Below are positions 1 to 64,000 of a DNA stretch of 64,000 nt, piece by piece. Below the pieces are notes generated by a model. It saw only the letters and a program-made list of their open reading frames with translations, did no database searches and was not told the origin of the DNA. Every line of letters begins with the position of its first letter. Positions within the stretch are counted from its first letter, which is position 1. Source of the stretch: Bacteroidota bacterium (lineage in GTDB: Bacteria; Bacteroidota; Bacteroidia; B-17B0; Aurantibacillaceae); the NCBI GenBank assembly GCA_030692515.1, contig JAUXZS010000047.1:1-64000 (forward strand), read 5' to 3'. The position numbers were made by a program, and so were the translations under genes.

Positions 1-420
1 AAGCAGAAGCTGAGAAATTAGCCGCAGAAAATGCAAATAAAGCAAAGGCAGAAGCTGAGAAATTGGCGGCAGAAAAGGCAGCCAAAGATAAAGCAGAAGC
101 TGAAAAACTTGCCGCTGACAAAGCAGCAAAAGATAAAGCAGAAGCGGAGAGATTAGCGGCAGAAAAGGCAGCAAAAGATAAAGCAGAAGCTGAGAAATTA
201 GCAGCAGAAAATGCAAATAAAACAAAAGCAGAAGCTGAGAAAATTGCAGCCGAGAAAGCAGCAAAAGATAAAGCAGAAGCTGAGAAATTAGCAGCAGAGA
301 AAGCTGCAAAAGATAAAGCGGAAGCTGAAAAATTAGCTGCAGAGAAAGCAGCAAAAGATAAAGCTGAAGCCGATAAATTAGCTGCTGAAAACGCTAACAA
401 AGCAAAGGCAGAAGCACAAA
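1..420 (+). repeat. 45-bp tandem repeats coding 15-residue units
   Basis: The sequence repeats with a 45-base period (AAAGATAAAGCAGAAGCTGA and variants), in frame with the coding sequence. About nine units are visible, with alternating 'EKAAKDKAEA' and 'ENANKAKAEA' versions. Units differ mainly at synonymous sites, which suggests repeat expansion followed by drift. The array starts before the window, so the copy number is a minimum. Confidence 0.8.
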
Positions 421-926
421 AAGCTGCAAAAGATAAAGAAGAGGCCGACCGTATAGCAAAAGAAAAATTAAACGCAGAAAAAATCGCTAAAAAATTAGCA
501 GCTGAAAAAGCAGCGGCAGAAAAAGATAAAGCCGAGCAATTAGCGATTGAAAAAGCCAAAGAAGAAAAATTAAAAAATAAAGCTGAAAAAGAAAAAGAAG
601 CTGCAGAAAAAGACAAAGCTGAACAATTAGCCATTGAAAAAGCTAAAGCTGAAAAACTTGCAAAAGAAGAAGATGAAAAAATAAAAATTAAAGAAACTGA
701 AGCAATTACCTCCGAGCAAATAGGCCGTAAGGAAGCAAAACACAGTATCGCTGCGCCTATAGGTAAAGATTTACATAAAGAAGCTGTAAAAAAAGCTGAT
801 GGTTATTTTAAAATGAAACGCTATCAAGAAGCAAAAGATGCTTATCAGGAAGCACTTAAAATAAAAGCGGAAGATATTTATTCTTCAAATAGAATTGCTG
901 AAATAGAAAAACTCCTTAACAAATAA
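1..926 (+). CDS. Lys/Ala/Glu-rich repeat protein with C-terminal TPR-like module, 5' end outside window
   Basis: The reading frame is open from the first bases (codons begin at base 3), so the true start lies upstream; a TTG at 63 is not a credible start because the same repeat continues before it. About the first 140 codons are near-identical 15-residue repeats of the type EKLAAEKAAKDKAEA, predicted to form a long charged helix as in TolA-like stalks. The last 65 residues (from RKEAKHS) form a helical pair with a TPR-like YFKMKRYQEAKDAYQEAL segment. That C-terminal module recurs at the end of the next gene, 14 bases downstream, so the two are tandem relatives. The function is unknown; an envelope-spanning or periplasmic structural role is only a guess. 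The missing N-terminus may hold a signal peptide or another domain. Confidence 0.8.
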   Translation, partial: AEAEKLAAENANKAKAEAEKLAAEKAAKDKAEAEKLAADKAAKDKAEAERLAAEKAAKDKAEAEKLAAENANKTKAEAEKIAAEKAAKDKAEAEKLAAEKAAKDKAEAEKLAAEKAAKDKAEADKLAAENANKAKAEAQKAAKDKEEADRIAKEKLNAEKIAKKLAAEKAAAEKDKAEQLAIEKAKEEKLKNKAEKEKEAAEKDKAEQLAIEKAKAEKLAKEEDEKIKIKETEAITSEQIGRKEAKHSIAAPIGKDLHKEAVKKADGYFKMKRYQEAKDAYQEALKIKAEDIYSSNRIAEIEKLLNK

Positions 927-940
927 TAATTTTTCGTCAG

Positions 941-2107
941 GTGATAAAAATTAATCGTGAAAAAAAATACACTTTAATAGTCTTCTTACTCTTTTTTTGC
1001 CTGCTTGGCAAGACTCAGAACTGGACATTAAAACTTAGTAGCACAGTTGAATTAAGAACCTGGCGATTATCAAGCGTTGCAGAAAAAGCAGAAAAAGAAC
1101 TTAGCGGAGCCGAAATTAAATTATTTAAAGGCAATTCATTAATCGGACAAACAAACAGTAACCCAAATGGTGATTTTGTAATTGATGTTCCTGCAGGTGG
1201 AGATTTTATTCTCACAATTTCTTACGCAGGGTGTAATACCAAAAAATTTAATGTATCAACAACAGGAGTTGATGAGAATGTTGGGAAAGATAATTATATG
1301 CCAACCGTAAATATTACCGGATTTATAATGTCTAAACCTCTAAAAGGTGTTGATTATCTTGGTTTAAGCGAACCTCTTGTAAGAGTTGAATATAAAACAA
1401 AAGGACAAAATTTTGATAAAGATGATGATGTTACAAATAAAGGATTAAATATTCTGTCTAAAATATATGATTCTGAAACAGCGCTAATTCAAAAATTTTG
1501 CGCAACAAATAAAGCCGGCGATGATGCCATGAAAAATCATAATTGTCCAATGGCAATTGAATATTATGCAAAAGCAATTAACATGTTACCCGGAGAAGAA
1601 TATCCAGTTGATCAAATTAAAAAAGCCGAACAATGTGTAAAAAATAAAAAAGATGCTGATGATGCCAAAGCACGAGAAAATTTAATAAAAGCTAATAACG
1701 CCAAAATAGCAAATGAAAAAGCTATCGCCGAAAAACAGGCTAAAGATAAAGCTGCATTTAATAAAGTGGCAGATGATAAAGTGGCAAAAGAAAAAACAAC
1801 TAATAACAAAGACTCAAAAAATAGCAATACTCCAGAAAAAGTAAATTCAGACAAACTAATTACTTCAGAAAATGAAACCGGCAACAATGGATCTAATATC
1901 AAAAAGGGCCGTTCAAATCATAGTCTAGCTCAACCAATTGGAAAAAATGCACATAAAGAAACTGTAAAAAAAGCTGATGATTATTTTAAAATGAAACGAT
2001 ATTCTGAAGCAAAAACTGCTTATCAAGAAGCTATAAAAATTAAGTCTGATGATTCCTATTCCAAAAATAAATTAGCTGAGATTGCAAAGTTAACATCTAC
2101 AAAATAA
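941..2107 (+). CDS. Secreted protein with CNA-B/carboxypeptidase-regulatory-like domain, Lys-rich linker and TPR-like C-terminus
   Basis: This 388-aa protein starts at a GTG. No ATG lies close by in frame, and the GTG is followed directly by a good signal peptide (hydrophobic stretch at residues 11-22, ending GKTQ), so GTG is preferred. Residues about 50-110 resemble a beta-sandwich of the CNA-B/carboxypeptidase-regulatory type (GAEIKLFKG, PNGDFVIDVPAG, AGC). Residues about 180-225 have TPR-like helices (MAIEYYAKAINMLP). A Lys/Ala-rich linker follows. The last 65 residues (HSLAQPIGKNAHKETVKKAD onward) closely match the end of the preceding gene. The function is unknown. The pair may be co-transcribed, with 14 bases between them. 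Confidence is high that it is a real gene, low for any role. Confidence 0.82.
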   Translation: MIKINREKKYTLIVFLLFFCLLGKTQNWTLKLSSTVELRTWRLSSVAEKAEKELSGAEIKLFKGNSLIGQTNSNPNGDFVIDVPAGGDFILTISYAGCNTKKFNVSTTGVDENVGKDNYMPTVNITGFIMSKPLKGVDYLGLSEPLVRVEYKTKGQNFDKDDDVTNKGLNILSKIYDSETALIQKFCATNKAGDDAMKNHNCPMAIEYYAKAINMLPGEEYPVDQIKKAEQCVKNKKDADDAKARENLIKANNAKIANEKAIAEKQAKDKAAFNKVADDKVAKEKTTNNKDSKNSNTPEKVNSDKLITSENETGNNGSNIKKGRSNHSLAQPIGKNAHKETVKKADDYFKMKRYSEAKTAYQEAIKIKSDDSYSKNKLAEIAKLTSTK

Positions 2108-2143
2108 AATTAATTCTATTACATTTTTAATACCTTTACCCTA

Positions 2144-3106
2144 ATGAGAAAATTTGCTATTGCTATACATGGTGGCGCGGGAACTATTTTGCGTTCGAGC
2201 ATGACTGCCGAAAAAGAATTAAGTTATAAAAAAGCGCTAGAAGATGCTATTGTTTCTGGAGAAACTATTTTAATTAAAGGTGGCAGAAGCATAGATGCTA
2301 TTGAAGCTGCTATTAGAACGCTAGAAGACAATCCTCTTTTTAATGCTGGAAAAGGTGCAGTGTTTACAAACGAAGGCAAGCATGAAATGGACGCTTCTGT
2401 AATGAATGGAAAAGATCTTATGGCAGGGGCTGTTGCTGGCATTCAAAATATTAAAAACCCAATTAGCTTAGCTAGAAATGTGATGGATAAATCTGAACAT
2501 GTTTTTATGGCTGGCTTAGGCGCGCAAGAATTTGCAAAAAAAATAAATGCTGAATTTATGCCCGACGATTATTTTTTCGTTCAAATGCGTTATGACCAAT
2601 TACAACAAGCCAAAGAAAGCGACACCATGATTTTGGATCATACTGTTGATAAGGCCCGCCCGGATGAAAATCCTTTCGGACAGGAAAAAAAGTTTGGTAC
2701 TGTTGGTTGCGTTGCAATTGATGTTCACGGAAATTTAGCTGCTGGTACAAGTACCGGCGGAATGACAAATAAAAAACATGGTCGTGTTGGTGATACACCA
2801 ATTATAGGAGCCGGAACTTATGCAAATAATAAAACCTGCGCTATTTCATGTACTGGGCATGGCGAATTTTTTATTCGTTCGGTTGTTGCTTATGATATTT
2901 CTTGCTTAATGGAATACAAAGGTCTTTCATTAAAAAAAGCATGTGACATTGTTGTTATGGATAAATTAGTGAAAATTGGCGGCGAAGGCGGATTAATTGC
3001 AATAGACAATAAAGGAAATATAGAATTACCATTTAATTCTGAAGGAATGTATCGTGCTTCAAAAAAAGAAGGCGAAGAAATGTTTATAGGAATTTATAAA
3101 GATTAA
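2144..3106 (+). CDS. iaaA: Isoaspartyl peptidase / plant-type L-asparaginase (Ntn hydrolase)
   Basis: This 320-aa protein belongs to the asparaginase-2 (IaaA) family of N-terminal-nucleophile hydrolases. These are made as one chain that cleaves itself before a threonine. The N-terminal HGGAGT motif (residues 9-14) is present, the nucleophile is probably Thr186 in KKFGTVGCVAID, and GTSTGGM follows; all are family signatures. The family hydrolyses beta-aspartyl dipeptides. Next door is cyanophycinase, whose product is beta-Asp-Arg, so this enzyme very likely completes cyanophycin breakdown to Asp and Arg (inference from context). It is convergent with cyanophycinase, with 17 bases between the stops. 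It has no signal peptide, so it is cytoplasmic. Length is normal for the family. Confidence 0.93.
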   Translation: MRKFAIAIHGGAGTILRSSMTAEKELSYKKALEDAIVSGETILIKGGRSIDAIEAAIRTLEDNPLFNAGKGAVFTNEGKHEMDASVMNGKDLMAGAVAGIQNIKNPISLARNVMDKSEHVFMAGLGAQEFAKKINAEFMPDDYFFVQMRYDQLQQAKESDTMILDHTVDKARPDENPFGQEKKFGTVGCVAIDVHGNLAAGTSTGGMTNKKHGRVGDTPIIGAGTYANNKTCAISCTGHGEFFIRSVVAYDISCLMEYKGLSLKKACDIVVMDKLVKIGGEGGLIAIDNKGNIELPFNSEGMYRASKKEGEEMFIGIYKD

Positions 3107-3123
3107 ATTAGTTTTTATAAAAA

Positions 3124-4008
3124 CTATAATTCAATTTTAGTTTTTGTTTTAAAGTGATCAATTACCAATCGCTTATTTTTTAAATCAAAATGATCGCCGA
3201 TTGACATAACGTGCACAACTATATTTTCAATTGAAATAGGCTCACCAATTTCAACTTCAGTCATATTTGTATTTCTCATATGAGTAGCATCAACCAAAAT
3301 AATTAAACCAGAACCAATTGCTTCCATACTATGACCTTCCGTAATTAACAAACCTGTATCCTCCCCTAGCCCTATCCCTAAATTAATAGGATTACTTGCA
3401 CAAGCATATAATAACCTTCCAGTTCTTCCTCTCTGTACAAAATGAGTATCAATAATTACATTGTTTATAAAACCTAGGCCACCAGTTATTTTCACTTCAC
3501 CTTTTAATAATGCTTCGTGGCTATTTCCTTGATAAATCATATTATTAGAGCTCGCGGCTGCTCCAGCAGATGTTCCAGAAATCACAAAATTTTCATTTTC
3601 ATATTTATCTATTAATAAATGATGAAAAGCTGTACCTCCTAAAATTGACGTTAATCGTAATTGATCACCCCCAGTAAACATAACAATATCAGCATTTTTT
3701 AATCGTTCTAAATTTGCTTCACTATTCGCTTCTTCACGTTTTCTAATATCTAAAACATTAACATTTTGTACGTTTAGCTGTTTAAATGCATTAACGTAAC
3801 CCTCTCCTACTTCTGCTGGAATACTGCTAGCAGTAGTTATAACTTCAATTCTAGACTCAGTTTTATGTTTCGATTCGGTAATAATTCTATTTAAAATTCC
3901 TTTCTCAAACAATTTAAGTTTCGCTTGTAAATCTTCCTCCTTTTCAGTAAAACTTCCTTTGTCAACCGATCCACCAATTATGATTAATTTTCCTTTAGGT
4001 ACACTCAT
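3124..4008 (-). CDS. cphB: Cyanophycinase (peptidase family S51)
   Basis: This 294-aa protein matches the cyanophycinase family, an exo-acting serine peptidase that releases beta-Asp-Arg dipeptides from cyanophycin. The nucleophile is Ser147 in the elbow ISGTSAGA. FTGGDQ (residues 111-116) and DTHFVQRGRTGRL (187-199) are the other conserved family motifs. There is no signal peptide, so it acts on intracellular granules. It is transcribed divergently from cphA across 144 bases and convergently with the isoaspartyl peptidase. A TAGTTTTG box sits just upstream of the start. Length and motifs are complete. Confidence 0.94.
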   Translation of the reverse strand: MSVPKGKLIIIGGSVDKGSFTEKEEDLQAKLKLFEKGILNRIITESKHKTESRIEVITTASSIPAEVGEGYVNAFKQLNVQNVNVLDIRKREEANSEANLERLKNADIVMFTGGDQLRLTSILGGTAFHHLLIDKYENENFVISGTSAGAAASSNNMIYQGNSHEALLKGEVKITGGLGFINNVIIDTHFVQRGRTGRLLYACASNPINLGIGLGEDTGLLITEGHSMEAIGSGLIILVDATHMRNTNMTEVEIGEPISIENIVVHVMSIGDHFDLKNKRLVIDHFKTKTKIEL

Positions 4009-4029
4009 GTTAAAATTTTAGGTTATGTA

Positions 4030-4037
4030 CAAAACTA
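4030..4037 (-). promoter_or_regulatory. Candidate -7 box for cphB
   Basis: On the minus strand the sequence reads TAGTTTTG, an exact match to the Bacteroidota -7 consensus TAnnTTTG. It lies 21 bases upstream of the cphB ATG, giving a leader of about 16 nt. No TTG was found at the expected -33 spacing, so this is a half-supported promoter. Confidence 0.4.
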
Positions 4038-4100
4038 CCTTAATAATCTATTAAACTTACCTTATAAAACTTCATTTATTACCTTATTTTAAACACACAG

Positions 4101-4131
4101 TTGTTTAAACAAAAAACAAATTGTACTTTCA
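4101..4131 (+). promoter_or_regulatory. Candidate cphA promoter overlapping a 12-bp palindrome
   Basis: TTG at 4101-4103 is followed after 20 bases by TACTTTCA at 4124-4131, close to the Bacteroidota pattern TTG-N19-21-TAnnTTTG with one mismatch. The -33 TTG is the first arm of a perfect palindrome, TTGTTTAAACAA (4101-4112). A palindrome on the -33 element could be a repressor or activator site; that part is inference. The predicted transcript would begin about 15 bases before the cphA ATG at 4153. Confidence 0.45.
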
Positions 4132-4152
4132 AGAAATTGCAAAATTATACCG

Positions 4153-6768
4153 ATGAAAATTATTGAAACAAAAGCACTAAGAGGTCCTAATTACTGGTCG
4201 AATTATAGAAAAAAATTAATTGTGATGAAGTTGGATTTGGAGGAATTAGAACAATCTCCTACAGATAAGATACCCGGATTTTTAGAAAGATTAGAAAAAT
4301 TAATTCCAACAATGGCCTCACACCGTTGTTCAAAAAGTTATGCCGGTGGATTTTTTGAACGTGTTAAGGAAGGCACTTGGATGGGCCATGTAATTGAACA
4401 TATTGCACTAGAAATACAATCCCTTGCTGGTATGGAATGTGGCTTTGGACGTACACGCGGCACGGGAACAACGGGTGTGTATAATGTTGTGTTTTCTTAT
4501 ATGGAAGAAAAGGTTGGTCTTTTCGCAGCTAAGGCTTCAGTGGCAATTGCCGAAGCATTAATTGCAGGTACAGAATACGATTTAAATGAAGACATACAAA
4601 CAATGCGCCAATTACGCGAAAAAGAGCGCTTAGGCCCAAGTACCGGTTCTATCGTTGACGAAGCTGTTGCTCGCGACATTCCTTATATCCGTTTAAATAA
4701 TGAATCTTTAATCCAATTAGGTTACGGTAAAAATCAAGTTCGTTTTAGAGCAACCATGACGGATAGAACAAGTTCTATTGCAGTTGATCTTGCAAGTAAT
4801 AAAGATGAAACCAAGCGCATGCTCGCCGATGCAGCCATACCAGTAGCAAAAGGAATGTGCATTAGTACTATAGAAGAAGTAAAAGAGGTAATAGAAAAAG
4901 TAAAATTCCCTTTAGTTTTTAAACCCTTAGATGGTAATCATGGCAAAGGAGCTTCTATAAATGTAAAAACAGAAGCCGAAGCAATAGAAGCATTTCATCA
5001 TGCAAAAAAATATTCTCGAAAAATTATTGTAGAAAAATTTATTACAGGTTTTGATTTTAGAGTGCTGGTAATAAATCATCGTTTTATTGCTGCAGCCTTA
5101 CGCGAACCCGCACATGTTATTGGAGATGGTAAATCAACTATTCAACAATTAATTGACGAAGAAAACAAAGATCCTAGAAGAGGTTATGGTCATGAAAATG
5201 TTTTAACTGAAATTAGTATTGATAAAGAAACGCACGATCAATTAGCTAAATTCAATTACACTCTTGATACAATTCTTAAAAAAGAAGAAAAATGTTATTT
5301 AAAGGGTACCGCCAACTTAAGCACTGGTGGCACATCTACAGATGTTACAGATATTATGCACCCAACAAATATTTTTATTTGCGAGCGTATATCACGTGTT
5401 ATTGGCTTAGATATTTGCGGCATTGATATTATGGCACAAAACCTAAGTGAGCCTTTAGAAACTTCTGGTGGCGTTGTTTTAGAAGTTAATGCGGCACCTG
5501 GTTTTAGAATGCATTTGGCGCCAGCTGTAGGTTTACCTAGAAACGTTGCAGCTCCTGTAATTGATATGCTCTATCCTCCTGGGAAAGATTGCAGAATACC
5601 AATTATTGCCATAACCGGAACAAATGGTAAAACTACTACAACCAGACTAATTGCTCACATCGTAAAAAATAACGGTTATCGTGTTGGCTTTACTACCTCC
5701 GATGGTATTTATGTTCAAAACTCCATGCTAACAAAAGGCGACACAACCGGACCCGTTAGTGCAGAATTTATTTTAAAAGACCCTACCGTTGAGTTTGCTG
5801 TTTTAGAAACTGCGCGTGGTGGTATCTTGCGCTCAGGCTTAGGTTTTGGAAAATGTGATGTAGCGGTAGTTACAAATATTCAGGAAGATCACATGGGGCT
5901 TTCTGATATTCACACTTTAAAAGAAATGGCAAACGTAAAAGGTGTTGTTGTTAAAAGTGTAAAACGCAATGGTTATGCAGTTTTAAATGCAGATAATCCT
6001 CATTGTGTTGAAATTGCTAAAAGCGCTGATTGTAACATTGCCTATTTTAGTTTAGATGAAAATAATCCGGTAATAGTTGAACATTGTAAAAAAGGCGGTA
6101 TTGCTGCTATTGCTGAAAATGGTTTTATCACTATCAAAAAAGGCGATTGGAAATTTAGAGTTTGTAAAACAGCAAATGTGCCTTTAACCTTTGGTGGAAA
6201 AGTAACGTTTATGGTGGCAAATGTTCTTGCTGCAACTTTAGCTTCATATGTATATGGTTTTACGATTGAAGATATAAACACCAATTTAGAAAACTTTATT
6301 CCTTCGGCTTCTCAAACTCCAGGAAGAATGAATGTTTTTGATTTTAAAGAATATAAAGTGCTAATTGATTTTGCACATAATGCCGATGGTTTTAGAGGAA
6401 TAAAAGAATTTTTATCTACTATCGAATCTCCCTACAAAATAGGAATCATAACAGGCACGGGAGATAGACGAGATGATGACATTAGAGATTTAGGAAGAAT
6501 CTCTGCAGAAATGTTTGATCACATTATTATTCGCCAAGATAAATTTTTACGTGGCAGAGAAGCGGATGATATTGTGAAATTGTTATTGGAAGGTATTAAT
6601 GAAAAAAATCCTGGTCAGTCATACGAATATATCCCCAAAGAAGTAGAAGCTTTAAAACACGCATTATCGTTAGCTAAACCGGGTACTTTTATTACAGCAT
6701 TAAGTGATGTGATTGATAATGCTATAGATGTTGTTCAATCTTATTTAGACAAAGAACGTGCATCTTAA
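4153..6768 (+). CDS. cphA: Cyanophycin synthetase
   Basis: This 871-aa enzyme makes cyanophycin (multi-L-arginyl-poly-L-aspartate) by ATP-dependent addition of Asp to the backbone and Arg to the side chains. Three regions are visible: an N-terminal domain (about 1-165), an ATP-grasp domain (about 200-470, with PLDGNHGKG at 258-266) that adds Asp, and a Mur-ligase-like domain that adds Arg. The last has a P-loop GTNGKTTTT at 489-497, LETARGG, NIQEDHMG and a C-terminal DFAHN. The length is typical of CphA1. It is divergent from cphB and close to the isoaspartyl peptidase, so synthesis and both degradation steps are encoded together. No frame disruption or missing motif was seen. The enzyme is cytoplasmic. 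Confidence 0.96.
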   Translation: MKIIETKALRGPNYWSNYRKKLIVMKLDLEELEQSPTDKIPGFLERLEKLIPTMASHRCSKSYAGGFFERVKEGTWMGHVIEHIALEIQSLAGMECGFGRTRGTGTTGVYNVVFSYMEEKVGLFAAKASVAIAEALIAGTEYDLNEDIQTMRQLREKERLGPSTGSIVDEAVARDIPYIRLNNESLIQLGYGKNQVRFRATMTDRTSSIAVDLASNKDETKRMLADAAIPVAKGMCISTIEEVKEVIEKVKFPLVFKPLDGNHGKGASINVKTEAEAIEAFHHAKKYSRKIIVEKFITGFDFRVLVINHRFIAAALREPAHVIGDGKSTIQQLIDEENKDPRRGYGHENVLTEISIDKETHDQLAKFNYTLDTILKKEEKCYLKGTANLSTGGTSTDVTDIMHPTNIFICERISRVIGLDICGIDIMAQNLSEPLETSGGVVLEVNAAPGFRMHLAPAVGLPRNVAAPVIDMLYPPGKDCRIPIIAITGTNGKTTTTRLIAHIVKNNGYRVGFTTSDGIYVQNSMLTKGDTTGPVSAEFILKDPTVEFAVLETARGGILRSGLGFGKCDVAVVTNIQEDHMGLSDIHTLKEMANVKGVVVKSVKRNGYAVLNADNPHCVEIAKSADCNIAYFSLDENNPVIVEHCKKGGIAAIAENGFITIKKGDWKFRVCKTANVPLTFGGKVTFMVANVLAATLASYVYGFTIEDINTNLENFIPSASQTPGRMNVFDFKEYKVLIDFAHNADGFRGIKEFLSTIESPYKIGIITGTGDRRDDDIRDLGRISAEMFDHIIIRQDKFLRGREADDIVKLLLEGINEKNPGQSYEYIPKEVEALKHALSLAKPGTFITALSDVIDNAIDVVQSYLDKERAS

Positions 6769-6847
6769 ACACAAGCAACAGATGACTCAATTTTCTTGAA
6801 GAAATTAAACATTTCGCGATCAATTCGTGCATGGTTTCTACTTAAGC

Positions 6848-6872
6848 AAATCTCCCTCTAAAAGGGGGATTT
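6848..6872. repeat. Short hairpin, possible terminator or dispersed palindrome
   Basis: AAATCTCCCT (6848-6857) and AGGGGGATTT (6863-6872) form a 10-bp stem with one G-U pair and a 5-nt loop, between cphA and the S41 protease gene. Only a short T run follows, so it is a weak terminator candidate for cphA. It could equally be a dispersed palindromic element. Nothing else was seen in the 184 bases between the two genes. Confidence 0.45.
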
Positions 6873-6952
6873 TACACTTCGATATTCACAGATTGTTTTG
6901 TTCTCAAATAAAAAAGAGTATTTTCATATTATTAAATTTTAAACTCAATTTT

Positions 6953-9900
6953 ATGAATCGTTTATTCCTTTCGTTTTTATTATTATCCAACTTTATATTT
7001 TCTCAAAACGTTGATTCTCCTTTATGGATGCGCTATCCCTCAATTTCGCCAGACGGAAAACAAATTGTTTTTAGTTTTAAAGGCGATTTGTATAAAGTAG
7101 ATGCTAACGGCGGTGCTGCTTCAGTATTAACTTTAAGCGAAGGGCATGACTTTATGCCGGTTTGGTCGCCCGACGGAAAATGGATTGCTTTTGCTTCTGA
7201 TAGATACGGTAATTACGATGTATATATTATGTCTTCCACTGGAGGTTCGGCAAAAAGGTTAACTCATTATTCTTCGCCGGATTATCCTTATTGCTTTTCG
7301 CCAGATGGCTCACAAATATATTTTGGTTCAACGCGTGTAGACATAAATACAAGTGTTGTTTTTCCAAGCGGTCGTTTACCTGAACTTTATTCTGTTCCCG
7401 TTATTGGTGGAAAAGAATCTATGGTTTCTTCTTGGCCAATGGAAGATGTGAAATTAGACGCTACAGGGACCAAGTTTTTATATCACGATAAAAAAGGTGG
7501 AGAAGATCCTTGGCGAAAACATCACACATCATCTATTACACGTGATATTTGGATGTATGATAAAACAGCAGACAGTTATACAAAACTGACCGATTTTGAA
7601 GGTGAAGATAGAACACCTATTCTTCAAAAAAATGATGATGTTTTTTATTTATCAGAAAAAAGTGGCGCCTATAACATTTGGAAATTTAATTTAAAAGAGC
7701 CAGCAACAAAAACTCAAATTACTAAATATGAAAAAAATCCGGTAAGGTTTTTAAGCTCTTCAAAAGATGGTGTTTTATGTTTTGGTTTTGATGGAGAAAT
7801 TTACACGATGCAAAATGGTGAGGCTAAAAAAGTTTCTATCTCAATTATCACTGATGAACGTTTTAACCAACAACAAAACTTCGTTAAAAATTCCGGCGCT
7901 ACTGAAATGAGTGTTTCTCCAAATGGAAAAGAAGTTGCTTTTGTTTTACGTGGAGAAATATTTGTTACTTCAATTGAAGGGGGCACCACAAAAAGAATTA
8001 CAAATACGCCACAGCAAGAACGCTCGGTAAGCTTTAGTAACGATGGTCGTTCACTAGTTTATGCAGCAGAGCGAAATAATATTTGGGGCATTTATCAAAC
8101 TTCGATAGGTAGAAAAGAAGAAAATAATTTTTTTAACTCTACTCTTTTAAATGAAGAAACATTAGTAAAAACAGGGAAAGAATCTTTTCAACCAAAATAT
8201 TCTCCTGACGCAACTGAAGTGGCTTTTTTAGAAGACAGAACCGCCATAAAAATATTAAATATAAAGTCAAAAGCTGTTCGTGAAATCCTTCCAGCAACAA
8301 AAAATTATTCTTATTCTGATGGTGACCAGTGGTTTGATTGGTCGCCCGATGGAAAATATTTATTAGTAAATTATTTAGAAGATAATAATTGGTTAACACA
8401 AGTAGGATTAATTGAAACAACGGGAAAAGGTAAATTAATAAATTTATCGCAAAGTGGTTATGATAATTCTAATCCAAAATGGATGGCAGATGGTAAAATG
8501 ATGATTTGGTTTTCAAATCGTCACGGCATGAAAAACCATGCTAGTCATGGAGCACAAGCGGATGTTTACGGCCAATTTTTTGATCAGAAATTTTATGAAC
8601 GTTTTAAATTAACCAACGATGAATATTTAATTTTAAAAGAAACCGAAGAAAAAGATAAGAAAAAAGAAGGCGATAAAACTGCAAACTCAAAAACATTAAC
8701 TCCTCAACCAAAAGAAATAAAAATCGATTTTGAAGGGCTATTAGATCGTAAAGAACGTCTTACAATGCATTCATCAGATTTATCGGATGCTTTAATTGCC
8801 AATAATGGCGAACAACTTTATTATTTATGTAAGTACGAAAAAGGTTTTGATATTTGGGTGCATTCATTTAAGGATAATGAAACTAAGTTGTTTTTAAAGC
8901 TTGGTGCGCCATCTGCCAGTGACTTATCTATTGATAAAGAAGGTAAAAATTTATTTTTATTAGCAGACGGAAAACTTTTGAAAATTGCCATTGATAAAAA
9001 AGAAAAAAAAGAAATTGCCTTTAAAGCAGATATGGAATTAAAAACGGTAGAAGAACGCGCCTATTTTTTCGAACATATTTGGCGCCAAGTAAATAATAAA
9101 TTTTATGTCACCAATTTACAAGGTACAGATTGGGACTACTACAAAAAACAATACGCTAAGTTTTTACCTTACATAAATAACAACCGCGATTTTGCAGAAA
9201 TGCTGAGTGAATTTTTAGGAGAACTTAATGCATCGCACACAGGATGCAGAGCAAATCCAAAGTTTGAAAACCCGGACGAAACAGCAGCGCTGGGAGTTTA
9301 TTACGACGAAAGTTACACCGGTAAAGGCATGAAAATTATTGAGGTAATGGATAAAAGTCCGTTACAAAACATTACAACACAAATAAAAGAAGGAACCATC
9401 ATTGAAAAAATAGATGGCGTTATAATAGATCATGCAATTGTAAATTATTGGGATTTATTAAATCGTAAAAACAATAAGACAATTTTATTAAGTTTAATAG
9501 ATAGCAAAAGTGGAAAACGTTGGGAAGAAACAGTTAAACCTATTTCTTTAGCAGAACAAAATGAATTGATGTATCAACGCTGGATAAAAAACAGACAGAA
9601 AGAAACTGAAAAATTATCTGCTGGGAAACTAGGATTCATGCATGTTAAGGCAATGAATAATGATGGCTTCAGAGCTTTCTACGAACAAGTATTAGGCAAA
9701 TATCCAAATAAAGATGCCTTAATAGTTGACACGCGCTTTAATGGCGGAGGTTGGTTGCATGATGATTTGGCAACTTTTTTATCGGGAAAAAAATATATAG
9801 AGTTTGTACCCCGCGAACGTAAAATTGGAGTTGAGCCTGGAAATAAATGGAGACAACCATCTGCAGTATTAATAAGTGAAGGAAACTATTCTGATGCCCA

Positions 9901-10180
9901 TATGTTTCCGGTAGTATATAAAACGTTAGGAATAGGCAAGTTAATTGGTATGCCCGTTGCCGGAACCGGTACCGCTGTATGGTGGGAAAACTTACAAGAT
10001 AAAGAGTTAACTTTTGGTATTCCTCAAGTTGGTGTTGTAGATAATAATGGAAAATATTATGAAAATACGGAACTCGTGCCGGACATTCAACAAACCTTAG
10101 ACCCAAAATTAGCGCTAAAAGGCAGAGATCAACAATTAGAGAAAGCGGTGGAGGAATTAATGAAGGGGGTTAAGAAGTAA
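6953..10180 (+). CDS. Tricorn-like S41 peptidase with beta-propeller and PDZ domains, secreted
   Basis: This protein has 1075 aa. The frame is open from 6827, but ATG 6953 is chosen because it is followed immediately by a clean signal peptide (MNRLFLSFLLLSNFIFSQ); the upstream 42 codons look non-coding. The N-terminal half is a WD40-like/PD40 propeller with repeated SPDGK/SPDGKW motifs. A tricorn-type C1 region, a PDZ domain and an S41 catalytic domain follow. By analogy with tricorn, His762 (NASHTG), Ser980 (YSDAHMF) and Glu1037 (YENTELVPD) form the catalytic set. Bacterial tricorn-like proteins are thought to degrade peptides; here the signal peptide suggests periplasmic or outer-membrane location. 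It stands alone, 59 bases before the next start. Confidence 0.9.
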   Translation: MNRLFLSFLLLSNFIFSQNVDSPLWMRYPSISPDGKQIVFSFKGDLYKVDANGGAASVLTLSEGHDFMPVWSPDGKWIAFASDRYGNYDVYIMSSTGGSAKRLTHYSSPDYPYCFSPDGSQIYFGSTRVDINTSVVFPSGRLPELYSVPVIGGKESMVSSWPMEDVKLDATGTKFLYHDKKGGEDPWRKHHTSSITRDIWMYDKTADSYTKLTDFEGEDRTPILQKNDDVFYLSEKSGAYNIWKFNLKEPATKTQITKYEKNPVRFLSSSKDGVLCFGFDGEIYTMQNGEAKKVSISIITDERFNQQQNFVKNSGATEMSVSPNGKEVAFVLRGEIFVTSIEGGTTKRITNTPQQERSVSFSNDGRSLVYAAERNNIWGIYQTSIGRKEENNFFNSTLLNEETLVKTGKESFQPKYSPDATEVAFLEDRTAIKILNIKSKAVREILPATKNYSYSDGDQWFDWSPDGKYLLVNYLEDNNWLTQVGLIETTGKGKLINLSQSGYDNSNPKWMADGKMMIWFSNRHGMKNHASHGAQADVYGQFFDQKFYERFKLTNDEYLILKETEEKDKKKEGDKTANSKTLTPQPKEIKIDFEGLLDRKERLTMHSSDLSDALIANNGEQLYYLCKYEKGFDIWVHSFKDNETKLFLKLGAPSASDLSIDKEGKNLFLLADGKLLKIAIDKKEKKEIAFKADMELKTVEERAYFFEHIWRQVNNKFYVTNLQGTDWDYYKKQYAKFLPYINNNRDFAEMLSEFLGELNASHTGCRANPKFENPDETAALGVYYDESYTGKGMKIIEVMDKSPLQNITTQIKEGTIIEKIDGVIIDHAIVNYWDLLNRKNNKTILLSLIDSKSGKRWEETVKPISLAEQNELMYQRWIKNRQKETEKLSAGKLGFMHVKAMNNDGFRAFYEQVLGKYPNKDALIVDTRFNGGGWLHDDLATFLSGKKYIEFVPRERKIGVEPGNKWRQPSAVLISEGNYSDAHMFPVVYKTLGIGKLIGMPVAGTGTAVWWENLQDKELTFGIPQVGVVDNNGKYYENTELVPDIQQTLDPKLALKGRDQQLEKAVEELMKGVKK

Positions 10181-10199
10181 AATTAGTTATTTGCAATTA

Positions 10200-10214
10200 G
10201 TTAGCGGTCATGCT
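10200..10214. repeat. Left arm of inverted repeat flanking the serine hydrolase gene
   Basis: GTTAGCGGTCATGCT lies just before the serine hydrolase gene. Its reverse complement, with one inserted base, occurs at 11676-11691 just after the stop codon. No target-site duplication or recombinase gene was found. Confidence 0.5.
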
Positions 10215-10239
10215 GACAAAACGAAACAACATAACGACT

Positions 10240-11676
10240 ATGAAATTTAATTTGACAATACTTTTGCTGTTAATTTACGTTTTGACCAATGCACAACAAA
10301 TTTCCAAGACAGATGAAATTTTTGTTGATAGTGTTATGAACTCATACTTTAAACCTAATGGACCTGGGGCGGTAATTTTAATTGCGAAAAAAGGAGTTCC
10401 TGTTCTAAAAAAAGCTTACGGTCTTGCTAATATTGAATTGAATGTTACTAATAAACCAGAATATGTTTTCAATATTGGCTCAATGTCAAAACAGTTTACC
10501 GCAATTTGTATTTTAAAACTCGCTCAGGACGGTAAACTTAAATTACAAGATGACATTAAAAAATATCTCATAGGCTATAACACACACGGACGAAATATTA
10601 CGATTGAAAATATACTCTATCACACAAGTGGTATATATAATTACTCCGACAAAGAAGATTTCTTTCCAAAGTCAGTCACAGACATATCGCCCGAAGATTT
10701 AAAAAAATCATTCATGAATGATTCGTTATTTTTCGAACCGAATTCAAATTGGAGCTATTGTAATTCGGGCTATGTGTTAGCAGGTTTAATAGTTGAAAAA
10801 GTTTCAGGAAAATCATTAGCTGAATTTCTGACAGAAAATATTTTTAAACCTTACGAAATGAAAAATAGTTTCGTTGGAAATGACGATAGCGTTTTTGTTA
10901 ATTCAGTTAACGGTTATGACAATGTTCAAGGTTTAGAAAATACTTTTGAAACAAAATATAAACCTGCTCAATTTATGAGTTGGACATTTTCTTATGGCGC
11001 AGGCGGCATCATTTCAATAGTTGACGATCTTTTAAAATATAATAATGCTCTTCTATCCGGAAAAATTCTTAAAAAAGAATGGTTAGAAAAAGCTTGGACT
11101 CCTTGTGTTTTACCTAATGGCAAATCGACAAATTATGGATTTGGTTGGGCAGTTGGAAATTATCAAGGTTTAAAATTTGTAGCGCACGGCGGTGGACTAA
11201 ACGGTTTCCGTTCTTATGGAGTTCTTTTCCCGAATGAGCAATTGTATGTTGCTGTTCTATCAAACACAAGTGCAAAAACTCCTGTAACATATGCTTCACC
11301 AATCGCTTTTAAATTAGCTGGTAAACCTTTACCAAAATTAGAAGAGATTACAATTGTAAAAAAAATACTAGATGAATATAAAGGGGTTTATGTAATTAAT
11401 TCCCCTGCGCATGACTTTCTGCCAACAGAAAGGTATATAACTATTAAGGACAACAAGCTATTTGCGCAGTTAAAAGAAGGAGACGAACTTGAGGACGCAG
11501 TTGAACTATTTACTATTGACAAAGACTTTTTTGGAAGAAAAAATAGCCCTCAGTGTTTTCAATTCATTAGAGACAAAAAAGGTAAAGTAATTTCAATTGA
11601 GGTTTTCAATTCGCCAATTCAATACGGACCTTACGAAACAAACATTAAGACTGACAAACAACTGCCTACAAAATAA
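10240..11676 (+). CDS. Beta-lactamase-fold serine hydrolase (class C/ penicillin-binding-protein-like), secreted
   Basis: This protein has 478 aa from ATG 10240; the frame opens at 10210, but the later ATG begins a signal peptide (MKFNLTILLLLIYVLTNAQ). The beta-lactamase/AmpC-like fold is shown by Ser81-x-x-Lys84 (GSMSKQF), Tyr173-x-Asn175 (SYCNSGY) and His316-Gly-Gly-Gly (AHGGG, replacing KTG). A C-terminal extension of about 130 residues follows. The family includes D-aminopeptidases, esterases and peptidoglycan enzymes; the substrate cannot be read from the sequence, and drug resistance should not be assumed. The gene is bracketed by an inverted repeat (10200-10214 and 11676-11691) and borders a repeat-rich stretch, so it may be acquired (inference). 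Confidence 0.87.
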   Translation: MKFNLTILLLLIYVLTNAQQISKTDEIFVDSVMNSYFKPNGPGAVILIAKKGVPVLKKAYGLANIELNVTNKPEYVFNIGSMSKQFTAICILKLAQDGKLKLQDDIKKYLIGYNTHGRNITIENILYHTSGIYNYSDKEDFFPKSVTDISPEDLKKSFMNDSLFFEPNSNWSYCNSGYVLAGLIVEKVSGKSLAEFLTENIFKPYEMKNSFVGNDDSVFVNSVNGYDNVQGLENTFETKYKPAQFMSWTFSYGAGGIISIVDDLLKYNNALLSGKILKKEWLEKAWTPCVLPNGKSTNYGFGWAVGNYQGLKFVAHGGGLNGFRSYGVLFPNEQLYVAVLSNTSAKTPVTYASPIAFKLAGKPLPKLEEITIVKKILDEYKGVYVINSPAHDFLPTERYITIKDNKLFAQLKEGDELEDAVELFTIDKDFFGRKNSPQCFQFIRDKKGKVISIEVFNSPIQYGPYETNIKTDKQLPTK

Positions 11677-11691
11677 GCATGAACCGCTAAC
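11676..11691. repeat. Right arm of inverted repeat flanking the serine hydrolase gene
   Basis: AGCATGAACCGCTAAC starts on the last base of the hydrolase stop codon. It is the inverted partner of 10200-10214, matching over 15 bases with one extra base. The pairing distance (about 1.46 kb) is exactly one gene. Confidence 0.5.
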
Positions 11692-11697
11692 AGCAAC

Positions 11698-11981
11698 CTC
11701 GCTCTGCGGAATTTGTAATTCGGTGGCACAAAGATTCCGGAGGAGCCAACCATTTCCAAAAACCATAAACCAATCTTATTGCCTGAGAGAGGCAAGACCA
11801 CACACAATGTTTGTCTCCTAACGGAGCCATAAAATCTCTTTTCAATCTATTCTATAATATTTTGTCCCTACGGGACAAATTAAAAACCACACTTTCTTTA
11901 GCCCGAAATCGTTAATAGTGAGTTATAGCGGCGTATTATTAGCTAATCCCTAATTACTCTTAACCCTTCTAATCCCTTCCG
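11698..11981. repeat. Hairpin-mosaic direct repeat, copy A (about 285 bp)
   Basis: This non-coding block recurs at 12835-13119 with roughly 85% identity by eye. It is a chain of small stem-loops: a degenerate palindrome around 11703-11726, TTGCCT-GAGAG-AGGCAA (11779-11795), CTCC-TAAC-GGAG (about 11816-11827), and TTTGTCCC-TAC-GGGACAAA (11861-11879). An AT-rich tail contains CGAAATCGTTAATAGTGA. It fills the gap after the serine hydrolase. No credible protein is encoded; the open frame across 11597-11821 is chance. Copies A and B flank the outer-membrane protein gene. Confidence 0.8.
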
Positions 11982-11983
11982 TT

Positions 11984-12006
11984 CCGCAGAATTTATAATT
12001 CTGCGG
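11984..12006. repeat. Perfect 10-bp-arm palindrome (CCGCAGAATT family)
   Basis: CCGCAGAATT and AATTCTGCGG flank a TAT loop. The same palindrome with a TGT loop is at 12841-12863, and degenerate relatives are at about 11703-11726 and 12802-12822. The bases after it (CACAAAAGTTCTTAAGGAA) match those after the palindrome at the start of copy B, so this is the beginning of a further, truncated repeat unit. REP-like elements mobilised by RAYT-type transposases look like this, but no such transposase is in the window. Confidence 0.75.
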
Positions 12007-12082
12007 CACAAAAGTTCTTAAGGAATCAACCATTTCCGCAAGACGAAAAACGCTTTGTTAGACAAAATACTTACTAACCATT

Positions 12083-12730
12083 TTACTCGATGACTTGCGA
12101 TTGCTTGGTACCTGAGGCTTTAAAACTTATTTGACGGCTAACAGCAAGAACGATACTTCTATTGTAAACTTGATGAGAAGTTCCCGGTAATTGTTTTCTA
12201 ACTGGAAGAAGTGAGTGAATCAATCGCACTCCTACACGCCACTTTTCATTAAATACGTAACCAGTACCTAGATTAAAAGTAAAGTCTTTATTACTAAAGG
12301 GATAAAGGTCTGTTTGGAAAGGAAACGCTCCTCTGTCCGTATATTCTCCAGTATTGATTAATGCTGCTAATGCCGGACCAAATTCAAAGTAACCTTGTTT
12401 CTTGTTATATTGAAAGAGGATTGGGACTTCAAAGTAAGATAGACGTAAAAAATAATCGCCATAATTGGATTTACCTTGATTGTTTCCCGCGGTTCCTTTG
12501 CCAATCATACTTAGCTCAGACTGCATAGTCCACTTTTTACTTATTTTTATCTGAACCCACATTCCACCCAACAAGGCAGGTTTTGGATGAGTTTTTACGG
12601 GATATCCTGTAATAGTGTGCATTCCTAAACCTAATTTAAGCCCAACTTTACATTGAGTTTTTAATTTACTTTGAGAACAAACATCAATACAAATAATTGA
12701 CATGACAAAAAAAATGAAAAGCTTTTTCAC
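12083..12730 (-). CDS. Outer-membrane beta-barrel protein (porin-family, OMP_b-brl-like)
   Basis: This protein has 215 aa from GTG 12730. The frame is open further upstream to 12886 but that part runs into the repeat block, whereas the GTG starts a signal peptide (VKKLFIFFVMSIICIDVCSQ). The mature part has alternating hydrophobic strands and typical segments (KVGLKLGLGMHTI, MQSELSMIGKG, YFEVPILFQYN, FEFGPALAALI), like the small eight-stranded barrels common in Bacteroidota. No ligand can be inferred. The gene sits alone between two copies of a 285-bp hairpin repeat, which raises the possibility of a mobile or duplicated segment. Confidence 0.8.
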   Translation of the reverse strand: MKKLFIFFVMSIICIDVCSQSKLKTQCKVGLKLGLGMHTITGYPVKTHPKPALLGGMWVQIKISKKWTMQSELSMIGKGTAGNNQGKSNYGDYFLRLSYFEVPILFQYNKKQGYFEFGPALAALINTGEYTDRGAFPFQTDLYPFSNKDFTFNLGTGYVFNEKWRVGVRLIHSLLPVRKQLPGTSHQVYNRSIVLAVSRQISFKASGTKQSQVIE

Positions 12731-12834
12731 TTGTAATAAACGGAGTTTGCGTTGAAAAATTGTTACTGTCCAGAGAAAATATATGCCTGCAGACATCGGC
12801 ACAGCAGAATTTATAATTGTGCAGGATTGTGGTT

Positions 12835-13119
12835 CTCGCTCCGCAGAATTTGTAATTCTGCGGCACAAAGGTTTCGAAGGAATCAACCAATTCTAAAAAC
12901 CATAAACCAATCTTATTGCCTCCGAGAGGCACGACCATACTAAATGTTTGACTCCTAACGGAGCCGTAAAATCTCTTTTCAATCTATTCTATAATATTTT
13001 GTCCCTACGGGACAAATTAAAAACGGCACTTTCTTTAGCCCGAAATCGTTAATAGTGATTCATAGCAGCTTACTATTAACTAATTCCTATTAACTCTTAA
13101 CCCTTCAAATCCTTTCCAT
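12835..13119. repeat. Hairpin-mosaic direct repeat, copy B (about 285 bp)
   Basis: This is the second copy of the block at 11698-11981, same orientation. It begins CTCGCT plus the perfect palindrome at 12841-12863, then TGCCTC-CGA-GAGGCA, CTCC-TAAC-GGAG, TTTGTCCC-TAC-GGGACAAA (12998-13016) and the shared tail (CGAAATCGTTAATAGTGA). A degenerate palindrome lies just before it at 12802-12822. Hairpin arms are conserved between copies while several linkers differ. The stretch 13120-13186 after it holds nothing recognisable. Confidence 0.8.
12841..12863. repeat. Perfect palindrome at the start of copy B
   Basis: CCGCAGAATT and AATTCTGCGG flank a TGT loop, identical in both arms to the palindrome at 11984-12006. 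It lies 9 bases after a degenerate version and at the same place in the unit as the degenerate copy at 11703-11726. Confidence 0.75.
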
Positions 13120-13186
13120 TGCTCACATTCCCCAACAATTAACATAATAAGGCTAAAGAAAATAGTTTTATTGTTAATAAATTGTT

Positions 13187-13194
13187 TACATTTG
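13187..13194 (+). promoter_or_regulatory. Candidate -7 box for the RhlE-type helicase gene
   Basis: TACATTTG is an exact match to TAnnTTTG. It would start a transcript near 13200 with a leader of about 138 nt before the ATG at 13338. A long leader is common for cold-induced RNA helicase genes. No well-spaced TTG at -33 was found. Confidence 0.4.
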
Positions 13195-13337
13195 CGTACT
13201 TCTTTAGAAGATTGTATCTCAATCACGTTTGTAACACCTTAATTGCAATTCGATAAATTTTACACTTTTCTTAGATTAACAAAAAAAGTGCGTGACGAAA
13301 TCTCATGCTAAAATTTATATTAACGAAAAAACAATTA

Positions 13338-14468
13338 ATGACATTTTCAAACTTAAAACTTATTAAGCCACTAGTTCTGGCATTAGACAAAAAAGGGTAT
13401 ACACAACCCACACCAATTCAAGAACAATCCATCCCACATATTTTAGAAGGAAGAGATATTTTTGGTTGCGCGCAAACAGGTACAGGTAAAACAGCAGCAT
13501 TTGCATTACCAATTTTACAATTATTATCAGAAAGAAAAACAAATCAAAATCCACGCCCTATTAAAGCGCTTATTTTAGCGCCAACCCGCGAATTAGCTTC
13601 ACAAATAAGTGAGAATTTTGCGGCCTATGGCAACAATTTAGGGATTTCGCATTGCACAATATTTGGCGGCGTATCACAAGGTCCACAGGTTAATAATTTA
13701 AGAAGAGGTGTTGATGTTTTAATAGCAACACCGGGTCGCTTATTAGACCTTATGAACCAGGGATTTATAAAACTACACAATATTGAATTTTTTGTATTAG
13801 ATGAAGCAGATCGCATGCTAGATATGGGCTTTATTAATGATATTAAAAAAATCATTCCTAAACTTCCAGCTAAACGTCAGACTTTATTTTTCTCTGCTAC
13901 AGCGGCTCCGGATATTATGAAATTAGCAAATACTATCCTTAAAGAGCCTGTAAGTGTAACGGTTAACCCGGTTTCTTCAACAGCAACTTTGGTAACGCAA
14001 ACCGTTTATTATGTTAAAAAAGAGAATAAACGTGGATTGTTAAAATTTGTACTAAGTAACGGTAAAATTGAGCATGCTCTGGTTTTTACTCGTACTAAGC
14101 GTGGAGCAGACAGAGTTGCAAAGGATTTGAACAGCATGGGGGTTTCGGCAGAAGCAATTCATGGTAATAAATCTCAAGGTGCAAGAGAAAGAGCATTAAA
14201 AGGTTTTAAGAACAGAACTATTCGTATATTAGTAGCCACAGATATTGCATCTAGAGGAATTGATGTAGACAAATTATCACACGTAATTAACTACGAAATT
14301 CCTGAGCAGGCAGAAACTTATGTTCACCGTATTGGAAGAACAGGTAGAGCCGGCGAATCTGGAGTAGCAATGTCGTTTTGTACACATGAAGAAATGCCAT
14401 ATTTAAAAGACATAAATAAATTAATAAAGAAAAATATTGAGGTTGTATCTACTCATCCATTTAATTAA
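13338..14468 (+). CDS. DEAD-box ATP-dependent RNA helicase, RhlE type
   Basis: This protein has 376 aa. ATG 13338 is preferred to 13305 because the family begins at the TFSNLKLIKP segment. The helicase motifs are complete: Q motif (GYTQPTPIQ), motif I AQTGTGKT (45-52), Ia PTRELA, GG, TPGRLLD, motif II DEAD (155-158), motif III SAT, and motif VI HRIGRTGRAG. The chain ends soon after the second RecA domain, without the basic tail often seen in longer relatives. It unwinds structured RNA in ribosome assembly, mRNA decay or cold adaptation. A cold-shock protein gene follows 73 bases later, supporting a cold-response role (inference). Confidence 0.94.
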   Translation: MTFSNLKLIKPLVLALDKKGYTQPTPIQEQSIPHILEGRDIFGCAQTGTGKTAAFALPILQLLSERKTNQNPRPIKALILAPTRELASQISENFAAYGNNLGISHCTIFGGVSQGPQVNNLRRGVDVLIATPGRLLDLMNQGFIKLHNIEFFVLDEADRMLDMGFINDIKKIIPKLPAKRQTLFFSATAAPDIMKLANTILKEPVSVTVNPVSSTATLVTQTVYYVKKENKRGLLKFVLSNGKIEHALVFTRTKRGADRVAKDLNSMGVSAEAIHGNKSQGARERALKGFKNRTIRILVATDIASRGIDVDKLSHVINYEIPEQAETYVHRIGRTGRAGESGVAMSFCTHEEMPYLKDINKLIKKNIEVVSTHPFN

Positions 14469-14541
14469 TCAGATACAGAAATAAAAAAACAAATAAATAA
14501 CCAGTTTCGTATAAAATCGGGACAAAAAAAACAACAACAAA

Positions 14542-14730
14542 ATGAAAACAGGAGTAGTAAAATTCTTTAACGAAGCAAAAGGCTTTGGATTTATTAAAGA
14601 AGACGGTGGACAAGAAATCTTTGTACACGCATCAGGATTAAAAGAAGATATTCGTGAAAACGACAATGTAGTATTTGAAATCCAAGAAGGAAAAAAAGGC
14701 TTAAACGCTGTTAACGTAAAGTTAGCTTAA
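14542..14730 (+). CDS. Cold-shock domain protein (CspA family)
   Basis: This 62-residue OB-fold nucleic-acid chaperone has both RNA-binding motifs: RNP1 KGFGFI (13-18) and RNP2 IFVHAS (26-31). It is slightly shorter than the usual 65-70 residues but complete, ending in NAVNVKLA. It binds single-stranded RNA or DNA and melts secondary structure, often at low temperature. It follows the RhlE-type helicase in the same direction and is closed by a strong terminator, so the two could share a transcript. Confidence 0.95.
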   Translation: MKTGVVKFFNEAKGFGFIKEDGGQEIFVHASGLKEDIRENDNVVFEIQEGKKGLNAVNVKLA

Positions 14731-14755
14731 TCTTTTTTTAGATTTCCTGCTTATT

Positions 14756-14787
14756 AAAAAAGCCTTTCAGAAATGAGAGGCTTTTTT
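14756..14787. terminator. Bidirectional intrinsic terminator
   Basis: AAAAAAGCCTTTC and GAGAGGCTTTTTT form a 13-bp stem with one G-U pair and a 6-nt loop (AGAAAT), flanked by A and T runs. It lies between the convergent cold-shock and EEP-family genes and can serve both. Confidence 0.85.
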
Positions 14788-14809
14788 ATTTATAAAAATT
14801 TAAAATGAT

Positions 14810-15868
14810 TTATTTTTTTATGGAATTTTCTTTTGCGATCACAATGTAAACAGGAAAATGGTCGCTGTAACCAGCAGTATAAGTACCGCCACTATAAGTT
14901 CTAAAAGGATAATCTTTATAATTTCCATAATCGCTTTTTAAATAAGCTTTATTAAAAATTCTTACTGCATGATATTGCCAGGTTTCATAATTTTTTGGAA
15001 ACCAAGTTTTATTTAAAATTATCTGGTCAAATAAATTCCAACTATCTTGCCAAGCTAATGAACCTATACCCTCTTTAAATGGTTTTTCCATAGGATTAAA
15101 ATATTGATCTTCGGTGCATTTCGTATAATCGCTATTTGTGTTAATCACTTTTTTTATACTCACATTAATTGGGTCGTCATTAAAATCGCCCATTATGGCA
15201 ATCTTAGCTGAAGGGTCTGCTGTTGTTATGCTATCTGAGATATGACGAGCAACTTTTGCCGCGGCATTTCTATTTGGTCGGCTTGCCATTTCTCCTCCTC
15301 TTCGCGAAGGCCAATGATTTACTAAAACAGTTAATGGCTCGCCTAAAAAAGAACCACTAACTACTAAAATATCGCGGGTTTTATGTGCTGAATCCGTTAC
15401 TAAAGTAACATGATAAGAAACTGCTTTTGTAACTTTAAAATAAGTAGGATTATAAATAAAAGATGCGTCTACACCACGAGCATCTGGCCCTTCGATATGA
15501 ATAATTTGATAATTACGTTTTTTTAATTTTGGTGAATTTACCAAATCCTGAACAACACTTTTATTTTCAATTTCACATAAACCCAAAATAGCCAAGCCAT
15601 CAGGAGTTACATCTGTTGCCATTTGCGAAATCACATCTGCTAAGTGCTCAATTTTTGTACGGTAACGTACGCCATCCCATGCATTTTTACCAGAAGGTGT
15701 AAATTCCTCATCGTTTTTCCATTGATCGTTTAAGGTATCATACAAGTTTTCTACATTCCAAAATCCAATTGCAGAAATAAAATAATTTTTATCTTTTTCA
15801 AATTTCTGACTATAGCTATAAGATACAAATGCAATGAATGCAACAAAAAAAACATATTTTACCTTCAT
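14810..15868 (-). CDS. Endonuclease/exonuclease/phosphatase-family secreted protein
   Basis: This protein has 352 aa with signal peptide MKVKYVFFVAFIAFVSYSYSQ. The EEP (DNase I-like) fold is shown by FWNVENLYD near the start, GLCEIEN (metal-binding Glu), VNHWPSRRGG, GDFNDDP and a C-terminal SDHFPVY (catalytic Asp-His). The family includes extracellular nucleases and phosphodiesterases; the substrate is not certain. It diverges from a TonB receptor and a DUF5689-like lipoprotein gene. Genes of these three types are often neighbours in Bacteroidota, which would fit scavenging of nucleic acid or phosphate (inference). Confidence 0.88.
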   Translation of the reverse strand: MKVKYVFFVAFIAFVSYSYSQKFEKDKNYFISAIGFWNVENLYDTLNDQWKNDEEFTPSGKNAWDGVRYRTKIEHLADVISQMATDVTPDGLAILGLCEIENKSVVQDLVNSPKLKKRNYQIIHIEGPDARGVDASFIYNPTYFKVTKAVSYHVTLVTDSAHKTRDILVVSGSFLGEPLTVLVNHWPSRRGGEMASRPNRNAAAKVARHISDSITTADPSAKIAIMGDFNDDPINVSIKKVINTNSDYTKCTEDQYFNPMEKPFKEGIGSLAWQDSWNLFDQIILNKTWFPKNYETWQYHAVRIFNKAYLKSDYGNYKDYPFRTYSGGTYTAGYSDHFPVYIVIAKENSIKK

Positions 15869-16062
15869 ATTTAAATTTTAAGAGAGCCAAAAGTAATAAA
15901 TTAAATGAGCCCTTATGTTAAAACAAAGTTAGCTAATCTGAAGTTAGAAAGGTCAAAGTATAGCTGTTCATTTGTTTGACTTAAACCGTTTTAATAATAA
16001 ATTGCCAAAAATTGGTAATATTTTGTTTACAATTAGCTAATAATCCAAAACATAAATAATGA

Positions 16063-16070
16063 TATATTTG
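16063..16070 (+). promoter_or_regulatory. Candidate -7 box for TonB receptor gene
   Basis: TATATTTG matches TAnnTTTG exactly. No TTG is present at the right -33 spacing. A start about six bases downstream would give a long leader containing the inverted repeat at 16155-16200. Confidence 0.38.
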
Positions 16071-16154
16071 CCACGATTTAGTTCGAAGTGAACAACCTTG
16101 AGGTATTATAATGATTCTTTTATACTCCCGAAACCGCTTCATAATAGTTAGAAA

Positions 16155-16200
16155 TAATTAGAGTGGAGTTCTGTAGCAAACCAAAATTTCACTCTAATTA
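16155..16200 (+). promoter_or_regulatory. Perfect 11-bp inverted repeat in putative 5' leader
   Basis: TAATTAGAGTG (16155-16165) and CACTCTAATTA (16190-16200) are exact reverse complements separated by 24 bases, followed by TTTTAAAT. This could be an attenuator hairpin or a protein-binding site 45 bases before the ATG. Confidence 0.5.
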
Positions 16201-16244
16201 TTTTAAATAAAAATTTATTAAATTAGCTTAACGATATATTTAAA

Positions 16245-18788
16245 ATGATTAAAAAATTACTTTGTTTTGGATTTGCTTGTGCATTTGGAAATATTTTTTC
16301 TCAAACACTTCAATCCGATTCTACTTCTGCTGTCATCTTGCAACCAGACACTTCAAAAAATAGTTTTATTATTCCCATTTTTAGCACCTCTGGCGGGGAT
16401 GCAGACAATGATTTAGAGCAACAAGATGCCTCTTCATTATTATCTTCAAGCAGAGATGTATTCACTCAGTTTGCGAGTTTTCAATTTGGCCCTGGAAGAT
16501 TTCGTATGCGCGGCTATTCTGGCGAAAATCAAATGATTATGGTAAATGGCCTAAACATGAATAGTTTAGAAACCGGATTTAGCTCATGGAGTAGTTGGGG
16601 AGGATTAAATGATGTTACACGATTTGTTGAAGTGAGATTTGGAACCGTTAATAATAGATTAGGATTTTCGGGACCTGGAGGTTACACAAATATTGATTCA
16701 AAAGCATCTTCGTTTAGAAAAGGAACAAGAATTTCTTACGCAAATGCAAACAGAATGTATCGCAACAGAGTAATGCTTACTCATTCTACGGGTCTTATGG
16801 AAAATGGATGGGCATTAACATTATCCGCCTCATCAAGATGGGGAAATGAAGTTTATATTCCAGGAACTTATTATAGGGCAAATGCATTTTACGCTTCTAT
16901 AGATAAAAAAATAAATGAAAAACATTTATTAAGCTTTACCGGTTTTGGTGCGCCAATTGAACAAGGTAGAGCGGGTGGCGCAACAAAAGAAATGTATGAT
17001 TTAGCGGGCACTAATTATTACAATAGTTTATGGGGTTACCAAAATGGTGAGGTTAGAAACTCTAACGTTAACAAAACAAATAGACCGATGTTAATGCTTT
17101 CTCACATTTTTAAAATTAATTCTGATTCGCGTTTAACAACATCTGCGTTTTATAATTTTGGAAAATCAAAATTAAGTGGTCTTAATTGGAACGACGCTCC
17201 AAATCCTAAACCTGATTACTATAGGTATTTACCTAGCTATTATTATTTACAAGGAGATACCGCAAACGGTGATGTTTTGAAGTCTAATTGGGAAAACAAT
17301 ACAAACAGTGCTCAACAAATTAATTGGGATAGATTAATTGGAATGAATCAAGCGAATCTATACACCTTACCTTCGCAATTAGGACAAGGAATTAACACTT
17401 CAGAAACTAGAGCACGATATATTATTGAAGACAAAATTGAGAATATAGATAACAAAGGATTTAATTCGGTTTACAATACCAGAATCGAAAATTTCTTTTT
17501 AAGTATTGGATTTAATGCAAACATTTATAAAAACAGAAAGTACAAAGAAATAAATGATTTACTAGGTGCAACTTTTTGGATTGACGTTGATCAGTTTGCA
17601 GAAAATTTAGGAGTTGAAGAAACATTTCAACAAAATGACATAGAAAATCCAAATAAAAAAATATATAAAGGAGATAAGTTTGGTTACGATTATTCATTAA
17701 ATATTAATAAGGCTGAATTATGGAGCCAAGGTGAATACAGCTTTAAGTCTGTAGATGTTTATGTTGCAGGTACAATTTCTGACACCAAATATTGGAGAGA
17801 AGGATATGTTGCAAACGGTAAATTTCCAACTACAAGTAAAGGTAATAGCGAGAAAGTTAATTTTCTTAATTATGGAATTAAAATTGGCGCTACCTACAAA
17901 ATTACTGGAAGACACTTTCTAACAGTTAACGGCTCTTATTTAACAAGAGCTCCAGAGATTAACAGTATATTTTTATCGCCTCGCGTAAGAAATGATTATG
18001 TGCGTGATATTACAAAAGAAAAAGTTACATCGGCCGATATTAATTATTTAATTAAATATCCAGGATTTAAATTAAGATTTACAGGTTACTATACAAAAAT
18101 TGAAGACCAAGTTTGGCTGCGTACTTTTTGGCACGACTTTTATAACAACAATGTTAATTTGATTATGAAAAACATTGATCAAACTCATCAAGGTATAGAA
18201 TTTGGTGTAGAAAAAACATTATTTACTGCGCATACAATTCAAGGAGCTTTGGGTGTAGGTCAATTCGTTTATCAAAATCGCCCTACATTAGAAGCATGGC
18301 AAGACAATAATAATTTGGAGTTATATAGAGATAGATTAGTTTACTTAACTAATTATCGCATTGGTAATGGTCCACAATTAGTTTCTGGTATAGGTTATAA
18401 ATACAGTGGCAAAAAACGTTTGTATGCTGGTTTGTTTTTTAATTACTTTGATCAGATTTATCTTGAACCAAATCCTGATAGAAGAACTGCAGAATCTGCC
18501 AACAAATTTCAAACTAACGAAACTGAACAAGCAGCAGAACTTATTAAACAAGAAAAATTACCAAGTTATTTTACGCTTAATGCAAACGGTGGTAAATCGT
18601 TTAGAATTGCAAATAAATATTTCTTAAATATTAATTTGAGCATTAATAATATTTTAAACAATCAAAATATTATTACAAGTGGCTACGAGCAATTAAGATG
18701 GGATGGCACTATAATAAATAAGTTCCCAAATAAATATTATTTTATGACAGGCGCAACATATATGATCATCGTTAACTTCAGTTTTTAA
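16245..18788 (+). CDS. TonB-dependent outer-membrane receptor
   Basis: This protein has 847 aa with signal peptide MIKKLLCFGFACAFGNIFSQ. A plug domain follows (RFRMRGYSGENQMIMVNGLNMNS is the typical plug stretch), then a long 22-stranded-type barrel ending in an aromatic residue (IIVNFSF). Unlike the other TonB receptors here it has no N-terminal carboxypeptidase-regulatory domain. It would import a bulky ligand with energy from TonB/ExbBD. The next gene, 22 bases on, encodes a surface-type lipoprotein, and the divergent gene is an EEP-family hydrolase. The ligand is unknown; nucleic-acid breakdown products are a context guess. Confidence 0.9.
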   Translation: MIKKLLCFGFACAFGNIFSQTLQSDSTSAVILQPDTSKNSFIIPIFSTSGGDADNDLEQQDASSLLSSSRDVFTQFASFQFGPGRFRMRGYSGENQMIMVNGLNMNSLETGFSSWSSWGGLNDVTRFVEVRFGTVNNRLGFSGPGGYTNIDSKASSFRKGTRISYANANRMYRNRVMLTHSTGLMENGWALTLSASSRWGNEVYIPGTYYRANAFYASIDKKINEKHLLSFTGFGAPIEQGRAGGATKEMYDLAGTNYYNSLWGYQNGEVRNSNVNKTNRPMLMLSHIFKINSDSRLTTSAFYNFGKSKLSGLNWNDAPNPKPDYYRYLPSYYYLQGDTANGDVLKSNWENNTNSAQQINWDRLIGMNQANLYTLPSQLGQGINTSETRARYIIEDKIENIDNKGFNSVYNTRIENFFLSIGFNANIYKNRKYKEINDLLGATFWIDVDQFAENLGVEETFQQNDIENPNKKIYKGDKFGYDYSLNINKAELWSQGEYSFKSVDVYVAGTISDTKYWREGYVANGKFPTTSKGNSEKVNFLNYGIKIGATYKITGRHFLTVNGSYLTRAPEINSIFLSPRVRNDYVRDITKEKVTSADINYLIKYPGFKLRFTGYYTKIEDQVWLRTFWHDFYNNNVNLIMKNIDQTHQGIEFGVEKTLFTAHTIQGALGVGQFVYQNRPTLEAWQDNNNLELYRDRLVYLTNYRIGNGPQLVSGIGYKYSGKKRLYAGLFFNYFDQIYLEPNPDRRTAESANKFQTNETEQAAELIKQEKLPSYFTLNANGGKSFRIANKYFLNINLSINNILNNQNIITSGYEQLRWDGTIINKFPNKYYFMTGATYMIIVNFSF

Positions 18789-18810
18789 TATTAAATTTAT
18801 AAATACAAAC

Positions 18811-20082
18811 ATGAAAAAAATAAGCATATACTCAACCCTTTTTTTAACAGGAATTTTACTTTTAAACTCTTGTAAAAAAGAATTTGATACACCACCATTA
18901 AAAACAGTAAATGATGGTGCGCAATTAAGTATTCAACAACTTAAAGCAAGAGTACCTAGCTCTCCAAGTTCTTTTAAATTTGGAATGGGCGATACAAATT
19001 TATATGCAACTATAATTGCAGATGAAACAAGTGGTAACATTTACAAACAACTTTTTGTAAAAGATGATTTAGGAGCCGCTATTCAATTAAACCTTGTTAA
19101 TTCTGGTGGATTGTTTGTTGGCGATAGAATAAGAATCAATTTAAATAAACTTTATGTTATAAACGCAAGTAGCATGATTTATATTGATTCTGTTGATATA
19201 GAAAAAAGCGTAGTGAAAATTTCATCTGGCACCGCCGTTACTCCTAAAGTTGTTACAATGTCAGAAATTTTAGCAGGGACAGTACCTACAAATTCAAATA
19301 GTTTACAAGGACAATTGGTTCAAATAAATAATGTTGAATTTATTCCAAATGCTATAATTCCTACTTTTGCAGATGCCATAGGTAAAGCTACCGTTAACCA
19401 ATATATCAAAACATGTGTTGCCGGTCAAAGTCTTACTGTGCGTTCAAGTGGCTATGCAAATTTTGCATCTAAGTTACTACCAACAGGAAACGGAAATTTT
19501 GTTGCTGTTGTTACGCAATATAATTCTACAATGCAATTAACAATTAGAAATTATAATGAAATACAAATGACAGGTCCATTATGTGGATCGGGACCACCAC
19601 CTGCTGGAACATACTTAACTAAAAATTTTGATGATAACAGTATAACAAGTGGTGGTTGGAGTTCACAAAATGTTAACGGAACAATTAATTGGACAACTGC
19701 AACTTTTGGAAATCAAACTTTCGCCAAGATCACCAACTTTGTGGCAAGTGCAAATGTACCTTGCGAAACTTGGTTAATTTCTCCAGCTTTAAGTTTAGCA
19801 ACATCTACCAATCCTATATTAGTATTTCAAAACGCTTATAAATTTGCAGGAGCGCCTTTACAAGCCTACATTTCTACAAACTACACAAGTGGCGCCCCTT
19901 CTACTGCAACATGGACAAACCTACCATTTACACTTTCTAGTGGGAATTATGTTTTTGTTAGCTCTGGAAACATTTCTTTAAGCGCATACAAAGTTAACAA
20001 CGTAAGAATTGCTTTTAAATATTCTGGAACAAGTACTGATGGTTCTACATGGGAAATTGATGATGTATTAGTAAAAGAATAA
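18811..20082 (+). CDS. DUF5689-like lipoprotein with choice-of-anchor-J-like C-terminal domain
   Basis: This 423-aa lipoprotein has lipobox LLLNSC with lipidated Cys21 followed by Lys-Lys. Residues about 35-255 resemble DUF5689 (SIQQLKARV, an OB-like segment with VGDRIRINL, and LQGQLVQINNVEF). Residues about 270-423 look like a choice-of-anchor J/jelly-roll domain (FDDNSITSGGWSSQNVNG, ETWLISPAL, STWEIDDVLV). It probably sits at the outer membrane as the partner of the TonB receptor encoded 22 bases upstream. The gene ends in a perfect terminator. No enzymatic motif was seen. Confidence 0.82.
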   Translation: MKKISIYSTLFLTGILLLNSCKKEFDTPPLKTVNDGAQLSIQQLKARVPSSPSSFKFGMGDTNLYATIIADETSGNIYKQLFVKDDLGAAIQLNLVNSGGLFVGDRIRINLNKLYVINASSMIYIDSVDIEKSVVKISSGTAVTPKVVTMSEILAGTVPTNSNSLQGQLVQINNVEFIPNAIIPTFADAIGKATVNQYIKTCVAGQSLTVRSSGYANFASKLLPTGNGNFVAVVTQYNSTMQLTIRNYNEIQMTGPLCGSGPPPAGTYLTKNFDDNSITSGGWSSQNVNGTINWTTATFGNQTFAKITNFVASANVPCETWLISPALSLATSTNPILVFQNAYKFAGAPLQAYISTNYTSGAPSTATWTNLPFTLSSGNYVFVSSGNISLSAYKVNNVRIAFKYSGTSTDGSTWEIDDVLVKE

Positions 20083-20093
20083 AAAAATTAAAT

Positions 20094-20131
20094 AAAAAAG
20101 CGTCATTCAAAATTTTGAATGACGCTTTTTT
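20094..20131. terminator. Bidirectional intrinsic terminator, 19-bp perfect palindrome
   Basis: Two exact 19-base arms (AAAAAAGCGTCATTCAAAA and its complement) meet with no loop bases outside the palindrome. It ends in a T run on both strands and separates the convergent DUF5689-like and phosphohexomutase genes. Confidence 0.9.
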
Positions 20132-20148
20132 ATTTTAAAACATTACAA

Positions 20149-21555
20149 TTATCCGAGTAACACTTTCTTAGCGTCTGCTAAAATATCTAAAGCAATTTCT
20201 TGAGTGGCAGCTTCTGCATAAGTTCTCAACACTGGCTCTGTGCCGCTTGCGCGTATCATCAACCAAGTGTTTTCATCAAAAAAGAATTTGTATCCATCTA
20301 AATTATCTATCCGTGCAACTTTGTATTTACCAAACTCTTTATAAGAATTGCTTTCGCAATTCCTTAGCACTTTATTTTTAATTGCTTCATCAATATATAA
20401 ATCGTTTCTTTCAAAAGAAAATGTTCCTGTTATTGCATACACTTCTTCGATTAATTCGTTTAAAGACTTACCTGTTTTTGCCATAAATTCCCAAATGGTT
20501 AATCCCATCCAAATACCATCTCGCTCGGGTATATGTCCTTTTATAGCAATACCTCCACTCTCTTCTCCTCCAACCAAAACATCTTCGGCAACCATTATGC
20601 TGCAGATATATTTAAAACCAATTTTTACAACTTCTAATGGTAAGCCATAATGCTCACACATGTTTTTTATTTTAACTGTTGTGCTAAATGCAGTTGCAAC
20701 TTTTCCTGTTTGATTTTTATATTTTACTAAATAATGTATTAGTAATAAAATTATGTGATGAGAGTCTACAAAATTTCCTTTTCCATCATACAGACCAATT
20801 CTATCAGCGTCACCATCTGTTGCTAAGCCACAAGAAATATTACCTTTTTCTTTTATGAAATTGCTAAACTCCAATAAATTTTTGTGAATGGGTTCAGGAG
20901 CTTGACCATGAAAGCCGGGATTATGGTCGTTATGCAAGTGATAAATTTCAGGAAACAAACGATACATCACTCTTTGTCCGGCACCAAACATAGAGTCATA
21001 GGCCAAATTTAATCCTGAACTTTTTATTGCTTGCAAATCAAAATTTGCTTCAACATGTTGAATATATAATTCCTCTAAAGGTACAATTTGAAGGCTACCA
21101 TTTTTTTCTGCTTCAATTAAATTAATGGAGTTATAATCAACAGAACATTTTTCCGGAATTGCATCTTCAATTTCTTGAACTAATTCTGGGCCAAGTGGTC
21201 CGCCATAATGTGCTTTAATTTTATACCCATTATAAGATGGAGGATTATGGCTTGCCGTAATAATAATTCCTAAATGTGTTTTATATTTTACAGCACCTAA
21301 AGAAATCATTGGAGTGCTAATGAAATCTTTTGCTAACAAAACTTTTACCCCATGAGCAATAAATACTTTGGTAGTAGTCTCTGCAAATAAGGGGCCTGCA
21401 AAACGACAATCATGCCCAACTACAACTATTGGATTAGCGTTGGTTTTAACTAACCACTTCGCTGTTGCCTCTGTAACTCTTGCAACATTTTCAACAGTAA
21501 AATCTTGCGCAATAATTGCGCGCCAACCATCTGTTCCAAATTTTATTTTAGGCAT
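20149..21555 (-). CDS. Phosphoglucomutase/phosphomannomutase-family protein
   Basis: This 468-aa alpha-D-phosphohexomutase interconverts hexose 1- and 6-phosphates through a phosphoserine. The active Ser102 is in TASHNPP, the metal loop is DGDAD (247-251), the sugar-binding loop is GGEESGG (329-335) and the phosphate-binding loop is RASGTEP (435-441). All four domains are present. The N-terminus (KFGTDGWRAII) is the family hallmark. Whether it prefers glucose, mannose or glucosamine phosphate cannot be read from the sequence. It lies 20 bases after the HIT gene and may share its transcript. Confidence 0.93.
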   Translation of the reverse strand: MPKIKFGTDGWRAIIAQDFTVENVARVTEATAKWLVKTNANPIVVVGHDCRFAGPLFAETTTKVFIAHGVKVLLAKDFISTPMISLGAVKYKTHLGIIITASHNPPSYNGYKIKAHYGGPLGPELVQEIEDAIPEKCSVDYNSINLIEAEKNGSLQIVPLEELYIQHVEANFDLQAIKSSGLNLAYDSMFGAGQRVMYRLFPEIYHLHNDHNPGFHGQAPEPIHKNLLEFSNFIKEKGNISCGLATDGDADRIGLYDGKGNFVDSHHIILLLIHYLVKYKNQTGKVATAFSTTVKIKNMCEHYGLPLEVVKIGFKYICSIMVAEDVLVGGEESGGIAIKGHIPERDGIWMGLTIWEFMAKTGKSLNELIEEVYAITGTFSFERNDLYIDEAIKNKVLRNCESNSYKEFGKYKVARIDNLDGYKFFFDENTWLMIRASGTEPVLRTYAEAATQEIALDILADAKKVLLG

Positions 21556-21575
21556 ATTAAATAAATTTTAAAAAA

Positions 21576-21971
21576 TTAAATAAAATTTTTACTTATTGAA
21601 TTTGCAATTTCTATAAACTCTTCATCTCTTAGTTTTATCTTAGGCTTAGAAAAATTACAATCGCTCATTGTATTTATTGGTATCAAATGAACGTGAGCGT
21701 GTGGCACTTCTAATCCAATAACCTGTAAAGAAACTCTACTACAATCAATTGATTTTTTTATGGCAACAGCAACGCGTTTACTAAAATTCATTAAACCTAA
21801 ATAGGTTTCGTTATCTAAATCAAAAATATAATCAACTTCTTTTTTTGGAATAACCAAGGTATGTCCCTTAGTTAATGGAGCTATATCTAAAAAAGAAAAG
21901 TAATTTTCATCTTCTGCAATTTTGTATGAAGGTATTTGACCCGAAATGATTTTAGAGAATATAGATGGCAT
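21576..21971 (-). CDS. HIT-family (histidine triad) nucleotide hydrolase
   Basis: This 131-aa protein has the histidine triad HAHVH (His91, 93, 95) and N-terminal IFSKIISGQIPS, GHTLVIP. HIT proteins hydrolyse nucleoside phosphoramidates or dinucleotides. The ATG lies 5 bases after the greA stop, so the two are clearly one operon. Length is normal for the family. Confidence 0.94.
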   Translation of the reverse strand: MPSIFSKIISGQIPSYKIAEDENYFSFLDIAPLTKGHTLVIPKKEVDYIFDLDNETYLGLMNFSKRVAVAIKKSIDCSRVSLQVIGLEVPHAHVHLIPINTMSDCNFSKPKIKLRDEEFIEIANSISKNFI

Positions 21972-21976
21972 TTCAA

Positions 21977-22450
21977 TTAAATAGTGATTTCTGAAATCTG
22001 AAAAGTAACTTTTCCGGCAGGAACTTGAACATCCACTTTTTCACCAACTTTTTTTCCAAGTAGAGCTTTTCCAATTGGAGAATCAACAGATATTTTTCCG
22101 ATTTTTAGATCAGCTTCATTTTCTGCAACTAAAGTATATTTCATTACAGCATTATTGCCAATGTTTTTTATTTTAACTGTAGTTAAAATACTAACCTTAC
22201 TTAAATCTATTTGCGTTTCATCTACAATTCTAGCGTTAGCTATCACGTCTTCTAACTTTGCAATTCTAAATTCAAGTAAAGCTTGGGCTTCTCTTGCCGC
22301 GTCGTACTCAGCGTTTTCGCTCAAATCGCCTTTGTCACGCGCATCAACAATTGCTTGAGTTGCAGCTTTTCTTTCAACCGTTCTTAATTGTTGCAATTCA
22401 TCTTTCATTTTTTGCAACCCTTCTTCCGTATAATATCCTATTTGTGCCAT
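21977..22450 (-). CDS. greA: Transcription elongation factor GreA
   Basis: This 157-aa protein inserts into the RNA polymerase secondary channel and promotes cleavage of backtracked RNA. It has the N-terminal coiled coil (about 1-75) with the acidic tip in DKGDLSENAEYDAA, where the conserved Asp and Glu hold the catalytic metal. A C-terminal FKBP-like domain includes ISVDSPIGKALLGK. It is first in a greA-HIT-phosphohexomutase cluster. Length is typical. Confidence 0.97.
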   Translation of the reverse strand: MAQIGYYTEEGLQKMKDELQQLRTVERKAATQAIVDARDKGDLSENAEYDAAREAQALLEFRIAKLEDVIANARIVDETQIDLSKVSILTTVKIKNIGNNAVMKYTLVAENEADLKIGKISVDSPIGKALLGKKVGEKVDVQVPAGKVTFQISEITI

Positions 22451-22462
22451 AATTACCTATTC

Positions 22463-22500
22463 TTAAAAAAACAAAGAATCCCGATTAACACCGGGACTCT
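22463..22500 (-). terminator. Intrinsic terminator after the PorV/PorQ-family gene
   Basis: Read on the minus strand, GAGTCCCG and CGGGATTC form an 8-bp stem (one G-U pair) with an 8-nt loop, followed by CTTTGTTTTTTT. It closes the envelope operon and separates it from greA. Confidence 0.75.
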
Positions 22501-22527
22501 TAATATAAAACAAAAGTATTATTAATT

Positions 22528-23595
22528 CTATAAATTCAATCTTAAACCAAAAGTATGTGTACCACCAAATGGATTTGTCATACGGTAAGAATAATCGATA
22601 CCAACGGTTGATTTCTTTTCGTTAACCGGAATCTCAAACGTTACACCTGCTGCTGGTCCAGTAAAAACTGTTTGACGAGTAGATTCATTTAAAATTCCTT
22701 TTTCAGCATAATAACCGGCTCTAAACATCAACATTTCTTTCCAAGCATACTCAGCTCCAAATAAGAAATTATCATTTGTAAAAGAATTAGAAGTATAAGT
22801 TCCATTTAATGATAAGCGATGTTTTTTAGATAAGCCGGTACTATCCTTAGTTAAATAAAAATCATATGAACCTCCAATATTTACTAATGCCGGTAATTCA
22901 AATGCACCAGAACGATTATTAACAGTTAACTCATAATTTCCACCATAAGAAACTGTAGTTTGACGAGATAAACCATCGCCTCTATAAGTCATTTTAGGAC
23001 CCCAGTTTTTCAAAGCAATTCCAATATGAATTTGATCATATTTACCTGTATGGTATTGAATTCCCGCATCAAGAGCAACTCCCTTTGCCGAAACGTTTGG
23101 GATTTGTTCATTAATAATTTTAAAATTAATACCACCAAAAATATTGTCAGAAAACATTTTAGCATAAGATAAACTAATATTGTAAAAAGTTGGGCTATAA
23201 GTCCCTAAACCACCTTCTGGTTGTTCCTCAGTAGTAGTTTCAATTTTACCAGCATTAATTGCTACAACCCCTAAGCCGATAGTACTAGTTTCGCCAAGAC
23301 CTTGAGTTAAGCCAAAACTATTAATAAAAATATCAGTGCCTTGTAACCAACTTGAGCGATTAAATATCACCTCTGTTTTGCGAGTATAAGCAGTACCTGC
23401 AATATTTAGGTATTGGGCTTCCAAACCCCTTACTTTAGCGGAGTTTGAACCAACCATTCCTGAATTTCTCGCATAAGGATTAATCAATAACTGACTTGCA
23501 CCAGCTTGACCTCTTCTTTCTGGATTACCCGCATTCCCAATAGTTGAAGCAACCATTAAGGCTGATAAACTAATATATTTTAAATTTCTCATCAT
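22528..23595 (-). CDS. PorV/PorQ-family outer-membrane protein
   Basis: This protein has 355 aa with signal peptide (residues about 1-22, cut near GNAG). The N-terminal GASQLLINPYARNSGMVGSN segment and the strand-rich remainder match the PorV/PorQ (FadL-like) family of 14-stranded barrels associated with T9SS. PorV itself shuttles cargo to the sortase; this one is probably a paralogue because it ends an operon with a TonB receptor and a very large secreted protein. It may help export or surface display of that protein (inference). The gap to the upstream gene is 18 bases. Confidence 0.85.
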   Translation of the reverse strand: MMRNLKYISLSALMVASTIGNAGNPERRGQAGASQLLINPYARNSGMVGSNSAKVRGLEAQYLNIAGTAYTRKTEVIFNRSSWLQGTDIFINSFGLTQGLGETSTIGLGVVAINAGKIETTTEEQPEGGLGTYSPTFYNISLSYAKMFSDNIFGGINFKIINEQIPNVSAKGVALDAGIQYHTGKYDQIHIGIALKNWGPKMTYRGDGLSRQTTVSYGGNYELTVNNRSGAFELPALVNIGGSYDFYLTKDSTGLSKKHRLSLNGTYTSNSFTNDNFLFGAEYAWKEMLMFRAGYYAEKGILNESTRQTVFTGPAAGVTFEIPVNEKKSTVGIDYSYRMTNPFGGTHTFGLRLNL

Positions 23596-23613
23596 AAACT
23601 TTATTAGTTAAGG

Positions 23614-26600
23614 TTAGTAACTTTGAACATCTAATGGACGCATTGCTCCAAACCATTTAATAATTTTTTCGCCAATTCCGGGAGCATCTACATAGAATAT
23701 ATATAAACCACTAGCAACCGAAATACCACTTTGGTTTTTTAAATCCCAATCAGCGTAAGGCAAGCGTTTAGCTTGTTTAATATCTGTTCCAGATCCAGAG
23801 GTTCCTAAATAAATATCTTCTTGCCCACTAACATCACGCGTAATTGTTTTAACTAAAGTACCATTCATCGTAAATATCTTGATTGTACATTTACTTGGTA
23901 AATTAGTTATTCTAACGCGGTTATCAATTCTGTTAACTTCATATGCCGAAGAGCCGTAGTATGGATTAGGCACAACCCTTATTAAATCAAGTGCGTTTTT
24001 TGCAGTAGAAGCTTCTTGAAACAAAGTAGCAATATCACTAGTATTAAATTTATACATAGGGAAATTATTATTTTGCGGATTAGTTGTATTAACATCAGTA
24101 GTTAAAAAACTAGGAGAATTTACATTTTGAAATTTATTAATATTAATCGCAGACTGGGCGGTTGTAAAAGTAGAGACTCCAGAATATCCATAACGATAAG
24201 GTTTTGCTACATTAATTTGAAATCTTACATCAGATGGCATATTTTCGGGGTTAGTAAAATTATAGCCAGCTGCAGGCATAGGCATAGACACCCACATAAT
24301 GTCACGCTCTAATCCATTTAACGGTCCTAATCCTGCTCCACTATTATCTTGATTAAATGAAGGTCCAAAATAATTTTCTAAAACATTAATTATACGAGCA
24401 CCATGATCATATTTAGTTTGACCGTAGGCTTTTCCACCTAAGGTAGCTTCCCAACCAAAAATTCCCGGAGTTGGATAATTTGACTGAATTGAGTTTCCAC
24501 CAAAAACATAAACAAAATGTTTACCACCAAATGCAAAATTATAAGGACTATTCATACTTGATGTTGGATTCCATTTCATATCATTACCATTATTTTCTTT
24601 CTGGTAACTATCTTCTCCAAAAGCCATATTTAAACGTTCGCCAGTTTCTAAATTAATTGCATAACCTGGGAACCAACCCATACCTGTTGCAGAAATAAAT
24701 GCAGGGTCATCAATCGCAGAGCTTGAAGCTGTGCCGGTTGCGTATACACCATCTTTATTAACAGAAGCGTGTTTTCTAGGTCCAAAAAATATTCCACCAC
24801 CTTCGCTAAGAGTGTTTTTCTCTTGCATTTCTAGAACTGCGCATCTTGTCCATTTACTTTTATCTTTTGTAAAAACAATTAAAGCACTTCCTAATTTTCT
24901 CAAATCAGTATTGCCATCTAAACTTGGTGAACCATCACCAGGTGTACCATAAATTGTTGGGTATTTAATAGCTTCTAATTGCCATATTTTTCCATTTAAT
25001 CCCGGACCACCAAAAACTCGTGCGGGAACATTTGGAGAACTACTTGATGTAAGAGAATAATAAGATGCTGCTAAAGGATAAGGGGCCCATGTTCCGCCTA
25101 ATATATTTCCAAATTGTTTTTTTGGATCATAAAACGCTTTAACTACTCCAGAATTATCCTTTTTGTAAAACGCATCCTCATTTCCTGCTGTTTTATTATT
25201 TCCTGACAATATCCAGTTAAAAGGAGTATTGCCATCAACGTCGGGAACTGAATTTAACCAATTTGCGGTTCCATTTTCGTAAGAAATGGTTGCTCCAATA
25301 AATGAGCCAGGTGCTGGTCCTGAATAATCAGAATCTAAATTAGCAAAATTAGTGAATGCACCTACAAACTCACCTGGATCTGCAACTTGTTTTATGGTTA
25401 AAGAGAAACCTAAGTCAGGGAAATAAAATTCATTCCCCACTTTAATTGTTTCATAGTATACATCAACCGTTCCAGTTGTTAATGCTGCGTTTGGATGATA
25501 AACTATTCCGGAAGCAAGGTCTTTTAACTCCCAACTTGTGTTATCAATATTTAAAGCGGCAATTGCTTGGGCACTTCCGGTTGGCATAGCGTTTAAGCTT
25601 GCTTGAGGAGTTGTTGCTGTAGATAAATTATTAATAAATTTAAATGTAAAATCAGAGTTCCTCACATTTAAAGGATCTACAACTTTAATGTTTATTGGTC
25701 CTTGCGCATTTTCATAAGTAACATCTGCTTTAAAGAAATTTGTAACAATTTCATCTTCCGAAGCCTTAGTCATAGTCAATTTATTACCGCCATTTCCTTG
25801 ACCTTCAATTCTTGTAATTTTTGGACCAAAACCATAAGCAGCTTGAGCAGTAGTTCCATCCTTTTCTGGATCTGGAATATGAGGGATACCAGCAGCACGT
25901 TTAAATTTACGCCCTTCAAGATATGGACGCTTTTGGCCTAAAAAGTTAGCGGCCGGATTTACGGTTACTGGAACATCTGGAGCGTAAGTTAAATAATTAT
26001 TATACGCATATGCTACCGCAAAAAAGTAATAAGTTTTATTATTAATTAATTTTCTATTAGATGAGGTTGAAAAAGCATCGTCCGTAATTTTAAATGTAGA
26101 TACAACGCCATTATTTGCACCATCCACTTTAACTTTAGGAACAACAAAACCAAGATTATTATCTAACTCAAAATTAACTATACGCGATACATTATTTTGC
26201 ACATCGCATTGAAAAACCGGAATTGCTTTTGTTCTATCACCTAAATCTGTAGAAGTAACTTTATCATTAATAATTTGATAAACTATATAACCTTCAAAGC
26301 GATACACCTTATCTGGATTATTCAATGCAGCAATTGTTGATGTAGGATCAGACAATATAGATATATCTGTTTCAGCATAATCATTATTAAATTGCTTGTA
26401 GTTATTTGTTCCTTTTTTATTAGATAAATAAACAATTAACTCATTATTCATTTCCTGAATAGTTAAATCAGGAGCCTCTGGGCCGTCTAATAATTTAAAA
26501 CAATTATCAAATAAAGCTTGTGCTTTATCATCAGCTGTTTTTAATAAATCAATTGAAGATAAATTACCGCCTTTAACAGGGCTTTGCGCCCAAGGCATAC

Positions 26601-28020
26601 CAAAAGTAATTTCGTTTACTGCACCAGGTAATAATTTAAACGGTCCAGCTGATTGTAAAAATCTTCTATCGCCAGGAAGATTACCTGCTGATTTTTCAGT
26701 CCAACCAGTACCTGCAACCGGGTTACCATCATACACAAAAGTAGCTGGAGCAGTTCCTCCATAAGCATTACCTCCAAATGTAAAAGGCGAACCGTCTTTC
26801 CAGAAACCAGTCATGAAATTATAGTAATGAATTGCAATAGCAGGGTTTGTAGTTTGAGGTGGAAATGCTCCAATGTTATTGTTATAATAAGTAAAACGAC
26901 TCATTTGAATTGTCTCTCCCGGCTCATCAAATAACCCATCATTATCGTTATCAATCCCGTCACCTGGATCAGCTAAAGGACCTCTAAAAAAGTCGCAACC
27001 AAGAGCTGGTGGAAAATCGCCGTAACCATTGGTTCCCGAAGCAGTTTCATCAAATGGATCGGCGTTATAAATATATCCTAAACCTCTAGAAACGTCGCAT
27101 CCAACATAATCATCTAAATAATATCCTAAATCGGCATCATTCCATATTGAAAAAAATGTTTGATTTAACTGGAATGAGGAGCGGTTATGAACTTCATAAT
27201 TATAGAAAGTCATGTTATTGATTTCATCATTTGTTTTAAAAGCAAAAGCTTGAGCTCTCACTTCAACACCAATGGCAACACCTTCAGTTTCTGTATGAGC
27301 ACCACCTTTATCATTAAAAACCCAAAATAAAGTTTGGTCGCCATATAATTTAGTTTTACAAAAACCTAAATTATCTTTTAATGCTAAATTTTGAACATCG
27401 TATGCAGGATAATCTGGGGTTGATCCCGTAGGATCGTAAAAACCGTCTTGATTAACGTCTACAAATGGAGCTAAACGTTTACCTTGATTCTTACTTAAAT
27501 CGCCATTTCCTGGCCAAGCTAAAATATTTGGAGTCGCAGGACCACCAGCTACAAAATTATCAACTTCGTTACGAGTAATTGTAAAAATTTGATCGTATTT
27601 TAAACACTCAGCTGGATCAGCAGCTGTATTAACGGTATCTAAAGGACCAGGCCAAAAATCAATACCACTTTGACGGTAAGTCATAGCTGCAACTTTTAAT
27701 TGTCCACCGGCATCCAAACCTCCAAGCCAAATTGAACCTGCGAAACTCGAAGAAATTCCAGTATTCCTGTTTGAAGTAGCAGGGATAATGTAATATGCAT
27801 TACCATTACCTTGTAAGTCCCACCACATATCACCACCACTATAAATAATAGTTCTAACATTATTAACCCACAATTCTTGAGCTGCTTTAGGAGCAGCGCA
27901 ATCGGCCATGATTTTTTGGCTTAAGTTAGTAACGGTAGATTTTCTTTCCTCACCAACTTTTTCTCTACCATAAGTGCTTATGCTACATAAAACACTTAAT
28001 AATACTATAATTTTTTTCAT
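23614..28020 (-). CDS. Very large secreted protein with FlgD/T9SS-type C-terminal Ig-like domain
   Basis: This protein has 1468 aa. A short signal peptide (MKKIIVLLSVLCSISTYG) leads a long beta-rich chain. A calcium-loop-like DGIDNDNDGLFDEPGE segment lies around residue 350. The C-terminus (from LIRVVPNPYYGSSAYEVNR) is a FlgD/T9SS-type Ig fold with FTMNGTLVKTI and SGLYIFYVDAPG, but the last residues diverge from the classic type A sorting signal. It lies between a TonB receptor and a PorV/PorQ-family gene with gaps of 13 and 18 bases. Proteins of this kind recur in that triplet in Bacteroidota; the function is not known. It is probably surface-exposed. Confidence 0.82.
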   Translation of the reverse strand: MKKIIVLLSVLCSISTYGREKVGEERKSTVTNLSQKIMADCAAPKAAQELWVNNVRTIIYSGGDMWWDLQGNGNAYYIIPATSNRNTGISSSFAGSIWLGGLDAGGQLKVAAMTYRQSGIDFWPGPLDTVNTAADPAECLKYDQIFTITRNEVDNFVAGGPATPNILAWPGNGDLSKNQGKRLAPFVDVNQDGFYDPTGSTPDYPAYDVQNLALKDNLGFCKTKLYGDQTLFWVFNDKGGAHTETEGVAIGVEVRAQAFAFKTNDEINNMTFYNYEVHNRSSFQLNQTFFSIWNDADLGYYLDDYVGCDVSRGLGYIYNADPFDETASGTNGYGDFPPALGCDFFRGPLADPGDGIDNDNDGLFDEPGETIQMSRFTYYNNNIGAFPPQTTNPAIAIHYYNFMTGFWKDGSPFTFGGNAYGGTAPATFVYDGNPVAGTGWTEKSAGNLPGDRRFLQSAGPFKLLPGAVNEITFGMPWAQSPVKGGNLSSIDLLKTADDKAQALFDNCFKLLDGPEAPDLTIQEMNNELIVYLSNKKGTNNYKQFNNDYAETDISILSDPTSTIAALNNPDKVYRFEGYIVYQIINDKVTSTDLGDRTKAIPVFQCDVQNNVSRIVNFELDNNLGFVVPKVKVDGANNGVVSTFKITDDAFSTSSNRKLINNKTYYFFAVAYAYNNYLTYAPDVPVTVNPAANFLGQKRPYLEGRKFKRAAGIPHIPDPEKDGTTAQAAYGFGPKITRIEGQGNGGNKLTMTKASEDEIVTNFFKADVTYENAQGPINIKVVDPLNVRNSDFTFKFINNLSTATTPQASLNAMPTGSAQAIAALNIDNTSWELKDLASGIVYHPNAALTTGTVDVYYETIKVGNEFYFPDLGFSLTIKQVADPGEFVGAFTNFANLDSDYSGPAPGSFIGATISYENGTANWLNSVPDVDGNTPFNWILSGNNKTAGNEDAFYKKDNSGVVKAFYDPKKQFGNILGGTWAPYPLAASYYSLTSSSSPNVPARVFGGPGLNGKIWQLEAIKYPTIYGTPGDGSPSLDGNTDLRKLGSALIVFTKDKSKWTRCAVLEMQEKNTLSEGGGIFFGPRKHASVNKDGVYATGTASSSAIDDPAFISATGMGWFPGYAINLETGERLNMAFGEDSYQKENNGNDMKWNPTSSMNSPYNFAFGGKHFVYVFGGNSIQSNYPTPGIFGWEATLGGKAYGQTKYDHGARIINVLENYFGPSFNQDNSGAGLGPLNGLERDIMWVSMPMPAAGYNFTNPENMPSDVRFQINVAKPYRYGYSGVSTFTTAQSAININKFQNVNSPSFLTTDVNTTNPQNNNFPMYKFNTSDIATLFQEASTAKNALDLIRVVPNPYYGSSAYEVNRIDNRVRITNLPSKCTIKIFTMNGTLVKTITRDVSGQEDIYLGTSGSGTDIKQAKRLPYADWDLKNQSGISVASGLYIFYVDAPGIGEKIIKWFGAMRPLDVQSY

Positions 28021-28033
28021 ATAAAATTTTATT

Positions 28034-31000
28034 CTAAAAATTAAACATTAAACCAATGCGTATTTGACGCGGACTGCTATAATTACCTGGTGCATTGATA
28101 CTAATATTATACATGTCAGTATAAGAAGTAGCGCTATTTGCAAGAGCTAATGCTGCCTGAGCTTGAGTTGACGTTAAATAACCATCATCTGTAGGATTAC
28201 CAGTGAAATTATAAACATTTAAAATATTACGAGTATTTAAAACATTTAATACTTGTAAGTAAATATTTAAATCAGCAGTTTTCTTGTTTTCTTCACCGTT
28301 CTTACCCCAGCTTAATTCAATATTTTTATCAATTCTTAAATTACCTCTATAGCTCCAAGGTTTAGATGAACCATTTATTTGTCCTACAATACTTGATCTA
28401 GCATTTCCACCAAAGGGAACAGCTGTATTCCAACGAGTATAAGGTGTTCCCGAACCTAGAATAAAAGATAAGTTGAATCCAACATCTTCAAATAATTGTA
28501 TTGTTTTTCCGCTTTTAGTTTTGATTGATGGGCCTTTGTAATCTTTTTCAGCACCAAAACGATAATCGTAATTTAAAACGAAACTATGACGTTGATCAAA
28601 ATCTAATGGTTGTAAGATACGTAAATTAGGTTGTCCTGATTGAGCTAAGTTCGCGCCAGAGTTAACACCAGATCCAGTTCCTTCAGCAAATTGTAAGGTA
28701 TAGTTTGCTGAATATCTAGAACCGCCAGTTCTACGGAAATCAAAAACAAATGATAAACCTTTTGTAGTTGCAAAATCAATATTATCGTACATTAAATAAG
28801 TTTTAGGATAAGCTCCTGTAATAACACGTTGATTAATCATGTTACGCATTTCACGATAGAAAGAAGTAATTGTTAATGAAGCATTCTTACGTTCATTTAA
28901 AATCTGAGAGAATCCTAATTCATAATCAATTGTTTGTTGAGGTTTTTGATTTGGATTATTAATTAAAGGGCTACTACTTTCTGCATCCATAAAATAATAA
29001 TCTAACGGATTTAATATGTTATTAGTAGGACGTTGCGTCAAAATATCATAATGAGCGAAGAAATTAGCTACATCGGAAATTGGAAATGAAAATGCAATAC
29101 GCGGCATAACATTAATTGCAGCTGCATATTGTGTAAAGCCTCCAATCGACATTTTTTTGTCATAATTTGAACGGTCTTTAAATAATGGTACTGGATTTCC
29201 AGAAGAAGCTACTAGCAATGAAGGATCTGATAGTTCGTTACCTTCAGAATCATACCATTTATCTTCATGTCTATATCCTTTGATAAATAGTGGAGATTTA
29301 CCTCCAGTTGGAGCTTGAGCAACATATATCGCTGCATCTTTTGAAATATTTGAAGGTATATTGTCAGTAAAACCTGCAGGCAAATTCTCTAAAGATGATA
29401 AATCACTCACTTTTGCTAATTCATGGAAAGCATATTTATCTTTTAAAACTTGTTGATTAGCATCATAACGATCTACACGCAAGCCAACGTTAAATTTAAT
29501 GTCTTTAAAGTCAAATTTATCCATCACAAAAACCGAAGCGTAAATTGGTTTAAACGTACCAATTGGATATAAATTTCTTCCAGCACCATCTTTTTGATCT
29601 AAAAAATCGCTGATATTAACTTTACCACCAACTTTTTTCCCATCGTGTGTAAATCCATTATATCCTACAGCTCTATTAGATTGGTTATAAAATAAATCGT
29701 CTGCGCTAAACATATCTAAACTTAGTTGAGACGGGTCTAAAGCATCCGTATTAATAAAACCAGTATAATCTTTAGGCAATCCTAATTTTTCGAGAATTTT
29801 TTCAGAAAACTGAGTTTGTTTATCTGCTTGGTATTTATTCTCATAAAAATAATACGGCACTAAACCAGAAAACTGCGGTACTAAAATTGGATTTGATAGC
29901 TCTAATTCAGTAGTATGTTTATTAGCAGTAGCCCTCATTGCATCCCATAAGCCGTGGGCATTTAAAGCAAAAAAACTAGTTGTGCGTTGGTCAAACTCAA
30001 GACCAAATGTTAATGCATGATTTTTAATGTCTGTATTAAAACTTGTTGCTATTCTAAATTGCTCATCTATTTGATTTCTGTTTGTTGCATTATAAAATCC
30101 AAAATTATTAAATAAGCTATAAACATTTGCGGGTCTTCCTCCGTTTACGACACCACCGTTTCCTTGAATATAATTACTTCCAAAAGTTACTGGTCTTGAG
30201 TTTGCAAGTAAATAGCTTGTATAAATTGCGGCGTCGGGATTTAACTCTGATGGTGTAAAAATTACAGGTAATTCTAATTTCCCTCTATAAGCATAGGCGT
30301 GTATTTCTTGTCCATTTAAATCAAAACTTTCGGTAAAATTATAATTATAGGCAAAATCCTTTTCTAAAAATTGTCTTTCAAATTTACCTACATAACCATA
30401 ATTAAAATAATCATCTTTATGATTTGGGCTAAAAGTTTTTCTTTGAAGATTTTCGTAACTAACCAAGAATCTAAAAAATGAATTAGATAATATTGATTGA
30501 GTTTTTTCTTTATTACCCGTGTTTCCAAATTTTTGAGTAATTGATAAGTTTGTACGGAAAGTTCTATTACTTGTTTTTGAATTGTTCACTGAATTCAGTA
30601 AATTATTTGCAACCGTTGAATTATAATTATCAGCAAATTCATAAAATCCCCCTAAAGAAATATTTGTATTACCAGTTGGGGCATAGTCTATTTTACCATT
30701 TAATGCTAATAATCTTGAAGAAGCATTTGGTCTAAATTTCTGTTGATTAATATCATCCTTTGTAATGAATTCCGATGCACGAACAAAACCTGTCCCTGAT
30801 GGCGATGGCAATAAAGGAGCATCTTTTATTTCTTGTAGTTTTTCATCATTAACTACATTAATAGGGACAAAAGAAGGGCTGTTATCTTTAACATAGTTTC
30901 CTTGACCTGAAACGAAGAAACCTAACACTGTACGATGAGTTGAATCTTTCTTTTTTAATAATGGTCCGCCCACGCTAAATCCTAAAGAGTTATAACCGTA

Positions 31001-31741
31001 AGGATCGGTTAATTGAGATGAAATCATCTCAACTCCTCCAAAATATTTCGATTGAGGACCACGCGTAGAGATTGAAATTGCACCGGAAGTTAAATCTCCA
31101 TACATTGCAGGAACTCCACCAGTAATAACATTCAATTGTTCGATAGATTGCTGAGGTAAATTTGGTGTTCCAAAAACTTTCACTCCATCCACAAAATAAG
31201 TCGTATTTCCACTTCTTCCACCACGCACGTTAATTGCTTTTCCTTCATCTGCCTGAAAAACTCCGGCAGTAGTTGCAGCAACCGAGTTAATATCTTTTGT
31301 TGCTAAATTTTGATAATCTTCGCGAGTTACAGTTTGACCTGATTTTGTATCTGGATCGATTAAAGGCACTTGGTAAACAATAACTTCAACTTCATCCAAC
31401 TTAACACCTTCGCCATTGGATAATCCAATTGTTTGGTAGGCTGTTTTTCCATCACCAACTAAAATTCCCTTTACTTCTTGTGTTTGATATCCCACATAAA
31501 CACCTTTCACAGTATACAATCCTGGAGATAAAGGTTTTATTATAGCCTCACCATCCATATTGGTAGTTGCAACGCCAACTTGCACACCATCTTTATAAGC
31601 TACAACATTAGCAAATGGAATTGCTTCCTTTGTTGCTTTATCTTGTAAAATAATCTTAATTGCCCCGTTACCACCTTGAGCCATTGCTGACAGGCCTGTG
31701 AAAACAACTAATACAACTGCTAAGTAAATTCTTTTTATCAT
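28034..31741 (-). CDS. TonB-dependent receptor with N-terminal carboxypeptidase-regulatory-like domain
   Basis: This protein has 1235 aa. After the signal peptide (to about residue 21, SAMAQ), residues about 27-115 form a carboxypeptidase-regulatory-like domain (AIPFANVVAYKDG, GLYTVKGVYVGYQ). A plug domain follows with INVRGGRSGNTTYFVDGVKV and SGAISISTRG, then a long barrel ending in RIGLMFNF. It is the first gene of an operon with the large secreted protein and the PorV/PorQ-family protein. It differs from SusC in lacking a SusD partner, so a polysaccharide substrate is not indicated. It could act as a secretion or assembly partner instead of an importer (inference). The 248 bases upstream hold nothing I recognise. 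Confidence 0.9.
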   Translation of the reverse strand: MIKRIYLAVVLVVFTGLSAMAQGGNGAIKIILQDKATKEAIPFANVVAYKDGVQVGVATTNMDGEAIIKPLSPGLYTVKGVYVGYQTQEVKGILVGDGKTAYQTIGLSNGEGVKLDEVEVIVYQVPLIDPDTKSGQTVTREDYQNLATKDINSVAATTAGVFQADEGKAINVRGGRSGNTTYFVDGVKVFGTPNLPQQSIEQLNVITGGVPAMYGDLTSGAISISTRGPQSKYFGGVEMISSQLTDPYGYNSLGFSVGGPLLKKKDSTHRTVLGFFVSGQGNYVKDNSPSFVPINVVNDEKLQEIKDAPLLPSPSGTGFVRASEFITKDDINQQKFRPNASSRLLALNGKIDYAPTGNTNISLGGFYEFADNYNSTVANNLLNSVNNSKTSNRTFRTNLSITQKFGNTGNKEKTQSILSNSFFRFLVSYENLQRKTFSPNHKDDYFNYGYVGKFERQFLEKDFAYNYNFTESFDLNGQEIHAYAYRGKLELPVIFTPSELNPDAAIYTSYLLANSRPVTFGSNYIQGNGGVVNGGRPANVYSLFNNFGFYNATNRNQIDEQFRIATSFNTDIKNHALTFGLEFDQRTTSFFALNAHGLWDAMRATANKHTTELELSNPILVPQFSGLVPYYFYENKYQADKQTQFSEKILEKLGLPKDYTGFINTDALDPSQLSLDMFSADDLFYNQSNRAVGYNGFTHDGKKVGGKVNISDFLDQKDGAGRNLYPIGTFKPIYASVFVMDKFDFKDIKFNVGLRVDRYDANQQVLKDKYAFHELAKVSDLSSLENLPAGFTDNIPSNISKDAAIYVAQAPTGGKSPLFIKGYRHEDKWYDSEGNELSDPSLLVASSGNPVPLFKDRSNYDKKMSIGGFTQYAAAINVMPRIAFSFPISDVANFFAHYDILTQRPTNNILNPLDYYFMDAESSSPLINNPNQKPQQTIDYELGFSQILNERKNASLTITSFYREMRNMINQRVITGAYPKTYLMYDNIDFATTKGLSFVFDFRRTGGSRYSANYTLQFAEGTGSGVNSGANLAQSGQPNLRILQPLDFDQRHSFVLNYDYRFGAEKDYKGPSIKTKSGKTIQLFEDVGFNLSFILGSGTPYTRWNTAVPFGGNARSSIVGQINGSSKPWSYRGNLRIDKNIELSWGKNGEENKKTADLNIYLQVLNVLNTRNILNVYNFTGNPTDDGYLTSTQAQAALALANSATSYTDMYNISINAPGNYSSPRQIRIGLMFNF

Positions 31742-31989
31742 ATACTGTTAAATTACCTTAATTTTCTATTAACTAAAAGCCTTAAAAGTATAAAGCCTAC
31801 GCATTAATAACAAGCAAAAAACTTCATATTTTATTAAGCTATTGATTTTCACGTTATTAAACTTTTAATACTCTATTAACATTATTTCTACTGTATAAAT
31901 CTACAAACAATGTTTTTATCTAAAATTAACAAATTATAATGTGGCAGACCAAACTATATAAGTGGTTAAATATTTGCCATAAATGGAAA

Positions 31990-32313
31990 TTATTTTTTTC
32001 GTTTTTTCTTTTTAAATAAGCGTTTAAAAAATGGTTCGCGTTTATTATCATGATTAAGTTGAGCTTGCTTTTTACTCTTCTTCATACGTCTACGCACCTT
32101 TTTTGTTTGTATACGTTTATGGTGTTTTTTAATTGCCTTACGCTCGGCCTTTTCTTGGCGGCGTTTTTCTCTCGCTTCAAGACGTACTTTTTTTTGCAAT
32201 TTTCGTTCGCTATTTATGGATTTTTCTTTTGGTCCGGTTCCTTTTTCTTGCGAATAGACGGCCGAAAAACTACTTAAGAATATTATATAAAATAATATTT
32301 GTTTTATTCTCAT
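31990..32313 (-). CDS. Small, extremely basic secreted protein
   Basis: This protein has 107 aa with a clear signal peptide (MRIKQILFYIIFLSSFSAVYSQ). The mature part is about half Lys and Arg (for example KKVRLEAREKRRQEKAERK and the C-terminal FKRLFKKKKRKK), probably helical. Its ATG overlaps the stop of the dCMP deaminase gene in an ATGA arrangement, so it is translated in the same operon. The basic charge suggests binding to anionic envelope polymers or nucleic acid, but this is a guess. No domain was recognised. Confidence 0.75.
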   Translation of the reverse strand: MRIKQILFYIIFLSSFSAVYSQEKGTGPKEKSINSERKLQKKVRLEAREKRRQEKAERKAIKKHHKRIQTKKVRRRMKKSKKQAQLNHDNKREPFFKRLFKKKKRKK

Positions 32314-32771
32314 TCTCCTTTTTTGTATTCAACAACGTCTACTCCAAAACGCCTCAAAAAATCTACGCCCTCATCATTAGGTATTCCTTTAAATTTAGCA
32401 TAACTATCTCTAAAATAAACTTTCTGAATACCAGTTGTATAAATTACCCTTGCACATGAAATACAAGGAGAAAGGGTAACATACAAAGTTGCCCCTTGCA
32501 TACTAACATTGTTTTTTGCTGCATATAAAATTGCATTTTGCTCTGCGTGTAAAGCTAAAGAGCAACTGCCTTTACTATCCCTTGCACAACCAACTTCAGG
32601 CCACTCTAAATCACAATTATGTGTGCCTGCAGGCGGACCATTATACCCTAAAGATATTATTCTGGTTTCTTTTGTTAATACTGCGCCAACTTGCGCTTTT
32701 ACACAATGAGAGCGTTGAGCCAGCTTATCTGCCAACTCCATATATATGTCGTTAAATGAAGGTTTTTGCAT
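32310..32771 (-). CDS. dCMP deaminase family protein
   Basis: This 153-aa zinc-dependent deaminase has zinc ligands and catalytic Glu in HAE (75-77) and PCxxC (Cys103, Cys106). The extra Cys-rich N-terminal segment (HNCDLEWPEVGCARDSKGSC) is typical of ComEB/dCMP deaminases, not cytidine deaminases. It converts dCMP to dUMP, feeding thymidylate synthesis. It overlaps the basic protein gene by four bases. Confidence 0.93.
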   Translation of the reverse strand: MQKPSFNDIYMELADKLAQRSHCVKAQVGAVLTKETRIISLGYNGPPAGTHNCDLEWPEVGCARDSKGSCSLALHAEQNAILYAAKNNVSMQGATLYVTLSPCISCARVIYTTGIQKVYFRDSYAKFKGIPNDEGVDFLRRFGVDVVEYKKGE

Positions 32772-32812
32772 TCGATTTTTCTTTTTTGGTGCAAATAAAT
32801 AAGGTCTTGTTT

Positions 32813-33436
32813 TTATAGCGCTTCGCTAACAACTTCTTTTACATCGTCTGGCAACAAGCGTTTAAGCAAGGCTTCAATTCCTGCTTTTAATGTTAAAGTA
32901 CTACTAGGACAGCCACTGCAGCTACCGCGCATTTGCACAGTAACAATACCGTCTTTCAATTCTTTAAAAGTAATTAATCCGCCATCTGATTCAACTGCGG
33001 GGCGGATGTATTGCTCTAATATTTCGATTATTTTATTTTCAACATCATTTGATGGTGGCACATGCTGCGTATTTATAGAAATTGTTTCTTTAAAAGAAGA
33101 ATCTTTAGGAACTAATTTTTCTGGCAATTTATTGATTATTGCATTTCCTTTGTTAAGATAATCTGTAATAAATACACGAATTTCATCTCTCACTTCTTCC
33201 CAAATTACTTCGTCGTGCTTAGTAATAGTTATAAAATTAGACGCTATAAAAATGCTTTTTACAAAGGGAAATTGAAATATTTTTTGAGCGATTGGAGCGT
33301 CAGCAGTTTCGCTTGCGTTTTTATATTCGGCAGTTGCCCCACTCACTAAAAGTAATTTATTGGCAACAAACTTTACACTCGAAGGATTAGGTGTTTCTTC
33401 GACATAAATAATATAGGGGATTTCTTGAAGATTCAT
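32813..33436 (-). CDS. NifU-family Fe-S scaffold/carrier protein (Nfu)
   Basis: This protein has 207 aa from ATG 33436; a GTG at 33445 is rejected because it overlaps a -7 box. It has an N-terminal Nfu_N domain (YVEETPNPSSVKFVAN) and a C-terminal NifU-like domain with Cys173-x-x-Cys176 (GSCSGCPSS), which binds a [4Fe-4S] cluster as a dimer. It delivers clusters to target enzymes in the cytoplasm. It is divergent from nadB. The two-domain length is usual. Confidence 0.93.
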   Translation of the reverse strand: MNLQEIPYIIYVEETPNPSSVKFVANKLLLVSGATAEYKNASETADAPIAQKIFQFPFVKSIFIASNFITITKHDEVIWEEVRDEIRVFITDYLNKGNAIINKLPEKLVPKDSSFKETISINTQHVPPSNDVENKIIEILEQYIRPAVESDGGLITFKELKDGIVTVQMRGSCSGCPSSTLTLKAGIEALLKRLLPDDVKEVVSEAL

Positions 33437-33444
33437 AATTATCA

Positions 33445-33452
33445 CAAAAGTA
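33445..33452 (-). promoter_or_regulatory. Candidate -7 box for the nfu gene
   Basis: The minus strand reads TACTTTTG, an exact TAnnTTTG match 8 bases before the ATG at 33436, so the leader would be very short. It decides between two possible starts. No -33 TTG was found. Confidence 0.35.
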
Positions 33453-33520
33453 CAAACTTTTTAGCTTTAAATGTTTTTATACATACTCACTAAAAGATAT
33501 TACTTTTATACTTGAGAATT

Positions 33521-35080
33521 ATGCAAATAAAAACTGATTTTTTAGTTATTGGCTCTGGTATTGCTGGATTAAGTTTTGCACTTAAAGTTGCCGAAAAAAA
33601 CAAAGTAATTTTAATTACCAAAAGTAATGAAGATGAAAGCAATACTAAATATGCGCAAGGCGGAATAGCTGCTGTTTGGCATGATAAAGACAGTGTTGAG
33701 AAACATGCTGCCGATACTTTAAACGCTGGTGCTGGTTTGTGTGATGAAAAAATAGTAAGACTAGTAGTTTCTGAAAGCACCGAACGTGTTAAAGAATTGA
33801 TTGAACTAGGAACAAAATTTGATAAAAAAGAAAGCGGTGATTACGATCTCGCAAAGGAAGGTGGGCATAGCGAAAACAGAATTTTACATTATAAAGATAT
33901 TACGGGTTTTGAAATTGAACGCGCATTGTTACAAAAAATTCACAGCCACAAAAACATTAGCGTATACGATCATTATTTTGCAATTGATATTATTACTCAA
34001 CATCATTTAGGAAAAACTGTTACCTCAAAAACTCCTGATATTAAATGTTATGGCGCCTACGTTGTAAATATTAAAACTGGCATAATTGATACCGTACTTT
34101 CTAAATTTACTATTATGGCAACAGGTGGCGCAGGCCATGTTTACGCCACAACTACAAATCCTAAAATTGCTACTGGCGATGGAATCGCTATGGTCTACAG
34201 AGCTAAAGGTTTGGTAAAGGATATGGAGTTTGTTCAGTTCCACCCTACTTCTCTTTATAATCCTGGCGAAAACCCGAGTTTTTTAATTACAGAAGCTATG
34301 AGAGGTTTTGGAGGTGTACTAAAAACGCAAGATGGTAAAGAGTTCATGCAAAAATATGACCCACGCGGCTCTCTTGCTCCAAGAGATATTGTTGCCCGCG
34401 CAATAGACAATGAACTTAAAATGAAAGGTGAAGATTTTGTATTATTAGATTGCCGACATTTTGATAGAAAAGGATTTATTGAACACTTCCCAAATATTTA
34501 TACTAAATGTATGGGTTTAGGAATAGACCCTTTTATAAAAATGATTCCCGTTGTGCCTGCACAACATTATTTATGTGGCGGTATTGTAGTTGATGAGCAT
34601 GGACAATCCTCCATAAAAAATTTATACGCTATTGGTGAGTGCGCTTGTACAGGTTTGCATGGCGCTAATCGTTTAGCAAGCAATTCATTATTAGAAGCTG
34701 TTGTTTTTGCTCACCGCGCAGCAGAACAAACAAAAAAATTAATTGATACTATTGAAATAGAAAACAATATTCCTGAATGGGATGCCGAAGGAACTGAACA
34801 AGCAGAAGAAATGATTTTAATTACTCAATCGCAAAAAGAAGTACAACAAATAATGAGCAACTATGTTGGCATTGTGAGAAGTGAATTACGTTTGAAAAGA
34901 GCATTTGATAGACTTGAAATTTTATATATGGAGAATGAGGCGCTCTATGAAAAAACGATTGTTACTCAAAAACTATGCGAACTAAGAAATTTAATTTGTA
35001 TTGGTTATTTAATAATTAAACAAGCTATGAAACGAAAAGACAGTGTCGGTTTACACTTTATGGTGGATTATAAAAAATAA
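33521..35080 (+). CDS. nadB: L-aspartate oxidase
   Basis: This protein has 519 aa from ATG 33521 (the TTG at 33512 is not needed). NadB is an FAD enzyme that oxidises L-aspartate to iminoaspartate, the first step of de novo NAD synthesis; NadA follows. The FAD-binding GSGIAGL is at the N-terminus. YAQGGIAAVW, MEFVQFHPTSLY, EAMRGFGG, DPRGSLAPRDIVARAID and GECACTGLHGANRLASNSLLEA are family signatures. The C-terminal helical domain is complete. nadA and nadC are not in the window. Confidence 0.95.
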   Translation: MQIKTDFLVIGSGIAGLSFALKVAEKNKVILITKSNEDESNTKYAQGGIAAVWHDKDSVEKHAADTLNAGAGLCDEKIVRLVVSESTERVKELIELGTKFDKKESGDYDLAKEGGHSENRILHYKDITGFEIERALLQKIHSHKNISVYDHYFAIDIITQHHLGKTVTSKTPDIKCYGAYVVNIKTGIIDTVLSKFTIMATGGAGHVYATTTNPKIATGDGIAMVYRAKGLVKDMEFVQFHPTSLYNPGENPSFLITEAMRGFGGVLKTQDGKEFMQKYDPRGSLAPRDIVARAIDNELKMKGEDFVLLDCRHFDRKGFIEHFPNIYTKCMGLGIDPFIKMIPVVPAQHYLCGGIVVDEHGQSSIKNLYAIGECACTGLHGANRLASNSLLEAVVFAHRAAEQTKKLIDTIEIENNIPEWDAEGTEQAEEMILITQSQKEVQQIMSNYVGIVRSELRLKRAFDRLEILYMENEALYEKTIVTQKLCELRNLICIGYLIIKQAMKRKDSVGLHFMVDYKK

Positions 35081-35107
35081 AAATTACTTTTTTTGAATTT
35101 AAACTTC

Positions 35108-37612
35108 TTAATTCCCTTCCTTCTTTTTTAAAGCTAAAACAAACTTTATTTCCGAAAATGTAATATCAGAAGGCAAACTACTTTTAATTGGATTTATTCC
35201 TGCAGCTTTATCAAATTTTTCGAGCGCTCGCATAATTGTTTTTTGCTTATCAGGCGAAACCAAAAAATCAATATTTATTTCTCCACTCGTAATATAGGGT
35301 GTTAAATGACTTTCTAAAGTGCCAACAGTAAAACCACGCATAATAGAAATTTCTTCCAAACTCAATCCTTCTTTAAACAATTTAAATGTTTGCTCTTTAC
35401 TACTAACTTTTTTTACTTTTTCACCTACCTCTTTTTCTTTCTTCGATTTCTTTTCTTTTTTAGAAGGCATGGCATTCATATTCGACTCAAGATCGTGCTC
35501 GAATAAATAATCTTTTATGATGTTTAAAAATTGTTCTCCAAAAGCCTCCACACGCGCCTCTCCAAAACCTGTAATTTTCATTAGCTCCTCACTCTTCGTA
35601 GGCAAAAACTCTACTAATTCTTTTAAAGCTTTATTATTTGCAACCATGTAAATTGGTTTTTGTTCTTCGTTACAAATATCATCTCTTAGCAATAATAATT
35701 TTTTATATAATGCAGGATGAATAACATCACTAGATATTTTTGCATTTTTAGCATTTTCATAAACATTAACTCTAATGCTTGGATAAACAATTTTTAATTT
35801 TGCTTTTAAAAATTCATGCAAGTTAAATCCATAAGAGCTCGATTTAAATAATGCAATTTTCGCAAATGTTTGTTCGAATAAACTTTGTAATTCTACATTT
35901 AATTCTTCAGCAGCTTCTTTGCTCTCTGTAATAAAAGGAACATTTTTTAATAATCCGTTTATTACTTCCATTTCAGTTTGAAAATAATCTGAAGCCTGAG
36001 ATAACCTTTTTGTAAGCGCTTGGTCGTATTCCACATTAGCCGATGAAGCTATAATATCGGCTAACTGATTTTTAAATTTAAAACTCACAGCATTTAATGC
36101 GTCTATTTTCGAAAACAAACTCTCGCTCCATTCCTCTACAGATGAGTGAATTCGCGTTTTGTACATTTGAATAATTCCCGCAAGATCTTTTCTTGAATAA
36201 ACTATGTCGGTTAAATCAAATAAACTTACTAAAATAGTTTTTATGTACTCGTTCTTCGAAGACTTAAAAATAGAATCAATTACTGTTTGGTCTTGTTTGT
36301 TGGATGAAGAAAATTGTAAAATCTTTTTATCATTATACAATGTTTCGGCATTTATTTTTGAACTTAATGTTAAGCCCGATAAGCTTCTGCATCTGCTTAA
36401 GGCAACATAAACTTGGCCGGCACTAAAAGAGTTGGCGGCATCAATAATTACTTTTTCAAATGTTAAACCTTGACTCTTATGAATTGTAATTGCCCAAGCT
36501 AATCGTAAAGGATATTGTGTAAAGGTTCCTAAAACATCTTCTTCAATTACTTTAGTTTGTTTGTTTAATTGATAAGAAACATTTGTCCAAGCTTCTTTAT
36601 TCACTTCAATTTCATTACTGTCTTCTTCACATTTTACTTTAATAGTTGAATCACTTAAATAAGTAACAATTCCAATTTTACCGTTATAATAATTTTTTTC
36701 TGCATTATTTTTAAGAAACATTACACGTGTTCCAATTTTTAAAGTCATTACTTCTTCGGCAGGAAAATTTTTCTCGTTAAAAATACCTTCTACTTTACTT
36801 TTAAACGTATAAGTTCTTTCTGGCAAAGCATTTAAAAGTTTCTGATTAATTTCATCAGCTTTTTGATTATGAGTTGTTAAAGTAATATTTGATTGAATAA
36901 ATTGATTAGAAAGGTCTGACCGATAATGCGAATTAAGCGTTTCTAAATCCTTAAGGCTTAAATTATTATTTCGAACTTTATTTAAAATATCAATAAATGC
37001 TTGTTCATTCTGACGGTAAATTTTTCCTAATTCTATATATACTGGAGGATTATTTTTTATTACAAGACTGTCAAAAAAATACGGACTTTGATATATTTGG
37101 TTTAACAACTTCCATTCTTCATGATTTACAACCGGAGGTAATTGATGCATGTCTCCAATAAACATAACTTGAACGCCACCAAAAGGTAAATGCGTTTTTT
37201 TTCTTGTTGTACGTAAAACAAAATCAATTTGATCTAAAAGATCTGCACGCACCATACTTATTTCGTCTATAACGAGCAACTCCAGTTTTCTTAAAATAGA
37301 AAGTCGTAAGCTATTGTATTTAAAATTAACAGTAGTTTTTGAATAATCTGCCGCCCCTTCTAAATTCATTACAGGTAAAAATGGTGCAAATGCAAATTGA
37401 AAAAATGAATGTATGGTGCTTCCCCCAGCATTAATCGCGGCAACCCCAGTTGGTGCAACAACTGCAATTTGTTTAACAGTATTTTCTTTAATGTATTTTA
37501 ATAAAGTAGTTTTACCCGTGCCAGCCTTTCCGGTTAAAAAAATTGGCTGGTTGGTTTGATTAACGAAGTTTAAAACGTGTTCAAATTGTTTATTAATTTC
37601 TATAGTACTCAT
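35108..37612 (-). CDS. PIF1-like helicase with HRDC-like and helix-turn-helix C-terminal domains
   Basis: This protein has 834 aa. Residues 1 to about 430 are a superfamily 1B (Pif1/RecD-like) helicase: Walker A GKAGTGKTT (28-36), Walker B LLVIDEISM (near 115), FIGDMHQLPPV, and late motifs TIHKSQGLTFEKV and VYVALSRC. Residues about 660-715 resemble an HRDC domain (FGEARVEAFGEQFL), followed by a Lys-rich linker and an HTH domain (LKEGLSLEEISIMRGFTVGTLESHL) like that of RecQ relatives. It would unwind DNA, perhaps at forks or G-quadruplexes. This domain layout is common in Bacteroidota. Confidence 0.9.
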   Translation of the reverse strand: MSTIEINKQFEHVLNFVNQTNQPIFLTGKAGTGKTTLLKYIKENTVKQIAVVAPTGVAAINAGGSTIHSFFQFAFAPFLPVMNLEGAADYSKTTVNFKYNSLRLSILRKLELLVIDEISMVRADLLDQIDFVLRTTRKKTHLPFGGVQVMFIGDMHQLPPVVNHEEWKLLNQIYQSPYFFDSLVIKNNPPVYIELGKIYRQNEQAFIDILNKVRNNNLSLKDLETLNSHYRSDLSNQFIQSNITLTTHNQKADEINQKLLNALPERTYTFKSKVEGIFNEKNFPAEEVMTLKIGTRVMFLKNNAEKNYYNGKIGIVTYLSDSTIKVKCEEDSNEIEVNKEAWTNVSYQLNKQTKVIEEDVLGTFTQYPLRLAWAITIHKSQGLTFEKVIIDAANSFSAGQVYVALSRCRSLSGLTLSSKINAETLYNDKKILQFSSSNKQDQTVIDSIFKSSKNEYIKTILVSLFDLTDIVYSRKDLAGIIQMYKTRIHSSVEEWSESLFSKIDALNAVSFKFKNQLADIIASSANVEYDQALTKRLSQASDYFQTEMEVINGLLKNVPFITESKEAAEELNVELQSLFEQTFAKIALFKSSSYGFNLHEFLKAKLKIVYPSIRVNVYENAKNAKISSDVIHPALYKKLLLLRDDICNEEQKPIYMVANNKALKELVEFLPTKSEELMKITGFGEARVEAFGEQFLNIIKDYLFEHDLESNMNAMPSKKEKKSKKEKEVGEKVKKVSSKEQTFKLFKEGLSLEEISIMRGFTVGTLESHLTPYITSGEINIDFLVSPDKQKTIMRALEKFDKAAGINPIKSSLPSDITFSEIKFVLALKKKEGN

Positions 37613-37653
37613 TCTAATGCAAAATAAAGCAAATTTTATAACTTTATGGCAAT

Positions 37654-39069
37654 ATGATTGAATATAAAATTTATTGCGCAGGAAAATTTATTTCGAGTTC
37701 AAAAAAACTGGAAGTAATAAATAAATATTCTAAAGGAATATATGCTACAAGCTATTTGGCTGATAAGGAAATTCTTGAATTAGCAATTACTGGAGCCCTA
37801 GCCGCAAAAGAAAAATGCAAACAATTAAGTTCGCATGAAAAATTTATTGCGCTAAAATATATAGCCGAAGAAATAGAGAAAAATAAAAATTATTTAGCGG
37901 AGGTTTTATGTATTGAAAGTGCAAAGCCTATACGTTATGCAATTGCCGAAATTGAACGTGCAGCTCAAACTTTTTTAATCGCTGCCGAAGAGTGTAAACG
38001 ATTACCAAAAGAATATTTGAGTTTAGATTGGACGCCAAACGGAAAATCTAAAGAAGGAATAATTAATTATTTTCCAATTGGTTTAGTAGCCGGAATTTCG
38101 CCGTTTAATTTTCCATTAAATTTAGCTGTGCATAAAATTGCTCCTGCCATTGCCGCAGGTTGTCCGATAATTTTAAAACCAGCTTCGTCTACTCCACTTT
38201 CAACTTTAGAGTTAGCAAAAATAATAGACAGAACATATTTACCAAAAGGTGCGGTTTCAATTTTGCCAATGGACAGAATTACTGGTAATTTATTGGTGAC
38301 TGATGAAAGATTTAATCTCTTAAGTTTTACAGGCTCACCAATTGTTGGCTGGCCTATGAAAGCACAATGTGGCAAGAAAAAAATTATTTTAGAGTTAGGG
38401 GGAAATGCCGGTGTAATTATTTCTGAGACAGCAAACCTCAACGAAATTATTAATAAATGTGTTGGCGGCGCATTTGCATATAGCGGTCAGATTTGCATAC
38501 ATGCTCAACGCTTTTTTGTTCATCCAAAACATTATGATGCTTTTTTAAACATGATGAAAATTGAAACTGAAAAATTAATTATTGGCGACCCTTTAAAAAC
38601 AGAAACGCAATTAAGTAATATGATTGATGAAGCAAATGCTATCAGAGTTGAAGAATGGGTAAACGAAGCTATTGTTCAAGGCGCGAAATTAATTTTTGGT
38701 GGAAAAAGAAGTGGTTCTTATTATGAACCAACAATTTTAATTAATACAACTACTACAATGAAAGTTGTTAGTGAAGAAGTTTTTGGTCCGGTTATTTGCG
38801 TTGAAAAATATGATGGTACAATTGAAGATGCTGTTAAAAAAATAAACGATACAAAATTTGGTTTACAATGCGGTGTTTTTACAAATTCAATTTCTGAATT
38901 AGATTATTGTTTTACGACAATTGAAGTTGGCGGAATTATTCATAACGATGTGCCAACAATAAGATTTGATCAAATGCCATATGGCGGCATTAAAGAAAGT
39001 GGTTTAGGCCGCGAAGGTGTGAAGTATGCTATTATGGATATGCTCGAAGCAAAGATTTTGGTAAAGTAA
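37654..39069 (+). CDS. NAD(P)-dependent aldehyde dehydrogenase family protein
   Basis: This 471-aa protein has catalytic Cys281 (SGQICIHAQ) and general-base Glu247 (LELGGN). Cofactor-binding segments are PFNFPLNLAVHK, KPASSTP and FTGSPIVG. It ends with PYGGIKESGLGREG, the usual dimerisation and active-site region. It oxidises an aldehyde to the acid; the substrate is not clear, with succinate-semialdehyde, lactaldehyde or glyceraldehyde-3-phosphate type enzymes all possible. Its stop abuts the stop of the convergent plug gene. Confidence 0.9.
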   Translation: MIEYKIYCAGKFISSSKKLEVINKYSKGIYATSYLADKEILELAITGALAAKEKCKQLSSHEKFIALKYIAEEIEKNKNYLAEVLCIESAKPIRYAIAEIERAAQTFLIAAEECKRLPKEYLSLDWTPNGKSKEGIINYFPIGLVAGISPFNFPLNLAVHKIAPAIAAGCPIILKPASSTPLSTLELAKIIDRTYLPKGAVSILPMDRITGNLLVTDERFNLLSFTGSPIVGWPMKAQCGKKKIILELGGNAGVIISETANLNEIINKCVGGAFAYSGQICIHAQRFFVHPKHYDAFLNMMKIETEKLIIGDPLKTETQLSNMIDEANAIRVEEWVNEAIVQGAKLIFGGKRSGSYYEPTILINTTTTMKVVSEEVFGPVICVEKYDGTIEDAVKKINDTKFGLQCGVFTNSISELDYCFTTIEVGGIIHNDVPTIRFDQMPYGGIKESGLGREGVKYAIMDMLEAKILVK

Positions 39070-40377
39070 TTATTTCTTTAAAGAATTTAATTTTTTAAAG
39101 CCAATTAATTGATCGTAGTACATTCCAATATTTCGATGGTAAACAAAAATATTATAATCATTTTCTGTATCCCAATGATTTCCTTCCATAACAGTTTCAT
39201 CTCCTTTTTTATTGGCATCGTTGCTTAAAACATATATATAATTATAGTAACCTTGTTTTAAATAAAGCTGTGCTTCGTATCCAAAACGTTTATAGTTATA
39301 GGTTAGCTTACTTGTTTTATTCATACGCCAATCGGTTAATTTTCCCATGATATAAAAATTTCCCTTGGCTTCAGGTGTAAGATAGGGAACGAAAAAATCA
39401 ACATAAACATAATCTGCTTCCACATCTTGATTACCTTTAAAATCATTGTTTTTAATTAAAAATTTTCCATTAAAATCATTGTAAAACAAATAAGGTTTCA
39501 GTGCCCTTGATTCATCTTTATATAAAACTATGTGGTTTTTTAAATTTTCATCTTTGTAAATTTCTTTTACTTTTTCGGAATAAAAACGAACGCTACGCGC
39601 ATCAAAAAATCTAAATTCGTTCCCACCATTAAATGTAGAGGCGTCATCTAAGGAATAAGTAAGTGTGTTACCCCCCATAAATGTTGGTTGAATATCTGTT
39701 ACGGCATTATCCCAACGGTTATTTTGTGTAATGACAACTTTTAAATCTTTGTAAGGATTTGTAATGTTATAGCCTGTATTATTAATAACAAAATCAATAT
39801 GTTGTTTATTAAACTGGTCTGTACCACCAATTGTTTGCCTAAAATTTGCGGCTACAGAAATTTTGTTGTCATACAAAAGAAAACGTCTGCTTAACACTAA
39901 GTCTTTTTTGTCGCCATCGGCATAAACATAAACTATATAATTACCACTTTTGGTAAACTTTAAATTTTGTTGAGGAAATAAAATATTATAATGCAGATAT
40001 TTTTGAAGCGTGTTTGTTGAGAATGAGAAATTAATAATGTTTAAATCAAAATATCCACTCAAATATTCGCTAATCATTAAATCGCTTGGAGTCCAATCGG
40101 CATTGCAATGAATAAATGAAATTGAGTATTGTTTTCTATCGGCTTCTAAATCATCAAAGCTCAGTTCTATTTGTTCCGCGCCGTTTAAATCTATTATAGG
40201 TAAGCCAAAGTCCCAGCTACTCTCATGAATTTGAACTGTTTTAATGGTGGACTTGTAGTTGTAATCATCGTACTTTATTACATTATCATTTACATAATCT
40301 TCATCGTCGGTTTTGGTTTGACTAAAAATTGCCAACGGAAACAAAATAAAAAAATATAACAAAACCTTACTAATCAT
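39070..40377 (-). CDS. T9SS plug protein-domain protein (DUF5103)
   Basis: This protein has 435 aa. The frame opens at a TTG (40383), but ATG 40377 begins the signal peptide (MISKVLLYFFILFPLAIFSQ) and is preferred. The sequence follows the DUF5103 family closely: SFDDLEADRKQYSISFIHCNADW, SEYLSGYFD, HYNILFPQQN, TKSGNYIVYVYADGD, then a C-terminal region with FYIMGKLTDWR and GYYNYIYV. This family was renamed after the Plug protein found blocking the periplasmic side of the SprA translocon of the type IX secretion system. It is likely part of, or accessory to, T9SS here. No other T9SS core gene is adjacent. Confidence 0.87.
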   Translation of the reverse strand: MISKVLLYFFILFPLAIFSQTKTDDEDYVNDNVIKYDDYNYKSTIKTVQIHESSWDFGLPIIDLNGAEQIELSFDDLEADRKQYSISFIHCNADWTPSDLMISEYLSGYFDLNIINFSFSTNTLQKYLHYNILFPQQNLKFTKSGNYIVYVYADGDKKDLVLSRRFLLYDNKISVAANFRQTIGGTDQFNKQHIDFVINNTGYNITNPYKDLKVVITQNNRWDNAVTDIQPTFMGGNTLTYSLDDASTFNGGNEFRFFDARSVRFYSEKVKEIYKDENLKNHIVLYKDESRALKPYLFYNDFNGKFLIKNNDFKGNQDVEADYVYVDFFVPYLTPEAKGNFYIMGKLTDWRMNKTSKLTYNYKRFGYEAQLYLKQGYYNYIYVLSNDANKKGDETVMEGNHWDTENDYNIFVYHRNIGMYYDQLIGFKKLNSLKK

Positions 40378-40457
40378 ATTCAAATATAATCAAAGCTTAA
40401 GTTTTAAACGAAGCAAGAAATACAATTATTGTAAAAAAATAAAAAAATAAACAACAA

Positions 40458-40490
40458 AAAACCCGTCGAGGCATAACCAAGACGGGTTTT
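40458..40490 (-). terminator. Intrinsic terminator after the 998-aa T9SS cargo gene
   Basis: AAAACCCGTC and GACGGGTTTT form a perfect 10-bp stem with a 13-nt loop. The minus strand continues with a T run, so it terminates the gene starting at 43505. Confidence 0.85.
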
Positions 40491-40508
40491 CATAAGATTA
40501 TTTTAAAA

Positions 40509-43505
40509 TTAATGAATAATTTTCTTGGTCACTTTATTGTTTTCAGTTTCAACCGTTACAAAAATTAATTGATTTTTTGCTTGTAATCCTAAATACACCT
40601 TATCATTTTGTGTAGTTAAATTTTTATTTTCGATTATTTTTTGACCTAAAATATTTGTTACAGAAATTCTGGCTTTAGTGTTTTTGTCAAAATTTAAATT
40701 CACATAAACACCATTTAAATCATTATTAATAATTACAGACTCATCTAAATTAGCAACCGCAGAATTATTATCATTTAAACCAGTAGTTATATCAGCACAA
40801 ACAGTTAATTCGAATCTAGCAGTAGAAGTTGTATCGTTGATTGTAAATACATATGGGCTAGCTTTAATGTTATGCGTTACATTCAATAACTTATCCTTTA
40901 AAGTTACACATGCATTCGGAGGTAAAGCAGTCATATCTATCCCTGTAATAGTGTATTGACCAGTAGCCATTACCTTAACTAATACTGGAATAACTGCATT
41001 TTGAGTAAGAGCAAATGGTAAACTGTTAATTGAGTAATCTAAATTCCCACCTTTTGTTGAAATAGTTGTGTATTTACTATATCCACCTGGGTACCCAACA
41101 TATCCTGGAGTTTGAAAAATTTTACGAGCATCGTACTCAATATCATAAGCGTTTGTTGCTGAACCATGGAAACGTATTGCAGTCTCATCATAATCTGCAC
41201 TAAAACCATTGATTTTTAATTTTATTGGCAAACCGACAGTAGCACTATTTAATTTCATTACTTGTGCACTACTAGCAATTTTATTAGTTTCTTTTGCCCC
41301 TAAACTTGTTCCTGTCAGCGCTTCAACATAAAATCCTTGTCCTTCAGCAATTGCATCGCTACCGCCATTTGTTCCAACTCCATTTACGAAAGAGGCATAT
41401 GGACCATCAGCATTATAAATATAGATTGCATTTGTTACGTTAGGGTTTCCATTACGAAGTGCGGTCCATGAAATTGGAGATGCGTATGGATTAGCAACTA
41501 GGTTTGTACCACTTTGAGCTGAATTTGTTAACGGCATTGTTACATTTCCAGTAACAGGAGTACCTGAAAGAGTAATGATAATATCAGAAGTTGTACTTGG
41601 CCCAGTTCCAAGATAAGTCCAGAAACCTTTCCCCGCACCTAAAGGAGTTGATACAGTAATTGTTGTATCATAACCATAAGCATCTGCTTCGTTCCATCCT
41701 TGAACAGATTCAAAATATCCACCAGCAGATGTTACACCAGTTGCCGAACCCTCAATAGCCATAGGAAACTGACCATACCAATCGTTCATAGTTTTACCAC
41801 TAATTCCTCCTGCACCTAATAAAGCCCAACCGGTATTACCTCCAAGTATAAACGTTTCAACAGTGACGTTACCGGAGAATCCACCAGTACTAATTGTTCC
41901 AATTCTACCTTTATTAGTAACGTCTTGTTTTACTGTTAAGTTTCCACCGGTGGTAATTGTACCAATCGAAGGTGTTACTGCACCCCAAATTTCTACTGCA
42001 TTCCCTAAAGTTAAATTGGCGCTGCTTCTGTTTAATGTCAAATCACTAAGTGCTTTTGTAGATGCAGATGTTTGATCCATTAATAAACTTCCTGAAATTG
42101 TACCAGAACCACCAATTGTTAAAGATGAAGTAGTTGAGCCTTTAAATACAGGTGATGCAGGTAAAGTAATTGCACCGTTTAATGTTAAAGCTTTTCCATT
42201 TAAATCGATACTTCCAGCTGTTAAATTTGCAACAGCAGTGATAGATAAATTTGTTCCGAGTGTTAGAGTACCAGCAGCACGGTTATAAATAAAATTTCTT
42301 ACAGCTAATGAATTTCCAAAATTCATTGTGCCAAAATTTCCACTACCTCCAATTACAATTCCAGACAAAGCTGTTTTAATCAAACCAGGGCCTGTAATTG
42401 TTCCATTCAAGAAAATAGATCTTGTTGGAGTTGCAGACATAACATAATTTCCATTCGCTAAATTAAAAGTATTATTAACGGTAAAATTTGCAGAACATTG
42501 AAGGTCTGCGCCACCTGAAACCGTTAGGTTGTGATGCGCTTGTTGAATAGCCGCTACCCCTCCTGGTGCCTGAGCATAATCAATCGTCGATCCAGAAGCA
42601 AGTGTAATATTCGAGCTTGGAAAAGTTGTGTTTTGTAAAGTAAGTGTTGCTTGATTATTAACAGAAATAACACAACCATTATTATTAATCAAACTAAATC
42701 CTACGGGGATAATTAAATTTACGTTAGTTGTGCCGGTTCCAACATGTAACATAGACGTTGCTCCACCAAAAGTTATTGAAGTTCCAACCATATTATTAAG
42801 ATTAATAGTTGGAGCATTAATTAAATAAAATGTTTGCCCAGTGGCAGTAAAATTTGTTGGCGCAGTTCCAGTTCCATTAATATTTGTTCCCCAATTTGTA
42901 AAGGTATCAACAGCTCCACTGCCGCTGTAATAAAAAACAGGAGAGGGAACACCGTTAATATCAATATCATCTATACAATAATATTCTCCGGTCGCATTTG
43001 ATGAAAATGAAATTTTAAATCTAACTTGACTAAACCCTTCAACAGAACCAGGTAAATTTATGGTTGATATAGCTGCCCAGGTATTGTTATTTGCCACATT
43101 TGTAAAAGGGACAGTAATTGGAAACGTAGCTCCATTGTCAGTACTAAAAGAAAGAGTAAAATTACTTCTAGATGAACCGCTTTCTAATATTGCATTAAAA
43201 TCCATGGTTATATTAGATCGGCCTAAAGTAGAAAAGGCTGCAGATACAATATCCTGAACTCCAGTAGGAACGCCGTCATAACTTGTCATAGCGTCTCCAC
43301 CTGAACCTGGACCATATGGTATTGGGGTTGTATAAAGTGGAGGCATAAATATATTTGCAGGATCTTCAACATAAAAATCGCCTGATGATGACCAGCCTGC
43401 TGGCATTGTTTGAGTTGTACCAAATGTTTCGGTATAAATTGACACAGCCTGACTATAAACTTTCCCAAAGGAAATAATCAAAAATAAAATAAAAATCTTT
43501 TTCAT
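40509..43505 (-). CDS. Large secreted beta-rich protein with T9SS type A sorting domain
   Basis: This protein has 998 aa with signal peptide MKKIFILFLIISFGKVYSQ. Residues about 25-185 form a jelly-roll-like domain (ETFGTTQTMPAGWSSSGDFYVED, then STDNGATFPITVPF and YYCIDDIDINGV). A long repetitive beta-strand region rich in Gly, Thr and Asn follows (LTLNGAITLP, NLTAGSIDLNG). The C-terminus (ARISVTNILGQKIIENKNL to VTKKIIH) is a T9SS type A sorting domain, so the protein should cross the outer membrane and be anchored or released. It is probably an adhesin or surface-layer-type protein; no catalytic motif was seen. It ends with a strong terminator and is read toward the plug gene. Confidence 0.87.
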   Translation of the reverse strand: MKKIFILFLIISFGKVYSQAVSIYTETFGTTQTMPAGWSSSGDFYVEDPANIFMPPLYTTPIPYGPGSGGDAMTSYDGVPTGVQDIVSAAFSTLGRSNITMDFNAILESGSSRSNFTLSFSTDNGATFPITVPFTNVANNNTWAAISTINLPGSVEGFSQVRFKISFSSNATGEYYCIDDIDINGVPSPVFYYSGSGAVDTFTNWGTNINGTGTAPTNFTATGQTFYLINAPTINLNNMVGTSITFGGATSMLHVGTGTTNVNLIIPVGFSLINNNGCVISVNNQATLTLQNTTFPSSNITLASGSTIDYAQAPGGVAAIQQAHHNLTVSGGADLQCSANFTVNNTFNLANGNYVMSATPTRSIFLNGTITGPGLIKTALSGIVIGGSGNFGTMNFGNSLAVRNFIYNRAAGTLTLGTNLSITAVANLTAGSIDLNGKALTLNGAITLPASPVFKGSTTSSLTIGGSGTISGSLLMDQTSASTKALSDLTLNRSSANLTLGNAVEIWGAVTPSIGTITTGGNLTVKQDVTNKGRIGTISTGGFSGNVTVETFILGGNTGWALLGAGGISGKTMNDWYGQFPMAIEGSATGVTSAGGYFESVQGWNEADAYGYDTTITVSTPLGAGKGFWTYLGTGPSTTSDIIITLSGTPVTGNVTMPLTNSAQSGTNLVANPYASPISWTALRNGNPNVTNAIYIYNADGPYASFVNGVGTNGGSDAIAEGQGFYVEALTGTSLGAKETNKIASSAQVMKLNSATVGLPIKLKINGFSADYDETAIRFHGSATNAYDIEYDARKIFQTPGYVGYPGGYSKYTTISTKGGNLDYSINSLPFALTQNAVIPVLVKVMATGQYTITGIDMTALPPNACVTLKDKLLNVTHNIKASPYVFTINDTTSTARFELTVCADITTGLNDNNSAVANLDESVIINNDLNGVYVNLNFDKNTKARISVTNILGQKIIENKNLTTQNDKVYLGLQAKNQLIFVTVETENNKVTKKIIH

Positions 43506-43843
43506 AAGCGGTAATTTAAGTATAAGTAAATATAAAACAATTTTATTGTAATGTCAAGTTCATTTGTCAAAAAATTAATAATTTTAAAAGGTTTTAGATA
43601 AACTTGGGTTTTCTACACCTTAAACAAACTTATTAATCGTTTTTCAAACTTATTTCCATAGTACTAAGTTCAGCAATGTTATTTGTTAATTCAAAATAGT
43701 TACTAAAATTACATTACATATGTAAGATTTTACGGTTAAATGTCAAATTCTACCACTTATCAGAAAACTAATTACTTAGACTTTAAATTCTTTAATAATA
43801 ATTACATTTACGCCAAAATTATTGATTAAAAAGAAAATCATTT
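43506..43843. other. 338-bp divergent intergenic region
   Basis: No coding sequence was recognised. It contains two copies of CAAACTTATT 20 bases apart (43625 and 43645), each giving a TAAGTTTG box on the minus strand. On the plus strand an imperfect TACATTTA lies at 43803-43810, 33 bases before the next ATG. The rest is AT-rich without visible structure. Confidence 0.55.
43645..43676 (-). promoter_or_regulatory. Candidate promoter for the 998-aa T9SS cargo gene
   Basis: On the minus strand, TTG (43676-43674) is followed after 21 bases by TAAGTTTG (43652-43645), a match to both Bacteroidota elements. A second TAAGTTTG lies 20 bases further on (43632-43625). The leader would be about 130 nt. 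Confidence 0.45.
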
Positions 43844-46210
43844 ATGTCATTTGTCACTTCACAAAAAAAAACTTTTTCAATTATAATTTTATGCCTACTT
43901 TTTTTTAGTGGCCTTTCTCAAACAACTGGTATAGTAAAGGGTTTTGTTTATGATAAAGCAAATGGAGAGCCAGTGCCTTTTAGTAATGTTTATTTTAAAG
44001 GAACCACCATTGGCGCCAACACCGATTTAAATGGTTTTTTTACAATTTCAAGAATTCCACCTGGAGAATACAAACTATATATTTCCAATTTAGATTTTGA
44101 TACAATTAAAGAAACTATTTCTGTAAAAGCTGGAGATATACAAACAAAAAAATTCTTTGCTACAAAAGGTGGTATAAAATTAGAGGAAATAGAAGTTTCT
44201 ACTACCAGCGTTGAAAAAATTGAAAACACAACTGTTGCAGTTCAAAAAATAGATCCAATAATGATTAGCAAGTTGCCAAGTGTTGGCGAACCAGATATTG
44301 CTCAATATTTGCAAGTATTACCTGGTGTAGTTTTCACTGGCGATCAAGGTGGTCAACTCTATATTCGTGGTGGTTTACCTGTGCAAAATAAAGTTTTATT
44401 GGATGGTTTAATTGTTTACAATCCCTTTCACTCAATTGGTTTATTTTCGGTGTTTGATAATGATATTATGAAAAACGCCAATGTTTACAGTGCAGGATTT
44501 GGCGCAGAATATGGTGGAAGAACATCCTCAATTATGGACGTTACAACACGCGATGGCAATAAAAAACGTTTAAGCGGAAAAATTGCAGCTTCAACTTTTG
44601 GCGCTAAAGCAACTTTAGAAGGTCCTTTAGTAAAACTTAAAGATGATGGTAACACGAGCGCATCATTTATTTTATCGGCTAAACATTCTTATTTGCCACA
44701 ATCTTCAAAAGTATTTTATCCTTACGCTAATAAAAATGGCTTACCTTTTTATTATACTGATTTATATGGCAAAGCATCTATTAATTCTACCGGAGGAAGT
44801 AAGTTTAGTGTGTTTGGTTTTAATTTTACTGATAAAGTAGATTATAGTGATGTAGCCTCTTTCGATTGGCAAAATGTTGGTGTTGGAACTAATTTTGTAC
44901 TCGTTCCTCAATCAAGCAATTTATTAATTGAAGGTGTTTTTGCCTATTCAAAATACAACATTAATTTTAAAAATCCTTTACTTGAAACAGACTCTAAAAA
45001 AAGTGATGTAACAGGTGTTAACACTGGCTTTAATTTTGTGAAGTTTATTGGTCATCAAGAATTAAGATTTGGTTTTGAGGGTGTAATAACCACAACAAAT
45101 TATGAAATACAAAACCCTTATTTTGCGCAAATAAAATTAAGTCGCTCTACTATGGATGTTGCTGGTTTTGTAAAACATAAATTTATTGATAAAAATAAAC
45201 GCATTGTTTTTGAACCTAGTTTGCGTTTACAATATTATGCTTCTTTAAATGTTTTTTCTCCTGAGCCACGTGCTTCCATAAAAGTAAACATTACACCAAA
45301 AATAAGATTTAAAGGTGCAGGCGGTTTATATAGCCAAACACTTTTAAGTGCAAGCAGCGATAGAGATATTGTAAATTTATTTTATGGCTTTATTAATGCA
45401 CCAGAAGATCATCAAATATCAAAAACCTATTTGGATAAAGGCGGCAACACCCAAAATGCCAATTCATCAGTTCAAAAAGCCACACATATTGTAGGCGGAT
45501 TTGAATTTGATTTTTTAAAATATTTTGAATTAAATGTTGAAGCTTATCAAAAGAATTTTAATCAAGTAATTAATGTTAACCGAGAGAAAATTTTTGACGA
45601 TAATGCTTTAAATGAATCCAGACCTGAAGAATACAAAAAAGATTTTGTTATTGAACAAGGTAGAGCAAGAGGCTTTGACGTGGTTTTAAAATTTGACAGA
45701 AAACGTTTTTATTTTTGGGCAGTTTACTCACTTACATTTAACGATAGATGGATTGGAAATAATTCTAGTGGTATAATTACAAATTACCCGCCAAACTTCG
45801 ACAGAAGACATAACGTTAATTTAGTAACATCGTATAGTCTTGGCAAAAAGAAAAACTGGGAAATAAATGCGCGTTGGAATTATGGTACTGGCTTTCCTTT
45901 TACTCAAACTCAAGGTTTTGTTAATCAACTTAACCCTCAAGGCAATATCAATTATAATTTAAATACTGCTAACGGTACGTTAAGCTATATCCCATCAACT
46001 CTAAACGGTGGGCGACTTCCAGATTATCACAGATTTGATATTGGCATAAAATATAAATACAATTGGAGCGAAAAAACTACTTTTGAAGTTAATGCAGGCG
46101 CAACCAATGTTTATAATCGCGAAAACATTTTTTATGTAGATAGATTTACGTTTAATCGCATAAATCAATTACCAATAATGCCAAGTGTTAATTTAAGTCT
46201 AACCTTTTAA
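43844..46210 (+). CDS. TonB-dependent receptor with carboxypeptidase-regulatory-like N-terminal domain
   Basis: This protein has 788 aa. A signal peptide (to about residue 27, FFSGLSQ) is followed by a carboxypeptidase-regulatory-like domain (residues about 30-110: ANGEPVPFSNVYFKG, NGFFTISRIPPGEY). A plug (QLYIRGGLPVQNKVLLDGLIVYNP, GAEYGGRTSSIMDVTTRDG) and a barrel ending in SVNLSLTF complete it. A cobalamin adenosyltransferase gene begins 12 bases after its stop, so the two are probably co-transcribed. This may hint that the ligand is a corrinoid, but the N-terminal domain is not typical of BtuB. The ligand remains unknown. Confidence 0.9.
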   Translation: MSFVTSQKKTFSIIILCLLFFSGLSQTTGIVKGFVYDKANGEPVPFSNVYFKGTTIGANTDLNGFFTISRIPPGEYKLYISNLDFDTIKETISVKAGDIQTKKFFATKGGIKLEEIEVSTTSVEKIENTTVAVQKIDPIMISKLPSVGEPDIAQYLQVLPGVVFTGDQGGQLYIRGGLPVQNKVLLDGLIVYNPFHSIGLFSVFDNDIMKNANVYSAGFGAEYGGRTSSIMDVTTRDGNKKRLSGKIAASTFGAKATLEGPLVKLKDDGNTSASFILSAKHSYLPQSSKVFYPYANKNGLPFYYTDLYGKASINSTGGSKFSVFGFNFTDKVDYSDVASFDWQNVGVGTNFVLVPQSSNLLIEGVFAYSKYNINFKNPLLETDSKKSDVTGVNTGFNFVKFIGHQELRFGFEGVITTTNYEIQNPYFAQIKLSRSTMDVAGFVKHKFIDKNKRIVFEPSLRLQYYASLNVFSPEPRASIKVNITPKIRFKGAGGLYSQTLLSASSDRDIVNLFYGFINAPEDHQISKTYLDKGGNTQNANSSVQKATHIVGGFEFDFLKYFELNVEAYQKNFNQVINVNREKIFDDNALNESRPEEYKKDFVIEQGRARGFDVVLKFDRKRFYFWAVYSLTFNDRWIGNNSSGIITNYPPNFDRRHNVNLVTSYSLGKKKNWEINARWNYGTGFPFTQTQGFVNQLNPQGNINYNLNTANGTLSYIPSTLNGGRLPDYHRFDIGIKYKYNWSEKTTFEVNAGATNVYNRENIFYVDRFTFNRINQLPIMPSVNLSLTF

Positions 46211-46222
46211 TTTACAAATAAA

Positions 46223-46777
46223 ATGGCGTTTAAAATTTATACAAAAACAGGTGATAAAGGTCAAACCTCGTTAATTGGTGGTACAAGACTTCCAAAGCAT
46301 CATGTAAGAATAGAAGCTTATGGCACAGTTGACGAATTAAACTCACACATTGGTTTATTGCGCGATGTTATTGAAGATAAAATTACCTTTGATTTATTAA
46401 TTTCTATTCAAGATAGATTATTTACTATTGGTTCTAATTTAGCAGCCGATCCCGAAAAAAATAAAATGCAATTACCTCCAATTACAGAAGAGGATGTTGT
46501 TGCTTTGGAGCTTGCGATAGATAAAATAAATGAACAAGTACCCGAAATGAAATCGTTTATTTTACCTGGCGGTCACATTCATGTTTCATATTGCCATATC
46601 GCAAGATGTGTTTGCAGAAGAGCCGAAAGAGCAGTTTTACGCTTAGCTGAAAATGAAAAAGTGGATGAGATTCACGCAAAATATTTAAATCGTTTATCTG
46701 ATTATTTATTTATGTTATCGCGTTGGATAACGCTTGATAAACGTGCAACAGAAATTCCTTGGAAGGCTAAGTTGTAA
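46223..46777 (+). CDS. Cob(I)yrinic acid a,c-diamide adenosyltransferase, PduO type
   Basis: This 184-aa enzyme transfers the adenosyl group of ATP to cob(I)alamin to make coenzyme B12. PduO-type signatures are present: TKTGDKGQTSLIGG at the N-terminus, AYGTVDELNSHIGLL, CRRAERAVLRL and LNRLSDYLFMLSRW. It is cytoplasmic and trimeric in the family. Its presence implies a B12-dependent enzyme such as methylmalonyl-CoA mutase elsewhere in the genome. It lies 12 bases after a TonB receptor gene. Confidence 0.94.
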   Translation: MAFKIYTKTGDKGQTSLIGGTRLPKHHVRIEAYGTVDELNSHIGLLRDVIEDKITFDLLISIQDRLFTIGSNLAADPEKNKMQLPPITEEDVVALELAIDKINEQVPEMKSFILPGGHIHVSYCHIARCVCRRAERAVLRLAENEKVDEIHAKYLNRLSDYLFMLSRWITLDKRATEIPWKAKL

Positions 46778-46828
46778 TTCGTTTTATAAAAACTTTACTT
46801 TTTATTTTAATTTTTTATATTTAACAAT

Positions 46829-47239
46829 ATGAAGGCAAACGAAATTGTAAACACCATGATGGCAAAAGATTATTTTAGTCAGTGGTTAGGCATTACTATT
46901 TTAGAACAAAAAGAAGGTGCCTGTAAATTAAGTTTAATAGTAAGAAAAGATATGCTTAACGGCTTTGGAATTGCCCATGGCGGAATTACTTATTCTTTAG
47001 CTGACAGTGCTTTAGCGTTTGCTTCAAATTCAAAACGAAAAAAAAGTGTAAGTATTGAAACTTCCATTTCTCATATTATTAGCTTAAAAGAAAACGATGA
47101 ATTAATTGCCGATGCTTTTTGCGAAACGGAAACGGAAAAACTAGGGCATTATAAAGTAAATCTTTTTCTAAAAAACGATCCTAAAAAAATAGTGGCTATA
47201 TTTAAAGGAATGGTTTACAAAACTTCTAAAGATTGGTAA
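46829..47239 (+). CDS. paaI: Hotdog-fold acyl-CoA thioesterase, PaaI-like
   Basis: This 136-aa protein has the PaaI pattern: MLNGFGIAHGGITYSLADSALAFASNS contains the HGG...D catalytic stretch of the hotdog family. Near the C-terminus it has KIVAIFKGMVYKTSK. PaaI removes CoA from hydroxyphenylacetyl-CoA and related products in phenylacetate degradation. No other ring-hydroxylating paa gene is here, so the physiological substrate is uncertain, though a paaJ/pcaF-like thiolase lies about 3 kb away. It is cytoplasmic. Confidence 0.85.
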   Translation: MKANEIVNTMMAKDYFSQWLGITILEQKEGACKLSLIVRKDMLNGFGIAHGGITYSLADSALAFASNSKRKKSVSIETSISHIISLKENDELIADAFCETETEKLGHYKVNLFLKNDPKKIVAIFKGMVYKTSKDW

Positions 47240-47282
47240 TTAAACTTTTTCAATATTTGATTGTCATATAAAAAACTAAAGG

Positions 47283-47714
47283 ATGAAAAAATTAAAATTA
47301 ATAGCGCTTATCATAAGTATTTTTATTTCAACAAATGAAATTGTTGCGCAAAAAAAAGGCCACAGAGGCGGCGGAGGCCGTCATCCTCGTCATGCAAAAC
47401 ATCACGTTGCAGTAAAACGAAGTCCGTACAGGCCCCGTAAAGTAGTTGTTTATCATCCATATTGGCATAAAAATTACGCCTATAACCGTAGATGGGTTTA
47501 TTTTCCTAAGTACAATTTATATTGGGATAATTGGAGAAACCACTATGTTTTTTGGAATGGTACAATTTGGTTTTCTCAACCTACGGCTCCACCAATTATT
47601 GTAAATGTTAATTTAGAAAAAGAAAAAAATGTTGAATTAAAAGAAGATGAAGACGACGTGGATGATGTTTATAAAGATAACAACAAGCACAAAGAAGAAA
47701 TTAAACCCGACTAA
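47283..47714 (+). CDS. Small secreted His/Arg/Tyr-rich protein
   Basis: This protein has 143 aa with signal peptide MKKLKLIALIISIFISTNEIVAQ. The mature N-terminal part is glycine/histidine/arginine-rich (KKGHRGGGGRHPRHAKHHVAVKR). A Trp/Tyr-rich middle follows (WHKNYAYNRRWVYFPKYNLYWDNW), then an acidic tail (ELKEDEDDVDDVYKD). The basic head and acidic tail are striking. Metal binding by the histidines is possible but unproven. A purine-rich AAAGG directly precedes the ATG. The stop is 3 bases from that of the convergent repeat protein. Confidence 0.72.
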   Translation: MKKLKLIALIISIFISTNEIVAQKKGHRGGGGRHPRHAKHHVAVKRSPYRPRKVVVYHPYWHKNYAYNRRWVYFPKYNLYWDNWRNHYVFWNGTIWFSQPTAPPIIVNVNLEKEKNVELKEDEDDVDDVYKDNNKHKEEIKPD

Positions 47715-47717
47715 AAA

Positions 47718-49976
47718 TTATTCAATTACAAAATAATTAAAGTTAAAGGATTGAGTGCCGCCAGAAATATTACCAGCAGTATTATTTTTAATTGTTAACC
47801 TAAATGAATTGGTACCAACATTGTTTACAAAATATGTAAACAATCCTGGGTCTGATGTTGGTGATACAACTACGGTTGGAGGAACTGTATAAGCCTTATT
47901 AAATCCTACTGTTAGAGTTAAAAAACCATTACTATTAACCATTCCACTCGTTGTTATAACCGCCAACAATGTACCTTTTACATCTGTGCAATTTGTTAAG
48001 GTATAAGCGCCAGACATTGCGCCGCCAACTGCTGTAAATGTTGATACAGTAGGTAAATTAACTTGAGTAGATTTTATGTGCCCGTTTTCCATTAATAAAG
48101 CAGCGTTTAAAGCTCCTGCCGTTGCAGTAGAAGTTAAACTAGCTTTTACGGCAGCTCCTGTTCCTAGGTTTTCCCCATGAACACCAGCTGCACCGCTATT
48201 AATTGCATTTGTGATTGCCCTAATCCCAGATGCTGAAGTGAAATTACTTCCTGTTACATTTCTTGCCATCATACCGGGTGTGCTCGATAATCCTTCACCA
48301 TGCACTCCGGCCGCAAAACCGGCTGTTGCTGATGTTTCTCCGTAAACACCATCGCCACTACCTGTATTTTTTCCAGAAACTCCAGCAGCATTAATTGCAG
48401 CCGAAGACGATATTCCATATACACCACTTCCTGTTCCTAAATTCTGTCCGTAAACACCGTAGGCATTTACATCGGTGCTACTACTTTTTCCATATACACC
48501 ATGCCCGTTACCAGAAGTAGTTGTTACTTTTGTATTCTCACCGTAAACACCAGCGCCATTTCCATTGTTGATACCGTTTACCCCTGCTGCCTGTGCAGCA
48601 TTGCTATTAGTTACTCCTTTTACACCATTTGCATTTATCGAAGTTGCAGAAGATAAATTTTCTCCATAAACTCCAGCTCCATTTGAATTATTAATTCCCT
48701 TAACTCCATTTATTAAACCGTTTATAGAACCTGTAATACCAATTACACCGTTCCCTATTCCGTTATTAACTGCCAATACAGCGGCAGATAAAGAATTAGT
48801 ACTGCTTGTTTCTCCTCTTAAACCATGCCCGGCTCCATTATTGGAACCAAAAACACCAGCATCTGTTGAACCGCTTGAATTAGTAATTGCCAAAATACCA
48901 TTTGCTCCTGCAGACTGTGCTAAAATAGCATCAGTAGCAATATTTGTAGTTACAGTAAGCTTTGCTGTTGAATTGTTTGTGCCAATACCAACATTATTTG
49001 TAGTAGAAACGAGATTTACCGTAGACACTGAGGTTGTCCATGGACTAGGAATACCACCAACACTAACGGTTGACGTATTGCCATTTTGGTTAAAACTTAA
49101 CCCCCCTGGTGTCGGCGTAATAACAACAGTAGGAATATTAATTGAATAATTTGGTAGCACATTACTAGTAACAACCCCGCCACCACCGGTAACATTAAGA
49201 TTTGGAGCAATAATTGTTAAAGAAGCGGCTGGACCAGCAGTTATAATGTGCGGTGTATTAACTAATAAATTATATGGCGTACTGCTCGTCGAACCCGCTG
49301 CATTAATAGTGTAATTATTTCCGGATGTTGGAGCCATAATTGTAACATTGTTTCCTGCAACATAATTTGGAACGTTTAGATTAAATGAATTTAATCCTAT
49401 AGCCGAAACGGTTACATTAGAGCTTGCAGTTAAAGATGAGGATGGCAAGGTTACCGGTGAGCCCGAACCGCTTATAGATAATATGTTTCCAGCCATACTT
49501 AAACTTGGATTTGAATTTATTGTAGGACTATTCGCCGGACCAGAAAAAGTAACATTTGAACCCGGACTATAGGCCGTAGAATTTCCAGCGCTTTTGGCAT
49601 ATAATGCATAGGGCACACTTACTAATTGCTGACTTCCAAGTGAAACGTATGAGGTGCCTCCAGTTGGATCAATTGCTACTTCTAAAAAATAATCGTTTGT
49701 TCCCCAGTTAATTAAACTAAAAGCAGAAGGATTATTTTTACCGATTTGTAAATTAAAAATTCCAAATGTATTAGGTGTTACATTATGTGTTTCGTTAAAA
49801 ACAACAGGCCCACTAATGTTTCCTTGATGAATCTTAAATTCTACCCCGATTAAATTAATAATTGGATTACCCGAAACATCTCGCGCTACCCCTTGATAAT
49901 TAATAACCTGTGGAGGAGATTGCGCAAATACTTTAATGCACAATAAACTGAAAAGAATAATGCTAAATTTTTTCAT
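47718..49976 (-). CDS. Secreted glycine-rich beta-repeat protein
   Basis: This protein has 752 aa with signal peptide MKKFSIILFSLLCIKVFAQ. Residues about 20-140 form a conserved head (INYQGVARDVSGNPI, NPSAFSLINWG, QQLVSVPYALYAKSAG) that recurs in Bacteroidota surface proteins. A low-complexity stretch follows, then about ten tandem motifs of the type GVYGEN/GVHGEN/GVYGKS between about residues 390 and 620. The end is a beta domain (YTVPPTVVVSPTSD). The repeat resembles tail-fibre or collagen-like stalk sequences. It is probably a surface filament or adhesin; no sorting domain was recognised. The function is unknown. Confidence 0.8.
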   Translation of the reverse strand: MKKFSIILFSLLCIKVFAQSPPQVINYQGVARDVSGNPIINLIGVEFKIHQGNISGPVVFNETHNVTPNTFGIFNLQIGKNNPSAFSLINWGTNDYFLEVAIDPTGGTSYVSLGSQQLVSVPYALYAKSAGNSTAYSPGSNVTFSGPANSPTINSNPSLSMAGNILSISGSGSPVTLPSSSLTASSNVTVSAIGLNSFNLNVPNYVAGNNVTIMAPTSGNNYTINAAGSTSSTPYNLLVNTPHIITAGPAASLTIIAPNLNVTGGGGVVTSNVLPNYSINIPTVVITPTPGGLSFNQNGNTSTVSVGGIPSPWTTSVSTVNLVSTTNNVGIGTNNSTAKLTVTTNIATDAILAQSAGANGILAITNSSGSTDAGVFGSNNGAGHGLRGETSSTNSLSAAVLAVNNGIGNGVIGITGSINGLINGVKGINNSNGAGVYGENLSSATSINANGVKGVTNSNAAQAAGVNGINNGNGAGVYGENTKVTTTSGNGHGVYGKSSSTDVNAYGVYGQNLGTGSGVYGISSSAAINAAGVSGKNTGSGDGVYGETSATAGFAAGVHGEGLSSTPGMMARNVTGSNFTSASGIRAITNAINSGAAGVHGENLGTGAAVKASLTSTATAGALNAALLMENGHIKSTQVNLPTVSTFTAVGGAMSGAYTLTNCTDVKGTLLAVITTSGMVNSNGFLTLTVGFNKAYTVPPTVVVSPTSDPGLFTYFVNNVGTNSFRLTIKNNTAGNISGGTQSFNFNYFVIE

Positions 49977-50073
49977 CTAAATATTTTTGTTAAGTAAATA
50001 TAAAGCAATTAATTCATTCTTAAAAACAATAAAAATAATTACATTTACTATCTGATACATTTAAATTTTACTT

Positions 50074-51279
50074 ATGCAGCAAGCTTATATCATTAACGGC
50101 GTTAGAACAGCCATCGGAAATTTTGGTGGGACTTTATCAACAGTTAGAACAGATGATTTAGCTGCCTTTGTTTTAAAAGAATTAATTAAAAAAAACTCTT
50201 CTGTTAATTTTGAAACTGTTGGTGATGTTATTTTAGGCTGTGCCAACCAGGCGGGAGAAGATAACAGAAATGTTGCAAGAATGGCTTCACTATTAGCAGG
50301 TTTACCAATAACTGTTCCCGGTCAAACTGTAAATCGTTTGTGTGCAAGTGGCTTAAGTGCCACTATTGATGCTGCAAGAGCAATACAAGTAGGTGACGAA
50401 GATTTAATGATTTCTGGAGGTGTTGAAAACATGACTCGTGGTCCATTAGTAATGAGTAAAGCATCTTCTGCATTTGGAAGAGACCAGCAATTATATGACA
50501 GCAGTTTTGGTTGGAGATTCATAAATCCAAAAATGAAAGAATTATTTGGAGTAGATGCAATGGGCGAAACTGCCGAAAATGTAGCTGAAAAATATAAAAT
50601 TAACAGAGCTGATCAAGATAAATTTGCATTTTGGAGTCAACAAAAATTTGCAAAAGCAAACGAAAATAAACGTTTCGAAAAAGAAATCGTTGCTCTAGAA
50701 ATTCCGCAAAGAAAAGGAGATGCAATTGTTTTTTCAAAAGATGAATTTGCAAAACCTAAAACAACTTTAGAAGGCTTAACTAATTTAAAATCTTCCTTTA
50801 AAAAAGATGGTACAGTTACAGCTGGTAATGCAAGCGGTTTAAACGATGGTGCAGCAGCGTTGTTAATTGCCAGTGAAGTGGGAATGAAAAAAAATAATTT
50901 AAAACCATTAGCAAGAATTGTTTCTAGTGCAGTTGTTGGTGTTGAACCGAGAATAATGGGTATTGGTCCGGTAGAGGCCGCAAACAAAGCATTAAAACGA
51001 GCAGGCTTAACTTTTAAAGATATTGATTTAATAGAATTGAACGAAGCATTTGCGGCCCAAAGTTTAGCTTGTACACGCACTTGGGGATTAGCAGATAATG
51101 ACGATAGAATTAATATTAACGGAGGTGCAATTGCAATTGGCCATCCTTTAGGAATGAGTGGCGCAAGAATTTTAAATTCGGCCGCCATCGACTTACAACT
51201 TTACAATAAAAAATTTGCTTTAGTTACCATGTGTATAGGAGTTGGACAAGGTTACGCAGTTATAATCGAACGTTGTTAA
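50074..51279 (+). CDS. pcaF: 3-oxoadipyl-CoA thiolase-type acetyl-CoA acyltransferase
   Basis: This 401-aa thiolase II enzyme has nucleophilic Cys90 (NRLCASGL), His357 (AIGHPLGMSGAR) and Cys387 (MCIGVGQG). Segments such as DVILGCANQAGEDNRNVARMA and GVEPRIMGIGPV are characteristic of the PcaF/PaaJ subgroup. That subgroup cleaves 3-oxoadipyl-CoA to succinyl-CoA and acetyl-CoA, the last step of aromatic degradation by the beta-ketoadipate or phenylacetate route. A general acetyl-CoA acetyltransferase role cannot be excluded, since other pathway genes are not adjacent. It is cytoplasmic and full length. Confidence 0.87.
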   Translation: MQQAYIINGVRTAIGNFGGTLSTVRTDDLAAFVLKELIKKNSSVNFETVGDVILGCANQAGEDNRNVARMASLLAGLPITVPGQTVNRLCASGLSATIDAARAIQVGDEDLMISGGVENMTRGPLVMSKASSAFGRDQQLYDSSFGWRFINPKMKELFGVDAMGETAENVAEKYKINRADQDKFAFWSQQKFAKANENKRFEKEIVALEIPQRKGDAIVFSKDEFAKPKTTLEGLTNLKSSFKKDGTVTAGNASGLNDGAAALLIASEVGMKKNNLKPLARIVSSAVVGVEPRIMGIGPVEAANKALKRAGLTFKDIDLIELNEAFAAQSLACTRTWGLADNDDRININGGAIAIGHPLGMSGARILNSAAIDLQLYNKKFALVTMCIGVGQGYAVIIERC

Positions 51280-51296
51280 ATTAAATTGAATACAAA

Positions 51297-52871
51297 ATGA
51301 ATTTTAAAATTTTTCTTATTTGTCTTTTAACTTTTTTTTGGGCTAAAAATTTTGCTCAAACAGACACTGAGGCAAAATCTCTATTAGCAGATGCTGAGGC
51401 AAAATTAAAACTTGAAAATTACGAAGATGCCTTAGAGGATTTTTTACAATTAATTTCTATCGATCCGAAAAATGAAACTTATAATTATAACACCGCTGTT
51501 TGTTATTTAAATACAAATATTAATAAAGCAAAAGCCGTTCCTTATTTAGAAAACGTGGTTCGTAACGCAAAACACAATCCAAACGCCAATTATTTGTTAG
51601 GTAGGGCTTATCAATTCGCTAACCGATTTGATGATGCCATTGTTTCCTTCGAAAAATTTAAAAAGAATGGTGCTGGAAACGAAACAAATTTAAATGAGGT
51701 AGATCAGCAAATTCAACATTGTTTAAATGCAAAAGAATTAATTAAATTTCCGATAGATGTAATCTTTCAAAATCTTGGAAAAAACATCAATTCATCTTTT
51801 CCCGATTATTATCCTTTCGTTAATGAAAATGAAGCATATATAGTATACAATTCTAAACGTCCGATGGAAAAAGGAATGTCTAAATCCCCTAATGGTACTT
51901 TTCCAAATTCAATTTATATTTCCAAAGTTATCAATGGTTCGTTTACTTCCGCAGATATTATTGGAAAACCAATTTGTACGGGAAATTCAGGCGAAGAAGT
52001 TATAGGTATGAATGCAAAAGGAAATATTCTTTTAATTAACAAACCTAATTTGAGAGGAGAAAGTAAACTTTATTTATCTACTTTGCTTTCAGGGGGCTTA
52101 TTTTCTAAACTTGAAGAATTGCCACCAACCATCAACGGAAGCGGTGATGTTATTGCAGCGACAATAGATAATGATGGGAATCTTATTTATTTTGCCAGTA
52201 ATAGAAAAGGAGGTTATGGTGGAACGGATATCTATAGCTGCGCAAAACTACCTAATGGAAAATGGAGTGAAGCAAAAAACTTAGGCCCAAAAATTAACAC
52301 GGCTTTAAACGAAGATTTTCCAAATTTATCACCAGATGGAACCACATTATATTTTAGCAGTAAAGGACATAGCAGCATGGGAGGTTACGATATTTTTAAA
52401 ACTTCTTTAAACGAAACTGGAGAGGGTTTTAGTGAAGTAAAAAATATTGGTTATCCTGTAAACACATCTTATGATGATTTTAATTTTAGAATTTCAAAAA
52501 ACGGAAGGTTTGGTTATGTTAGTTCTGTAAGAGGTGGTGGCCTTGGTGATTATGACATATATCGAGTTTCCTTTAATGATGTTGAAATGGATTATACAGT
52601 TTTAATTGGTGAGTTATCTACAAAAGATAGCTTGAGTAAAATAGAATTTAGAGATACTTTCATTTCAGTAAGCAATGCCATTACAAACGAAATTGTTGGC
52701 AACTACCTTCCTAATCCTTCAACCGGGCGTTTTATTATTATTCTCCCTCCAGGAAACTACTCTGTATTAGTCGAATCTCCCGGCTTTAAAGAAACAAAAT
52801 ACCCGATAGAAATTTTTGATAAAGTTTCTTATCAATCAGAGAAAAATTTAATTATCACTCTTACAAAATAA
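51297..52871 (+). CDS. TPR - beta-propeller - carboxypeptidase-regulatory-like secreted protein (PorE-like without OmpA domain)
   Basis: This protein has 524 aa. A signal peptide (MNFKIFLICLLTFFWAKNFAQ) is followed by TPR helices (about 25-140), then a PD40-type beta-propeller (about 150-430; SPDGTTLYFSSKG, YFASNRKGGYGGTDIY, GRFGYVSSVRGGGLGDYDIY). A short carboxypeptidase-regulatory-like domain (about 430-524, PNPSTGRFIIILPPGNYSV) completes it. The order equals that of T9SS component PorE and many Bacteroidota OmpA-family proteins, but the usual C-terminal OmpA-like peptidoglycan-binding domain is missing and the stop codon is clean. It lies 17 bases after the thiolase gene and 5 bases before upp. 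A periplasmic scaffold role is likely but unproven. Confidence 0.83.
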   Translation: MNFKIFLICLLTFFWAKNFAQTDTEAKSLLADAEAKLKLENYEDALEDFLQLISIDPKNETYNYNTAVCYLNTNINKAKAVPYLENVVRNAKHNPNANYLLGRAYQFANRFDDAIVSFEKFKKNGAGNETNLNEVDQQIQHCLNAKELIKFPIDVIFQNLGKNINSSFPDYYPFVNENEAYIVYNSKRPMEKGMSKSPNGTFPNSIYISKVINGSFTSADIIGKPICTGNSGEEVIGMNAKGNILLINKPNLRGESKLYLSTLLSGGLFSKLEELPPTINGSGDVIAATIDNDGNLIYFASNRKGGYGGTDIYSCAKLPNGKWSEAKNLGPKINTALNEDFPNLSPDGTTLYFSSKGHSSMGGYDIFKTSLNETGEGFSEVKNIGYPVNTSYDDFNFRISKNGRFGYVSSVRGGGLGDYDIYRVSFNDVEMDYTVLIGELSTKDSLSKIEFRDTFISVSNAITNEIVGNYLPNPSTGRFIIILPPGNYSVLVESPGFKETKYPIEIFDKVSYQSEKNLIITLTK

Positions 52872-52876
52872 AAACT

Positions 52877-53527
52877 ATGATACATAATTTAGCACTTCAA
52901 AATTCAATATTTAACCAATACATTTTAGAACTAAGAGATATTGAAATTCAAAAAGATAGCATGCGCTTTAGAAGAAACTTAGAGCGAATGGGTGAAATTT
53001 TTGCTTATGAAATTAGTAAAACACTTGATTACAATTCTATACAAACAACCACGTCTTTAGGTGTTGCAGAAACTAAACAACTTGCTCATCAACCCGTAAT
53101 TGGCACTATATTAAGAGCCGGTTTACCTTTACATTTAGGTCTATTAAATTATTTCGATAAGGCGCAAAATGCTTTTATAAGTGCCTATCGTCGTCATCAT
53201 AAAAACAATACTTTTGAAATTATTGTAGAATATATTGCTTGTCCTGATTTAACAGACAAGACACTTATTTTATGCGACCCCATGTTAGCTACTGGCGGTT
53301 CAATTGTATTAACCTATAAAGCTTTGTTAGCAAAAGGCAGTCCTAAACACACACACATTGTTGTTGCGGTTGCTAGTCAACAAGGTATAGACTATCTTAA
53401 AGCTCACATGCCAAATACAAATTATACTTTATGGTGTGGTGCTATAGATGAAGAATTAACAGCTCAATCTTATATCGTTCCTGGCTTGGGAGACGCGGGT
53501 GATTTAGCTTTTGGAAGTAAATTATAA
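52877..53527 (+). CDS. upp: Uracil phosphoribosyltransferase
   Basis: This 216-aa enzyme makes UMP from uracil and PRPP in pyrimidine salvage. The PRPP-binding loop is DPMLATGGS (134-142). RFRRNLERMGE, GTILRAGLPLHLGLL and the C-terminal PGLGDAGDLAFG match the UPRTase family. The stop is one base from the bshC ATG, so translation is coupled. It is cytoplasmic and complete. Confidence 0.94.
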   Translation: MIHNLALQNSIFNQYILELRDIEIQKDSMRFRRNLERMGEIFAYEISKTLDYNSIQTTTSLGVAETKQLAHQPVIGTILRAGLPLHLGLLNYFDKAQNAFISAYRRHHKNNTFEIIVEYIACPDLTDKTLILCDPMLATGGSIVLTYKALLAKGSPKHTHIVVAVASQQGIDYLKAHMPNTNYTLWCGAIDEELTAQSYIVPGLGDAGDLAFGSKL

Positions 53528-53528
53528 A

Positions 53529-55130
53529 ATGTTTAAAGTTGAAACTATTGATTTAAAAACATCAGGGTCTATAAATCCCTTGGTGTTAGATTATTTAGAC
53601 AGAAAAGAATCTCTCAAATCATTTTACAATCATTATCCTGATAGAAAAGGATTTTCAGAAATTTTAAATGAAAATTTATTTACGAATTTTGACAGAAATT
53701 CACTTTCAGAAATTTTATTAAAACAAAGTCTGTTAGTAAACAACACTTCAAGTTTTTCGCTAAAAAAAATTGAAAGCTTAAAACAAAAAAATGTTTTTAC
53801 TGTTACAACAGGCCATCAGCTTTGTATTTTTACCGGGCCACTATATTTTATTTACAAAATTTTTTCAACGATTAATTTAGCAGAAGAATTAAAAAAAGAG
53901 TTTCCTGATTTTGATTTTGTTCCAGTTTATTGGATGGCAAGTGAGGATCATGACTTCGAAGAGGTGAATCATTTTAATTTATTTGGAAAAGTTTTTAATT
54001 GGGAAAGTAAACAAACAGGGGCTGTAGGTGATTTTAAAACAGATGAATTAAATGATCTATCTACTATATTAAAAGAAAGTCTAGGCTCTACTGAAAATGC
54101 TGAATTTCTATCTAAATTATTTGAAAAAACCTATTTAAAAAATACCAATTTAAAAGATGCAACACGTTTTTTAGCAAATGAATTATTTGGAGCATACGGC
54201 CTAGTGATCGTCGACGGACATGATGTACAATTTAAACATCAGATAAAAGAAATTCTTGACCAGGAAATTTTCAAAAACATTTCGATTGAAAAAGTAAAAG
54301 AAAGTACCGATGCTTTAAATAAAATGGGTTATGCAACCCAGGTTAACCCACGAGAAATAAATTGTTTTTATTTAGAAAATAATTTGCGCGCACGAATTGA
54401 AAAAGTTGGTGATAAATTTCAGGTTCTGGGAACAGATATTTCTTTCACTGAAACAGAATTAAAAACATTAATAAATAAACATCCCGAAAAATTTAGTCCA
54501 AATGTTGTATTACGACCAATTTACCAGCAAATAATTTTACCAAATATTGCATACGTTGGTGGACCAGGTGAATTGGCCTATTGGTTACAATACAAAAAAA
54601 TGTTTGATGCATTAAACGTTTTATTCCCAATATTAATTCCACGAAATTTTATAACAATCATTGATTCAGGAATAAAAAATAAAATTGATAAATTAAATTT
54701 TAGACCAGCAGATTTTTTTAAGGACATTCAAGAATTGATTACAGAATTTCAGTTAAAAACAAATAACGTTTTTGAGCTAGAAAAAGAAAAAGAAGAGGTT
54801 ACAAAACTATACACCCATATTATTGAAAAAGTAACCTTGGTTGATAAAACGTTAAACGCCGCTTCTCTAGCCGAACTTCAAAAAACAATTAATGGGCTTG
54901 ATTTATTAATTACTAAGGCCAACAAAGCGCTTAAACAACGTTCAGAAACAGAATTGAACCAGATTACAGCAGTAAAACAAAAATTGTTTCCAAATTCCAT
55001 CCCCCAAGAGCGTTTTGATAATTTTTCAGGCCTATATTTAAAATATGGTATATCTTTTTTTAAAGCATTAAAAGAAAAAATACAACCTTTTGAATTAAAT
55101 CATAAGCTTTTTATTGAAAATATTGGATAA
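53529..55130 (+). CDS. bshC: Bacillithiol biosynthesis cysteine-adding enzyme BshC
   Basis: This protein has 533 aa from ATG 53529; an upstream start inside upp (53511) is less likely. BshC is thought to join cysteine to GlcN-malate in the last step of bacillithiol synthesis. Family features are VTTGHQLCIFTGPLYFIYKI, YWMASEDHDFEEVNHF, LRPIYQQIILPNIAYVGGPGELAYW and a C-terminal coiled coil (about 420-490). The length is typical. Bacteroidota use bacillithiol, so this fits the host. bshA and bshB are not in the window. Confidence 0.94.
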   Translation: MFKVETIDLKTSGSINPLVLDYLDRKESLKSFYNHYPDRKGFSEILNENLFTNFDRNSLSEILLKQSLLVNNTSSFSLKKIESLKQKNVFTVTTGHQLCIFTGPLYFIYKIFSTINLAEELKKEFPDFDFVPVYWMASEDHDFEEVNHFNLFGKVFNWESKQTGAVGDFKTDELNDLSTILKESLGSTENAEFLSKLFEKTYLKNTNLKDATRFLANELFGAYGLVIVDGHDVQFKHQIKEILDQEIFKNISIEKVKESTDALNKMGYATQVNPREINCFYLENNLRARIEKVGDKFQVLGTDISFTETELKTLINKHPEKFSPNVVLRPIYQQIILPNIAYVGGPGELAYWLQYKKMFDALNVLFPILIPRNFITIIDSGIKNKIDKLNFRPADFFKDIQELITEFQLKTNNVFELEKEKEEVTKLYTHIIEKVTLVDKTLNAASLAELQKTINGLDLLITKANKALKQRSETELNQITAVKQKLFPNSIPQERFDNFSGLYLKYGISFFKALKEKIQPFELNHKLFIENIG

Positions 55131-55212
55131 TCCGATTCAAAATTTCCGCCTGTCATAATTTTGTTACAGATGTGAGTTTTTTTCATATTTTTATATCTTA
55201 AAATTAAAAAAC

Positions 55213-56259
55213 ATGAAAAAAATTTACTTTACAATTTTATCAACCTTATTTTTCACGCAAATTTCAAATGCCCAATTAATCTTAACGAAGGCAATTAACG
55301 AACCAGTAATAGGAGATTTAAATATTATGCATCGTTGGGATTCAACTACTGCACTTTCAAACAGTTTTGGGCCAGGCACTTTTTGGGATTTCTCTACCTT
55401 AACAACAAATACAGCAGTTGCTAGTAGCAACTATACCACAGTTGCTTCAACACCAAGCGCTAGTACTTACCCTAATGCTACATTTGCTGAATATGATGGT
55501 ATATCTGGTTACAATTATTGGAAAGCAACAACAAGTCCTACAACCCAATTGGAATTGTTGGGATTATTGCAACCTAGTCTTTCAATTAATCTTAATGCAA
55601 ATTCTGCAATTGTTTCTATTTGGCCTATTGCTTTTGGTTATAACAAAACAGATGTATTTAGTGGTACTGCATCAGTTCAAACACCAACTGCAAATTTAAC
55701 GGGAACAGCCAACGGAAATCTAAAAACTGTAGCTAGTGGTAATGGAACAGTGGTTTTACCTGGTGGCTTAACATTTACTAACGTTTTACAAGTTACCACA
55801 ACTCAAACTATTAATGTAAGTTTATTTGTGGGACCATTTCCAGCAGGTACCGCTACTATCATGAGTACAAATTATCAATACTACCATAGCACTCAAAAAT
55901 TCCCGATTATTTCTATTAACTATCAATCAACTAGTGGTTCATTTAGCAACAACATTGCAACAATCAGAATTAATAACAACGTGATTGCTGGCATTGACGA
56001 AGCATCATTAAACACTACCTTCTTAATTTACCCAAACCCAACAAGTGGCAAATTAAACGTAATGCTTTCTAATACAAAATCAGAAAATGTTTCAATTAAA
56101 ATCATTAATAATATTGGGCAAATAGTTAAAACAATAAATCTTGGAAATGCTACTGATATTAATAATCAACTAGATTTATCAGGTTTAGCGAGCGGAGTTT
56201 ATTTTGTTAAAACAACAATTGGAAATTCTTCTTCATCAAAAAAATTAATCAAAGAATAA
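55213..56259 (+). CDS. Secreted protein with T9SS type A sorting domain
   Basis: This protein has 348 aa with signal peptide MKKIYFTILSTLFFTQISNAQ. The central region (about 25-265) is a beta-rich domain with no recognised motif (FGPGTFWDFSTLTTN). The C-terminus is a standard T9SS type A sorting domain: FLIYPNPTSGKLNVML, IKIINNIGQIVKTI, DLSGLASGVYFVK, ending KKLIKE. It should be exported across the outer membrane by T9SS. It is followed by a terminator. The function is unknown. Confidence 0.87.
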   Translation: MKKIYFTILSTLFFTQISNAQLILTKAINEPVIGDLNIMHRWDSTTALSNSFGPGTFWDFSTLTTNTAVASSNYTTVASTPSASTYPNATFAEYDGISGYNYWKATTSPTTQLELLGLLQPSLSINLNANSAIVSIWPIAFGYNKTDVFSGTASVQTPTANLTGTANGNLKTVASGNGTVVLPGGLTFTNVLQVTTTQTINVSLFVGPFPAGTATIMSTNYQYYHSTQKFPIISINYQSTSGSFSNNIATIRINNNVIAGIDEASLNTTFLIYPNPTSGKLNVMLSNTKSENVSIKIINNIGQIVKTINLGNATDINNQLDLSGLASGVYFVKTTIGNSSSSKKLIKE

Positions 56260-56275
56260 TATTTTATCAATGCAT

Positions 56276-56315
56276 AAAAAAACCCTGACTTACATAAAAT
56301 GAGACAGGGTTTTTT
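56276..56315 (+). terminator. Intrinsic terminator after T9SS cargo gene
   Basis: AAAAAACCCTG and CAGGGTTTTTT pair across a 17-nt loop that may be shortened by two further pairs. A T run completes it. Confidence 0.8.
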
Positions 56316-56332
56316 ATTTGCGTTAACTGGTG

Positions 56333-56340
56333 TATCTTTG
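56333..56340 (+). promoter_or_regulatory. Candidate -7 box for the SCO pair
   Basis: TATCTTTG matches TAnnTTTG exactly, 18 bases after the terminator and 31 bases before the ATG at 56371. No -33 TTG was found at the usual spacing. Confidence 0.42.
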
Positions 56341-56370
56341 CACAACAATTTTAAAACCGAATATTTTTTA

Positions 56371-57036
56371 ATGAAAAACAAAAAGTGGCTATTGCTTGTA
56401 ATATTAATACTTCCATCAACTATTTGGTTGATTTTAGAAACAAGCACAATTAATTCAAGAAAACTCCCAATATACGGTCCTCGAAAATTTATTGCAGTAA
56501 ACGATACAGATTATTACGAAGTAAATGATCAGTTTTATTTAACAACTAATCAAGACAGCAGCAAGCCTATATTAACAAAGTTTACTACTGATGAATATCC
56601 ACTTTATGCGATAATGTTTATTAAAGATTCGTATAAAAAAAGTGATTTACGCTTATCCGGGCTTTGGGAATATTTAAATTATAAGAAACAAAAAATAGAA
56701 CACATACCTTTTATTTTAATGACAGAATCTGAAAATGGCAAATCAGAAATTCAAGAAGACTTAACTAAACTAACCGAAGGGAATAAAAATATTTTTTTTC
56801 GAACATGGGATAAATTGAGTTTTGATAGCTTAAATAAAACATATTTTTTAGAAAAACCATATTATATTGATTACAGCTTTTTTGTTTTAGTAGATGTAAA
56901 CAGAAACGTTAGAGGTTATTATGATGGGCGTTATGTAGCAGAGATAAAAAGATTAACTGAAGAATACCAACATTTACGATTAAAAGAAGAAAAAAATAAA
57001 TTAATAAAAAGCAATGAAATTAAATCTAAGCCATAA
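56371..57036 (+). CDS. SCO-like membrane-anchored protein lacking the copper-binding cysteines
   Basis: This protein has 221 aa from ATG 56371 (the frame is open from 56299, but this ATG follows the -7 box and begins a membrane anchor, WLLLVILILPSTIWLIL). It aligns with the next protein at both ends: KLPIYGPRKF against LLPIYGEKKI near the start, and VDVNRNVRGYYDGRYVAEIKRL against IDKKGRIRAMYDGTDKIQVQKL near the end. It has no CxxxC motif where the neighbour has CQSICP. It is probably a degenerate SCO/thioredoxin-fold paralogue, perhaps a partner for the active SCO. The 3' end overlaps the next start by 23 bases. Confidence 0.75.
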   Translation: MKNKKWLLLVILILPSTIWLILETSTINSRKLPIYGPRKFIAVNDTDYYEVNDQFYLTTNQDSSKPILTKFTTDEYPLYAIMFIKDSYKKSDLRLSGLWEYLNYKKQKIEHIPFILMTESENGKSEIQEDLTKLTEGNKNIFFRTWDKLSFDSLNKTYFLEKPYYIDYSFFVLVDVNRNVRGYYDGRYVAEIKRLTEEYQHLRLKEEKNKLIKSNEIKSKP

Positions 57037-57646
57037 ACTATTAATAATTGCAAGCATTTTATTTATAGCTGCATGTAACACGAACTCTAATCAAAAAAAA
57101 CTATTGTTACCTATTTACGGAGAAAAAAAAATAGGTAATATTGATACCATTTATCACACCATAGGTGAGTTTAGTTTAACTAACCAATTTGGTGAAACCA
57201 TAACAAACAAAACAGTTGAAAATAAAATTTATGTTGCCGATTTCTTTTTCGCAACCTGTCAAAGTATTTGCCCAGCAATGAGTGCTAACCTAAAGGATGT
57301 ACAAAAGGCTTTTGAAAATGATGATTCATTATTAATTCTTTGTCACACGGTTAATCCTTTACACGATACCGTGGAGGTTTTAAATGCTTATAGTGTAGAA
57401 TATGGAGCCAAAAAAAATAAATGGCATTTTTTAACCGGTAATAAAAAAGAAATTTACGATTTAGCTAAAAACAGTTATCTAGTAAATGCATTAGAAGCAG
57501 ATGGAAGTCCGGAAGGATTTTTACACAGTGAATTGCTTTTATTAATCGACAAAAAAGGTAGAATTAGAGCAATGTATGATGGCACAGATAAAATTCAAGT
57601 TCAAAAATTAATAAAAGACATTAATTTACTTAAAAAAGAAATTTAA
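57014..57646 (+). CDS. SCO1/SenC/PrrC-family copper-binding lipoprotein
   Basis: This 210-aa lipoprotein has lipobox LFIAAC (Cys21). Its thioredoxin-like fold has Cys82-x-x-x-Cys86-Pro (FATCQSICPAM) and His171 (GFLHSELLL), the copper ligands of SCO proteins. These deliver copper to the CuA site of cytochrome c oxidase or act as thiol reductants. Its start overlaps the end of a cysteine-less paralogue. No cytochrome oxidase genes are nearby. Confidence 0.92.
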   Translation: MKLNLSHKLLIIASILFIAACNTNSNQKKLLLPIYGEKKIGNIDTIYHTIGEFSLTNQFGETITNKTVENKIYVADFFFATCQSICPAMSANLKDVQKAFENDDSLLILCHTVNPLHDTVEVLNAYSVEYGAKKNKWHFLTGNKKEIYDLAKNSYLVNALEADGSPEGFLHSELLLLIDKKGRIRAMYDGTDKIQVQKLIKDINLLKKEI

Positions 57647-57656
57647 ATTTTCCCTT

Positions 57657-59180
57657 TTATTTAGTATCGCCTTTATCAAATTTATCCAACATCTTTAGCA
57701 TATCAATTACTTGATCCGCACCTAAACGTTTGGCTTTAATTTTTTTATCCTTATCTAAAATATAAATTACCGGGGTTGAATAAATATCAAAACGCTCTTT
57801 TAAATTATTTAAATGAATGGGGTCAAACACGTTTATAAAATCTAATTTCTTATCTACAATAAATTTACGCCACACTTCAAAATCATCTTTAGTTTGTACT
57901 GCAAATACTTTAAAATCAATTTTCCCCTTAATCTCTTTTAGGTTATCGCTTAGTTTTGGTATCTCGGTTTGACAGTGCCCACAATCTGATGCCCAAAAAA
58001 CTAACACCGTATACTTTGCTTTAATAGAATAAAGTGTAGTAAACATTGGCGTTAGCTTTTCTAAGTTTTTATAATATAAGTCTGTAACACTTTTACTAGT
58101 TTTTGCAGTGTCAAAACCCATTTTCATCACTTTTTTTCCATATAATGTATCTATCATATACAATTCTGCCACTTTAGAGTCTAATAATAAATTACGCAAA
58201 ATATCAGTACGCTCTTTAATTTTCACAACTGTTTCTTCACTATATACTCCACATTTCACAGCGCTTCCATTATTAATGTATTTGTCAGCTAAATGCACAA
58301 AAATTTTATCAAAACCCATTATTTTACTTTGCTCGTATTTATAGGTGAAATGCCCCAAAAGTAAATTATAAACAATACTACATTCGTTACATGCACCTAA
58401 AATTTTATCTATTTCCTGAATAACTGTATCTGGATGTTGTACAATTACATTATCAAAATATTTTTTTACACGGTCGTCAAAAAAGGGTGTCCTAATAATT
58501 CTTTCATCCTTAAAATTAACACCATCAAAATAGTGGTTCTTGTAATAATAGTATTGGTAAACACTATCCGGGCGACCATTTTTTGCTTTTGGAATTTCGG
58601 TTGGTTCTTTTTCTGTTTTAAGGTTTAAAACATCATAAACAAAAGTACCCTTAACGCTTTCCATAAAATCCTTTTCGAATTTTTTTACATCAGCATTTAA
58701 TTCCTTTAATTTATCATTTACATATTTAGCACTATCTTCTTTACTCTTTCCTTTTGTTGCCTCTCTTATTTTTCCAAACTCTAAATTTTTATTGGTAATA
58801 AATTTTATATACGAAAAAAACTGTTCGTTCTCTTTATTACCTACAGATTTTAATGTGTTTACAATATCCGCATAATCGGTATTAACCGTAAATTTTTGAT
58901 TTTCATTAATAAAAAAATCAAAATAAATAGATTTGGCTTCGCTAACCAAAGTATAAACACCTTTATCGAGTTCTTTTTTTCCTTTAAATTGTATTAGGCC
59001 ATTTTTTACTTTTTTACAAGTGTCGGCAATGTATTGTTGATCAAACGTATATTTAACTAAATACACCATGGTATCTTTACATCCTTTGAAATTAAATTTA
59101 ATGTCATACCCACCTGACTGAGCCACTGAGGCTAGAGAAAAAATAAAAGTACTTGTTAATAAGAGAATAATTTTTTTCAT
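57657..59180 (-). CDS. TlpA-like thioredoxin-fold protein with DUF4369-like N-terminal domain (paralogue 1)
   Basis: This protein has 507 aa with a signal peptide (ending FSLASVAQ). Residues about 22-125 resemble DUF4369 (GYDIKFNFKGCKDTMVYLVKY). A helical middle region (about 125-360) may be DUF5106-like. The C-terminal thioredoxin/AhpC-TSA domain has Cys400-Gly-His-Cys403 (WASDCGHCQTE) and a cis-Pro segment (STPVIYILDKD). It should act as a periplasmic disulfide reductase. It is a clear tandem duplicate of the following upstream gene (59227-60765). The two share a gap of 46 bases and probably an operon. Confidence 0.88.
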   Translation of the reverse strand: MKKIILLLTSTFIFSLASVAQSGGYDIKFNFKGCKDTMVYLVKYTFDQQYIADTCKKVKNGLIQFKGKKELDKGVYTLVSEAKSIYFDFFINENQKFTVNTDYADIVNTLKSVGNKENEQFFSYIKFITNKNLEFGKIREATKGKSKEDSAKYVNDKLKELNADVKKFEKDFMESVKGTFVYDVLNLKTEKEPTEIPKAKNGRPDSVYQYYYYKNHYFDGVNFKDERIIRTPFFDDRVKKYFDNVIVQHPDTVIQEIDKILGACNECSIVYNLLLGHFTYKYEQSKIMGFDKIFVHLADKYINNGSAVKCGVYSEETVVKIKERTDILRNLLLDSKVAELYMIDTLYGKKVMKMGFDTAKTSKSVTDLYYKNLEKLTPMFTTLYSIKAKYTVLVFWASDCGHCQTEIPKLSDNLKEIKGKIDFKVFAVQTKDDFEVWRKFIVDKKLDFINVFDPIHLNNLKERFDIYSTPVIYILDKDKKIKAKRLGADQVIDMLKMLDKFDKGDTK

Positions 59181-59226
59181 TTTGTTTATTTTGTTTAATT
59201 ATTTTATTTATACGATAGCTAAAAGA

Positions 59227-60765
59227 TTACCCATTTTTTTTATCAACCTCTTCCATTATTTTAATAATTTCCACAACTTGATCGGCGCCTAATTTTTTTG
59301 CTTTTATTCGCTTGTCTTTATCCAATATATAAATTACTGGGGTAGCAAAAATATCAAATTTTTCTCGGATATTATTAAACGGAATTGCTTCATAAACATT
59401 AATAAAATCTAATTTTTTATCAATAACAAACTTACGCCATTTATCAAACGAATCGGCCTTTGTTTGCACAGCAAAAACTTTATAATCTACTTTGCCGCTT
59501 AGTTCTTTTAAAGTTTCATTTAATTTTGGAATCTCGGTTTGGCAATGTCCGCAATCTTCTGCCCAAAAAACTAAAATAGTATACTTCGCATTTACCTGAT
59601 ACAAATTCTTATACAAGGGTGCTAATCTATCGAGATTTTTGTTATACAATTCGCTAATACTAACACTTGTTTTTGCCGTATCAAAACCCATTTTTCGAAC
59701 CAATTTGCCGCCAATAGTATCAAACATAGAAATATCGGGAACTTTAGAACCAGGCAGTAAGTGACGCATAATATCAACTTTCTCCTTTATTTTTACAACT
59801 GTTTCGTCAGAATATATTCCTTTTGCTTTTCCATTAATAATATAGTTATCGCAAATATGTACAAATGCTTTTTCAAAAGTTACAGTATTCCCTTTATTAT
59901 CAAAAGTCATTGTTTTATTATTCTCAAACTTATAGGTAAAATAACCAAGCATTGCATTATATATTAAAGTGCCTTGGTTACACTTTTTAAAAAACCTATC
60001 TATTTCCTGAATAAGCGTATCTGGATGTTGAACTATAACACTTTCAAAATATTTTTTAGTACGGTCTGCGAAGAACGGCGTGTGAATAATACGGTCATCA
60101 TTAAAATTCATCCCGTCAAAATAATGGTCTTTATAATAATAATATTGGTAAATGCTATCTGGCCTTCCATTTTTTGCTTTTGGAATATCGGTGGGATATT
60201 TTTCTTTATTTAAATTTAAAAAGTCGCAAATAAAGCTACCCTTATTTTTTTCGTTAAAGTCTTTTTCAAATTTTACGGTTTCTTCGCTAAATATTTTTTG
60301 CTTTTCAGTTAAAAATGTAAGGCTGTCTTTTTTTCCTCTAGATTCATCCAAGATTTTATTAAACTCACGGCTTTTATTGGTCATGTATTTCATATAAGAA
60401 AAAGCTAATTCGTTTTCCTTACTTCCATCTGCTTTTAAAGTATTTACTAGATCAGCAAAGTCGGAGCTAACTGAGAATTTTTGTCCCTCGTTTATAAAAA
60501 TCTGGAAGTAAAAAGAGGATTTATCTTGGCCAACAATTGCATACACTCCCTTGTCGAGGTTCTCCTTTCCTTTAAAATGAATTTTACCGTTTTTTACTTT
60601 TTTACAACTATCAACTATATATTGGGAAGTAAAATAATACTTAACCAAATACATAGATGTGTCGTTACAACCTTTAAGGTTTAACTTAATATCGTAACCA
60701 GTTTGTGCTTTTGAAGAAAATGAAAAAAATAGAAATGTTATGAGTAGAACTGTAAATTTTTTCAT
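59227..60765 (-). CDS. TlpA-like thioredoxin-fold protein with DUF4369-like N-terminal domain (paralogue 2)
   Basis: This protein has 512 aa with signal peptide MKKFTVLLITFLFFSFSSKAQ. The layout equals paralogue 1: DUF4369-like start (GYDIKLNLKGCNDTSMYLVKY), helical middle, thioredoxin domain with Cys405-Gly-His-Cys408 (WAEDCGHCQTE) and ATPVIYILDKD. It is very similar by eye along the full length, so duplication is recent or function is conserved. It lies 15 bases after the aminopeptidase stop, suggesting a three-gene operon read aminopeptidase, paralogue 2, paralogue 1. Confidence 0.88.
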   Translation of the reverse strand: MKKFTVLLITFLFFSFSSKAQTGYDIKLNLKGCNDTSMYLVKYYFTSQYIVDSCKKVKNGKIHFKGKENLDKGVYAIVGQDKSSFYFQIFINEGQKFSVSSDFADLVNTLKADGSKENELAFSYMKYMTNKSREFNKILDESRGKKDSLTFLTEKQKIFSEETVKFEKDFNEKNKGSFICDFLNLNKEKYPTDIPKAKNGRPDSIYQYYYYKDHYFDGMNFNDDRIIHTPFFADRTKKYFESVIVQHPDTLIQEIDRFFKKCNQGTLIYNAMLGYFTYKFENNKTMTFDNKGNTVTFEKAFVHICDNYIINGKAKGIYSDETVVKIKEKVDIMRHLLPGSKVPDISMFDTIGGKLVRKMGFDTAKTSVSISELYNKNLDRLAPLYKNLYQVNAKYTILVFWAEDCGHCQTEIPKLNETLKELSGKVDYKVFAVQTKADSFDKWRKFVIDKKLDFINVYEAIPFNNIREKFDIFATPVIYILDKDKRIKAKKLGADQVVEIIKIMEEVDKKNG

Positions 60766-60780
60766 ATAACAAGAGTTTGT

Positions 60781-61821
60781 TTAATTATCAAATTTAACGA
60801 TTGTTTTATGTTGCTTCAAATCCTGTACCAGTTTTTTAAGGTTACCCCTATAAATTTTGTTAAAAATCTCCTCCAAAGTATCTTGCATACTATCGTATTG
60901 TTCAAAATCGATGAAGTATGCGTTTTTATAATCAAGAATCTCTCGTTTTCTAGCTACGAACTTCGCCTTATTTTTTAAAGGTAAATAGTTAATACTATCA
61001 GCAATATGATAAAGTGTTTTTAATTTTAACACGTGCCTCTCCTTTTTAGAAATAATTGTTGGATAATAATTGCGTAAAAAATCCGCTTTTTTTATCATAT
61101 AGTTTGTATATGTTGCGTTATCAGAGAAATTATTCTTATAAATTTTCAAGGCTGTAGTATCAATTTGTAAATATTGTATGGTAGCCTTGTGAGCAATAAA
61201 ACTTGCAATATTCTCATTAAAATTAACTGAGTTAGGGGCATAGTAGGTTGCATGAAACAGTTCGTGAAACAGTAAATTACATAAACTTCCTTTACTGCGT
61301 TTTAACATTGAACTTAAGAGCGGATCGTTAAACCAACCTAATGTACTCCATGCCGAAACACTTCTCATGTCTACATCATAACCAAGAGCAATTAGATGAT
61401 TGTATTCTTTTATGGCGAGTTCTTTTTCAAAAAAACCTTTGTATGTTACTGTGCCAACCACCGGAAACGTCCATTCAAAAGCTCTTAATTGATAAGGTTC
61501 AGATGCAGTAATAACCCACAAAATAGCAGCCTGTTTTTGATCATAAATGGTTGTAAAATTTTTAGTAGGTAAATAGCCTAAGCTATCAATAGAATAAGCT
61601 TTTATTTTTTCTACTAACAAAATATTCTCTCTCTCTTGCCGACTTAATGAATTATTTTTTGAGTAATCGGTAATAGATTGAGTGCCTAATAAAATAGAAA
61701 TTTGTCCTCTACTCTGTTGAATTAAATAAATACTTGTTTTATAATTATATGCGCAGAACACAACAAAGCCAAAGAATAAATAACTTAATATTACTCTTAG
61801 CCACCTAAAAGCATTAATCAT
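60781..61821 (-). CDS. Putative membrane-anchored zinc aminopeptidase (Aminopep/PF10023-like, HExxH)
   Basis: This protein has 346 aa from ATG 61821; an alternative ATG at 61848 adds nine residues before the membrane anchor (about residues 8-26). The zinc motif is His186-Glu-Leu-Phe-His190, with likely third ligand Glu203 in FNENIASF, as in the HELxH...NESFA pattern of this family. The segment YLIQQSRGQISILLG matches the family's N-terminal signature. The family is annotated as aminopeptidase with little experimental support that I know of. It is divergent from the next gene and leads the operon with the two thioredoxin-fold proteins. Confidence 0.83.
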   Translation of the reverse strand: MINAFRWLRVILSYLFFGFVVFCAYNYKTSIYLIQQSRGQISILLGTQSITDYSKNNSLSRQERENILLVEKIKAYSIDSLGYLPTKNFTTIYDQKQAAILWVITASEPYQLRAFEWTFPVVGTVTYKGFFEKELAIKEYNHLIALGYDVDMRSVSAWSTLGWFNDPLLSSMLKRSKGSLCNLLFHELFHATYYAPNSVNFNENIASFIAHKATIQYLQIDTTALKIYKNNFSDNATYTNYMIKKADFLRNYYPTIISKKERHVLKLKTLYHIADSINYLPLKNKAKFVARKREILDYKNAYFIDFEQYDSMQDTLEEIFNKIYRGNLKKLVQDLKQHKTIVKFDN

Positions 61822-61834
61822 ATCTTCATATTTG

Positions 61835-61842
61835 TATCTTTG
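61835..61842 (+). promoter_or_regulatory. Candidate -7 box for the 61867 gene
   Basis: TATCTTTG matches TAnnTTTG, 24 bases before ATG 61867. It overlaps the in-frame TTG at 61840, so that TTG is not the start. Confidence 0.42.
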
Positions 61843-61866
61843 CAACATATCCCAGTTATAAAATTA

Positions 61867-62796
61867 ATGTTTAAAAAGGCTATATTTTATTTTTTTAGTT
61901 TAATTAGTTTATTTGCTTGGTCGCAAAAAAGTGATACCAACTACACAAAACTTAAATTAGCTGAAAAGGAAATACAAAAAATTGAGAAAGGATTTTCAAG
62001 TAGAAAAGAGGCTGAACGAATAGATGCAAACAAAAAATTAATTGTTGCATGGGATGCAATTATTGAAGACCCTAAAATATTAACCTATCCTTTTGACAGC
62101 CTCAAGGGCATATCAGTTCTTAGCCCAAAGGATAAAAAATTTAAATTAATAACCTGGAATTTAAATAAAGATGATGGTACACATGCCTTTTTTGGATATT
62201 TGGTTGTAAATAATAGTAAACGAGTTAAAACAGGTTTATTTAAACATAAAACAATTGAGGAATATGAACATTTTAAATTATCCGATAAATCTTCTCAAAT
62301 TAAAAATCCTGAAACATATATTGGCACGCCAAATAAATGGTTTGGCATGTTATACACCTCAATAATTGAATGTGACGGTTATTATACTTTAATTGCTTGG
62401 GATGGAAATGATAAACTGATTCAAAGAAAATTTATTGATGTTTTATATTTTAAATCAAACGGTGAGCCAATATTTGGAAAAGATGTTTTTAAATTTGCTC
62501 GTAAAAATCCTCGGCGTTTAATGTTTGAATATAGCAGTGAGGTTAGTATGAGTATTAAGTATAACGCAAAAAGAAATCAAATAACTTATAGTCATTTAGC
62601 GCCAAAATCAGAAGGTAGTTTGTTAGAAGGGCAATTTCAGTATTATGGGCCGGATGGTAGTTTTGACGCTTTGGAACAAAAAAAGAATAAGTGGGTAACT
62701 ATTGAGGATATTGATGCGCGAAACGATAAGAATAAAAATGATAAGGTTGAAAAACCCGATCCTAATAAGCAAACACCTATTTTTAAGCCTAAATAA
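61867..62796 (+). CDS. Conserved secreted protein of unknown function
   Basis: This protein has 309 aa from ATG 61867, which begins the signal peptide (MFKKAIFYFFSLISLFAWSQ). The mature part has a helical start (KLKLAEKEIQKIEKGFSSRKEAERI), a beta-rich core (KLITWNLNKDDGTHAFFGYLVV, YTLIAWDGNDKLIQRKFIDVL), and a charged tail ending in Lys and Pro. No known domain or catalytic motif was recognised. It has its own promoter box and is divergent from the aminopeptidase gene. Confidence is high that it is a real gene. Confidence 0.8.
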   Translation: MFKKAIFYFFSLISLFAWSQKSDTNYTKLKLAEKEIQKIEKGFSSRKEAERIDANKKLIVAWDAIIEDPKILTYPFDSLKGISVLSPKDKKFKLITWNLNKDDGTHAFFGYLVVNNSKRVKTGLFKHKTIEEYEHFKLSDKSSQIKNPETYIGTPNKWFGMLYTSIIECDGYYTLIAWDGNDKLIQRKFIDVLYFKSNGEPIFGKDVFKFARKNPRRLMFEYSSEVSMSIKYNAKRNQITYSHLAPKSEGSLLEGQFQYYGPDGSFDALEQKKNKWVTIEDIDARNDKNKNDKVEKPDPNKQTPIFKPK

Positions 62797-62843
62797 ATAC
62801 TGTTTTATCTAATTTTTTTGTATTTTAGTTGCTTAGTCAACAA

Positions 62844-64000
62844 ATGGTGTTAAAAGTTAAAATAAAACAACTATTTTTTATTGTCCTTTTATTGCAAATC
62901 AATTTCCTTTTTGCACTCCAACACAATACGCCCTCCAACTTAAAAAATCACAACCAAGGTCAAGTTTTGTTTAAAGAAAATAAAGGACAAGTTTACGATC
63001 AAAATTTTAAACCGCGTCCAGATGTTTTATTTTCTGGCATAGATGGCAATTTAGTTTACCACTTAAAAGACAAAGGAGTATCTTACCAATTAACGAGGAT
63101 TGATGAATCAAAGGAATTAAATAATTTCCCTTCATTTCCTGATAAAATTGAATCCCTTGAAAAAAATAAAATTGCAACTAAATCAACAACCTATCGTGTG
63201 GATATTAACTGGTTAAATGCAAATTCAGATTTTAGTGTTGAAAAAGGAGAAGCTACAGAAGGAGTTGAAAATTATTATAGCGCTACTTGTCCAAATGGAA
63301 TAATGAATGTGAAAAATTATAAAGATGTTACTTATAAAAATATTTATAATGGCATTGATATTAAATGGTATCAAAATGATGGCTTAGAGTATGATTTTAT
63401 AATACAAGCAGGAGCCAATTACAAACAAATTCAATTAGAAATTTTAGGCGCAGAAAAATTAAGTATTAATAAAAATGGAGAGTTAGAAATAAAAACAAAC
63501 CTTGGCACTATTATAGAAAAGGCACCTATTGCCTATCAAAATAAAAATAAAATTCCTTGCATCTGGCAAATAAAAGATAAAACTGTTTCTTTTAAACTTT
63601 CTAATTACGATATTCAACAACAAATAATTATTGACCCGGCAGTTCGCTTATGGGGAACTTATTACGGCGGTAGCGGAATTGAATACGGGCATGGTTGCGC
63701 TAACGATGCCTCGGGTAATGTTTACATTGCAGGATTTACCCAAACAACTAATTCCGCAATAATGGCAACAACTGGGGCTCATCAAACGGTTAGCGGTGGT
63801 GGAACTAACGATTCTTTTCTCGCGAAATTCAGTACTAACGGTACACGACTTTGGGCAACATTTTATGGTGGTAGTGGATTAGATGTTGGTACTGCTTGTG
63901 CCGTTGATCCTTTTGGAAATGTTTTTATGTCGGGCTACACAGAGTCTAATAATGGAATAGCAACATTAGGCGCGCATCAATCAGCTACTGTTGGTGCGGT
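62844..64000 (+). CDS. SBBP-repeat surface protein, 3' end outside window
   Basis: The frame is open from ATG 62844 to the window end (at least 385 codons). A signal peptide (hydrophobic stretch IKQLFFIVLLLQINFLFA) is followed by a conserved head with ENKGQVYDQNFKPRPDVLFSG, YHLKDKGVSYQL and KWYQNDGLEYDF, ending with IDPAVRLWGTYYGG. This head precedes SBBP (beta-propeller-like) repeats in many Bacteroidota proteins. At least two repeats are visible: GNVYIAGFTQTT with NDSFLAKFSTNGTRLWATFYGG, and GNVFMSGYTES. The full protein is probably long and may end in a T9SS sorting domain, but that part cannot be seen. Confidence 0.85.
   Translation, partial: MVLKVKIKQLFFIVLLLQINFLFALQHNTPSNLKNHNQGQVLFKENKGQVYDQNFKPRPDVLFSGIDGNLVYHLKDKGVSYQLTRIDESKELNNFPSFPDKIESLEKNKIATKSTTYRVDINWLNANSDFSVEKGEATEGVENYYSATCPNGIMNVKNYKDVTYKNIYNGIDIKWYQNDGLEYDFIIQAGANYKQIQLEILGAEKLSINKNGELEIKTNLGTIIEKAPIAYQNKNKIPCIWQIKDKTVSFKLSNYDIQQQIIIDPAVRLWGTYYGGSGIEYGHGCANDASGNVYIAGFTQTTNSAIMATTGAHQTVSGGGTNDSFLAKFSTNGTRLWATFYGGSGLDVGTACAVDPFGNVFMSGYTESNNGIATLGAHQSATVGA

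Follow-up and report, generated by a model that had tools for sequence, protein, structure and literature searches.

The hairpin repeats associated with Y1 (HUH) transposase-like proteins are known as REPs, REPINs, BIMEs and TIRtrons. In Bacteroidetes, REP/RAYT subclass 2.6 (Bertels group 5) comprises hairpins that flank the transposase gene and recur in the genome, with proteins bearing the motifs NH[LIV]H, WQ and YIH[QN]NP, and its structures are called atypical (PMC6006769). REPINs (PMC3116915) and BIMEs (PMC6006769) are inverted pairs of hairpin repeats found between genes and in arrays beside a transposase gene, and TIRtrons combine Y1 genes (TIRYT) with nearby inverted, hairpin-bearing repeats (PMC3733652); 20 of 26 TIRYT proteins belong to subclass 2.1 (PMC6006769). 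TnpA-Y1 subclass 1.2, whose signature is Y---Q--HH, is described as an IS200 relative without the properties of an insertion sequence and generally without typical IS200 terminal structures, and the 2018 table lists no REPs for it (PMC6006769). In the literature searched, as represented by titles, abstract starts and passages, no statement assigning repeats to subclass 1.2 was found. REP-like repeats in Flavobacterium are already on record, two genomes of that genus being tabulated in a REP survey (PMC12306157).

The window, the whole 64-kb stretch analyzed here, is part of contig C53 of a 4.33 Mb genome in 68 contigs, and contains two repeat units, each of which is most probably a relic stack of two kinds of hairpin repeat of Y1 transposase-like proteins, inherited and duplicated around a gene. 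The palindrome of the unit, P1, would be a REP of the RAYT kind, and the hairpin pairs H2-H3 and H4-H5 would be dimers of the type adjoining many subclass 1.2 genes; the double-hairpin repeat of this subclass is filed here as a variant of the known kinds. For the window itself the answer is a modest one: old repeat debris, and no new mobile element.

Unless stated otherwise, features are given on the forward strand. Units A (11698..11988) and B (12835..13125) are 291 nt long and align without gaps at 88% identity. The first-pass annotation was right that the two repeats are real, that they share one ordered set of hairpins (the palindrome, TTGCCT/AGGCA, CTCC/GGAG and TTTGTCCC/GGGACAAA), and that they flank an outer-membrane protein gene, a beta-barrel protein of family PF13568 encoded between them on the reverse strand (12083..12733). 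P1 lies at 11704..11726 in A, where its alignment to B and to the relative G012 shows a degenerate REP unlisted in scans allowing 3 mismatches, and at 12841..12863 in B, where it carries the 5' tag GCTC and belongs to the family that brackets RAYT genes in relatives. The extra copies of the first palindrome said to adjoin both repeats are also present, one at 11984-12006 immediately 3' of A and a degenerate one with 3 mismatches at 12802..12824, shortly before B. The former lies in a partial third copy, C (11980..12036), which abuts A, consists of P1 and a degenerate H2, and is 88% identical to B. An additional hairpin, H2, sits between the palindrome and the TTGCCT hairpin; it reads GGTTCCGGAGGAACC in G012 and G035 and is degenerate in the window (11733..11747 in A and, from the alignment of the units, 12870..12884 in B). 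H3 (TTGCCT/AGGCAA in A), placed by repeat search and alignment, occupies 11779..11795 and 12916..12932. On the reverse strand follow the paired-hairpin dimers H5-H4 (11811..11878 and 12944..13015), and then the tails, 11881..11983 in A and 13018..13120 in B, which are identical at 89 of 103 positions. The palindrome pattern gave 5 matches against 0 in 100 shuffles; for the GTCCC hairpin there were 4, where shuffles average 0.11. The suggestion that hairpin arms are conserved while linkers differ fails on the count, the five hairpin segments being identical between A and B at 82 of 95 positions and the three linkers at 74 of 80. The linker between H4 and H5 is unchanged (30/30), and the more altered parts include the palindrome region 11702-11726 (21/25) and H2 (11/15).

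P1, the 23-nt palindrome CCGCAGAATT, is intergenic and multi-copy, as are REPs of the RAYT type. It has 20 sites in its own genome at up to 3 mismatches and 14 at up to 2, the reversed control pattern having none, and all 13 sites checked outside the window lie outside ORFs of at least 100 aa. Across the genus the family is present in 18 of 40 genomes, and the control matches none. Most copies share a 5' GCTC or GTTC tag, with GCTC in 46 of 61 copies when the search pattern held the tag and allowed up to 3 mismatches; this is not the canonical tetranucleotide GTAG/GTGG of REPs (PMC6006769). Both free stem pairs of the palindrome are Watson-Crick in 49 of the 61 copies, with several pair types, and in 40 of 52 distinct copies against a shuffle mean of 16.7 and a maximum of 30; in most copies of the own genome one G-C pair has been swapped for A-T. 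In three relatives (G036:C26, G019:C12 and G002:C136) an inverted pair of P1-type palindromes brackets a RAYT-type Y1 gene, and the versions of P1 found there differ from one another by compensatory changes. A fourth pair, at G036:C8 (L199), surrounds a gene with a short frame of 103 aa for which the RAYT motif listing gave no row, and at G026:C209 two such palindromes stand beside a broken RAYT-type gene. The two proteins tested against NCBIfam, those of G002 and G036:C26, are REP-associated tyrosine transposases above the cut-off. Like the hairpins of subclass 2.6, P1 both flanks transposase genes and recurs in the genome, and the motifs of the bracketed proteins, NH[IL]H, WQ and YIH(N/Q/E)NP, are near those of that subclass (PMC6006769). 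The own genome has four matches to the Y1 family PF01797, two on C58, one on C54 and a truncated IS200-type gene on C57. None is on C53, in agreement with the earlier statement that no transposase is present beside the unit. P1 may be an orphan in its own genome, since the palindrome beside the C54 RAYT is of another kind and no P1-bracketed RAYT was seen in the assembly.

The second kind of repeat is a dimer, a pair of short stems 29-38 nt (about 34) apart, which occurs in both orientations. An array of such hairpins lies immediately upstream of the own Y1 gene at C58, and by shared neighbors (upstream in G026, G012 and G019, downstream in G035; judged by eye) this type of gene with its array occupies one chromosomal place in five genomes. 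A covariance model, R1, was built from 12 dimers beside Y1 genes in the C58 array, G012, G026 and G035, and none from the window; the other four of the 16 dimers collected have a three-base first loop and misaligned. R1 finds H4-H5 in both units at E about 4e-6 (39.2 bits and 4.3e-6 in A, 39.0 bits and 4.7e-6 in B), the second-best score in the window being 16.6 bits. The window copies of H2-H3 give no R1 match even unfiltered. They are assigned as a dimer because R1 finds their counterparts in G012, G026 and G035, and H2-H3 and H4-H5 are probably two facing copies of one dimer. In the own genome, where the best 150 of 13737 initial candidates were scored, at least 29 dimers (E <4e-4; next E 0.42) occur at no fewer than 10 places, and 11 of the 29 listed, at least one per place, lie outside ORFs of at least 80 aa. 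The H4-H5 repeat is found both beside a transposase gene and dispersed, as in REPtron-like systems. In 58 R1 matches both sides change in 11 of 12 stem pairs, where shuffles give 5.4 such pairs and slid partners no more than 4; the alignment was, however, fitted to R1, and the count leans towards the model. Inverted hairpin-repeat pairs, their intergenic position and arrays beside a transposase gene are shared with REPINs and BIMEs, from which the present repeat differs in that its basic unit consists of two hairpins (72 model positions) and has few copies. The dimers face [+ -] in the window and in the orthologous gap of relatives, and the first two face [- +] at six other places of the own genome outside the C58 array, so that either arrangement is at most a candidate mobile unit. 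A reading of H2-H3 and H4-H5 as the ends of one transposon minus its gene was not adopted, given the opposite facing at those six places.

At a second locus, on C19, R1 finds dimers in the own genome and in G012, G021, G019 and G035. It finds none in G006 or G007, whose flanks are separated by 12 and 29 bp; the corresponding distances in the own genome are about 257 and 277. Of the 15 loci displayed, the gap is empty in G006 and G007 and holds, by eye, unrelated sequence in G026 and seven others. The C19 dimers show a presence/absence pattern, one that falls short of insertion proof.

Hairpin pairs of this form adjoin many genes of subclass 1.2, a protein family that had been reported without them. 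Among the 32 strong Y1 genes taken from the genus, 27 have a readable Y---Q--HH signature; the 32 were drawn from 67 Y1 matches by leaving out four truncated strong ones and the weak ones, many of which were examined in the RAYT and neighborhood checks. By a rule that calls for a pair 24-44 nt apart and at most 170 nt from the gene, a hairpin pair adjoins 16 of these 27 genes with a readable signature, as against 1 of 43 control ORFs and a shuffle mean of 0.02. Across the class, where 111 of 198 genomes matched and 27 of 29 loci were used (two lack a readable frame; of those used, L274 at least is interrupted upstream), a pair is near 14 of 27 genes, with shuffles, the sole control, giving 0. 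In a collection of named genomes (76 of 80 loci, four with short flanks having been dropped) a pair is present at 36 of 76 loci and in 1 of 144 control windows 1.2 kb away; 11 of 76 have no hairpin by the same rule, and the signature is readable at 66 and lacking at 10. These counts are non-independent, with many orthologues at one place and overlap between the class-wide and named samples: L328 and L379 apparently duplicate entries of the genus count, from G012 and G029, and the flank of L387 is also in the class-wide sample. The C58 protein is an IS200/IS605-family transposase by NCBIfam, and its nearest named matches are from Bacteroidota. An HUH-Y1 transposase is common to this system and IS200/IS605 elements, and hairpin pairs flank both sides of the gene in only 4 of the 76 named loci. 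With TIRtrons the system has in common Y1 genes that lie near inverted repeats bearing hairpins. IS200/IS605 elements have non-autonomous derivatives. The window unit differs from IS200/IS605 in having no transposase gene between its ends, and the C58-type gene in keeping with its array to one chromosomal place. The first-pass view of the unit as a composite of several REP-like elements, and not a simple insertion sequence, stands, each main component belonging to a family tied to Y1 transposases. Compared with subclass 1.2 as published, the genes here have the same signature and differ by their adjoining paired hairpins, which recur intergenically (PMC6006769). What results is a concrete, covarying candidate substrate for a transposase subclass that had none in its defining paper (PMC6006769), with subclass 1.2 repeats in genera such as Flavobacterium that have named isolates.

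The gap in which the units lie is bordered on the left by a tricorn-protease-like gene (PF14684, PF03572; 6827..10180) and on the right by a DEAD-box helicase gene (PF00270, PF00271; 13305..14468), which B adjoins. Two genes now in it, for a beta-lactamase-fold serine hydrolase (PF00144; 10210..11676) and for the outer-membrane protein, are not in the gap of six relatives. The orthologous gap of G012 has one set, the palindrome with H2-H5; that of G026 has the palindrome, H2 and H3; that of G035 has H2-H5 and part of another set, without the palindrome; and that of G019 has part of the tail sequence only. No part of the unit was found in the gaps of G006 and G021. R1 scores two dimers in the gap of G012, three in G035 and one in G026 (26 to 39 bits), and finds none in those of G006, G019 and G021. 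This distribution bears on an improbable alternative, that the hairpins function chiefly as RNA elements or regulators (terminators, stabilizers of mRNA ends, promoters) under selection at this gap. REPs elsewhere are reported to terminate transcription or stabilize mRNA (PMC6006769), the hairpins here are likewise intergenic, and 11600-13400 contains 11 promoter-like matches where shuffles average 5.3 (sd 2.2), one match recurring at the equivalent position of each unit. Selection at the gap accords poorly with the dimers' absence from three relatives and with the decay of P1 and H2 in the window, and terminator-like sites are no more frequent than in shuffles (1 against 1.5). An RNA element was rejected as a candidate on these terminator counts and on the lack of any Rfam family in the window at gathering scores, although promoter-like matches exceed the shuffles.

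The distribution of the whole unit, as distinct from its parts, argues against a further, highly improbable reading, in which the unit of 285 bp is a composite MITE-like mobile element inserted twice around the gene. Two copies with a fixed order of parts, and components that are dispersed, would suit it. Searched with B, however, the own genome has full-length matches only at A and B, the remainder being short matches to single parts (best 40 of 45 candidates). Matches above 60 nt outside it are confined, among the 40 genomes of the genus (own included), to G012, G035 and G026, all in the tricorn/DEAD gap, in a search that scored at most the best 18 candidates per genome and that a divergent copy elsewhere could escape. 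A wider search of 60 relatives (at most the best 6 candidates per genome) added only the tail sequence of G019, in the same gap. The order of parts and the tree also fit inheritance plus duplication, and the composite element was set aside within the candidates scored. The whole unit is not a dispersed element, no unrelated site having turned up among the candidates scored in the own genome and 39 other genomes of the genus. Uniqueness to these two sites, which the first-pass annotation had equated with a local duplication, was found for the whole unit and not for its hairpins, which are dispersed. That the unit is simply a tandem duplication of unique sequence unlinked to mobile DNA is scarcely credible, for although the full unit was found only at two sites, P1 (14 sites at up to 2 mismatches, reversed control 0) and the dimers (at least 10 places) are scattered through the genome and linked to Y1 genes.

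The pair A and B most plausibly arose when one ancestral stack was duplicated locally. In an unrooted tree of the two flanking proteins, the own genome and G012 stand opposite G026, G035 and a clade of G006, G019 and G021 (99% support). On this tree the most economical history has a single stack in the ancestor and its loss from the G006-G019-G021 clade. Its common presence at one orthologous place suggests that the stack was in the tricorn/DEAD gap before the split from G012, G026 and G035, and would have been inherited and have decayed there. A and B are closer to each other (88%) than to G012 (79-81%), which makes it probable that they were duplicated once the G012 lineage had diverged.

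What is observed is that the parts are kin in sequence to Y1-adjacent repeats, that they are dispersed and covary, and that two loci have them in some genomes and lack them in others; the events behind the relic stack are a proposal. If they act like TnpA-REP of E. coli and its relatives (PMC8266576), Y1 proteins would recognize single-stranded hairpins and, working in trans, copy or transfer them to sites between genes. In the own lineage, the stack would have been duplicated after the G012 split, leaving the outer-membrane gene flanked by the two copies. Short P1-H2 repeats might conceivably have recombined, producing the duplication and placing the gene there, a route suggested by the presence of such repeats (C and the start of B) at the borders of the inserted gene. 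On this reading, repeats of distinct families accumulate in a single gap between genes, where they are passed on, become duplicated and come to be associated with the gain of genes. The balance tips slightly towards a broader proposal, that subclass 1.2 is the protein half of a double-hairpin system widespread in Bacteroidota, whose repeats would spread in trans, form arrays and, in stacks mixed with RAYT-type REPs, act as recombination sites for gene gain.

Several smaller observations concern the genes of the gap and the other repeat sites. Relatives of the outer-membrane gene occur in 10 genomes at 11 loci (L107-L117), mostly in different surroundings, L112 and L113 having one flank in common; a tRNA gene lies within about 400 bp in 4 of the 11, and the gene looks as if it were a single-gene mobile unit. 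This gene and its neighbor might conceivably form an integron-type cassette, inverted GTTAG/CTAAC motifs flanking the beta-lactamase-fold gene, but in the own genome 20 matches to the integron-integrase family all fall below its cut-off. On either side of the beta-lactamase-fold gene, at 10200-10213 and 11677-11691, stand the inverted motifs GTTAGCGGTCATGC and GCATGAACCGCTAAC. A search for a GTTAG/CTAAC pattern hit only one of these sides, and 17 shuffles in 100 also produced a hit. Among the own P1 sites, L060, L063, L064 and L066 often adjoin repeat-like stretches (GTCATTGCGACGAAGGAAGCAATCTC; TTAGTAAACGTTTTGTTATA; and a longer one, AAGCCTTGACTTTT), and such intergenic gaps seem to gather several repeat families. 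At G000:C57:1-600 (L070) the truncated IS200-type transposase gene adjoins a frame that by eye resembles an IS3-type OrfA. The DEAD-box helicase gene is preceded by a leader of ~100 nt (13199-13300, CTTCTTTAGAAGATTGTATCTCAATCACG...) that by eye is nearly unchanged in six relatives, in which the sequence before it is not conserved; the leader has no Rfam match and is possibly a regulatory 5' leader. Finally, the tricorn/DEAD gaps of G012, G026 and G006 (L118, L121 and L122) have a further stretch in common, GCGTTAGGGATTG...GCGGAAATCC...GCCCGGGC..., which varies among them.
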